Below are positions 1 to 34,476 of a stretch of 34,476 bases of DNA, one piece after another. Position 1 is the first letter of the stretch; every line of letters begins with the position of its first letter. The notes beneath the pieces were generated by a model. It made no database searches. It was not told where the DNA came from and saw only the letters and a program-made list of their open reading frames with translations. Source of the DNA: Pseudomonadota bacterium (lineage in GTDB: Bacteria > Myxococcota_A > Bradymonadia > UBA4248). Where the stretch lies: the NCBI GenBank assembly GCA_017555665.1, contig JAFZFY010000215.1:1-34476 (forward strand), in the 5' to 3' direction. Made by a program: the position numbers and the translations under genes.

Positions 1-80
1 CTCCTTCAAGGCAAACCCATCAGATTTTCGCAATGAAGCAAGGCTACGTCAATTGAAATGATCCACATTACCTTAGAAAA

Positions 81-109
81 AAGTGGCGTTTTGTCCCAAA
101 ACGCCACTT
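81..109 (-). terminator. Intrinsic terminator closing the recF-containing minus-strand run
   Basis: Perfect 13-bp inverted repeat (arms 81-93 and 97-109) around a 3-base loop. Read on the minus strand, the right arm is followed by a run of T (the A-run at 77-82 on the plus strand). It lies about 80 bases past the stop of the cysteine-rich lipoprotein gene, so it most likely ends the transcript of the whole 191-5833 run. Confidence 0.85.
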
Positions 110-137
110 ATTTCACAGTCTCCGTGACACGTCTCTT

Positions 138-163
138 GCGCGGCGTATCGCAGATAGCCGCGC
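138..163 (-). repeat. Dispersed intergenic hairpin element, copy 1
   Basis: Arms GCGCGGCGTAT (138-148) and ATAGCCGCGC (154-163) pair over 10 bp, with one extra G in the GTAT arm. The inner C-G pair encloses a GCA loop. The same frame (GGCTAT on one arm, ATACGCC on the other) recurs at five other intergenic loci in this window. It lies between the stop of the cysteine-rich lipoprotein gene and its terminator, so it is probably transcribed in the 3' untranslated region. A weak inverted repeat (GTTC...GAAC) at about 175-184 may be a decayed partner. Confidence 0.75.
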
Positions 164-190
164 CATATAAAGACGTTCTGCGGAACGCCT

Positions 191-895
191 CTAAAGCTCC
201 TGGCAGTTGCAGAGGCCATCGGTGCATACGGCAAGCGTGCCGGGTTTGAATTTCTCGCAGATTTTGGTGCATCTGGCTGCGGCATCCTCACCGGTGCAGG
301 CGAGTGTTTCGCGGCTGAGGCACTGGCATTTGTCGTTCTGGCACACGGACATGACGGCGCCGATGGCTTGGCAGGATAGTTCGCAATCCGAGTCGGCCTG
401 GCAGTCGTTTGACTGACATTCGCATTTGTTGTTCTGGCATATCGGTGTCGAATTGGGCTTGTAGAGCTCGCAAACCGCGGTACATGCGCTTGAGATGCCG
501 GTGCCTTCGCAGGCAAGTTCGATATCAGAGGCGCAGGCGCAGATGCCGTCATGACATGCGGTCATCGGGGCATCCGGGCATTTGGCGGCACAATCGGAGG
601 CGGCGTTGCATTCACGCGCCTGACATTCGCAGTATCCCTCAAGGCAGACGCCCTTTGTGCCGGGCTGGAAGGAATTGCAGATGGCTGTGCAGTTGTCTGT
701 TTCGGCATTTCCGGAACAGGCGAGAGCTTCTTTGGAGACGCATCTGCAGGCGTTGTTTTGGCAGTCGAACATGATCGTGTTGAGATCGTAGGCACGGCAG
801 AAGAGCTCGCAGTCCGCTTTTGCTTTGCACAGGCTGTTGTCGTCACAGGCGGTCAGAGATACGAGAAGGAGTAGGCAGAGGGAGAGTTTTTTCAT
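191..895 (-). CDS. Cysteine-rich lipoprotein with three 12-Cys repeats
   Basis: A predicted 234-residue secreted lipoprotein of unknown function. The chosen ATG at 895 gives a charged start (MKKLS), a leucine-rich hydrophobic stretch and a lipobox ending LTAC, so Cys17 would be lipidated; an upstream ATG at 940 would bury this signal. After the lipid Cys there are exactly 36 cysteines in three repeats of 12. Each repeat follows C-x5-C-x3-C-x(7-11)-C-x4-C-x-C-x7-C-x8-C-x3-C-x10-C-x4-C-x-C, and the repeats are joined by four-residue linkers. Each repeat is itself two similar six-cysteine halves. The even count and fixed spacing suggest a fully disulfide-bonded surface or periplasmic protein. 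It is the last gene of the minus-strand run, 41 bases after the dynamin-like gene. Cysteine-rich lipoproteins are common in Myxococcota and relatives; I know no function for this one. Confidence 0.8.
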   Translation of the reverse strand: MKKLSLCLLLLVSLTACDDNSLCKAKADCELFCRAYDLNTIMFDCQNNACRCVSKEALACSGNAETDNCTAICNSFQPGTKGVCLEGYCECQARECNAASDCAAKCPDAPMTACHDGICACASDIELACEGTGISSACTAVCELYKPNSTPICQNNKCECQSNDCQADSDCELSCQAIGAVMSVCQNDKCQCLSRETLACTGEDAAARCTKICEKFKPGTLAVCTDGLCNCQEL

Positions 896-936
896 AGGGT
901 CTTGGAATGGCTCGAATGATATGCCCATTCGGGGAT

Positions 937-2526
937 TCATTTGTAAAGTCCGGCTTCGATCTCGCTCCAGTCAGTGCGCGGCGATTCGAGGAGCCGTGCC
1001 GCAATATTCTGGATGTGTTCGGTGAGCTGGTGACAGTGGTCGCGAATCAGTTCGTTGAGGAGGTTGTTTTGATGATCCAGCTCGTCTTTGAAGGCTTTTC
1101 TGAAGGCGTCTGCGCGTCTGTGTATATCGTTTTCGGCCATGTTTCGGAGCACTTCACGGCGTGGGCGTTCGGCGCGTCCGGAGAGCAGGATGGGGACTGG
1201 CGTGAAGAACATGGCGACGTTGTCTGTCGTGTCAAACGCGCCGGTTCGGGCGGGGCTTTTGAGGAGGAGGCAGATGCGCCTGAGATGGAACTCAAAGCGC
1301 GGGATGTCAGGGGATTGCGGCATGAGTTCATGCCAGAGCGCGTGCATGAGCGTGTCTAGGCTGTCGATCACGAGATGATAGGTGTTTTTGCCGAATTCCA
1401 GAAATGCGTCGCGGATAAAGTCTTCGAGGTATTTTTCGACATCTTCGAGGAAGACCTTGTTGATTTCGCGCGGAATCGCTTTGAGGAAAGCCTGTTCGAA
1501 CCGGTCTGTATCGTCGGATACGAGCTGTTTGAGGTGTGCCGTGTGCTGGGTGATCCGATGCAGGATGTCGGCGATGATGAGGGGCGTCATCTGCCTGTCG
1601 GTGGCGGGACTGGCTTTTTTGAGGCTTTTGAGCGCGGGGGGATCGAGCTGTTCGATGGCGCGATAAAGCGGATAAAAGCCTTCGAGTGATGCCTGAAGCT
1701 GGCCTCCGAGCTTGTTGATATATCTGGCTTCATAGGACTGTTTTCCAGCCGTGATGTCGCTTGCGATGCGCGCCTTGAGGGCGTTCCAGTCGCCCGAGCG
1801 TTTCTTTGAGGAGATCATGTAGAACGGTTCGTTCGCGATCGTAAGCGCAAGGCATGATTCCGTATAGTGGCAGACTTCGAGGTGTTCGTCGTCGTCCAGA
1901 CGGTCGCATTTGTTGATCACGATCGCGCGCGATTGTGCGGGGAGCGCGTCTGTGATCTGGGAGAGGATATCCTGTTCCGTATGTGTCATGGGCTGGTTGG
2001 CATCGAGCAGGAACAGCAGGAGGTCGGCTTTTCGCACATACCGGTTGAGAAAGCTTTCCCGAACAAAGGATGCCTCATTAAGTCCCGGTGTGTCGATGAA
2101 CACGCATTCTCTGTCAAATGCTTGAGATTCGAGGTAAATGTCGAGTCTGTCAGCCGATTTTTTGATGAGGATATCCGGGAGTTTGGATCGTGAATCTCGC
2201 CGCCAGTCTGACCATTCCCATGTGGCGATCTTCTCAGAGCCGGCCGATGATGTCACGAGGCGGTGTTCCGCGCCGAAATGCAGGAACGTGTCGATCTGGG
2301 TTGTCGGGGTGACGCCGTATGGGAGGATATCTTCACCGATGAGCGCGTTGATCAGTGAGGATTTTCCGTGGTTGAATTCCCCCAGGAATATCACGTGTAT
2401 CGCCCTGTTCTGGAGCGTTTGCTCAAAGTCTTGCTGCCATTGGGCGGCAAATCGGGAGAGCCCCATTTGATGCGCGATCGAGAGGAGCTCGTTGATATGA
2501 TCGGGTATCAGGATGTCAGCTGACAT
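937..2526 (-). CDS. Dynamin-like GTPase
   Basis: A 529-residue large GTPase of the bacterial dynamin-like group, a family that binds and remodels membranes. The G domain is complete: G1 GEFNHGKSS at 49-57, a G2-like threonine cluster at 73-76, G3 DTPG at 145-148 and G4 NKCD at 205-208. About 300 residues of mostly helical, charged sequence follow, as expected for a neck/trunk region. A hydrophobic patch (around VAMFFTPVPILL) in the later part could be the membrane-touching tip. Its ATG overlaps the last codons of recF by 11 bases, so translation is probably coupled. No partner dynamin gene is nearby, unlike many paired bacterial dynamins. The family call is firm; substrate membrane and role are unknown. 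Confidence 0.85.
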   Translation of the reverse strand: MSADILIPDHINELLSIAHQMGLSRFAAQWQQDFEQTLQNRAIHVIFLGEFNHGKSSLINALIGEDILPYGVTPTTQIDTFLHFGAEHRLVTSSAGSEKIATWEWSDWRRDSRSKLPDILIKKSADRLDIYLESQAFDRECVFIDTPGLNEASFVRESFLNRYVRKADLLLFLLDANQPMTHTEQDILSQITDALPAQSRAIVINKCDRLDDDEHLEVCHYTESCLALTIANEPFYMISSKKRSGDWNALKARIASDITAGKQSYEARYINKLGGQLQASLEGFYPLYRAIEQLDPPALKSLKKASPATDRQMTPLIIADILHRITQHTAHLKQLVSDDTDRFEQAFLKAIPREINKVFLEDVEKYLEDFIRDAFLEFGKNTYHLVIDSLDTLMHALWHELMPQSPDIPRFEFHLRRICLLLKSPARTGAFDTTDNVAMFFTPVPILLSGRAERPRREVLRNMAENDIHRRADAFRKAFKDELDHQNNLLNELIRDHCHQLTEHIQNIAARLLESPRTDWSEIEAGLYK

Positions 2527-3640
2527 GTTGGATGCATCCGTTATCGACGCTGAACATTCTCGCGACGCTGTCGATATGGACGTGTTCGCGGGATGTTGTG
2601 GTTAAAAAAGTCTGGGCGGTGAGGTTGTTGAGATATTCGAAGAGACGTTTGTGGCGGACGGGGTCGAGTTCGCTTGAGATGTCATCGAGCAGGAATATCG
2701 GTTCGATATCCGCTTCAGTTTTGAGGCATGCGATTTCGGCCATTTTGATCGCGAGGCTCATGGCGCGTTGTTGTCCTTGGCTGGCATAGAGCTTTGCGGG
2801 TCGTCCGTTGAGCGCGATAGACCAGTCATCACGGTGCGGGCCTTCGACCATCTGCTGTCTGGCGAGTTCGCGTTGACGGGCATTTGCCATGGCATGTCTG
2901 TATGCGTCAATGATCTGTTCCAATGGGGGTTCGCAGCCGTTGCCGAGGACGATCTCGTCGTGCATGTTGGCATTTTTATAGACAGGCAAACATGCCATGT
3001 CTTGGTCGAATATGGCGGCGAATACCTGCCGTATGTGTGGGGCGATCAGCTTGAGGTATTGATATCGCGCTTCGATCAGCCGGCATCCGATAGGGATGAG
3101 CTGTTCATCGTAGATGTCGAGCAGCGATGCATCAGGCGTATCAGCCCTGAGCGCGGCGGATTTTTGTTTTTGCAATTTCTGGTACTGTTCGAGATCGATG
3201 AGATATGCCGGTCTGAGATTGAAGACCATGCGGTCTAGCGATGTGCGCCTTTGCATCGGCGGCGCCTGCAGGAAGGCGACATCCATCGGAACGAACAGGA
3301 TTGCCCGGAGTATTCCGAGATAATCGCGTGCACGCGTGCATGGGGAGCCGTCGATATAGGGTCTGCGGAGTTTCGTGTCGAGCTCAAGGCCGAGGCGTAT
3401 CGTGGACGCGCCGTTATGTACGACAGCGGATAGTTGTGCTTTTGGGGTGTCGAATGCGATGAGGTCGCTGAGCTTGTCGGCGCGAAAGCCTTTGAGGAAA
3501 GCTAACGTGTAGATGGCTTCGAGGAGATTGCTCTTTCCCTGTGCGTTTGCGCCGTAGAACACGTTGAACCCGCTTGAGAACTCAAGGCTTGCGAGGGCGA
3601 GGTTTCGGAAATGCAGGATGTCGAGTGAAGAGATGTGCAT
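2516..3640 (-). CDS. recF: DNA replication and repair protein RecF
   Basis: RecF is an SMC/ABC-type ATPase that binds gapped DNA with RecO and RecR and helps load RecA. The 374-residue product has the Walker A GANAQGKS at 30-37, an ABC signature-like SQGQQR near 287-292 and the Walker B/D-loop FLLDDISSELD near 316-326, which is the usual RecF order and length. The frame stays open upstream to 3916, but that extension overlaps the preceding lipoprotein gene, and homologues begin at the MHISSLDI-type start, so 3640 is preferred. The start lies one base past the lipoprotein stop, and the end overlaps the dynamin-like gene. recF is often next to dnaA-dnaN; here neither is in view. Confidence 0.95.
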   Translation of the reverse strand: MHISSLDILHFRNLALASLEFSSGFNVFYGANAQGKSNLLEAIYTLAFLKGFRADKLSDLIAFDTPKAQLSAVVHNGASTIRLGLELDTKLRRPYIDGSPCTRARDYLGILRAILFVPMDVAFLQAPPMQRRTSLDRMVFNLRPAYLIDLEQYQKLQKQKSAALRADTPDASLLDIYDEQLIPIGCRLIEARYQYLKLIAPHIRQVFAAIFDQDMACLPVYKNANMHDEIVLGNGCEPPLEQIIDAYRHAMANARQRELARQQMVEGPHRDDWSIALNGRPAKLYASQGQQRAMSLAIKMAEIACLKTEADIEPIFLLDDISSELDPVRHKRLFEYLNNLTAQTFLTTTSREHVHIDSVARMFSVDNGCIQHVS

Positions 3641-3641
3641 G

Positions 3642-4184
3642 TCAGGGGGTGACCTCAACGCCTTGATTAATGGTGACGCCGTCGACATCAATGGGGGCAG
3701 GGAGCGGCCTGTGGAGGACTGGGGGCTGTGCGTTTTTTTCGATATGGGGGGGATAGGTTTCGTGCACTTCGATGCCGAATCCGCCGTCCTGAAGCGAGAC
3801 CGTGACTTTGGCAGCGGGGGCTGTGCCGCGCAGTCTGAATGTTTTGGCGATCCGCTGGCCTTTGATCGGCGTTGCCAGCCGTATATCAGGGATCCCTTCG
3901 ACGAGTTCCGTGTCATCCAGGAGATCGAGGTGCATGACGGGCTGCCCTGAGAGCGCGTCGTTGTAGCTTACGGTAGCGGTGAGGAGCGTGTCGGTATCGT
4001 CTGTCGTGGCCGAAAGCTCAAGCGTGTAAGGCATGACGAAGGCGCGAGCCGCGAGGGCTTCTTGGGTCTGGGAATCGGCGGGCACGGCTTCGTGGGCGTT
4101 TGATTCGGGCGCTTCATTTTTGCTGGTGCAGCAGCCGGTCGCGAGTAGGGTAGCCAGTAAGGCTGTGAGGAGAGTTCTGTTCAT
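3642..4184 (-). CDS. Small lipoprotein of unknown function
   Basis: A 180-residue predicted lipoprotein. The N-terminus (MNRTLLTALLATLLATGCC) is a clear signal peptide with lipobox, giving Cys18 as the lipidated residue. The mature part starts with a Glu/Ala/Gln-rich spacer. It then looks like a beta-rich domain of about 120 residues with alternating hydrophobic residues, ending in a proline-rich tail. I recognise no family. The gene sits 25 bases after the YigZ-like gene and one base before recF, so it shares their transcript. Nothing in the sequence links it functionally to RecF. Confidence 0.75.
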   Translation of the reverse strand: MNRTLLTALLATLLATGCCTSKNEAPESNAHEAVPADSQTQEALAARAFVMPYTLELSATTDDTDTLLTATVSYNDALSGQPVMHLDLLDDTELVEGIPDIRLATPIKGQRIAKTFRLRGTAPAAKVTVSLQDGGFGIEVHETYPPHIEKNAQPPVLHRPLPAPIDVDGVTINQGVEVTP

Positions 4185-4209
4185 GAGTGATGCCTAGATC
4201 GATCCTGTG

Positions 4210-4797
4210 TTAAGTCTGCGAGTCAGCCCATCTGATGCGGGCGCGCGTCGCGTCCGTGAGGCGCGCTCTGATTTCATTTTCGAGATCAGCTTGGAAACTG
4301 ATCCGAAAATCGACACCATCTGGCGTATACGTTTCGGCTTCTTTTACCAGTTTTTTCTGTGTGATGATGCCATAAACGGCATAAGTGTCTGAAAAATCGA
4401 CGGAGAATGCGAGCGAGATCTGCGGGACGCGCGTGATTTTTTCGGCAGTTCTGAGGCACTCGGCGACGGTGTTTCCGTAGGCGCGCACGAGGCCGCCGAC
4501 ACCGAGTTTGATGCCGCCGAAATAGCGGACGACATGTGCCAGAACGTTGTCGAATTCCTGCCCGTCGATGGCAGCCAGTATGGGCCTTCCGGCGCTTCCG
4601 CCGGGTTCGCCGTCGTCATTGAAGCGGTATGTGTCGCCGATGCGGTAAGCCCAGCAGTTGTGCGTCGCATCCGGACAGTTGAGGCGCCGTATGGCATCCA
4701 TGGCTGCTTCTGGCGTATTCACGGGGACGCAAGTGGCGATAAAGCGCGATTTTTTGATATCGACAGCGAGCTGCGGTTCTCCAACGAGTTCGTACAT
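4210..4797 (-). CDS. YigZ/IMPACT family protein
   Basis: A 195-residue member of the UPF0029/IMPACT (YigZ) family, whose bacterial members have a two-domain fold and a proposed but poorly defined role in translation or RNA binding. The family signature is visible: a conserved H-N-C-W-A stretch at 46-50, then NDDGEPGGSAG at 60-70, followed by RPIL and the YFGG-x-KLG-x-GGL-x-RAYG block. The open frame runs upstream to 5160, but that part overlaps the rRNA methyltransferase gene on the same strand. The ATG at 4797 is 7 bases after that gene's stop and matches the family start. Confidence 0.9.
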   Translation of the reverse strand: MYELVGEPQLAVDIKKSRFIATCVPVNTPEAAMDAIRRLNCPDATHNCWAYRIGDTYRFNDDGEPGGSAGRPILAAIDGQEFDNVLAHVVRYFGGIKLGVGGLVRAYGNTVAECLRTAEKITRVPQISLAFSVDFSDTYAVYGIITQKKLVKEAETYTPDGVDFRISFQADLENEIRARLTDATRARIRWADSQT

Positions 4798-4804
4798 GTG
4801 CGCC

Positions 4805-5833
4805 TCAGCTGTTGAGCGTGAATTTCCAGCACCTGTGTATGCGATGTGCCTTGAAATCTTCGGGGATAGATCGATCCGTGACATCGAGGACGGAGACGGC
4901 ACGCGAGCCGATCGTTGCCGGGACACGCTCGCGGTCAAAGGAGATCTTGCGGCTGTTTGTCGAGAAATAGAGGATGCCGTCCGGCGTGAGGAGGGACAGG
5001 CAGTTCCGGACGAGATCGGGCCACTGCTTGTTCGTGTCGAGCACGGCTTCGGTTTTCTTGGAGTTTGAGAATGTCGGCGGATCCAGGAGGATGATATCGA
5101 ATCCCTGTGCGTTGTTGTGCGCGCGTTTGCGCGACTCGATCTGCAGGAACTCGACGACATCGAAGCGTGTGCGCGGATAACGTTTGGTATCGGTGAAGCC
5201 GTTGAGCTCGAGGTTTTGTCCGGCCCAGTCGAGATAGGTGTTGGAGAGATCGACGGTCTGCACGAACGCCGCGCCGCCTTTGGCCGCAGCGCAGGTCAGG
5301 GTGCCGGTGTAGCCGAAGAGGTTGAGGACGCGTTTGCCGCTGGAGATCAAGGTCAGGTGTTGCCTGAGCGGTCGGTGATCCATGAACAGCCCGGTATCGA
5401 GATAATCGCTGAGATTGACACCGAATTCGAGCGTGTTCTCACGGACGACGCCGGAGATGGCGTCAGGCGCGTGCGTCTTGACGTATTGATTCGCGCCTTT
5501 CTGGCGTTTTCGCGTTCTGAGGATGACGTGATCCCTAGGGATATCGAGTGTCTGGGCGGCGCGTGCCGCCATTTCTTCGAGCCATGCATCCTCTTCTGCG
5601 GGGTCTTTTTCGTAGGGGCGTTCGAAGCGTGCCATATAGGCGTATGTGTCGACGACAGCGCCTTCATGGCCGATCATGCCGTAGAGATCGACGCAGAGCG
5701 GTATTTCGGGGATGTCGCGGTCATAAACTCTGTAAGCCGTGATATTTTGTCGTGCCGCCCATTTTTTGAGGTAGAGCGCGCGTTTTTTGAGTCGATTGGC
5801 GAACATTGTCGCCTGCGATTGAAGTTTGTCCAT
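4805..5833 (-). CDS. Stand-alone RlmK-type 23S rRNA methyltransferase
   Basis: A 342-residue SAM-dependent methyltransferase resembling the C-terminal half of E. coli RlmKL, the half (RlmK) that makes m7G2069 in 23S rRNA. Shared features include the NRLKK..KKWA start (13-26), the RVYDRDIPE block (35-43), TRKRQKGANQY (108-117), the NLSDYLDTGLFMDHR block (140-154), SAM motif I NLFGYTGTLT (171-180) and the catalytic motif DPPTFSNSK (251-259). The THUMP domain and the RlmL (m2G2445) half found in the gammaproteobacterial fusion are absent. It is the first gene of the minus-strand run. RlmI-like m5C methyltransferases are related, but the motif set fits RlmK better. Confidence 0.85.
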   Translation of the reverse strand: MDKLQSQATMFANRLKKRALYLKKWAARQNITAYRVYDRDIPEIPLCVDLYGMIGHEGAVVDTYAYMARFERPYEKDPAEEDAWLEEMAARAAQTLDIPRDHVILRTRKRQKGANQYVKTHAPDAISGVVRENTLEFGVNLSDYLDTGLFMDHRPLRQHLTLISSGKRVLNLFGYTGTLTCAAAKGGAAFVQTVDLSNTYLDWAGQNLELNGFTDTKRYPRTRFDVVEFLQIESRKRAHNNAQGFDIILLDPPTFSNSKKTEAVLDTNKQWPDLVRNCLSLLTPDGILYFSTNSRKISFDRERVPATIGSRAVSVLDVTDRSIPEDFKAHRIHRCWKFTLNS

Positions 5834-6279
5834 GAGCGTCCAGATCAGAGAGAATCGATTCTGCGGTCATTCGACCGGCGTGTGCAGAGTATCACATCGC
5901 CGGGGTAAAGATAAGGGGCTGAGTGTGTATTTGCGGTGACTGTGATGCAGTTCAGCCCGGCTGAATGGCGTATTATGCGCGGCGCGTATGGCACGCGAAC
6001 GAAAAAAAACTGGCATAATGCTTTTTTTATGCGCATTAGAGGCATTGCTGTTGTATCAAAATGCGTTGTCGGCATGGATATGCCGTCAAAATTTTGATAT
6101 GCGTTGCAATGGTCATCAGGCATGTGGGGGGCCGGTGGTGCATTTGAGCCGAAAAAACGTCCTGGGCGATACTTTTTTTAACGGGATGTGGACAAACAGG
6201 TCGGACTTGCATTAAAACGGCGGTAGGTTTCCTTTTGCGCGAACTTTGAGAACGCGAACTATGAGAAGGAGAGAAGTCC
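5834..6279. other. Divergent intergenic region (446 bases)
   Basis: This gap separates the first gene of the minus-strand run from the FHA gene, so it must hold promoters for both directions. It is more AT-rich than its surroundings, with A- and T-runs at about 6001-6009 and 6023-6028. The short open frames here have no recognisable protein features. I see no tRNA, no clear copy of the dispersed hairpin and only one plausible promoter (plus strand, 6189-6217). Confidence 0.5.
6189..6217 (+). promoter_or_regulatory. Possible sigma70-type promoter for the FHA gene
   Basis: A -35-like TGGACA (6189-6194) is followed by a 17-base spacer and a weak -10 TTAAAA (6212-6217), about 60 bases before the TTG start. 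The -35 is close to consensus but the -10 matches poorly, so this is tentative. Confidence 0.3.
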
Positions 6280-8232
6280 TTGGTAAAGTTAGTTTACAGC
6301 GATCAGAGTGGTTGGGAGAAATCGGTAGAGGTCAACGAGCTAAATCCGACAGTCATGATTGGACGCAATCCGGATTGTGCGGTACAGACGGCGAATGCCT
6401 CGGTTTCTCGTGTTCATGCAATGGTGACTTGGAATAATGGCAAGATTTTTGTCCAGGATCCACCGAATGGCCGTCCGACGAATGGGACGAAGGTAGACGG
6501 CATGCGGCTTCAGCCGGGCCAGAAGCTGGAGCTTCTGGCGGGAAGCGAGCTTGTGTGCGGGAACTTTGCGATCCGAGTGGAAAGCGAGGGTCCAGGGGAG
6601 CGTGTGTCGCACATGGGAGAGCAGGCGGTGCCCGCCCAGCAGGCGAACGGGATGTACCAGCAGCAGGGGTACAACGGATATCAGCCTCAGGGACGTGGCG
6701 CGGCGGGGTGGATGCAGCAGGGACAGATGCCGCCGCAGCAGGGACAGATGCAGCAGCCTCCGATGGCGCAGCAGCCTCCGATGGCGCAACCCCAGATGCA
6801 GCAGCCTCCGATGGCGCAGCAGCCTCCGATGGCGCAGCCGCAGGGCGCAGTCGCGCAGCCAGCCGATGTGTCGCGCAAATCGCGCAGCAACAACCCCCGT
6901 GGCGGTTATGTCCAGGCACGCGATCGAGGCGCGATGTCTGCCGGTGTCGTGCCTCATGGCGACGACTCGCTAAGGCTTCAGGAAGAGATATCTCGCCTTC
7001 AGGAAGAGAATTCGCGTCTTCAGGCTGACAATCAGATCGCGCGTCAGGAGATCGAGCAGCTGCGAGCGAATGGCGGCGGCGGTGATGTCAAGGCGCTGCA
7101 GGACAAGCTTGAGGAGCGCGATCAGATCCTGACGGATTATGAGCGCCGCATCGAGTATCACGAGACGGTCGTGACCGGCCTGAAGGACATGATCGACAAG
7201 CTCAAGGAGCAGATCGATCACCAGAAGGAACAATATCAGGAGTGCCGTCGTGACCTTGTCACGTCGCAGGAAGAAGCGGAATCGCTCCGGATGGAGCTTA
7301 CGACGCTGAAAGAGACGCTCGACTCGAAGGGTATGGCGACATCGAATGCGGAGACGACGATCGCTGATCTGAAGGTGCAGCTTCAGCAGAAGAACCGCCT
7401 GCTGTCGGATCTTCAGAGGGATCTGGATATCGCGCAGTACTCGTGCAAGGAAGAGCGCGAGAATGTCGAGCATTTGAAAGAGAATGTGGACAAGCTGAAT
7501 GCAGAGCTTGAGGAGAGTCAGCGCCGCAATCGCGATATGAAGAAAGTGGTTGAGCAGCACGAGGTGATGTTCAATGAGCTCAAGGGCAACCTGAACGACC
7601 GGGCGCGTGAGATCCGTCAGCTTCAGGATTCGCTTCGCCAGCAGGGCGGCGGTGACAGCGCGGCATTGATGCAGGAGCTGTCGCAGGTTCGCGACAGCCT
7701 GACGAAGCGCAACAGCGAGGCAGAGCTGCTCCAGAAGCAGCTTGAGGAAGCGCTGAAGGCGACAGCGGGCGCGGAGGCGGCCAATGTGACGCTGAAGGTT
7801 CGTGTGAACGAGCTCGAAAAAGGCGCGGGCGGCGATGCCGCGCTCAAGGATCGCGTGAGTGCGCTCGAAAAAGAGAATGCAGACCTCAAGGACAAGCTGG
7901 CGTCTGGCAGCGGTGGTGGCAGCGTGGATGGCGATCTGATGGAGCGCATCCGCGGTCTGTATAGCGACATGAATGATGTCGTGAGCCAGTGGCGTGAGGA
8001 TCTCGGGATGCTCGATGCGAGCATATCAGATCTCCAGCGCGTGTTCGTGGCATACGTGAAGATCGATATCTCGAAGCTTCAGGAGAAGGATCGCAAGCGT
8101 TTTGAAAAAATTTCTGACCTTGATCCCAGGCTGATTTTCGAGGATATCGCGAATGCGCTTGATTCGAGCCAGAATTCACTCGGGTCGATCAAGGAGAAGC
8201 TGAAAGATTTAAGGAGCGTGCTTCAGGCGTGA
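6280..8232 (+). CDS. FHA domain protein with long coiled coil
   Basis: A 650-residue cytoplasmic protein. Residues 1-100 are an FHA domain, which binds phosphothreonine peptides. The signature residues are present: G28-R29, S43-R44-x-H46 and N68-G69-T70. Residues about 120-190 are rich in Gln, Pro and Met and include a 16-residue duplication (157-172 and 173-188). From about 225 to 510 the protein is an almost unbroken coiled coil (LQEE, LEERDQ, LKEQIDHQK), followed by a helical C-terminal region. The start is a TTG, chosen because an AAGGAG ribosome site lies seven bases upstream and the FHA fold begins at once. No membrane segment is seen. A cytoskeletal, scaffold or signalling role fits, but its partner is unknown. 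A Ser/Thr kinase that could create its phosphothreonine ligand is encoded at 28877. Confidence 0.85.
   Translation: MVKLVYSDQSGWEKSVEVNELNPTVMIGRNPDCAVQTANASVSRVHAMVTWNNGKIFVQDPPNGRPTNGTKVDGMRLQPGQKLELLAGSELVCGNFAIRVESEGPGERVSHMGEQAVPAQQANGMYQQQGYNGYQPQGRGAAGWMQQGQMPPQQGQMQQPPMAQQPPMAQPQMQQPPMAQQPPMAQPQGAVAQPADVSRKSRSNNPRGGYVQARDRGAMSAGVVPHGDDSLRLQEEISRLQEENSRLQADNQIARQEIEQLRANGGGGDVKALQDKLEERDQILTDYERRIEYHETVVTGLKDMIDKLKEQIDHQKEQYQECRRDLVTSQEEAESLRMELTTLKETLDSKGMATSNAETTIADLKVQLQQKNRLLSDLQRDLDIAQYSCKEERENVEHLKENVDKLNAELEESQRRNRDMKKVVEQHEVMFNELKGNLNDRAREIRQLQDSLRQQGGGDSAALMQELSQVRDSLTKRNSEAELLQKQLEEALKATAGAEAANVTLKVRVNELEKGAGGDAALKDRVSALEKENADLKDKLASGSGGGSVDGDLMERIRGLYSDMNDVVSQWREDLGMLDASISDLQRVFVAYVKIDISKLQEKDRKRFEKISDLDPRLIFEDIANALDSSQNSLGSIKEKLKDLRSVLQA
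6748..6843 (+). repeat. 48-bp tandem repeat inside the FHA gene
   Basis: Two nearly identical in-frame 48-bp units (6748-6795 and 6796-6843) encode the 16-residue unit M-Q-Q-P-P-M-A-Q-Q-P-P-M-A-Q-P-Q twice. Each unit itself contains a CAGCCTCCGATGGCG sub-repeat. Such an array could change copy number by slippage without breaking the frame. Confidence 0.85.
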
Positions 8233-8285
8233 TGCTTGAAGGATCGATTGGTTATGGGCGGTGCCGCATGTGCGGTCGATGACTG

Positions 8286-8315
8286 CGCGATCGCGGCGGC
8301 CGCCTGATTTATAAT
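8286..8315 (+). promoter_or_regulatory. Candidate promoter for the Ycf46-Ycf35-DUF2997 cassette
   Basis: A perfect -10 hexamer TATAAT (8310-8315) lies in a sudden AT-rich patch of an otherwise GC-rich gap, 19 bases before the ATG. A GGGAG ribosome site sits in between. No good -35 is visible at the right distance, so it may need an activator, or the -10 match may be chance. Confidence 0.4.
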
Positions 8316-8334
8316 TATTAGACGGGAGCAGACG

Positions 8335-9888
8335 ATGGAAGGAATTCGGGCGAATGTTTCTTCAGAAGAAGAGATCGAGTATTTGATTCGAGCGAGATAC
8401 CCGCTTATGTATGTCACGAGTACGGAAGAGGAGCGCGTGGAGAAGAATTTGCGCATCATCTGCGAACGCCGCAACCGTCGTTTTGTGACATGGTCCTGCA
8501 CGGAAGGTTTTCAGGGCGGCGACGGTGACACGTTTAACGACATTCGCGATCCGCAGCGCGCGATGGAGCATATTTTCCGCTATGAGAATGACGCTCTGTT
8601 CTGCCTGAGGGATTTCCATCCGTATCTTTCGGATCCGCAGGTCACGCGCCGCCTTCGCGACCTGAGCCGCGAATTCAAGACGAGCCGTTATAAGAAACAC
8701 GTGCTCCTTCTGAGCCCGACGTTCAAGATCCCTGTCGAGCTTGAGAAAGAGATGAGCGTGATCGATTACGATCTGCCGAATCGTACCGTTATCAATGAAC
8801 TGGTGCTCCAGGTCCTCAAGAGCGTTCCCGATGAGCTTTGCCAGCAGGTCCGCAACGATCCTCTCTTCCGTGAGAAAGTCGTTGAAGCGGCGCTCGGCTT
8901 GACAGCCGTTGAAGCCTCGAACGTGTTCTCGAAGTCATTGATCATCAAGAAAGACTTCGATATTGAGACGATCGTCGATGAAAAGAAGAACCTGATCCGC
9001 AAGAACGGTCTGTTGGAATTCTATCAGTCAGACCTCAAGCTTCGTGACATCGGCGGCCTTGAGATCCTCAAGAGCTGGCTTAAGACCCGTAACCTCGCGT
9101 TCAGCTCGAAGGCTCGTGAGTTCGGTCTGCCTCTGCCGAAAGGTATTCTGCTTCTCGGTCTGCCTGGTTGCGGTAAATCGCTGACCGCAAAATCCGTCGG
9201 CGCGCTCTGGAAGATGCCGCTGCTCCGCTTGGATGTCGGTAAGGTGTTCTCGTCGCTCGTCGGTTCATCGGAAGAGAACATGCGTAAAGCGATCGCCACG
9301 GCAGAAGCTGTTGCGCCTTGCATTCTCTGGATGGATGAGTTGGAAAAAGGCTTCTCGGGCACGAAATCATCCGGTCAGACGGATGGTGGTACGGGCGCAC
9401 GTGTTTTCGGTTCGTTCATTACATGGCTCCAGGAAAAGACGAGCCCGGTATTCGTTATCGCGACGGCAAACGATGTCTCGATGCTTCCGCCGGAACTTCT
9501 CCGTAAAGGTCGTTTCGATGAGATCTTCTTCGTCGATCTTCCGAGCCCCGCAGAGCGCAAGACGATTATCGAGATCCACATCATCAAGAAGAACCGTAAG
9601 GTTGCCGACTTCGATATTCCCCGTATCGTGGCTGCAACGCAGGGCTTCTCCGGATCCGAAATCGAGCAGGCGATTGTTTCCGCATTGTTCGATGCTTACG
9701 AGGCCAAGAAAGATATCGATACCGAAAGCGTCATCCGTTCGTGCAACGAGATCATCCCGCTGTCCTATCAGATGAAAGAACGTATCGACTACATGCGCGA
9801 CTGGGCGAAGAGCCGTGCTCGCCGTGCTTCTCTCGACGAAGAGGGCGCGCATGAAGAAGACAAGCAGATCCGTCACCTTGAGATGTAG
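8335..9888 (+). CDS. Ycf46-like AAA ATPase
   Basis: A 517-residue AAA+ ATPase of the Ycf46 family, known from plastid and cyanobacterial genomes and scattered in other bacteria, with no settled molecular function. The N-terminal domain carries the family's RARYPLMYV-T-x-EEERVE motif (19-36). The ATPase core has Walker A GLPGCGKS at 275-282, Walker B ILWMDE at 330-335 with catalytic Glu335, a sensor-1 region IATAND, and the ELLRKGRFDE block with the arginine positions of AAA proteins. The C-terminus is charged. A GGGAG ribosome site lies seven bases before the ATG. It is followed 18 bases later by the Ycf35-like gene and then a DUF2997 gene. This neighbourhood recurs in families with these domains, so the three likely act together. 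Confidence 0.9.
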   Translation: MEGIRANVSSEEEIEYLIRARYPLMYVTSTEEERVEKNLRIICERRNRRFVTWSCTEGFQGGDGDTFNDIRDPQRAMEHIFRYENDALFCLRDFHPYLSDPQVTRRLRDLSREFKTSRYKKHVLLLSPTFKIPVELEKEMSVIDYDLPNRTVINELVLQVLKSVPDELCQQVRNDPLFREKVVEAALGLTAVEASNVFSKSLIIKKDFDIETIVDEKKNLIRKNGLLEFYQSDLKLRDIGGLEILKSWLKTRNLAFSSKAREFGLPLPKGILLLGLPGCGKSLTAKSVGALWKMPLLRLDVGKVFSSLVGSSEENMRKAIATAEAVAPCILWMDELEKGFSGTKSSGQTDGGTGARVFGSFITWLQEKTSPVFVIATANDVSMLPPELLRKGRFDEIFFVDLPSPAERKTIIEIHIIKKNRKVADFDIPRIVAATQGFSGSEIEQAIVSALFDAYEAKKDIDTESVIRSCNEIIPLSYQMKERIDYMRDWAKSRARRASLDEEGAHEEDKQIRHLEM

Positions 9889-9906
9889 TTCAAAGGGAGT
9901 TAATTT

Positions 9907-10302
9907 ATGAGTCACTTTTCAACCGTTGAATCCCAGATGAAAGACCTCGAGTGCATTCTTGAGGCAATCAAAGACCTTGGCTTGGAATGTGTGCATTCCG
10001 AAGAAGGCGTGAATGTTCGCGGCTACAATCAGCAGCTCGAAAAAGCCGATATCTCGATCAAGGTGAGCGGCAAATACGATGTCGGCATCCGCCTGACAGA
10101 GAACGGCTGCGAGCTTTTGGCCGACTGGTGGGGCGTGGAAGCGACGCGCGGCGTGAACGAACAGCAGTTCACGAACCAGCTTCAGCAGCGCTATGCCTAT
10201 CACAAAGTCGTGAAAGAGCTTAAAGCGAAACACTACACGCTCGATATGAACGAAGACAAGGTCACGAACGTGATCAAGTTGACAGCCACCAAATGGGGCT
10301 AA
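9907..10302 (+). CDS. Ycf35-like protein (DUF1257)
   Basis: A 131-residue protein of the DUF1257/Ycf35 family. The start MSHFSTVESQMKD and the early LGLE...V...GYN pattern are typical, as is the centre with GVRL-like and YGIRLTENG-like positions (here YDVGIRLTENGCELLADWWG at about 60-78). Length matches the family. It is soluble, has no signal peptide and keeps the YA-H-V-K-E-L C-terminal segment. It sits directly between the Ycf46-like ATPase and the DUF2997 gene, with a GGGAG site before its ATG. No biochemical role is established for this family. Confidence 0.88.
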   Translation: MSHFSTVESQMKDLECILEAIKDLGLECVHSEEGVNVRGYNQQLEKADISIKVSGKYDVGIRLTENGCELLADWWGVEATRGVNEQQFTNQLQQRYAYHKVVKELKAKHYTLDMNEDKVTNVIKLTATKWG

Positions 10303-10349
10303 TGCACATCGTCTGGGCCTTCTAGAAAAACATTATTGAGGAAAATCAA

Positions 10350-10559
10350 ATGGCAACAAAACAGGAAATCGAATTTACCATCAATCCCGACGGCTCTGTG
10401 GAGATTCATCCTGTGGGCTTCAAAGGCAAGAAGTGCACGGAAGTGACCAAGGAGATCGAGGAAGCGCTCGGTATCGTCAAGAACGTCACCTACTCGAGTG
10501 AATACTATCAGCAGGAAGAAGAAGTTCACACGACGGTCAAGGTCGGCAGCGACAAGTAA
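10350..10559 (+). CDS. DUF2997 family small protein
   Basis: A 69-residue soluble protein matching the DUF2997 pattern: an N-terminal EIEFTINPDGSVE strand pair, a G-x-KGKKC segment with a conserved Cys (27-32), a helix (TEVTKEIEEALG) and a short Tyr/Glu-rich C-terminus. DUF2997 proteins are usually encoded beside DUF1257/Ycf35 proteins, as here. The ATG follows a TTGAGGAAA ribosome site. It is the last gene before a strong terminator, so the ATPase, DUF1257 and DUF2997 genes form one unit. The function is unknown. Confidence 0.85.
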   Translation: MATKQEIEFTINPDGSVEIHPVGFKGKKCTEVTKEIEEALGIVKNVTYSSEYYQQEEEVHTTVKVGSDK

Positions 10560-10570
10560 TGCGATTACAC

Positions 10571-10610
10571 AAAACTTTCAGGCGCATGTCGCCTGAAAGT
10601 TTTGTTTTAT
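10571..10610 (+). terminator. Strong intrinsic terminator after the Ycf46-Ycf35-DUF2997 cassette
   Basis: A perfect 14-bp stem (10571-10584 with 10590-10603), five-base loop CATGT and a T-rich tail (TTTTGTTTTATTTT). It begins 11 bases past the DUF2997 stop and ends about 14 bases before the next start codon. Confidence 0.92.
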
Positions 10611-10623
10611 TTTGGGTATAGTT

Positions 10624-11388
10624 ATGGCGGAAGAAACTGCGGAAAAGCTTGATCTGTCGATACTTGATTTGTCTATTGTTCAGGCAGATCTCGGGCCGGA
10701 AAAGTTTGTGCCGCGTCGGAGGCCGTTATATGGGTTTTGGCGTGCTTCTTATGCAGAAGCCGATATGGCTGTGAGCGTGCGCCGGACGGTCGATATCCAT
10801 ATCGATAAGCCGATTTCGCGCGATCAGAGTGTCTTTTCTGAAAAGATATTTGATCTGCATAAGATGGAACTCGATTCATCTGCAGAACCAGATGTGATTG
10901 AGCGTCCGAATGAGGTCGATGATCAGATCGTGGAATGCACGCCCCAGTTTATTTTGAGAAACATTCCCAAAATTGAAAGATATTATGATTTGGATCGCGT
11001 GCCGCCTTTTGAAGTGACCGATATGCCCAAGATGGAGGCAGACGATCTCCTTGCAGAGGCTAAAGAAGCGCATCTCGGCGATATCGAGTTCATTGAAGTC
11101 GAAAGCGTCAACTTTATGAATGACTTTCGTTCGTTCCTCGAAGAAATCTTTTATCTGTGCCCGTGGGATCAGATCACGCGGCAGGAACCGGATGAAGATA
11201 ACCCGTGGCATATCAAGAATTCGACAACAAAACTTGCGCAGGATCTGCTGTCGCGTAAGAATACGCTCTTTATCTTTAGTGCCAAGGGCATGACGCAGAT
11301 GGGCATGAAGGCTTATAAGCCGCGTGAAGAGAAGAACGAGCCGACAGAGGCGCGGCCGAGTTTTGTGAGAAGCTACGGACCGGGTTAG
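10624..11388 (+). CDS. Protein of unknown function
   Basis: A 254-residue acidic, soluble protein that I do not recognise. It has no signal peptide and no membrane segment. The N-terminal third contains a basic patch (VPRRRPLYGFWR). The middle is rich in Asp, Glu, Pro and Met with short repeated V-D-M/P-K-type strands. The C-terminal part has an aromatic, more ordered block (FRSFLEEIFYLCPWDQ at about 161-176) and ends in a charged tail. The ATG at 10624 is preferred over a TTG at 10612 inside the terminator tail, but neither has a convincing ribosome site, and a later ATG at 10765 cannot be excluded. It lies between the Ycf46 cassette and the DUF4491 gene, with 13 bases before the latter. Confidence 0.65.
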   Translation: MAEETAEKLDLSILDLSIVQADLGPEKFVPRRRPLYGFWRASYAEADMAVSVRRTVDIHIDKPISRDQSVFSEKIFDLHKMELDSSAEPDVIERPNEVDDQIVECTPQFILRNIPKIERYYDLDRVPPFEVTDMPKMEADDLLAEAKEAHLGDIEFIEVESVNFMNDFRSFLEEIFYLCPWDQITRQEPDEDNPWHIKNSTTKLAQDLLSRKNTLFIFSAKGMTQMGMKAYKPREEKNEPTEARPSFVRSYGPG

Positions 11389-11401
11389 TGGTTCTGAGGT
11401 C

Positions 11402-11689
11402 ATGAATTTTGACGGTCTTGTACTTGCGGTCGCATCGTTTATCGTTATCGGTCTTTTTCACCCAATTGTGATCAAGGCTGAATATCATTTCGGCACGAGA
11501 TGCTGGCCGCTGTTCGCGTTTGGCGGCGTGGGATCTATTATTTTGGCACTGTTCGCGTCATCGACGTTTATATCCTCCTTTATGGGCGTGCTCGGGTGTA
11601 CTTTTTTCTGGAGCATCCTGGAATTATTTGAGCAGAAAAAACGTGTAGAAAAAGGCTGGTTTCCTAAGAATCCGAATCGGAAGTATTAA
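11402..11689 (+). CDS. DUF4491 family small membrane protein
   Basis: A 95-residue integral membrane protein with three hydrophobic segments (about 5-22, 34-50 and 53-72) and a basic C-terminal tail. The start (MNFDGL..A.ASFIVIGLFHPIVIKAEYHFGT), the central ELFEQKKRVEKGWFP motif and the length match the DUF4491 family as I remember it; that family has no known function. A TGAGGTC ribosome site precedes the ATG. Its last 26 bases overlap, tail to tail, the end of the TPR gene on the other strand. Confidence 0.8.
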   Translation: MNFDGLVLAVASFIVIGLFHPIVIKAEYHFGTRCWPLFAFGGVGSIILALFASSTFISSFMGVLGCTFFWSILELFEQKKRVEKGWFPKNPNRKY

Positions 11690-14600
11690 ATTCTGGGTGC
11701 TGGGTGTAGATTTCTTTTAACATATTTTGAGGATATTGATGTTCCGGGAGGATATGGATCAAAGCGCGATAAATTGTGACGGCTTCGCTGATTTTATTGC
11801 ATTTATGATATAGGATATCGGCGTATTCTCGGAGCGCGTTGCTCGCAGTGGAGATATTGGCATCGTTCAGGTGTTGTTCCAGATGCTCGTGTATCTCGAC
11901 GGGCGGGATTTTCATTAAACATGCGATTTCTGTTTTGAGGATATCGAGCAGTTCAGTCCATTCGTCACGTTCACGGCAGATATGTTTATAAATTTCAATG
12001 ACCGCAAGTTTGTCAGAGAATTCATTGCTGTCGATGAATCTGTTGATTTTGTTTTTGGCGGTTTCGATATCCCCTGTTTCGATATAAAGTTTGATCAGGC
12101 GAATCAGATGCTGTGCCATCTGTTTTGAGCCGGGCACGCGATATTTTGTGATTTCGTTGAGGATACGGATGGCGTTGTCGTAATCTTTGATATCGATATA
12201 GATTTGTGCCAGGAGTTGTAATGCAGCTTCGTTATCAGGTGTTTTCTTGATGATCTGGTCAAGCGTTTCGATGGCGAGTTCGGTTTCGCCGAGATGCTCA
12301 TACCTGAGCTGGGCCAGTCTGATCTCGTATCGTCTGCGTTCATCGGACATCGTGAGGATGCGGCATTTCTTCTGGTAAATATCCGACAGGTCGCGATAAC
12401 ACTTGAGGGAGAGATAGACGGCTTCGAGCGCGTTCAGCGTCTGTTCGCCATTGGCGACTTCCGGGCTGAGTTTTGAGGCGCGTTCGAGGAATTGCCGTGC
12501 TGTCTGAGGGGCGTGTTGGTCATAGAGGTAGATACAGCCGATTTCCTGAAGCACGCGCGGCGGAATCTCGGACTCTGGGATATCTTGTATGGATTGGAGC
12601 AGATGATTGAGGAGCGATTCGGTATCGCCGCGCATGCGGTCGTGCATGATCTGCACCTGAAGCGGGGAATGCTCGTCGCTATCTGCACAGGCAGATGTGG
12701 TTTCGGTTTCGTCTTCCGGGAAAGCAGTGGTGACGATGGCTGCCGAAGTGGATGAGATGAGTTCTGCCGAGATCGAGACTTCGGATGATGGCATCTGTGT
12801 GTAATATTGCGATTCGGAATCGTCTGAAATGATCGGGATATCGGCGATAGAGACAGATCTTGAGCTGAGCAGGATCGAAGTGAGCGAGGATACCGGTTCG
12901 AGCTTGGACTTAGATGGGGACGCAAAACCGGGCACGATATCGTTGGGTACGAAGTCGAATTTATCTGGATTGATGGGGCTGCACAGCTGCGCCTCGTGAT
13001 AGAGCGCCTGCGCGCGCTGGGTATTGCCGAGTTTGTCGTTTGTTTCGCTGGCTTCGAGGAGCAGGTTTTTCTTGGCCTGAAGATCTTTTGTCGTGCGCGC
13101 GAGTTTTTCGAGGATGATTGCGAGTTCAAAGAATTGACCGCATTTTCTTAGATATTGGCGAAGCTCAAGCAAGATCTGCGGATGGTTGGGCGACCGTGTG
13201 TTTGTTTTTCTGAGGATATCGAGGATCTTTTCTGAGGGCGTATTGAGCGATTCCAGGTGTTTGACGAGCTCAAGCGTTTGTTCGGCGGCCTCGGCTGGCG
13301 GGAGCACGTCGATGAGCGTTGTCATGAACCGGACCTGTTCCTTGGGCAGGTTTCTTCGCTGGCATCTCTCGATCTGAGTGATCAGCACACGTGGATCGAA
13401 TTCCGAGATATTTGTTGCGGCATCGAGATGTTTTTGCGCTTCCTCAGGCTGGTCGAATTCGCATTCATAGAGATTGTGTAGCATCAGATGGAGCGTGATC
13501 GCATCGTCAGGGGAGAGGTTGTTCTGGTTCGCGTGCAAGAAATCGAGACACGCTTTTGCCATTTCTGGGAAAGCCTGTTTGGGCGATAAAAAATTCAGGC
13601 GTTTGGTGAGGATGTGCATGTCATTGGGCACCAGCTTGAGATGAAGTTCGAGCACCCGGTTATAGCCTGGGTAATCGGGGACTTTTTCAATGACATTTTC
13701 GATGGACTGCGCAGCCTTTATGGCATTCTGTCTGGAGATCGCGAGCGCCTGTGCGTTGATCGCGGAAGGCGAGAGTTCCGCGAGTGTTTTGGCTTGTTCC
13801 CAGATGGAGACGAGCAGCTCGAAGCAGGCGAGATAGGCATCGATGGCTTCTTCAAAGTTGTCAGAGTTTTCGAGGCTTTGGGCCAGGATGCTGAGGATTT
13901 CGAGATTCTGCGGTTCGATATCGAGGATTTTTCGGCAGATATTGATGATCGATTGCAGCGGTTCGTTATGATCGAGCAGGATGCGCGCGAGACATTCGCC
14001 AAACTTGACGATCTGTGCAGGGCTGTCGGTCTGGTTTATCCATAAACGCAGATATTGAATGGCGGTATTGTGGTATTGTGCCTGGCTGTAAGCGTTTGCG
14101 AAGTCGATTTTTTCTTCGGGTGTGGCGATCGTCTGTATGAGCGGCTTGATCGTTTCGAGTTTTTTGACAGCCGAGTCGAAGCGCTGAAAGCTCTGGGTAA
14201 GAATATTGGCGGCCTCGATTTGGAGGCGTATGCGCATGTGCGGCGCGTGGCTGCATTCGTGCGCGCGTTGCTGTATGAGGGCGAGCAGCATCTCGTCGTC
14301 GTCTTGACGGAGGTAGATGTCTTTGAGAATATCGAATGCCACGGGATAAAACCCCGTTTGATCGGTATTTGTGAGCAGGTTCATGCGGACGAGATCAGCC
14401 GAGTCGGGCGCCCATTTGTAAATATAGTAGAGCAGCGTGGGCATCTCGTAGGAGGGGCGGAGGTTTCGCGCCTCTTGTATGGCCTTTTGGATTTCGTCTT
14501 TTGAGAGCGTGTCATGCCTGCTCGCGGCATGATGGATGTGTTCGATATCCGGGCAGTCTGAAGGCTGAGGGGAGAGCCTGAGGCCGGGCAGCGCAAGCGG

Positions 14601-15293
14601 CTGTTCTGTGGCGCATTCGGGCAGGAATGTCGAGATCTTGATCTCATGGATGTCGACTTTGGGGGTTGCACAGAAGTTTCGCTCGAACTTGAGACGAATG
14701 GCCGAGTGATGCATCAGGAGGGAAATCTGACCGTGTGTGCAGTCTATCCTTGCGCAGTCGAGCGCGTTAAATATCCATGCGACCGGGTTGATCGTGAACG
14801 TGGCGTGATCTGCGGAGAACTTTGCGTGGACGGCATTTGGCGCGTCAATGCCGAAATTTTGGGCGGTTTCTGAGAGAAGGTCACAGGTGAGATCGTATGG
14901 ATCGCGCGGGGGGATGCCGAAGACGGTGATGGCATCTATGGCGAAACTGAGATCGGAGGGTGAGGGCGTCTTGTGTTTCCAAAGGATTTCAAGCGCATAT
15001 TCGCCGCAGAGGCTGAGCGTGGCAAATTGTCCGTCCTCGGTGATGAAAAAACGCGTCGAAGCGGATGACTTTCCGGGATGCGTATCCTCCATGCGCTCGA
15101 AGAGCTGGGTGAAAAATCTTGGGTCGATGACCGCATGCAGCGAGAGCAGCCTGGGGGTATGGCCGGGCTTGTTTTCGACGGTAAGCTCTTTGATGAAGCA
15201 GAGCGCGGAGCATGCGAAATCTTTGATGACCTCGCGGCGTATGGCTCTGTGGTGTTCAGTATGGACAGGAAATGCAGGCGGAAAGATATGCAT
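11664..15293 (-). CDS. Very long TPR repeat protein
   Basis: A 1209-residue protein dominated by tetratricopeptide-like helical pairs, for example blocks resembling A-L-x-x-L-A-Q-I-Y-x-x-x-x-x-Y-D-N-A-I-x-I-L-x-x-I-T, both before and after a Ser/Thr-rich insert of about 110 residues near the middle (LTSILLSSRSVSIADIPIIS region). The first 250 residues are not TPR-like and look like a globular beta-rich domain. TPR arrays bind proteins, so a scaffold role is the safest inference. The frame is open upstream to 15398, but that part runs through dispersed hairpin copies, so I place the start at the ATG at 15293. I see no good ribosome site there. No signal peptide or membrane segment is seen. The 3' end overlaps the DUF4491 gene by 26 bases. 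Confidence 0.8.
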   Translation of the reverse strand: MHIFPPAFPVHTEHHRAIRREVIKDFACSALCFIKELTVENKPGHTPRLLSLHAVIDPRFFTQLFERMEDTHPGKSSASTRFFITEDGQFATLSLCGEYALEILWKHKTPSPSDLSFAIDAITVFGIPPRDPYDLTCDLLSETAQNFGIDAPNAVHAKFSADHATFTINPVAWIFNALDCARIDCTHGQISLLMHHSAIRLKFERNFCATPKVDIHEIKISTFLPECATEQPLALPGLRLSPQPSDCPDIEHIHHAASRHDTLSKDEIQKAIQEARNLRPSYEMPTLLYYIYKWAPDSADLVRMNLLTNTDQTGFYPVAFDILKDIYLRQDDDEMLLALIQQRAHECSHAPHMRIRLQIEAANILTQSFQRFDSAVKKLETIKPLIQTIATPEEKIDFANAYSQAQYHNTAIQYLRLWINQTDSPAQIVKFGECLARILLDHNEPLQSIINICRKILDIEPQNLEILSILAQSLENSDNFEEAIDAYLACFELLVSIWEQAKTLAELSPSAINAQALAISRQNAIKAAQSIENVIEKVPDYPGYNRVLELHLKLVPNDMHILTKRLNFLSPKQAFPEMAKACLDFLHANQNNLSPDDAITLHLMLHNLYECEFDQPEEAQKHLDAATNISEFDPRVLITQIERCQRRNLPKEQVRFMTTLIDVLPPAEAAEQTLELVKHLESLNTPSEKILDILRKTNTRSPNHPQILLELRQYLRKCGQFFELAIILEKLARTTKDLQAKKNLLLEASETNDKLGNTQRAQALYHEAQLCSPINPDKFDFVPNDIVPGFASPSKSKLEPVSSLTSILLSSRSVSIADIPIISDDSESQYYTQMPSSEVSISAELISSTSAAIVTTAFPEDETETTSACADSDEHSPLQVQIMHDRMRGDTESLLNHLLQSIQDIPESEIPPRVLQEIGCIYLYDQHAPQTARQFLERASKLSPEVANGEQTLNALEAVYLSLKCYRDLSDIYQKKCRILTMSDERRRYEIRLAQLRYEHLGETELAIETLDQIIKKTPDNEAALQLLAQIYIDIKDYDNAIRILNEITKYRVPGSKQMAQHLIRLIKLYIETGDIETAKNKINRFIDSNEFSDKLAVIEIYKHICRERDEWTELLDILKTEIACLMKIPPVEIHEHLEQHLNDANISTASNALREYADILYHKCNKISEAVTIYRALIHILPEHQYPQNMLKEIYTQHPEFNTSDSDS

Positions 15294-15338
15294 GGCGCGT
15301 TCTGGCAGTGAGAAGCCGTGATATACGGCATAAAAAGG

Positions 15339-15376
15339 GCGCGTTCGTATGGAGGCGTAGCCGAAATAGAACGCGC
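15339..15376 (-). repeat. Dispersed intergenic hairpin element, copy 2
   Basis: Arms GCGCGTTCGTAT (15339-15350) and ATAGAACGCGC (15366-15376) pair over 11 bp with the family's single extra G in the GTAT arm. The apex is longer than in other copies and includes a small GGC-GTA-GCC hairpin. It lies in the gap between the second M16 gene and the TPR gene, 4 bases from copy 3 and in the same orientation. Confidence 0.7.
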
Positions 15377-15379
15377 GAA

Positions 15380-15415
15380 CCGCCGCGTATCGGGGCATCG
15401 TCCCGATAGCGGCGG
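15380..15415 (-). repeat. Dispersed intergenic hairpin element, copy 3
   Basis: Arms CCGCCGCGTATCGGG (15380-15394) and CCCGATAGCGGCGG (15402-15415) pair over 14 bp with one extra G in the GTAT arm and a seven-base loop. It is followed by AAAAAAT. It forms a tandem same-orientation pair with copy 2. Confidence 0.8.
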
Positions 15416-15532
15416 CAAAAAATCACGCTTGAGAAAAGAATACACGCGGGAACGCTCGCAGGGCGACAGGGTCGCCGTGAGGGGGCGTGCGTTTGTCTCA
15501 AATCGCCTTGAAAATGGCGGTTTTGGCGCGGA

Positions 15533-17020
15533 TCATTTCACCGGGATCCCTTGATCGGACCAGAATTCTGGATCGGGCAGGTTGAGGTCCGAGAGGTCTT
15601 TGAGCTGGGAGAGAATGGCGTTTTTGTCGCCGACGAGAACGATGGTGGCTTTGTCGAGCGTCGGGAATTCACGCGCAACGGCGTTGAAATCATCGAGCGT
15701 GAAGGATTCGAGCTGGCGCGCGAAATCGTTGATGGCAGAGACCGGTTTGCGGTTGAGGTAGAGCCCGGCGATGGTTACGAGAGCCCCTGACTGCGTCTCG
15801 AAAGACTGGACGAATTCGGATTTCCAGGTTTCGCGGGCGCGTTCAAATTCATCTTGAGAGAAGTTTCCGGTCGGGAGCATGCTGAGTTCCGAGATGAATT
15901 CGCGGAGCGCGAGGCCCGTGACATCGGCCGCAACGGAGGATGTGGAGAGCAGCACCCCCGCATGTTTCATGGCAGAAACGGCAGAGCTGGCGCCGTATGA
16001 GAAGCCTTTGTCTTCGCGGATATTCTGCATGAGACGGCTGGTGAAGGAGCCGCCGAACGGGATATTGAGGAACTGCCAGGTGAGCGTTTTGAGCGAGGGG
16101 GCGGGGATCGCGGGCTGGAAGATGCGGATGACGGTCTGCGGCGCGGCAGGCTTGTCGACGATGATCAGGCGCATTTTTTCCTGCCGGTTGGTGAACGATT
16201 CGGCCTGTGCAGGTGCCTGTTCGGGGAGTTTGCGTGCGCCGAAACGCTTGTCGAGCATGTCGCGCACCGTGCCTGCGGGGAGGTTGCCGACAGCGAAAAA
16301 GACGGGCGGCGTGTTCTGGAAAATCGCCTGATAATCCGCCTTGATGTCCTCAAGCGTGACCGCGGAGATGCTCGCTTCGGTGCCATCTGCCGAACGGGCG
16401 TAGGGATGGCCTTCAAAATAGGCGGCATTCGAGACGAGCTTTGCGACGGCGTTCGGGTTGTCCTGGCGTTGTTTGAGGCCGTTGAGGATCAGCTTCTGGA
16501 TACGGCTGAATGATTCCTGCGTGAAGTCGGGATGCATCCAGATCTCGTCGAGGATGTCGAGCGAATTTTCAAAAAACTGGGAGAGAACCTGAATCGTGAT
16601 GAGCGCGTTGTCCTGCGTGACGGCTGGCGAGATGGAGGCGCCGATATATTCGATATCGTCGGAAATCTGCTGTGCCGTCTTGCCGTTTGCGCCTTCCTTG
16701 AGGAGCGCGGCGGTGAAGTTTGCGCAGCCGGATTTGTTCGGATCGTCGCCGGATGCCCCGCGTTCAAAGACGACGCGCAAGGTCATGAGGGGGACGAGCG
16801 CGTTCTGGATGTACCAGAATTGCGCGCCGTTGCTGAGCGTCATCTGTGTCGGGAGCGGATGCTGGAATGTCTTGGCCGGCGGTATTTCTGGAAGTGCGAA
16901 ATCGGTATTCTGAGTCATGGGATTTGTATCCTGTGTGGCATTCTTTGGGGACGTGGTGTTGGCGCATGAGGTGAGCAGGATGCCGGATAGCATAAGCGCG
17001 AACGCAAGCTTGAGGTTCAT
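15533..17020 (-). CDS. M16 peptidase homologue lacking the zinc site (lipoprotein)
   Basis: A 495-residue M16-family protein. The N-terminus (MNLKLAFALMLSGILLTSC) is a lipoprotein signal with Cys19 as lipid anchor. The M16 fold is visible (LSNGAQFWYIQN..PLMTLRVVFERG near 60-90), but where the HxxEH zinc motif should be it reads C-A-N-F-T-A-A-L-L, so it cannot bind zinc in the normal way. The C-terminal half keeps the M16 region around LMQNIREDKGFSYGASS with the Arg and Tyr typical of the substrate-holding partner. Its ATG overlaps the stop of the upstream zinc-bearing M16 gene (ATGA). In two-subunit M16B enzymes one chain is catalytic and the other is not, which fits this pair. Confidence 0.88.
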   Translation of the reverse strand: MNLKLAFALMLSGILLTSCANTTSPKNATQDTNPMTQNTDFALPEIPPAKTFQHPLPTQMTLSNGAQFWYIQNALVPLMTLRVVFERGASGDDPNKSGCANFTAALLKEGANGKTAQQISDDIEYIGASISPAVTQDNALITIQVLSQFFENSLDILDEIWMHPDFTQESFSRIQKLILNGLKQRQDNPNAVAKLVSNAAYFEGHPYARSADGTEASISAVTLEDIKADYQAIFQNTPPVFFAVGNLPAGTVRDMLDKRFGARKLPEQAPAQAESFTNRQEKMRLIIVDKPAAPQTVIRIFQPAIPAPSLKTLTWQFLNIPFGGSFTSRLMQNIREDKGFSYGASSAVSAMKHAGVLLSTSSVAADVTGLALREFISELSMLPTGNFSQDEFERARETWKSEFVQSFETQSGALVTIAGLYLNRKPVSAINDFARQLESFTLDDFNAVAREFPTLDKATIVLVGDKNAILSQLKDLSDLNLPDPEFWSDQGIPVK

Positions 17021-18453
17021 GGCATCTCCTGATTTTTCTTGGGGATGACCGTGATGACGGCGCGCCTTGCATCGTCAGTGAACATGTCGCGCACGGTCTT
17101 CATGAGCGTGTCGACGGTGGCGTTCCTGTATCGGTCGAGGTCGCCTGCCGGGAAATCGGTGGCGTGCGCGTAGAAGTAATAGCTGTTGAAATTGTCTGCA
17201 CGCGTGCCGATGGACTGGAGCTGCTTGACGAAAGCTGTCTCGATCGAATTCCGGGTGCGCGCGAACTCGTCACTGGTGATGCCGTCCGCAAGAATCTCCT
17301 TGAAAATGGAGAGAATCTCGGCTTCGAGCGTGTCGAGAGGCACGCCGGGAAGGGGGATGGCATCGACGATAAAGACGGATGCGCGTCCGGACATCTGGCC
17401 GCAGGAGAGGTTCGAGGCGAGCTGCTTTTCGTAGATGAGCCGGTTGATGAGCCTCGAGTTCTGGCCTTTGCAGAGGATATTGGAGAGGATGTCGAGCTCG
17501 GCATCGCCTTTTTCCATGATCGCAGGCGAGTGGAAGAGCAAGGTCAGGCGTGGGAGCTGGACATTTTCGTCTTCGATGGTCATCCGATTCGTGACCGGAG
17601 TGTCGAGCTGCGGGATCTCGACAGCGGCAGGTTTCGGCTTTTTGGGAATGACGCCGAAATATTTCTCGACGAGCGCGCGCGTCTTGTCTTTGTCGAAGTC
17701 GCCGCCGACGACAAGCGTCGCGTTTGCAGGCACGTAATAGGTGTTGAAGAAGTCGATGACGTTGTCGAGCGTGGCGGCCTTGATATCCTCGACGGAGCCG
17801 ATCACGGGATGTCCGTAGGGATGCGAGGCGGGGTAAAGCATGCCCGGCATATCGAGCCAGACTTTGCCATAAGGCTGATTTTCGTAGGTCTCGCGGCGTT
17901 CATTGAGGACGATGTCTCGCTGCTTGTCGAGCTTTTCCTGGGTCATGGCATCGGCGAGGTGCGCGAAGCGGTCGGCCTCGATAAAGAGGACGGTTTCGAG
18001 CATATTTTCGGGCGCGACGGTGTAATAGTTCGTGACATCTTCGCGCGTGGACGCGTTGTTCGAGCCGCCGCCGCTTTCGAGCAGCAGGTCGATATTCGGG
18101 ACTTTGTCTGTGCCCATGAACATGAGGTGTTCAAAGAGGTGCGCGAAGCCGGTGCGTCCTGGCGTTTCGTCTTTTGAGCCGACATCGAACCAGAGATTGA
18201 CGGCGATGATGGGCAGCGAGTTGTCCTGAAGCAGGAAGACTTTGAGGCCGTTTTCGAGAGAGAATTGTTCAAAGGGGATGGCGATATTTTCCTGGACCAT
18301 AGGGATCTCCTGTTTATCGGGGCTGGCCGTGATCTGAGCGTTCTGTGCCGGGGTGTCTGCGTCGGATGGCGCGCGATCCGGGGTATCCGCGAGTGCTGGC
18401 GCGGCGAACGCGAGCATTGCCACGAGGCTGAGCAGCAGGCGTTTGAGTTTCAT
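17017..18453 (-). CDS. Secreted M16 zinc metallopeptidase
   Basis: A 478-residue insulinase/pitrilysin (M16) peptidase. The N-terminus (MKLKRLLLSLVAMLAFAAPALA) is a Sec signal peptide with an ALA cleavage site, so it acts in the periplasm or outside. The zinc motif H105-L-F-E-H109 is present, with a third ligand likely at Glu185 (VLNERRETY region) at the usual distance. Glycine-rich GGGSNNASTREDVTNYY (128-144) is typical of the family. The ATG at 18453 has an AAGGA site six bases upstream; the longer frame to 18519 runs into dispersed hairpin copy 4. Translation is coupled to the following inactive M16 gene by an ATGA overlap. A peptide-degrading heterodimer is inferred. Confidence 0.92.
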   Translation of the reverse strand: MKLKRLLLSLVAMLAFAAPALADTPDRAPSDADTPAQNAQITASPDKQEIPMVQENIAIPFEQFSLENGLKVFLLQDNSLPIIAVNLWFDVGSKDETPGRTGFAHLFEHLMFMGTDKVPNIDLLLESGGGSNNASTREDVTNYYTVAPENMLETVLFIEADRFAHLADAMTQEKLDKQRDIVLNERRETYENQPYGKVWLDMPGMLYPASHPYGHPVIGSVEDIKAATLDNVIDFFNTYYVPANATLVVGGDFDKDKTRALVEKYFGVIPKKPKPAAVEIPQLDTPVTNRMTIEDENVQLPRLTLLFHSPAIMEKGDAELDILSNILCKGQNSRLINRLIYEKQLASNLSCGQMSGRASVFIVDAIPLPGVPLDTLEAEILSIFKEILADGITSDEFARTRNSIETAFVKQLQSIGTRADNFNSYYFYAHATDFPAGDLDRYRNATVDTLMKTVRDMFTDDARRAVITVIPKKNQEMP

Positions 18454-18480
18454 GGTTATCCTTGTGCAGTGTGTTTTGGG

Positions 18481-18517
18481 GGCGCGGCTATCGGCGTGAA
18501 ACGCCGATACGCGCGCC
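18481..18517 (+). repeat. Dispersed intergenic hairpin element, copy 4
   Basis: Arms GGCGCGGCTATCGGCG (18481-18496) and CGCCGATACGCGCGCC (18502-18517) form a long stem with a five-base TGAAA loop. The shift around GCTAT/GCGTAT makes two small bulges. It is paired in the same orientation with copy 5 four bases away, upstream of the M16 gene. Confidence 0.8.
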
Positions 18518-18520
18518 ATG

Positions 18521-18548
18521 TGCGGCTATCCCTGCGGGATACGCCGCA
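18521..18548 (+). repeat. Dispersed intergenic hairpin element, copy 5
   Basis: Arms TGCGGCTATCCC (18521-18532) and GGGATACGCCGCA (18536-18548) pair over 12 bp with the single extra base of the family and a TGC loop. The gap continues to 18722 with GC-rich, partly repetitive sequence in which I find no further clean copy. Confidence 0.85.
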
Positions 18549-18722
18549 CAAGACTGTATGCCGTAAAGATATGCGCGTGCGGCTGTCGCCGTCAATCATG
18601 CGCAAAGGGCTTGTGCGCAGGGGGGATGCCCCCTCGAAAGCTCGCCACGTCCGAAGATGGCACGCGTGATATCGGGCAGATGCCTGGGGGGGCGTACACC
18701 GTGGGGGCGACGGGATGCAAGC

Positions 18723-18932
18723 TCAGGATTCTTTCATGGCATTGAGCTTCGCGAGTGCCTCGTTGATCTGGACCCCCGTGCTGATGAGCTTGTTCTGGCA
18801 TTTTGCGATGAGCGCGGTGGCTTCGTTCACCAGCTTGAGCATGTTGTCGATATCGCAGTCTTTTTGTCCGAGCAGCTCGACGATCTGCTGGATACGCTGG
18901 ATATCCTGTGCGTAGGTTGATTTTTCTTCCAT
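18723..18932 (-). CDS. xseB: Exonuclease VII small subunit
   Basis: A 69-residue helical protein matching the XseB family (usual length about 60-80). It has the Y-x-x-x-I-x-R-I-x-Q-I-V-x-x-L start and a long helix with LKLVNEATALIAKC-x-x-K-L, where family members have the E-x-L-x-L-Y-x-x-G-x-x-L-x-x-x-C pattern. The call is supported by its position 178 bases after xseA on the same strand. Several XseB chains bind one XseA to form an active single-strand exonuclease. Confidence 0.8.
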   Translation of the reverse strand: MEEKSTYAQDIQRIQQIVELLGQKDCDIDNMLKLVNEATALIAKCQNKLISTGVQINEALAKLNAMKES

Positions 18933-19110
18933 CTCTTGTCTCTCTGGCGCGGCATGTGTGCCGCAGATAGAGGCCCCGGCGTGGGGCCGTGTGTATAAGG
19001 AGAAGTGTGTCGCGTGTGGCAGTGTTTGGTTTGTTCAGGCGCAGTATTTTGAGAAGCCGGAAGCATCCTGGCCGTGTCGAGTGTCGTTGCGGGGGATGGT
19101 CGTTTCGAGG
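18933..19110. other. xseA-xseB spacer with two hairpins
   Basis: The two exonuclease VII genes are usually adjacent or overlapping, but here a 178-base spacer separates them. It contains a GCGGCA-TGTG-TGCCGC hairpin (18949-18964) and a GGCCCC-GGCGT-GGGGCC hairpin (18972-18988). Neither has a T-run, so they are not ordinary terminators and do not fit the dispersed hairpin consensus. Confidence 0.5.
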
Positions 19111-20946
19111 TCACGTGGGCTCGACGGTTTCGACCGTGACGCGCAGCTTGCCGTCTTTGAGGCGTATGATCAGCGTGTCGTTTTGCCTGATGTTTTCGAC
19201 GGAGGAGACGGGGCGGCCGTCTTTGTCGGAGACAGCGGCGAAGCCACGGACGAGCAGGGATTCAGGGCTGAGCTGCCTGACGGATCGCGAGAGCTGTTCG
19301 AGCGTGTCATGCGCGCGCTGCGTGCTGTCGCGGAGGCGTTCAGCGGACATGGCTGCGAGCGCGGCACATTGGCTCCGGGCGATCTGCAGCCGCTGTTCGG
19401 CGTTGTTCTGTAGCGCGGTCGAGAGGCGTTCGAGTTCGTGTGACTGATCGAGGCAGATGCCTGCGCTGAGGGACGCGATGCGCTCGCGCATGCAGGAAAG
19501 CTCGCGTTCCTGCATGTTCTGATATTTTGTTGCAAGGCTTTGCAGTTCGTTCGCGCATGATCTGAGGCGGCTGTCGTGCATGTGGAGGGAGGACTGCACC
19601 CCGGCGGTGATCTGTGTGCGCAGGTCAAAGAGCGTCTGGCGCGCGGTATCTCTGTTTGTGGCGATCTGGTTGCGGCACTGCTCGGAGAGCGTCTGCAGCC
19701 TGAGTTCGGCAGTTTCGAGCTTCTGACGCGCCTGGTTGGTCACGCTGTCTCTGGATTTGGCGAGGATTTGCGAGAGCGTGTTGAGGCGGTCGATCAGGTG
19801 GTGGACGACCATGCTCGGCGTGGAAAAGCTGAGCGCGATCTCGTCGATGATGGTGGTATCCTTGTCGTGGCCGATGCCGCAGATGAACTTGAGCGGGGAG
19901 GTCGCGATATACTCGGCAATGCGTATGTTGTTGAAATCCCAGAGGTCTGCGGAGCTTCCGCCGCCGCGCACGATGATGCCGTAATCGAAATTCTGCGGCC
20001 CGATCTTGTCGAGCAGCGCGAACGCCTCCATAAAGGTCGATTCGAGCTTGTCGCCCTGGAGCGTGACTTTGAACAGCGTGATATCGAAATTATAGCCGCT
20101 TGATTTGAGATTTTCGTAAAAATCCCCTTTTCCGGCCGCAGTCTCGTTTGTAAACACCGCGAGTCTGAGCGGCAAAAACGGCATCTGAAGCGCGCGGTTC
20201 TGTTGAAAAATGCCTCGCTTGATGAGTTCCGCGCGTATCAGCTCTCGCTGGCGCAGTTTTTCCTCGGCGGCGAACGTCTCGTCCACTTCCTCGATGTAGA
20301 AGGAGACCTGGCCTTTGGAGGCGTAATAGTCGAGCTTGCCGAGCACCCGAATCGCTTCCCGGTTCTTGAAATCGCGCAGTTTTCCAGCACGTATGCGTTC
20401 CTGGAACAGCTTGAATTTGTTGCCCCAGATGACGGCGTTGATCTTGTCTGCCTTTGAAGAGACGAGCGCCTCTGTGGACTCAGCCTGTGTCTCCGAGTAA
20501 TGCAGCAGTGGGAAATAGACATGTCCGCCGTCGCTGATCTTGAAATCGGTGACGACGCCTTTGAGCCAGATGGCATCGGGGAAAGCGGTTCGGATGTTCG
20601 CGCGGATGACATCCGAGAGTTCCTTGACGGTGAAGGTTTTGACTTCGGTGTTCGGGCGTGCTCTGGCGATCCTGTATTCGGTCTGGGCAGGCGCGGGCAG
20701 CCCTGTAAACTGCTTGTAACCGGCGCTGTCTAGCGTGGCCTTGATGCTGTCGAATGTGGCCTGAATGACTTGCCAGTACCGCTTGATCGTGCCGGTCTGG
20801 CTGTTCTGCTTTTCAAAGTATCTGGCGTCTGTGCGATCCATGATGTTCAAAATGCCGGGATCGTCCGTGTAGGCGACGAACCAGGCGTTGCTTTTGAACA
20901 TGTAGAACTTGTCTTGGTTTTCGTAGATTTTCGTTGTATCCGTCAT
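19111..20946 (-). CDS. xseA: Exonuclease VII large subunit with N-terminal extension
   Basis: XseA is the catalytic subunit of exonuclease VII, which degrades single-stranded DNA from both ends. This 611-residue form has the OB-fold (about 103-230: TFTVKELSDVIRANI..WLKG, HVYFPL, INAVIWG). It also has the catalytic region with VRGGGSSADLWDFN and CGIGHDKDTTIIDEIA, then a long coiled coil and a C-terminal LVRGFAAVSDKDGR-type tail. XseA is usually 400-460 residues; the extra length is a 100-residue N-terminal segment (YMFKSNAWFVAYTDD, IKRYWQVIQATFDSIKATLDSAGY) that looks globular and is not known to me. The ATG at 20946 is preferred to 20964. A promoter lies directly upstream. Confidence 0.92.
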   Translation of the reverse strand: MTDTTKIYENQDKFYMFKSNAWFVAYTDDPGILNIMDRTDARYFEKQNSQTGTIKRYWQVIQATFDSIKATLDSAGYKQFTGLPAPAQTEYRIARARPNTEVKTFTVKELSDVIRANIRTAFPDAIWLKGVVTDFKISDGGHVYFPLLHYSETQAESTEALVSSKADKINAVIWGNKFKLFQERIRAGKLRDFKNREAIRVLGKLDYYASKGQVSFYIEEVDETFAAEEKLRQRELIRAELIKRGIFQQNRALQMPFLPLRLAVFTNETAAGKGDFYENLKSSGYNFDITLFKVTLQGDKLESTFMEAFALLDKIGPQNFDYGIIVRGGGSSADLWDFNNIRIAEYIATSPLKFICGIGHDKDTTIIDEIALSFSTPSMVVHHLIDRLNTLSQILAKSRDSVTNQARQKLETAELRLQTLSEQCRNQIATNRDTARQTLFDLRTQITAGVQSSLHMHDSRLRSCANELQSLATKYQNMQERELSCMRERIASLSAGICLDQSHELERLSTALQNNAEQRLQIARSQCAALAAMSAERLRDSTQRAHDTLEQLSRSVRQLSPESLLVRGFAAVSDKDGRPVSSVENIRQNDTLIIRLKDGKLRVTVETVEPT

Positions 20947-20973
20947 AATTCTGCCCACGCGCAAAACGGCGCG

Positions 20974-21002
20974 ATTCTATCTGATTTATCCCCAAAGGAC
21001 AA
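20974..21002 (-). promoter_or_regulatory. Promoter for xseA-xseB
   Basis: On the minus strand, -35 TTGTCC (20997-21002), a 17-base spacer and -10 TAGAAT (20974-20979) give four and five matches to the sigma70 consensus. The predicted start site is about 20 bases before the xseA ATG. Confidence 0.5.
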
Positions 21003-21334
21003 TTTGAAATGCCGAGTCGTCGGAGACGGGTCATGGGACACGCGAAGGCGCAGCAGAAGGGGATTGCGCTGATTCGGATATCGAAACAGGCGTTGCAGAT
21101 TTCATGTTACGACTCAGCCCACAGATGTGTCTGAAGTATGGAGAGCATTGCGGACAGGCAGTAGGCAGTCGTTAGCCGCACAGGAACTTTTGCCTTTAGG
21201 GGATATAAATATTCGACAGCTTATAGGCGTGAAAGGTGTTGAAATGCTCATGATTTAGAGGGCGGCTGAGTAGTAACGATTTCATATTGCGTAGAAATAT
21301 GGGGATATGATAAGCTAATCAAAGTTGTATAGGT

Positions 21335-21365
21335 TGCGGCTGGTAATGGCCGTATTTTTATTTTT
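21335..21365 (+). promoter_or_regulatory. Attenuator-like hairpin in the infC leader
   Basis: A six-pair stem (21335-21340 with 21349-21354, including one G-U) with an eight-base loop is followed at once by TTTTTATTTTT (21355-21365), 25 bases before the infC ATG. This has the shape of a weak intrinsic terminator inside the leader, which would fit control by attenuation. No alternative antiterminator pairing has been worked out. Confidence 0.4.
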
Positions 21366-21390
21366 CACGAGAAAGGAAGTTTAGAGGTAC

Positions 21391-22035
21391 ATGAGGCGGC
21401 GTCAGACAGGCCCCGGCGTTCCGGGTGAGGAGAATCAGTACAGAATCAACCATCAGATCCGCATCGCGCAGATCTTGGTCATTGGCCCTGAAGGAGACAA
21501 GCTTGGCGTGATGAGCCCGGACGAGGCACGTTCGATCGCAGCAGATCACGGGCTTGATCTTGTGGAAGTTGCGCCAAACGCGAAACCGCCTGTCTGTAGG
21601 ATCATGGATTTTGGCAAGTTCAGATACGAACAGGCCAAGAAAGCGGCGAGTTCTAAAGCGGCGAAAGTCGATTTGAAAGAGCTTCGCCTGCGCCCGAAGA
21701 CGGATGATCACGACATGGAGACGATGGTGCGCAAAGCGAAGGGCTTTATCGCCCACGGCGATCGCGTGCGCCTTGTGATGCGCCTTCGTGGCCGCGAGCA
21801 GTCGCATGCCGAGCTTTGGCTCGACAAGATGGTCGAGATCATCGCGATGTTCAGCGATTGTGCGTCTGTCGCGCAGCCCGCAAAAGTCGAGGGCAAGATG
21901 ATTACAGCCACGATTGAGCCGATGAGCAACGCCGAGAAAGAGAAGGCCGATAAGGCGGCGAAGGCTGAAAAGGCGGACAAGCCCGCCGAAAAGCCTGAAA
22001 AAGCAGACAAGCCTGAGAAAGCAGAAAAGAAGTGA
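21391..22035 (+). CDS. infC: Translation initiation factor IF-3 with Lys/Ala tail
   Basis: IF-3 binds the 30S subunit and checks initiator tRNA and start codon pairing. The 214-residue product has the N-domain pattern (RINHQIR, GV-MSPDEA, ARSIAADHGLDLVEVAP, PPVCRIMDFGKFRYEQ-KK) and the C-domain (KELRLRPKTDDHDMETMVRKAKGFIAHGDRVRLVMRLRGRE). About 37 extra residues form a Lys/Ala/Glu/Pro tail (EKADKP-type repeats from about 178), so it exceeds the usual length of about 180. The start is ATG, not the rare AUU that allows autocontrol in E. coli. Unlike most bacteria, no rpmI-rplT follow; a terminator and a convergent gene come next. Confidence 0.95.
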   Translation: MRRRQTGPGVPGEENQYRINHQIRIAQILVIGPEGDKLGVMSPDEARSIAADHGLDLVEVAPNAKPPVCRIMDFGKFRYEQAKKAASSKAAKVDLKELRLRPKTDDHDMETMVRKAKGFIAHGDRVRLVMRLRGREQSHAELWLDKMVEIIAMFSDCASVAQPAKVEGKMITATIEPMSNAEKEKADKAAKAEKADKPAEKPEKADKPEKAEKK

Positions 22036-22077
22036 CACGGTCTTTTTTGCAGCCGTGTGTCTGCACTGAACACTCGT

Positions 22078-22105
22078 AAAAACGGCGCGTTACGCGCCGT
22101 TTTTT
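22078..22105 (+). terminator. Intrinsic terminator after infC (probably bidirectional)
   Basis: A perfect 12-bp stem (22078-22089 with 22093-22104), TTA loop and T-run serve infC. The A-run on the left side gives a T-run on the minus strand, so it can also end the rarA transcript, which stops at 22155. A second hairpin (CACGG at 22036-22040 with CCGTG at 22053-22057) lies directly after the infC stop. Confidence 0.9.
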
Positions 22106-22154
22106 GTTCGTGTGTATGGCCAGGCTGGGGCGCGGCATGCACCATGCCCGGCAC

Positions 22155-24362
22155 TCAGCTGCCGGGGGCAGGCTTGGTATAGGTGGCAATGAGGAGGCAG
22201 GTCGGCCAGTTGCAGGTCTGGCCTCTCAGTTTGAGCTGCGCCCACTGCGAGATCGCTTCGCATGAGGCTTCGGATAAGCATTGACCGAGCCTGTCGATGT
22301 AACTGGGGGCTGCGTTGCTGTGCTTGAACCAGTGCGCGAATATCGAGGGCGTGATCGTCAGCTTGCCGGAGAGCTCGATCTTTCGGATGTGCATGTCGAG
22401 CTGCGCTTCGCGGCATGCCTGTTCGAGCTTTTGGGCCGTGAATTGCTGCGTTTTGTCTTGTGCGATGATCGATTCTTCCGCGTTTTTCCACGCCGTGACG
22501 AGGTGGTTGTCGAGCTTTCCGGTCGCGTCTGCCAGGCTGTAGATGCGCGGCATGTCGGCGGGCAGGATGTTGGAGAATGCGATTTTTCCGCAAGGCGCGA
22601 GCCTGTCTCGCGCGGCGCGGAGCAGGGCGGCCAGGTCATCGCAGGTGTGCAGATGGTTTCGCCCGATGATTGCGTCGAATTCGATATCGCCGAAAGCATC
22701 GAGGGACGATGCGGAGATCGCGTCTGTGCGCGCGACGGTCGCGCGTTCGAGTTCCGGGCGTTTTGACATGAGCGATTCAAAGCTGTCGGCCATTTCTGAA
22801 GGCGTGATGACGGAGAAAACGCCGCCGTCCGGGCATCTTCTCAAGGCCTCAAAGGAGAGCAGGCCGGAAGCCGCGTTGAGGTCGAGTATCCTTGCGTTCG
22901 CTTGGGGGGCGATGAAGTCAAAGATCTCGGTGCGCACGAGTTCCGCGCGTGCGGCTGCGCCATCGAACGTGCGCCCGATCCACTTTTCTTCGGAGGATGA
23001 CTGCGCATCGAGCGCGCGCTGTTCTTCAAACAGGGCGAGCTGCGCTTCCCGGTTTCGCGACACCTTGGCGGCGATGGTCGCTTCATAGCCGCTGTCTGCG
23101 GGATGATAGAAAATGCGCCCCTGGAGGCCGTTTGGCAGGTATTGCTGTGCGACCCAGTGGTCTCGATAGGCATGCGGATAGAGATAGCCCAGGCCGTGTC
23201 CCAGGCCGTCTTTGTCGCGCGAGGCATCCTTGAGCGGGTCAGGCACGTCGTAAGAGGATTCCTTTTGGACGACGGAGAGCGCGTCAAAGAAAGCCATGGA
23301 GGAGTTGGATTTGGGGGCCGTGGAGAGATAGAGCGTGGCATGTGCGAGGTGATACCGCCCTTCGGGGAGCCCGATGCGGTCGAACGCCTGTGCGCAAGAC
23401 TCGACGACGGAAACGGCATGCGGATCAGCCATGCCGATATCTTCGCAAGCGCTGATGAGCAGTCTTCTAAAAATAAAGTTTGGCGATTCGCCGGCCTGGA
23501 CCATCCTCGCCAGCCAGTAGAGTGCGGCATCTGGGTCGCTGCCACGGATGCTCTTGATGAAAGCGCTGATCGTGTCGAAATGCGCGTCGCCTTCTTTGTC
23601 GTATAGGACGGCGCGTTGCTGTATGGATTCTTCGGCGACTTCGAGCGTGATTTCAATCTGTCCCGAATCGTCTGGCGGCGTGGTGACGACGGCGAGTTCG
23701 AGCGCGTTGAGCAGGGCGCGGGCATCGCCGTTCGCGACGTTGACGAGATGCGCCATCGCGTCTTCGCGCAGGATGACGTTGAACAGCCCGAAGCCGCGAT
23801 CCGGGTCTCTGAGCGCCTGCATGACGATGCCCCGGAGGTCCGCGTCCTGGAGCGGTTTGAGCTGGAAGATCCTCGACCTGCTGACGAGCGCCTTGTTGAC
23901 TTCAAAGTAAGGGTTTTCGGTGGTCGCGCCGATCAGCGTGATCGTGCCGTTTTCGACCCAGGGTAGCAGTGCGTCCTGCTGGCTTTTGTTGAATCTGTGC
24001 ACTTCGTCGACGAACAGGATGCTCTTTCTGCTGACAAGCGTGAAGTTCTGTTTTGCGGTATCGATGGCATCTCGGATGTCCTTGACACCGGCGAGGACGG
24101 CGTTGAGCGAGAGGAATTTGGCGCGGGTCGTGTTGGCGATGATCCTGGCGAGCGTGGTTTTTCCAGTGCCCGGCGGTCCGTAGAAGATGAGGCTTGAGAG
24201 TTGGTCGGCTTCGATGGCGCGTCGCAGCAGCCTGCCTTTTGCCAGGATATGTTCCTGTCCCCAGAATTCGTCGAGCGTTCGCGGCCGCATGCGAGCGGCG
24301 AGCGGTTCGTGTGCGTTGTCGGGTTCTGGCCTTGGGGCGTGGCGGTCAAAGAGAGATGGCAT
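22155..24362 (-). CDS. rarA: RarA/MgsA AAA ATPase fused to a methyltransferase-like domain
   Basis: RarA is a clamp-loader-like AAA+ ATPase acting at stalled replication forks. Residues 1-440 are RarA: the MRPRTLDEFWGQEHIL box (25-40), Walker A GPPGTGKT (62-69), Walker B ILFVDEVHRFNKSQQD (115-130), GATTENP (145-151) and the C-terminal SSMAFFDAL and DYLYPH-like GLGYLYPHAY segments. From about 480 to 735 comes a Rossmann-like domain resembling SAM methyltransferases (RILDLNAASGLLSFEAL at 491-507). Its glycine motif is poor, so activity is doubtful. Similar RarA fusions of about 730 residues are known in cyanobacteria and deltaproteobacteria, so this is a real architecture, not an assembly error. 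It precedes the convergent infC terminator. Confidence 0.92.
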   Translation of the reverse strand: MPSLFDRHAPRPEPDNAHEPLAARMRPRTLDEFWGQEHILAKGRLLRRAIEADQLSSLIFYGPPGTGKTTLARIIANTTRAKFLSLNAVLAGVKDIRDAIDTAKQNFTLVSRKSILFVDEVHRFNKSQQDALLPWVENGTITLIGATTENPYFEVNKALVSRSRIFQLKPLQDADLRGIVMQALRDPDRGFGLFNVILREDAMAHLVNVANGDARALLNALELAVVTTPPDDSGQIEITLEVAEESIQQRAVLYDKEGDAHFDTISAFIKSIRGSDPDAALYWLARMVQAGESPNFIFRRLLISACEDIGMADPHAVSVVESCAQAFDRIGLPEGRYHLAHATLYLSTAPKSNSSMAFFDALSVVQKESSYDVPDPLKDASRDKDGLGHGLGYLYPHAYRDHWVAQQYLPNGLQGRIFYHPADSGYEATIAAKVSRNREAQLALFEEQRALDAQSSSEEKWIGRTFDGAAARAELVRTEIFDFIAPQANARILDLNAASGLLSFEALRRCPDGGVFSVITPSEMADSFESLMSKRPELERATVARTDAISASSLDAFGDIEFDAIIGRNHLHTCDDLAALLRAARDRLAPCGKIAFSNILPADMPRIYSLADATGKLDNHLVTAWKNAEESIIAQDKTQQFTAQKLEQACREAQLDMHIRKIELSGKLTITPSIFAHWFKHSNAAPSYIDRLGQCLSEASCEAISQWAQLKLRGQTCNWPTCLLIATYTKPAPGS

Positions 24363-24410
24363 GTCGTCTGAAGTCCTGGAGTCGCAGATGTGTGAGGATA
24401 TGTGTGCTCC

Positions 24411-24437
24411 GGCTATCGCGCCGTGGCGCGATACGCC
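24411..24437 (+). repeat. Dispersed intergenic hairpin element, copy 6
   Basis: Arms GGCTATCGCGCC (24411-24422) and GGCGCGATACGCC (24425-24437) pair over 12 bp with the family's one extra base; the loop is very short. It lies between the rarA start and the end of the PFOR-like gene, paired with copy 7 in the same orientation. Confidence 0.85.
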
Positions 24438-24445
24438 TTCGCGCC

Positions 24446-24470
24446 GGCGCTATTCTGACGAATACGCGCC
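24446..24470 (+). repeat. Dispersed intergenic hairpin element, copy 7
   Basis: Arms GGCGCTATTC (24446-24455) and GAATACGCGCC (24460-24470) pair over 10 bp with the single extra G and a TGAC loop. It ends two bases before the stop codon of the PFOR-like gene. Confidence 0.8.
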
Positions 24471-24472
24471 AG

Positions 24473-27400
24473 CTATTCGCAGTGGATGCATCCAGCCGGG
24501 CAGGTTTCTGCCGCGTCGCGGCAGTCTTCGGGCGTGGCGTCGTCCCGTATGATCACGGCCTGGCCGTCATCATTGAGGCCGAACGTCTTGTCATCGATAG
24601 AGACGCATGCGCCGCAGGAGAGGCATTTTGCCGTATCGAGCCAGGGGCATTTCTGTGTGCACTCGTCAGGCGCGGGTGCGGTCTGGGGGGCAGCCTCAGG
24701 CATCTGGACTGCCTGAGGCGTTTGTGCGGTCTGGGAGGCAGCCTCAGGCATCTGGACTGCCTGAGGCGCTTGTACGGTTTTGGCATCACGGACCTTTCCT
24801 TCGCCCGCAAGCCCTTCGATATAGGCGGTTTCGTCGCGTATGTCGTCGTTGATATCGGCTGTGTCGTCGGTATCTTGGCCGAGCTGTACGCGCAGTTCAT
24901 GCAGGCATTGTGCGAGCGTGTCTGCCGTGTGCTGGATGAGCTCCTGCGAGGCATCGAAGCGCTGGGCGGCCTGTTCTGCGGCCTTTTGCGTGGCTTCGAG
25001 CTGCTGGAGGTGTCTGGATTCGCGGGCATCTTTGGCAATCTGAAGCTGCGCTTTTGTGGAGAGCGACAGCTCGCGGAGCGTTTTCCATCGCTGCATTCGG
25101 TCGATGCAGGCGTTGACGACATCTCGTGTCATGATGCATTTGCGCAGCGTGGAGTCGACGACACCCCAGATGAACGGGATCTGCGGCTTGTCGAAAGACG
25201 GGGATTTGAGGAATTCGCCGATCTCGATGAGCTCGTCGTTCCAAGCGTCGTTGGGAAGGATGCGGAAATACTTGTGGTAGCCGGGTTCGAGTGCGAGTGC
25301 GTGTGCGAACGTGAAGGTGCCGGGCATCTGTTTGGTGGTGCCGTCGACATCGATATAGGAGAACTGGCAGGTGGGCCAGACCTGGTCGATCTGCGGATTT
25401 TCGTCTACATTGAATCGTTCGACACGGGTTTCGCCGATACTCGGATCATACTGGAACATGGGTGCCGTGCGCGCGTAATGCGCGGCTTCGAGCTGGACCC
25501 GTGCGGGCAGCCGCCATGACCACGTGGGGCATGCGACGACGGTGATGGCGGGGCGAAGCAGGCGGTTCATGCGCGTGAGCGTCGCGACGAGATGTTCGGG
25601 GCGAGCAAGCGAGGATTGCGCGACAAAAGCCTCCCGGAAGGCGGTCGCGAGGTAGCTGAAGCCGGGATCGTAGTTGGAGACGCCGGCGCTCAGATCGCCG
25701 CCCATCGTTTTGGATGTCGATTCGAAGGTGAGCGCGACGATGGGTTTTCCTGCGCGTATCAGGCGTGACAGCGGCGTGAGCTGCGCATAGATCCTGTCGG
25801 TGGTTTCGGCGATGCAGATGACGGGCAGGAGCCTGAGCTCGTCTTCGGAGAGATCCTGCCATGTAAACTGTTCCAGGATATCGGCGTGATAGACAGGATC
25901 GTAGGCGTTATCGATGTCGAGCCGTGCCATGCGCATGGCTTTGAACGCCTCGACATGCTTCTGGCTGATCGCGTCGAAGAGGCCGGTGGCGACAGCGATC
26001 GGCTCTTCGTGGCAGATGCTCCGGACGCGGTCATAGGAGGTCTTGACCTGTATGTCTGGCGGATAGGTGAAGATGAGGTCGTCGGAGGTGTCGAGATGTT
26101 TGAGGAAGGCTTCGAGTGTGTGCAGGGAGTAGGTCATCCTGCGGATGCGTTCGGGATCATGCTGGATGTGCCCTCTGTGCTGGTGCGCGAGGTCTTTTGA
26201 GATTTCGTGGATATCGAGCAGCCCGCCGGCGGCATCGCCGAAAGCGTCGCTGAGCGCAGATTCGGACATGCCGAAAGGCCCGTAGGCATCATCGAGCCTG
26301 AGCGCTTCGCGCAGCTGTGTGATGAGGCCTCGGATATCGGAGCGCACGTCTCGGATCCTGCTTCGCCGGGCGGCTCGGACGGCGAGCACATAGAGATCGA
26401 GCAGCGTGTGCGGATTGAGCCCGATCAGATAACATTCGTCGGAAAGCGCGGTGATGAAATCGCGCAGGCCGGAGCGGATCACGGGTGAGAAGAAGGGATC
26501 TGAGGCCGTGGCTTCTGAAAGCGCTACATCGAGCAGTTTCTTGGCTGGCGTGATGAGCTGGGTATCATCGGAGATTTTTTCGGCGCAAGCCAGGAATGCG
26601 GCCAGGCATCGTTTGACGGCGTCATCCTCGGAGAGATCGCCGAATTTCATCGCGAGCGCGTGATCCAGACGCTGTGTTTGCAGGGATGGATTGCCGGAGA
26701 TGCGCGTCGCGAGCAGGGGGTAATAGTGTTCAGTGTTGAGCGATTGCAGGTAGGGATTGAGCGCGGCAGGGCGTATGGATAGTCCGGGGAGCGGGTGGTG
26801 ATGCGCGTCTGTGGACTGTCCGCGCACGAAGAAGTTGCGGATAATCGTGCGCCATGTCGAGGCTTCTGCGCGGTTGCGGATGCTGGGCTGCATGCGCGGC
26901 AGCTTGATCTGAGGGGCAAAATATGGGTCGAACTGATCGGAAGACTGGATCGATCGGTCGACTTCGCGGACTTCCTGTGCGCCGGTGAGGAGGCGTGCGA
27001 AGGCATCTTGGGAGAGCAGTCGGTTTTGCAGGATTTTTTCGCTGTCGATGTTCACGCCTGTGTGTGTCTGGACGAGCTTGAGCAGTGCGCCGTGCACGAC
27101 GTAGCAGCCGTATCTGTCTACCGTCCTGTATTCGTCGAGCAGGCTTCCGGCGAGGGAGTAGATGCCGATATGCTTTTTTTCGATAAACGTCTGCATAGCG
27201 GGGCTGAATAGCGGCCAGATGGAGGCTTCTTCGACGCTTCTTCCGAGGACGAGGACGAGCGCGTGCTCGGCGAGGTCATGCAGGATATCCTTGATGTCGA
27301 TGAGACCGGGATGTGAGAGGAACAGGACATCGATGGGGCGTTTTTCGCAATCGGGATGTTCATGTGGGGTATTTTCGAGGCCGAGCGTGCTGATCTGCGG

Positions 27401-28429
27401 GTGCGGGCTTTTGACCTGGAAGGCGGAGAGGCCGTTTGTTTTGCTGAGATACGCGGCGAGATCGAAGAGCAGGCCACGGCTCATCTGACCGCCGGGAGCT
27501 GCGCCAATGACAAGGGGATGGCTGTCTTTGGGGCTTGTGAACGTGATGGCATTTTCGATAACGTCCGGGCTGATCTCGAGTGCGAATGCGATGTCTTCGA
27601 TGGCGGTATCGCCGTGCATGTCGATATAGCGGTATCGTTTATTCGCGAGTGCGTGCGCGAGATGGGCGTGCAGGTCGGACTGCTCGAAGGATTCATTTTC
27701 GTCGAGGATGAGGATCAGCTTTTGGTTGACGAAGCATTCGGTGAAACGTTCGGGGAAAGGCCGGATGACTTTGGGGCAGACGTAGAAAGCTTTTCTGCCG
27801 AGTTTTGCGAGCATTGCGGATAGCGCTTTTGCCTCGTCGATATATCGTCCGGACGTGAAGATGCATACCGCCTGTGTGAGGAAAGCGTCCATTTCCGCGA
27901 TATGCATCGGGATGTCGAACCGATCCTTGAAAGCGCACATGCTTTTCGTGATGGTATCGAGGATGAGTGCATCATCGATCACGTCTCTGTTTTTTGAGCC
28001 GATCGGCGTGATGAAGTCGAGCATCTCCTGTGAGATCATGCGAGCGCCTTCGAGCTTGCTGGCGTGCCTGTCATCGATGGAGCAGAGGCCAGGCAGACCG
28101 AGTTTTGCGGCGACATCATGCGCGATGAGGCAGTGATAGACGGCTTCCTGGGCAGAGGTGGCCTGAAGCTCGAAGGGGAGCTTGATCTGCAGGGGGTCGT
28201 AGGGTTTTCGTTCTCGATGGCAGACGAGTGTGGAGGGCATGGAAGGGAGCGCGAAGTCTGTGTTGTTGTCGCAGAGGAGTGCGGCAGCGCGTTGCCCGAG
28301 CATGGCAAAGCCTTCGGCTTCGGCGACGGAGAGCCTTGCGCCGGAACGGCAGATTAGAGCTTCGGAGATGTTGATGTGCCTGCGCGTGGCACGGACGAGC
28401 CATTTGTCTAGCAGTTCAAATGATTCCAT
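24473..28429 (-). CDS. Degenerate pyruvate:ferredoxin oxidoreductase-like protein with ferredoxin tail
   Basis: A 1318-residue relative of the fused PFOR/NifJ enzymes, recognised by order and local similarity. Domain-I-like sequence is seen at about 90-120 (SAQEAVYHCLIAHDVAAKLGLP) and 180-260. A domain-III-like region is at about 305-390 (GGQMSRGLLFDLAAYLSK..SHPGLIDIKDILHDL), and a domain-VI-like region at about 890-970 (YLATAFREAFVAQSSLARPE..AITVVACP). The thiamine-phosphate GDG and N-T-G-G-Q type motifs are not recognisable, and no CxxCxxCxxxCP cluster domain is seen in the middle. The last 58 residues are a one-cluster ferredoxin (Cys1269, 1272, 1275 and 1310 as likely ligands). An Ala/Gln-rich coiled coil and a 16-residue duplication (about 1219-1250) precede it. 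ATG 28429 has a GAGGTGAGG site. Function is unknown; pyruvate oxidation seems unlikely. Confidence 0.7.
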   Translation of the reverse strand: MESFELLDKWLVRATRRHINISEALICRSGARLSVAEAEGFAMLGQRAAALLCDNNTDFALPSMPSTLVCHRERKPYDPLQIKLPFELQATSAQEAVYHCLIAHDVAAKLGLPGLCSIDDRHASKLEGARMISQEMLDFITPIGSKNRDVIDDALILDTITKSMCAFKDRFDIPMHIAEMDAFLTQAVCIFTSGRYIDEAKALSAMLAKLGRKAFYVCPKVIRPFPERFTECFVNQKLILILDENESFEQSDLHAHLAHALANKRYRYIDMHGDTAIEDIAFALEISPDVIENAITFTSPKDSHPLVIGAAPGGQMSRGLLFDLAAYLSKTNGLSAFQVKSPHPQISTLGLENTPHEHPDCEKRPIDVLFLSHPGLIDIKDILHDLAEHALVLVLGRSVEEASIWPLFSPAMQTFIEKKHIGIYSLAGSLLDEYRTVDRYGCYVVHGALLKLVQTHTGVNIDSEKILQNRLLSQDAFARLLTGAQEVREVDRSIQSSDQFDPYFAPQIKLPRMQPSIRNRAEASTWRTIIRNFFVRGQSTDAHHHPLPGLSIRPAALNPYLQSLNTEHYYPLLATRISGNPSLQTQRLDHALAMKFGDLSEDDAVKRCLAAFLACAEKISDDTQLITPAKKLLDVALSEATASDPFFSPVIRSGLRDFITALSDECYLIGLNPHTLLDLYVLAVRAARRSRIRDVRSDIRGLITQLREALRLDDAYGPFGMSESALSDAFGDAAGGLLDIHEISKDLAHQHRGHIQHDPERIRRMTYSLHTLEAFLKHLDTSDDLIFTYPPDIQVKTSYDRVRSICHEEPIAVATGLFDAISQKHVEAFKAMRMARLDIDNAYDPVYHADILEQFTWQDLSEDELRLLPVICIAETTDRIYAQLTPLSRLIRAGKPIVALTFESTSKTMGGDLSAGVSNYDPGFSYLATAFREAFVAQSSLARPEHLVATLTRMNRLLRPAITVVACPTWSWRLPARVQLEAAHYARTAPMFQYDPSIGETRVERFNVDENPQIDQVWPTCQFSYIDVDGTTKQMPGTFTFAHALALEPGYHKYFRILPNDAWNDELIEIGEFLKSPSFDKPQIPFIWGVVDSTLRKCIMTRDVVNACIDRMQRWKTLRELSLSTKAQLQIAKDARESRHLQQLEATQKAAEQAAQRFDASQELIQHTADTLAQCLHELRVQLGQDTDDTADINDDIRDETAYIEGLAGEGKVRDAKTVQAPQAVQMPEAASQTAQTPQAVQMPEAAPQTAPAPDECTQKCPWLDTAKCLSCGACVSIDDKTFGLNDDGQAVIIRDDATPEDCRDAAETCPAGCIHCE
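24677..24772 (-). repeat. 48-bp tandem repeat with internal palindrome in the PFOR-like gene
   Basis: Two near-identical 48-bp units (24677-24724 and 24725-24772) encode a duplicated 16-residue A-V-Q-M-P-E-A-A type linker before the ferredoxin domain. Each unit contains a perfect 9-bp inverted repeat (CCTCAGGCA...TGCCTGAGG, seven-base loop), so the coding strand can form two consecutive hairpins. Confidence 0.85.
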
Positions 28430-28497
28430 GACGAACCTCACCTCGTTGAAAAGGCGGCATGATTTGGCCGCAGAAGCTGGAAGATTTAATCCTTTTA

Positions 28498-28527
28498 AGG
28501 ATATGTGTGAACAGAAAAAGATGCCAA
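28498..28527 (-). promoter_or_regulatory. Promoter for the PFOR-like gene, with overlapping inverted repeat
   Basis: On the minus strand, -35 TTGGCA (28522-28527), an 18-base spacer and -10 TATCCT (28498-28503) give five and four consensus matches. An inverted repeat ATCCTT-TT-AAGGAT (28489-28502) overlaps the -10 and start-site area and could be an operator. Confidence 0.45.
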
Positions 28528-28615
28528 GGCACCGTGGTGAGGGATCTCGGCGTGCCGTGTGTATGCAGGTCAGGATGTGCGAAAGGCGCATCAAATGTGG
28601 GAATGCGGCAGGGAG

Positions 28616-28650
28616 GCGCCGGCGTATTGAGCGCAGCGAGAAGCCGGCGC
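28616..28650 (-). repeat. Dispersed intergenic hairpin element, copy 8 (degenerate)
   Basis: Arms GCGCCGGC (28616-28623) and GCCGGCGC (28643-28650) pair perfectly over 8 bp. The first is followed by GTATTG as in other copies, but the other arm reads AGAAGCC instead of AATAGCC, so the inner stem is damaged. It is paired in the same orientation with copy 9. Confidence 0.6.
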
Positions 28651-28652
28651 TC

Positions 28653-28682
28653 GCCCGCGTATCGCCGTGGGCGATAGCGGGC
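28653..28682 (-). repeat. Dispersed intergenic hairpin element, copy 9
   Basis: Arms GCCCGCGTATCGCC (28653-28666) and GGCGATAGCGGGC (28670-28682) pair over 13 bp with the single extra G in the GTAT arm and a GTG loop. Confidence 0.85.
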
Positions 28683-28741
28683 GTCCCGAAAAATGCGCCT
28701 TGGCGGCCTGGCGTCGCTTGTCGCGATTGCTGAACTTCGTG

Positions 28742-28760
28742 TATCGTCTCGTTTACGATA
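28742..28760. promoter_or_regulatory. Inverted repeat upstream of the kinase gene
   Basis: TATCGT (28742-28747) and ACGATA (28755-28760) form a 6-bp inverted repeat with a seven-base spacer. Its position just upstream of the candidate plus-strand promoter (TGGAAA 28765-28770, TACACT 28788-28793, 17-base spacer) would suit an operator. There is no direct evidence of binding. Confidence 0.25.
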
Positions 28761-28876
28761 GAAGTGGAAAAAACGAGTGAGATGGGTTACACTGGGAATG
28801 TTGTGTGTCGTTCGGATACTGAATCGTTTGAGGATGCATGCGGTATCTGGCTGCGCGAGAAGCAGGATAGTATTGG

Positions 28877-30877
28877 ATGTTTCAACGATATGGGCTTTTT
28901 CCTGGCTATACGATCCAGGAAAGATTTGACTCGCCGCGTTATTACGAGAGATTTCTTGCGACGGAGAACGCAGATCCGCGTAATTGGTGTGTGATACGCT
29001 GTCTGAACAAGGAGCTGGCGGGCACGGCAGAGCTCAGGCTGTGTTATCAGGACGCGTGCCGTCATTATGCGCATTATCAGTTGGACGGCCTGATCCCCGT
29101 TCGTGAGATGGGGACGAGCCGTGCCTACGGATTTTATATCGCCTATGCGTATGAGTTTAGCTCGCTATCGATAGGAGAGATATCGGCGCTGAGCCAGCAT
29201 CACAAGCTGAATATGAGCCCGGCGTTTATGATGTCTGTGCTGTTGGATGCGGTTCGTATTCTTGATGTGGCGCATGCGAACAAGCTCGAACATTTTGGCG
29301 TGATCCCGCCGAATATCATCGTGTCGCCGAATGGTGATGTGTATGTGAAGGGATTTGTGGAAGTGGCGATGCGCCGGCGGTACCATTTCGAGACGGAGAT
29401 GCTTGAGAAGTTTGACGCGCCGGAATGGCGTCGTCATGAGGCGGTGGGCGTGGCGAGCGACGTGTATGCGATCTCGGCGTTCCTCTATCAGAGCCTGACG
29501 AACGAGCTTCAGCCGGACGAGTGGGAGCCGCGCTGGATGGGGATGATGGATGTCCTGAACCGCTCGGGTGTGCCTGGCGAGTCGCTGACGGCGATGATGT
29601 CGTTTTTTCAGCACACGCTTGCGGAGCGTCCGCAGCAGAGGTTTTCGAGCTATAGCCAGCTTGCCCAGGCGTTAGAGCGTCTGCTGCATGAATTTGGCGG
29701 GTATCAGCCGCGCGAAGTGCGCGCGGAGATATTGAGCGGTCAGTTTGATGATTTTCCGCCGCGCATGCGAGTGGAGAACTGCGAGTTCCGAAGCGACGTG
29801 ATCAATCTGATCACGGGCGAGCTGCCGTGTATATCGGCGGAGATGCCGGAGCCGAGCGAGGAGCAGGCTGTATTGACGGGACTGACGGGGATGCAGCGGC
29901 GAGAGGCTCCGTCCGAGTCATCAGGCGGCAGCGGCGGCGATATCAGTTTTGAAGAGACGCTGACATCCTCGCCGTTGGAGGGTATCGAGACGCGCGTGCT
30001 TCACCGCAGTTCCAACAGTTTCCGGACGATCAACCCGAATCTTCGTGCATCGATCCATGCGTCTCCGCTGGAGGTCTTGGCGCGTTCTCGCTATCAGATC
30101 CTGGACGAGCTTGGGTCTGGCGGCACGGGCACCGTGTACAAAGTGCTGGACACGACGCTGACGGAAGTGCTGGCGCTCAAGGTATTGAAGCCGGAGCTCG
30201 TGTCGGATGCGGCGTGGCTGCAGCGGTTCAAGCGCGAGCTCAAGATCACGCGCGACTTGGAGCATGCGTATATCTTGCCGGCGTATCATCTCGAACAGTT
30301 GGAAGGGCTGTATTTCTTTACGATGCGCTATATCGACGGGAAGAATCTGAGCGAGCATCTGCATGAGTCATCGCTGCCGCTGATGATGAGCTTGCGTATA
30401 TTGACGCAAGTGGCGGAGGCGCTGGTGGCGGCGCATGACCGAGGTATCATTCATCGGGACCTGAAGCCAGCGAATATCATGGTCGAGGCCGGGACGTACC
30501 ATCCGTATCTGATGGATTTTGGGATCGCGAGCACGCTCGATATGCCGTCTCTGACGATCGAAGGGCAGGGGATCGGGACGCCGTTTTATATGGCTCCCGA
30601 GCAGTCCCGAGGCGAGCAGATCACGATTCAGGCGGATGTGTATTCGTTTGGGGTGGTGTGTTACGAGTGTTTTACGCAAAAGCTGCCCTTTACGGGGGCG
30701 ACAGCGGTGGCGATCTATACGGCGCAGCAGTCGGGTATATTTGAGCCGATCCGAGATCTGAACCCGATGGTGCCGCCCGCGATCGCGAAGCTCGTGGAGA
30801 GCTGTCTTGCGCCGCAGGCGCAGAACAGGCCGGCCTCGATGCGCGTGGTTCTGGATGGCTTTGGGCGAATGGGATAA
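28877..30877 (+). CDS. Ser/Thr protein kinase with N-terminal pseudokinase domain
   Basis: A 666-residue cytoplasmic protein with two kinase-fold domains. Residues about 405-666 are a complete Hanks-type kinase: glycine loop GSGGTGTV (413-420), Lys435, Glu454, HRDLKPAN (526-533), DFG (547-549), APE (573-575) and ADVYSFG (586-592). Residues about 10-272 follow the same plan but lack catalytic residues. CVIR stands where VAIK should be (Arg41), HRD is replaced by H139-F-G, the conserved Asn is kept (N146), DFG is missing (KGF at 158-160), and the C-lobe ASDVYAIS (193-200) is recognisable. Between the domains is a Ser/Gly/Glu-rich linker of about 130 residues. No membrane segment or PASTA domain is seen. 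The arrangement suggests the pseudokinase regulates the kinase. It precedes the HAD gene by 52 bases. Confidence 0.9.
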   Translation: MFQRYGLFPGYTIQERFDSPRYYERFLATENADPRNWCVIRCLNKELAGTAELRLCYQDACRHYAHYQLDGLIPVREMGTSRAYGFYIAYAYEFSSLSIGEISALSQHHKLNMSPAFMMSVLLDAVRILDVAHANKLEHFGVIPPNIIVSPNGDVYVKGFVEVAMRRRYHFETEMLEKFDAPEWRRHEAVGVASDVYAISAFLYQSLTNELQPDEWEPRWMGMMDVLNRSGVPGESLTAMMSFFQHTLAERPQQRFSSYSQLAQALERLLHEFGGYQPREVRAEILSGQFDDFPPRMRVENCEFRSDVINLITGELPCISAEMPEPSEEQAVLTGLTGMQRREAPSESSGGSGGDISFEETLTSSPLEGIETRVLHRSSNSFRTINPNLRASIHASPLEVLARSRYQILDELGSGGTGTVYKVLDTTLTEVLALKVLKPELVSDAAWLQRFKRELKITRDLEHAYILPAYHLEQLEGLYFFTMRYIDGKNLSEHLHESSLPLMMSLRILTQVAEALVAAHDRGIIHRDLKPANIMVEAGTYHPYLMDFGIASTLDMPSLTIEGQGIGTPFYMAPEQSRGEQITIQADVYSFGVVCYECFTQKLPFTGATAVAIYTAQQSGIFEPIRDLNPMVPPAIAKLVESCLAPQAQNRPASMRVVLDGFGRMG

Positions 30878-30929
30878 TCCGTCATGCGCGGCGTTTTGCC
30901 GTGATTGGCATTGTCAGATGGGGAGAATT

Positions 30930-31460
30930 ATGGAAAAACCGAGCGTGATCTGTATCGATCTGGATGGCGTTCTTGTGGACATGCACTGGGGGCTTGTTCG
31001 TCTTTTTGGCGATGATCCCGAAAAGTACACGGAGGCGCAGTGGGCAGAAGTCGGCGAGTGGGGGCTTTCGATCCCGAAGGGGGATTTTTGGGGCAAGGTG
31101 CGCAGCCAGGGGATCCAGTGGTGGCTGAATCTTCCGAAACTGCCGTGGACGGATGAGCTGTGGGCGGCGGCGCAGGCAACGGGCGCGACGTGCGTGGTGC
31201 TGACGACGCCGGCGCCGTTTCCGGAGTCGTCGTATGGCAAATGGCAGTGGGTGAACGATAACCTGCACACGCAGAACATATTGATCGGCCGGCCGAAGGA
31301 GATCTGTGCGCAGCCAGGGACGTGGCTGATCGATGACCGCGCGGGGTATGGGCCGCGCTGGGAAGGGCGCGGCGGCCGCTTGTTGTCTTTGCAACGTCCG
31401 TGGAACAAAGGCGGTCTGAAGATTGAGGAAATACTTAAGATTTTGAAGGAGGCCTGTTGA
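30930..31460 (+). CDS. HAD-family 5'-nucleotidase-like phosphatase
   Basis: A 176-residue HAD-superfamily hydrolase that resembles the 5'(3')-deoxyribonucleotidase (NT5C) family. The nucleophile motif I D-L-D-G-V-L-V-D lies at about 10-17, motif II is probably LTTP-A-P (near 95-100) and the acidic motif III/IV is WLIDDRAGYG (about 136-145). Nucleotide or small phosphate ester hydrolysis is the inferred activity; the substrate is not clear. The frame is open upstream to 30807 within the kinase gene, but GGGGAG sits five bases before the ATG at 30930, so I start there. The stop lies one base before the folD ATG, pointing to shared transcription with folD and probably the kinase. Confidence 0.8.
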   Translation: MEKPSVICIDLDGVLVDMHWGLVRLFGDDPEKYTEAQWAEVGEWGLSIPKGDFWGKVRSQGIQWWLNLPKLPWTDELWAAAQATGATCVVLTTPAPFPESSYGKWQWVNDNLHTQNILIGRPKEICAQPGTWLIDDRAGYGPRWEGRGGRLLSLQRPWNKGGLKIEEILKILKEAC

Positions 31461-31461
31461 T

Positions 31462-32316
31462 ATGACCGCAGAATTACTCGATGGCAAGGCTGTATCGGCG
31501 GCGATACAGGCAGAGATACGCGATCGCGTGCAAGCGCATTTTACGCCGGAGACGGCACCGAGGCTTTGCGTGATCCTCGTGGGCGATAATCCCGCGAGCG
31601 CGAGCTATGTGCGCACGAAGTGCAAGATGGCAGAGAAGCTGGGTTTCCGGCATGAGATCTATCACTTTGATGCCGATGTATCGCAGGCGGAGGTCGAGGC
31701 TCGCATCGATGCGTGCAACGCGGATCCGATGTGTGATGCGGTGTTCGTGCAGCTTCCGCTGCCGAAGCATCTGGATGCGGTCGCGCTTCCGAACCGCGTC
31801 CGCGCGGACAAGGATGCCGACGGCCTGACGCGAGCCGCGATGGGCGCGCTGCTTTTGGGCGAGACGAATGCGTTTCAGCCGTGCACGCCGCGCGGGATCA
31901 TCCGGCTGTTGGATGCCTATCACATCGATATGACCGGCATGGATGCCGTCGTGATCGGGCGCAGCAATATCGTGGGCAAGCCGATGAGCCTGATGCTTCA
32001 GCGCCGTAATGCGACCGTGACGATGTGCCATACGCGCACGAAAGACCTCGCATCACATGTGATGCGAGCGGATCTTCTCGTCGTGGCGGCAGGCAGTCCC
32101 GAGCTCGTCAAAGGCGATTGGATCAAGCCGGGTGCGGTCATTGTCGATGCAGGGTTTACCAAGACGCCAGATGGCGTCATTCACGGCGATGTCGATTTCG
32201 AGAAGGCGCGTGAACGCGCCAGCTATATCACGCCGGTGCCCGGCGGCGTCGGGCCGATGACCGTGATCAGCCTGATGGAGCAGACACTCGAAAGCGCGCT
32301 GGCGCATCGCGCGTAG
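31462..32316 (+). CDS. folD: Bifunctional methylene-THF dehydrogenase/cyclohydrolase
   Basis: FolD interconverts 5,10-methylene-, methenyl- and 10-formyl-tetrahydrofolate in the cytoplasm, supplying one-carbon units for purines and formyl-Met-tRNA. The 284-residue length is standard. Visible family motifs include VGDNPASASYVRTK with the catalytic Tyr and Lys, QLPLPKH, the K-D-A-D-G-L-T block, PCTPRGIIRLL, the Rossmann GRSNIVGKPMSLML and the C-terminal PVPGGVGPMTVISLMEQT. AAGGAGG lies eight bases before the ATG, which follows the HAD stop by one base. A hairpin TGCGGCA...TGCCGCA (32347-32372) follows the gene but lacks a T-run. Confidence 0.97.
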   Translation: MTAELLDGKAVSAAIQAEIRDRVQAHFTPETAPRLCVILVGDNPASASYVRTKCKMAEKLGFRHEIYHFDADVSQAEVEARIDACNADPMCDAVFVQLPLPKHLDAVALPNRVRADKDADGLTRAAMGALLLGETNAFQPCTPRGIIRLLDAYHIDMTGMDAVVIGRSNIVGKPMSLMLQRRNATVTMCHTRTKDLASHVMRADLLVVAAGSPELVKGDWIKPGAVIVDAGFTKTPDGVIHGDVDFEKARERASYITPVPGGVGPMTVISLMEQTLESALAHRA

Positions 32317-32400
32317 GTGGCGTTGTTCGTTATGTGTAGGTGAAAGTGCGGCATTGTGTGCGCATTGCCGCATGAATCCTTGAGATGGCGATATTTTTGG

Positions 32401-32430
32401 TTGTTTCAGACGGGCAAAAAGCCCTATAAG
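32401..32430 (+). promoter_or_regulatory. Promoter for the P-loop protein gene
   Basis: -35 TTGTTT (32401-32406), 18-base spacer and -10 TATAAG (32425-32430). The spacer contains a perfect GGGC-AAAAA-GCCC inverted repeat (32412-32424), which might be an operator or chance. The predicted transcript start is about 55 bases before the ATG. Confidence 0.5.
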
Positions 32431-32491
32431 AGAGAATTGGGTTTACCTGCGCATCTGCGCTTTTTTTAACTCTATTTTAGGAGCAGGGAAC

Positions 32492-33229
32492 ATGAGCGAC
32501 ACTTTTGATCACATCATTATCAATGGCCGTCCGGGCGGTGGCAAATCGGAACTGATCGATTTCATTCGCAATACGCCGATCGAAAAGCGCAAAGAACTTT
32601 TCCATATCGGAGAGATGGTGTTTGAGGATGATTTCGTCTGGCTGTGGGAAAAATTCCAGGAAGATGATATGTGGGAATCGCTCGGTTATGAACGCATGTA
32701 TTCCCGCACGCACAAGCTCGGCTATGTCCAGTTTGACGATCAGAATTCCGGTCATCCGCTTCTCGACCTGTGCTGCCAGAAATTCAACGTCGCGATCAAA
32801 AAGAAATATCTCTCCAATCCCGACTTCTATAAAGATCACACGCTGTTCATCGAGTTCGCGCGCGGCATGGCAGACGGCGGCTACAAGCATGTCTATGATC
32901 TCCTCGATGACGAGATTCTGAAACGCTCCGTGATTCTCTATATCAAGGTTTCATTTGAAGAGTCCAAACGCAAGAATGATGCGCGCTATAAAGAGTGGGA
33001 AAAAGGCTCGATCCTTTCGCACAGCCTTCCCGAAGAGAGCCTGCTGCGCTTCAGCAGCGCGGATGACTGGGAAGAATTGACCGGCGGCAAAGAGACTGGT
33101 TTCATCAACATTCGCGGTATCGAGATTCCGTTCGTGACGATGCCGAATGAGCCGGAACTCAAAGATGGTCCCGAACTCGATGCGCGTTACAGCCGTGCGC
33201 TGACGCTCCTCAAGAACCTCGTCAAGTAA
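32492..33229 (+). CDS. P-loop NTPase/kinase-like protein of unknown function
   Basis: A 245-residue soluble protein. Walker A GRPGGGKSE lies at 12-20, directly after a hydrophobic strand (HIIIN), as in small-molecule kinases. A possible second strand and acidic residue (HTLFIEFARG at about 116-125) could serve as Walker B. Later segments are rich in Lys, Glu, Asp and aromatic residues (VILYIKVSFEESKRKNDARY), with an Arg/Lys-rich lid-like helix. I recognise no named family and no substrate motif, so only the NTPase fold is claimed. It has its own promoter, a GGAG ribosome site before the ATG and its own terminator, so it is probably a single-gene unit. Its codon use is rich in AAA/GAA and C-ending codons compared with neighbours, suggesting strong expression. 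Confidence 0.8.
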   Translation: MSDTFDHIIINGRPGGGKSELIDFIRNTPIEKRKELFHIGEMVFEDDFVWLWEKFQEDDMWESLGYERMYSRTHKLGYVQFDDQNSGHPLLDLCCQKFNVAIKKKYLSNPDFYKDHTLFIEFARGMADGGYKHVYDLLDDEILKRSVILYIKVSFEESKRKNDARYKEWEKGSILSHSLPEESLLRFSSADDWEELTGGKETGFINIRGIEIPFVTMPNEPELKDGPELDARYSRALTLLKNLVK

Positions 33230-33248
33230 GCCGAATTTGTGTATGTCT

Positions 33249-33273
33249 AAGCCCCCATCCGGGGGCTTTTTTT
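33249..33273 (+). terminator. Intrinsic terminator after the P-loop gene
   Basis: Arms AAGCCCCC (33249-33256) and GGGGGCTT (33261-33268) with an ATCC loop and a run of T to 33273, about 20 bases past the stop. The next gene begins about 23 bases later, so it needs its own promoter or read-through. Confidence 0.9.
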
Positions 33274-33295
33274 GTGTCTGTTTCGAGTGCTTTGT

Positions 33296-34408
33296 ATGTT
33301 TCATAAATTTTGGCCGATATTTATATTTTTAACGGGCTGTGCCTCTGCATCTTTGCCGGCAACGAATGTGCCTGAAACGCCCGTGGAGGCGCTTGATCAC
33401 GAAGCCGATTCGATGATCATCCCAGAGCATGCGCAACGCACGCCATCGGGTTATGCGTATATGACGCTTCATCCGGGCGGCGAGAAGCCGTTGCCGACGG
33501 ATGCGGTTCGCGTGCATCTCAAGGTGCTCACGGTCGAGGGGACGGTCGTCGATGAGAACGACGCGACGCTTGCGGTCTCGCATTCGACACCTTTTTTTGA
33601 GGAATTTTTGCCGCAGATGGCGATTGGCGAGAAGATTCGTGTGTGGGGTGACCAGGCGCGGATCTGGGAAATCGAGATGCTGTCGGTCGATGCGCATTTT
33701 CGGGCACCCGAGGATGTGTCTGCGCCGCCTGCGGATGCGCTTTCGCTGCCGGAAGCGGCTGGCGTGCGCTATCGCGTATTAGATGCCGGTCATGGGGAAA
33801 AGCCGAAGCCCGGGCAGGCGTTGCGCGTTCAGGCGACGCGCTGGAAGGATACTGGCGAGATCTTGGAGAGCAATCGCGACAGCAGGGGAATGGTCATTTT
33901 TTTGACGGAGGAGGCGACACAGGTCGATCCGGTGCATGATGCCGTGCTGCGCGAACTCAACGAGGGCGCGCATGCCAGGCTTTGGATTCCTGCGGAGATG
34001 CTGGGGGCTGGGTTCGGGATCACGGAAGATCTTTGGCTGGTGGAATACCTGCATGGGCTGGATGTGCCGACGGAACTGGCAGCACCTGCCGATGCGCAGA
34101 TCGTCGAACCCGATGCCGCGTGGATGCGCTTTGAAACGCGCACGGGCGCAGAAAATCTAAAGGAGAACGATGCTGTGGCCGTCGAGATGACCTGCTGGAA
34201 CGGCGCGACTGGTGCGCTTGTAGATTCGAGCATTGTCCGCGATAAACATGATATTATGGAAATCAAGCCTGCCCTCGGTGTTTGGCAAAAGATCATGATG
34301 GCGGCAGCGCCGGGGGATATATTTATGACCTGGATCAAAACATCGGCGCTTCCTGAACAGGTGAATATGGATCTTGTGTGTCGTGTAAAGGTATTTGAAA
34401 AAGTATAG
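33296..34408 (+). CDS. Lipoprotein with three FKBP-like domains
   Basis: A 370-residue predicted lipoprotein. The start at 33296 gives MFHKFWPIFIFLTGC, a short signal with Cys15 as lipid anchor; a TTG at 33272 in frame lies in the terminator tail. Three segments share the FKBP (peptidyl-prolyl isomerase) plan of SGYxYxxLxxGxGxxPxxxDxVxVHxxxxxxxGxxxDss...xxxxGExxRxWIP. They lie at about 48-128 (RTPSGYAYMTLHPGG..IGEKIRVWG), 155-240 (AGVRYRVLDAGHGEKP..EGAHARLWIP) and 275-365. Aromatic residues that line the FKBP active site are largely replaced, so chaperone-like binding may be more likely than isomerase activity. It probably sits in the outer membrane facing the periplasm. The ribosome site is weak, so the exact start is less sure. 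Confidence 0.72.
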   Translation: MFHKFWPIFIFLTGCASASLPATNVPETPVEALDHEADSMIIPEHAQRTPSGYAYMTLHPGGEKPLPTDAVRVHLKVLTVEGTVVDENDATLAVSHSTPFFEEFLPQMAIGEKIRVWGDQARIWEIEMLSVDAHFRAPEDVSAPPADALSLPEAAGVRYRVLDAGHGEKPKPGQALRVQATRWKDTGEILESNRDSRGMVIFLTEEATQVDPVHDAVLRELNEGAHARLWIPAEMLGAGFGITEDLWLVEYLHGLDVPTELAAPADAQIVEPDAAWMRFETRTGAENLKENDAVAVEMTCWNGATGALVDSSIVRDKHDIMEIKPALGVWQKIMMAAAPGDIFMTWIKTSALPEQVNMDLVCRVKVFEKV

Positions 34409-34419
34409 TTTGGGGGCGC

Positions 34420-34443
34420 GGGCTATGCCTGCGGCATACGCCC
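34420..34443 (+). repeat. Dispersed intergenic hairpin element, copy 10
   Basis: Arms GGGCTATGCC (34420-34429) and GGCATACGCCC (34433-34443) pair over 10 bp with one extra G and a TGC loop. It follows the FKBP-like lipoprotein gene by 11 bases. Confidence 0.85.
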
Positions 34444-34450
34444 TGCGCGC

Positions 34451-34476
34451 GCGGCTATTGCTTCGCAATACGCCGC
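34451..34476 (+). repeat. Dispersed intergenic hairpin element, copy 11
   Basis: Arms GCGGCTATTGC (34451-34461) and GCAATACGCCGC (34465-34476) pair over 11 bp with the family's one extra base and a TTC loop. It runs to the last base of the window, so the array may continue beyond it. Confidence 0.85.

What the first reader, a model, noticed from the sequence alone, without database searches (positions are those of the whole stretch)
24473..28429. PFOR relative that has lost its catalytic motifs but gained a ferredoxin tail
The protein follows the domain order of pyruvate:ferredoxin oxidoreductase, yet the thiamine-binding motifs and the internal two-cluster ferredoxin domain are not recognisable. 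A single-cluster ferredoxin is instead attached at the far C-terminus through a coiled coil and a duplicated Ala/Gln linker. This looks like a repurposed enzyme, perhaps a redox-sensing or scaffold protein. Its retention at 1318 residues without a frameshift argues for function.
Basis: partly seen in the sequence, partly recalled or inferred. Interest (0 to 1): 0.7.

Follow-up and report, generated by a model that had tools for sequence, protein, structure and literature searches.

The report
Dead PFOR turned ferredoxin carrier
This large bacterial protein descends from an enzyme that oxidises pyruvate, has lost the catalytic parts but kept a built-in ferredoxin, and is found almost only in genomes that also carry one particular 2-oxoacid-oxidising enzyme (KorAB), so it most likely carries electrons away from that enzyme.

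Summary
An intact 1318-aa gene lies on the minus strand at 24473-28429. It is under strong purifying selection (dN/dS 0.13) and conserved in all six sampled species of the genus.

The catalytic claim holds too. No thiamine motif and no internal Fe-S clusters remain, and only the C-terminal ferredoxin passes Pfam cut-offs. PFOR homology is weak directly but firm through intermediates: profile-profile probability 100%, domains I, II, III, VI and ferredoxin collinear.

One interpretation is wrong. The ferredoxin was not gained. It is ancestral, present on intact ~1650-1700-aa PFORs encoded between rnfB and rnfC across the phylum.

The window protein is "gene B" of a phylum-wide operon korA-korB-B-rnfB-A-rnfCDGEA. 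Two operon forms exist: an active A with the ferredoxin beside a tail-less B, or an inactive A that keeps internal clusters beside an inactive B that keeps the ferredoxin. In 14/14 operons with both genes visible, exactly one carries the tail. B tracks one KorB subfamily (26 of 27 genomes; 284 searched; Fisher 5e-30), not Rnf or canonical PFOR.

Best explanation: a non-catalytic PFOR descendant whose tethered ferredoxin takes electrons from KorAB. Descent is well supported; the electron role is inferred. In this genus B is unlinked from korAB and A is lost. Structure prediction failed.

The parts
24473..28429 (-). gene B orthologue: non-catalytic PFOR-derived protein with C-terminal ferredoxin, 1318 aa
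27980..28390 (-). remnant of PFOR domain I (residues 14-150), lacking the YPITPSS segment; Ala31 at the position aligned with the TPP-activating Glu
   Evidence: hhalign 88% (intact A) and 95% (degenerate A); alignment
27560..27952 (-). PFOR domain II (transketolase-C-like), residues 160-290
   Evidence: Pfam PFOR_II E 0.0033 sub-threshold; hhalign 97-98%
27134..27352 (-). remnant of PFOR domain III (gamma), residues about 360-432
   Evidence: hhalign 95%
25052..26005 (-). degenerate TPP domain (PFOR domain VI and following), residues 809-1126; GDG and NTGGQ lost; most conserved part of the protein
   Evidence: hhalign 100%, E 3.7e-50; dN/dS 0.07; boundaries
24860..25087 (-). probable long helix / coiled coil, residues 1115-1190
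   Evidence: aligned with the same region of intact relatives within the full-length alignment, not significant alone; low-confidence helix in the model
24662..24781 (-). Ala/Gln/Pro linker with an internal duplication, residues 1217-1256; duplication specific to this species
24482..24643 (-). single [4Fe-4S] ferredoxin domain, residues 1263-1316; likely ligands C1269, C1272, C1275, C1310
   Evidence: Pfam Fer4_13 E 7e-9; PDB ferredoxins 1rof, 1dax; hhalign 99% to the tail of intact PFORs

Best explanation
The protein is a catalytically inactive descendant of a pyruvate:ferredoxin oxidoreductase that already carried a C-terminal tethered ferredoxin (shown by sequence). It is the orthologue of gene B in a korA-korB-B-rnfB-A-rnfCDGEA operon found across the phylum (shown). 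After duplication the two PFOR copies lost complementary parts: A kept the two internal [4Fe-4S] sites and lost the ferredoxin tail, while B lost the internal clusters and kept the ferredoxin tail (the pattern is shown; the order of events is inferred). B most likely binds the separately encoded KorAB 2-oxoacid oxidoreductase through its dead PFOR body, and its ferredoxin, on a flexible linker and coiled coil, takes the electrons that KorAB releases (inferred). It passes them on: in operon-bearing species to A and then to the Rnf ion pump; in the window genus, which lost A and separated the genes, to soluble carriers or to the unlinked Rnf (inferred). Confidence is about 0.93 for descent and orthology and about 0.55 for the KorAB electron-adapter role; the figure given is for the whole statement.
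For: Collinear homology to intact PFOR+ferredoxin proteins: hhalign 100%, E 4.9e-85 with long B relatives, 9.8e-50 with the window genus alone; null for the reversed control. The intact relatives keep PITPS, GDG, NTGGQ and two internal clusters; the one compared aligns with solved PFORs 6cin and 1b0p at about 1e-78. The C-terminal ferredoxin is present in 9/9 intact A, 0/10 degenerate A and 14/16 B; the two B without it are from genomes of one genus, and in the one whose operon is fully visible (G166, L080) A is intact and carries the tail. In 14 operons with both genes visible, exactly one has the tail. Gene order korA-korB-B-rnfB-A-rnfC recurs in many families. Tree: the window genus nests inside the main B clade (100/99), nearest the operon-borne B of the one other family of its order (92/85). 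Co-occurrence: within the order, KorB* is present in 7/7 genomes with B and in neither of two without. In the phylum, 26 of 27 B genomes have KorB* (score at least 296 bits, next lower 219), 32 KorB* genomes in all, Fisher 5e-30, 12 families with both. Of the six KorB* genomes without a B hit, three have a short B-like protein in the same slot (97.7% to the B core) and the other three break off at a contig end, one inside a recognisable B start. Two genomes keep korA-korB-B without rnf next to it (L089, L090). KorB of the own genome keeps its GDGD...NN TPP motif. Purifying selection is strongest on the dead TPP domain with the region before it and on the ferredoxin.
Against: In the window genus B is not next to korAB or rnf; it sits between a Ser/Thr kinase and a RarA-methyltransferase gene, so the link there rests on co-occurrence alone. 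Co-occurrence across a tree is not independent, and in other lineages could reflect mere co-transfer of an operon. KorAB enzymes elsewhere work with free ferredoxin (general knowledge), so an adapter is not strictly needed. No structure could be predicted, so neither the fold nor a binding surface is seen. The region 490-800 is not recognisable as PFOR on its own. Cluster binding and potential are untested.
Confidence: 0.55

Rival explanations
1. Structural scaffold: B is kept mainly to hold KorAB (or another oxidoreductase) together or at the membrane, and the ferredoxin tail is an accessory, not the main electron path.
For: The most conserved part is the dead TPP domain, 54% invariant columns in 761-1160. 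In some operons a short B-like protein without any ferredoxin fills the same slot.
Against: The ferredoxin ligands are invariant in the genus and the tail has dN/dS 0.07. In every operon with both genes visible, tail-less B occurs only where A carries the tail, so the tail itself seems required once per system.
Confidence: 0.22
2. Redox sensor or regulator: the Fe-S domain reports redox or oxygen state and the PFOR body relays it.
For: A conserved Fe-S domain on a non-catalytic body; a Ser/Thr kinase is divergently encoded next door.
Against: No output domain is found. Elsewhere the gene lies inside a metabolic electron-transfer operon, without that kinase next to it.
Confidence: 0.08
3. B works with the canonical PFOR or directly with Rnf rather than with KorAB.
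For: Sequence descent from a PFOR; operon position next to rnfB in relatives.
Against: G006 of the same family has an rnf cluster and a PFOR piece but no B and no KorB*; G007 likewise has a PFOR piece and neither. Two genomes keep korAB-B apart from rnf. Intact A with Rnf occurs without korAB or B beside it in several genomes.
Confidence: 0.1
4. It still has an unrecognised catalytic function of its own on a different substrate.
For: 1318 aa kept under strong selection; several internal cysteines invariant in the genus (27, 100, 116, 189, 872, 967, 1098, 1108, 1175).
Against: TPP and Mg motifs are replaced and no other enzyme family is found. Those cysteines are not invariant once B of other families is included (only tail cysteines are).
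Confidence: 0.05

Closest known systems
Single-chain pyruvate:ferredoxin oxidoreductase (PFOR, NCBIfam TIGR02176; PDB 1b0p, 6cin)
   Same: Collinear domains I, II, III and VI by profile comparison through intact relatives
   Different: No TPP motifs, no internal Fe-S clusters, no PFOR model reached; extra C-terminal coiled coil and ferredoxin
Monocluster [4Fe-4S] ferredoxins (Pfam PF13370 Fer4_13; PDB 1rof, 1dax)
   Same: Four cluster cysteines and sequence family match
   Different: Tethered to a 1200-aa body instead of free
KorAB / OAFO-type 2-oxoacid:acceptor oxidoreductase (TIGR03710 for KorA)
   Same: Genetic partner in the operon and across genomes
   Different: KorAB keeps catalytic motifs and is separately encoded; B has no detectable catalytic site
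Rnf complex (rnfABCDGE)
   Same: In relatives B lies between korB and rnfB and A between rnfB and rnfC
   Different: No paper found describes 2-oxoacid oxidoreductase genes inside an rnf operon of this layout; in the window genus rnf is elsewhere

Membership tests
PFOR (TIGR02176) | Score over the curated cut-off | tested here: not met
   NCBIfam finds no family at E 0.01
PFOR (TIGR02176) | TPP/Mg motif GDG and NTGGQ, N-terminal YPITPSS | tested here: not met
   Absent in the window protein and all B examined
PFOR (TIGR02176) | Two internal [4Fe-4S] sites (domain V) and proximal cluster cysteines | tested here: not met
   No internal CxxCxxC; aligned cysteines replaced
PFOR (TIGR02176) | Descent: collinear homology over domains I-III and VI | tested here: met
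   hhalign 100% over 1219 columns and by segment; reversed control null
PFOR (TIGR02176) | PFOR fold in three dimensions | tested here: inconclusive
   Two AlphaFold2 jobs with three rows each, pLDDT 34 and 31
Fer4_13 monocluster ferredoxin domain | Score over gathering cut-off and four cluster cysteines | tested here: met
   36.6 bits against 24.5; C1269, C1272, C1275, C1310 invariant
Gene B of the korAB-rnf operon | Phylogenetic placement among operon-borne B proteins | tested here: met
   Main B clade 100/99, sister to B of G008 92/85
Gene B of the korAB-rnf operon | Linkage to korAB and rnf | tested here: not met
   In the own genome korAB, rnf and B lie on different contigs, and B has unrelated neighbours throughout the genus
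Gene B of the korAB-rnf operon | Presence of the matching KorAB in the same genome | tested here: met
   KorB* in 6 of 6 genomes of the genus; KorA read in the own genome
KorAB electron acceptor | Reduction by KorAB and physical contact | not testable with these tools
   Needs purified proteins

The most novel reading that the evidence does not exclude
A and B are two pseudoenzyme halves of one ancestral PFOR that split its iron-sulfur equipment between them and now bridge a KorAB 2-oxoacid oxidoreductase directly to the Rnf ion pump, so that electrons go from 2-oxoacid to the pump inside one complex without free ferredoxin; the window genus keeps a reduced version (B plus KorAB only).
Probability: 0.35. 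Interest if true: 0.82.

Novelty: new variant of a known kind. Interest (0 to 1): 0.62.

Why it matters
Rnf is thought to be fed by freely diffusing ferredoxin. An operon that places a 2-oxoacid oxidoreductase and two PFOR-derived pseudoenzymes, with one tethered ferredoxin between them, inside the rnf genes suggests a dedicated wire from central carbon metabolism to an ion pump. It also gives a clear case of duplicated enzymes losing complementary cofactors, and a testable function for a large, unannotated protein family. The window protein shows that the B half can be kept without A and without rnf next to it, which points to KorAB as its partner.

Tried and rejected
Direct search against PDB sequences: only ferredoxins and weak matches to 2-oxoacid oxidoreductase alpha chains in domain II. 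Idea that the tail was gained: rejected, since intact relatives carry it. Idea that A still exists in the window genus: searched with an A profile; only the canonical PFOR, B itself and short marginal pieces appear. A strict ferredoxin pattern demanding CP or CS missed some tails with CT or CQ; recounted with a looser pattern. Literature searches for the operon found no description; this covers only open-licence papers. Phyla other than the window's own were not tested.

Full report
What is there. Full-length orthologues are present in all five other sampled genomes of the genus (55-77% identity), in the same place between a Ser/Thr kinase gene and a RarA-methyltransferase gene where the contigs reach. 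Two of these orthologues are public records, from a roe deer omasum assembly (RGIG4413) and 'Myxococcales bacterium UBA4248', so the window is very probably from a gut myxobacterium. dN/dS against the nearest orthologue is 0.13 overall and 0.06-0.07 in residues 641-1160 and in the ferredoxin. The gene is under selection to stay functional.

Is it a PFOR relative? By direct search the case is thin: Pfam gives one sub-threshold hit (PFOR_II, E 0.0033), NCBIfam nothing. It becomes firm through intermediates. In a distant genome (G057) a 1702-aa protein carries recognisable POR_N, PFOR_II, POR, Fer4 and TPP_enzyme_C domains, keeps PITPS, GDG and NTGGQ, aligns with solved PFORs at about 1e-78, and ends in the same coiled region and single-cluster ferredoxin. 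A profile of the window family plus long relatives aligns with a profile of seven such proteins over 1219 columns, probability 100%. By segment, domain I gives 88-95%, II 97-98%, III 95%, VI 100% (E 3.7e-50) and the ferredoxin 99%; residues 490-800 are not recognisable alone; a reversed profile gives nothing.

What was lost. The alignment shows the YPITPSS segment missing, Ala31 at the position that aligns with the PFOR glutamate known to activate TPP (which residue that is rests on general knowledge of PFOR, not on a test here), GDG replaced, NTGGQ deleted, and the cysteines of both internal clusters and the proximal CxxC replaced. The ferredoxin tail is ancestral, not gained.

The operon. 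Searching 284 genomes of the phylum with a profile of the family, and reading some 30 neighbourhoods, shows a recurrent order korA-korB-B-rnfB-A-rnfC-rnfD-rnfG-rnfE-rnfA. Another arrangement lacks korAB and has rnfB-A-rnfC and so on with an intact A. Where korAB is present there are two states. Either A is intact and carries the ferredoxin, and the B slot holds a shorter B-like protein without ferredoxin; or A has lost the TPP motifs and the tail but keeps both internal clusters, and B has lost TPP motifs and internal clusters but keeps the tail. In 14 of 14 operons where both genes are visible, exactly one carries the tail. The window protein falls in the main B clade, next to the B of the only other family in its order. 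In the window genus A is absent, and in the own genome B, korAB and rnf lie on separate contigs.

Which partner? B follows one KorB subfamily, here KorB*. Within the order all seven genomes with B have KorB* and the two without B lack it, although G006 has Rnf and both have canonical PFOR pieces. In 284 genomes, 26 of 27 with B have KorB*, against 32 with KorB* in all (Fisher 5e-30, 12 families; not corrected for shared ancestry). Three of the six KorB* genomes without a B match have the short B-like protein; the other three end at a contig edge just after korB, one inside a recognisable B start. The one B genome without KorB* also breaks off at a contig edge on the side where korB would lie. 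Two genomes keep korA-korB-B with no rnf beside it.

Mechanism. KorAB of this type keeps its catalytic motif but no ferredoxin subunit is encoded beside it in the own genome. A dead PFOR body holding a ferredoxin on a long linker is well placed to take electrons from KorB. In operon-bearing species the internal clusters of A could carry them on to RnfB and RnfC. Shown: descent, losses, complementary pattern, co-occurrence, selection. Inferred: binding, electron transfer, direction, and what replaces A in the window genus.

Limits. Other phyla were not searched. Many genomes are fragmented assemblies. The literature library holds open-licence papers only; no description of this operon was found there, and a 2025 review of RNF/NQR (PMC12174285) does not use the word oxoglutarate and mentions pyruvate only twice.

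Noticed in passing
L018:5810-10918, L077, L080, L082, L087, L088, L091, L114, L115: A ~1650-1760-aa intact PFOR with C-terminal ferredoxin encoded between rnfB and rnfC; the one scored (L018) is far below the TIGR02176 cut-off (393 against 911 bits). Apparently an unnamed PFOR class tied to Rnf.
   Followed up: partly
L018:11700-12704, L082:13230-14324, L087:3689-5161: Short proteins (334 aa in L018, which has no family match) in the B slot, homologous to the B core (97.7%) but without ferredoxin.
   Followed up: partly
window:22155-24362 (-): RarA/MgsA-type AAA ATPase fused to a methyltransferase (NCBIfam PRK13341), conserved next to gene B in the genus.
   Followed up: no
window:28877-30877 (+): Protein with a C-terminal Ser/Thr kinase domain and about 400 N-terminal residues without a family match.
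   Followed up: no
window:19111-20964 (-): Exonuclease VII large subunit with about 110 extra N-terminal residues; only 33-51% identical between species of the genus while its neighbours are far more alike.
   Followed up: no
window:24662-24781 (-): The Ala/Gln linker duplication is found in this species only, a recent change in a fast-changing linker.
   Followed up: yes
G000:C52 and G000:C371: The canonical PFOR of the own genome appears to be split over two contigs.
   Followed up: no
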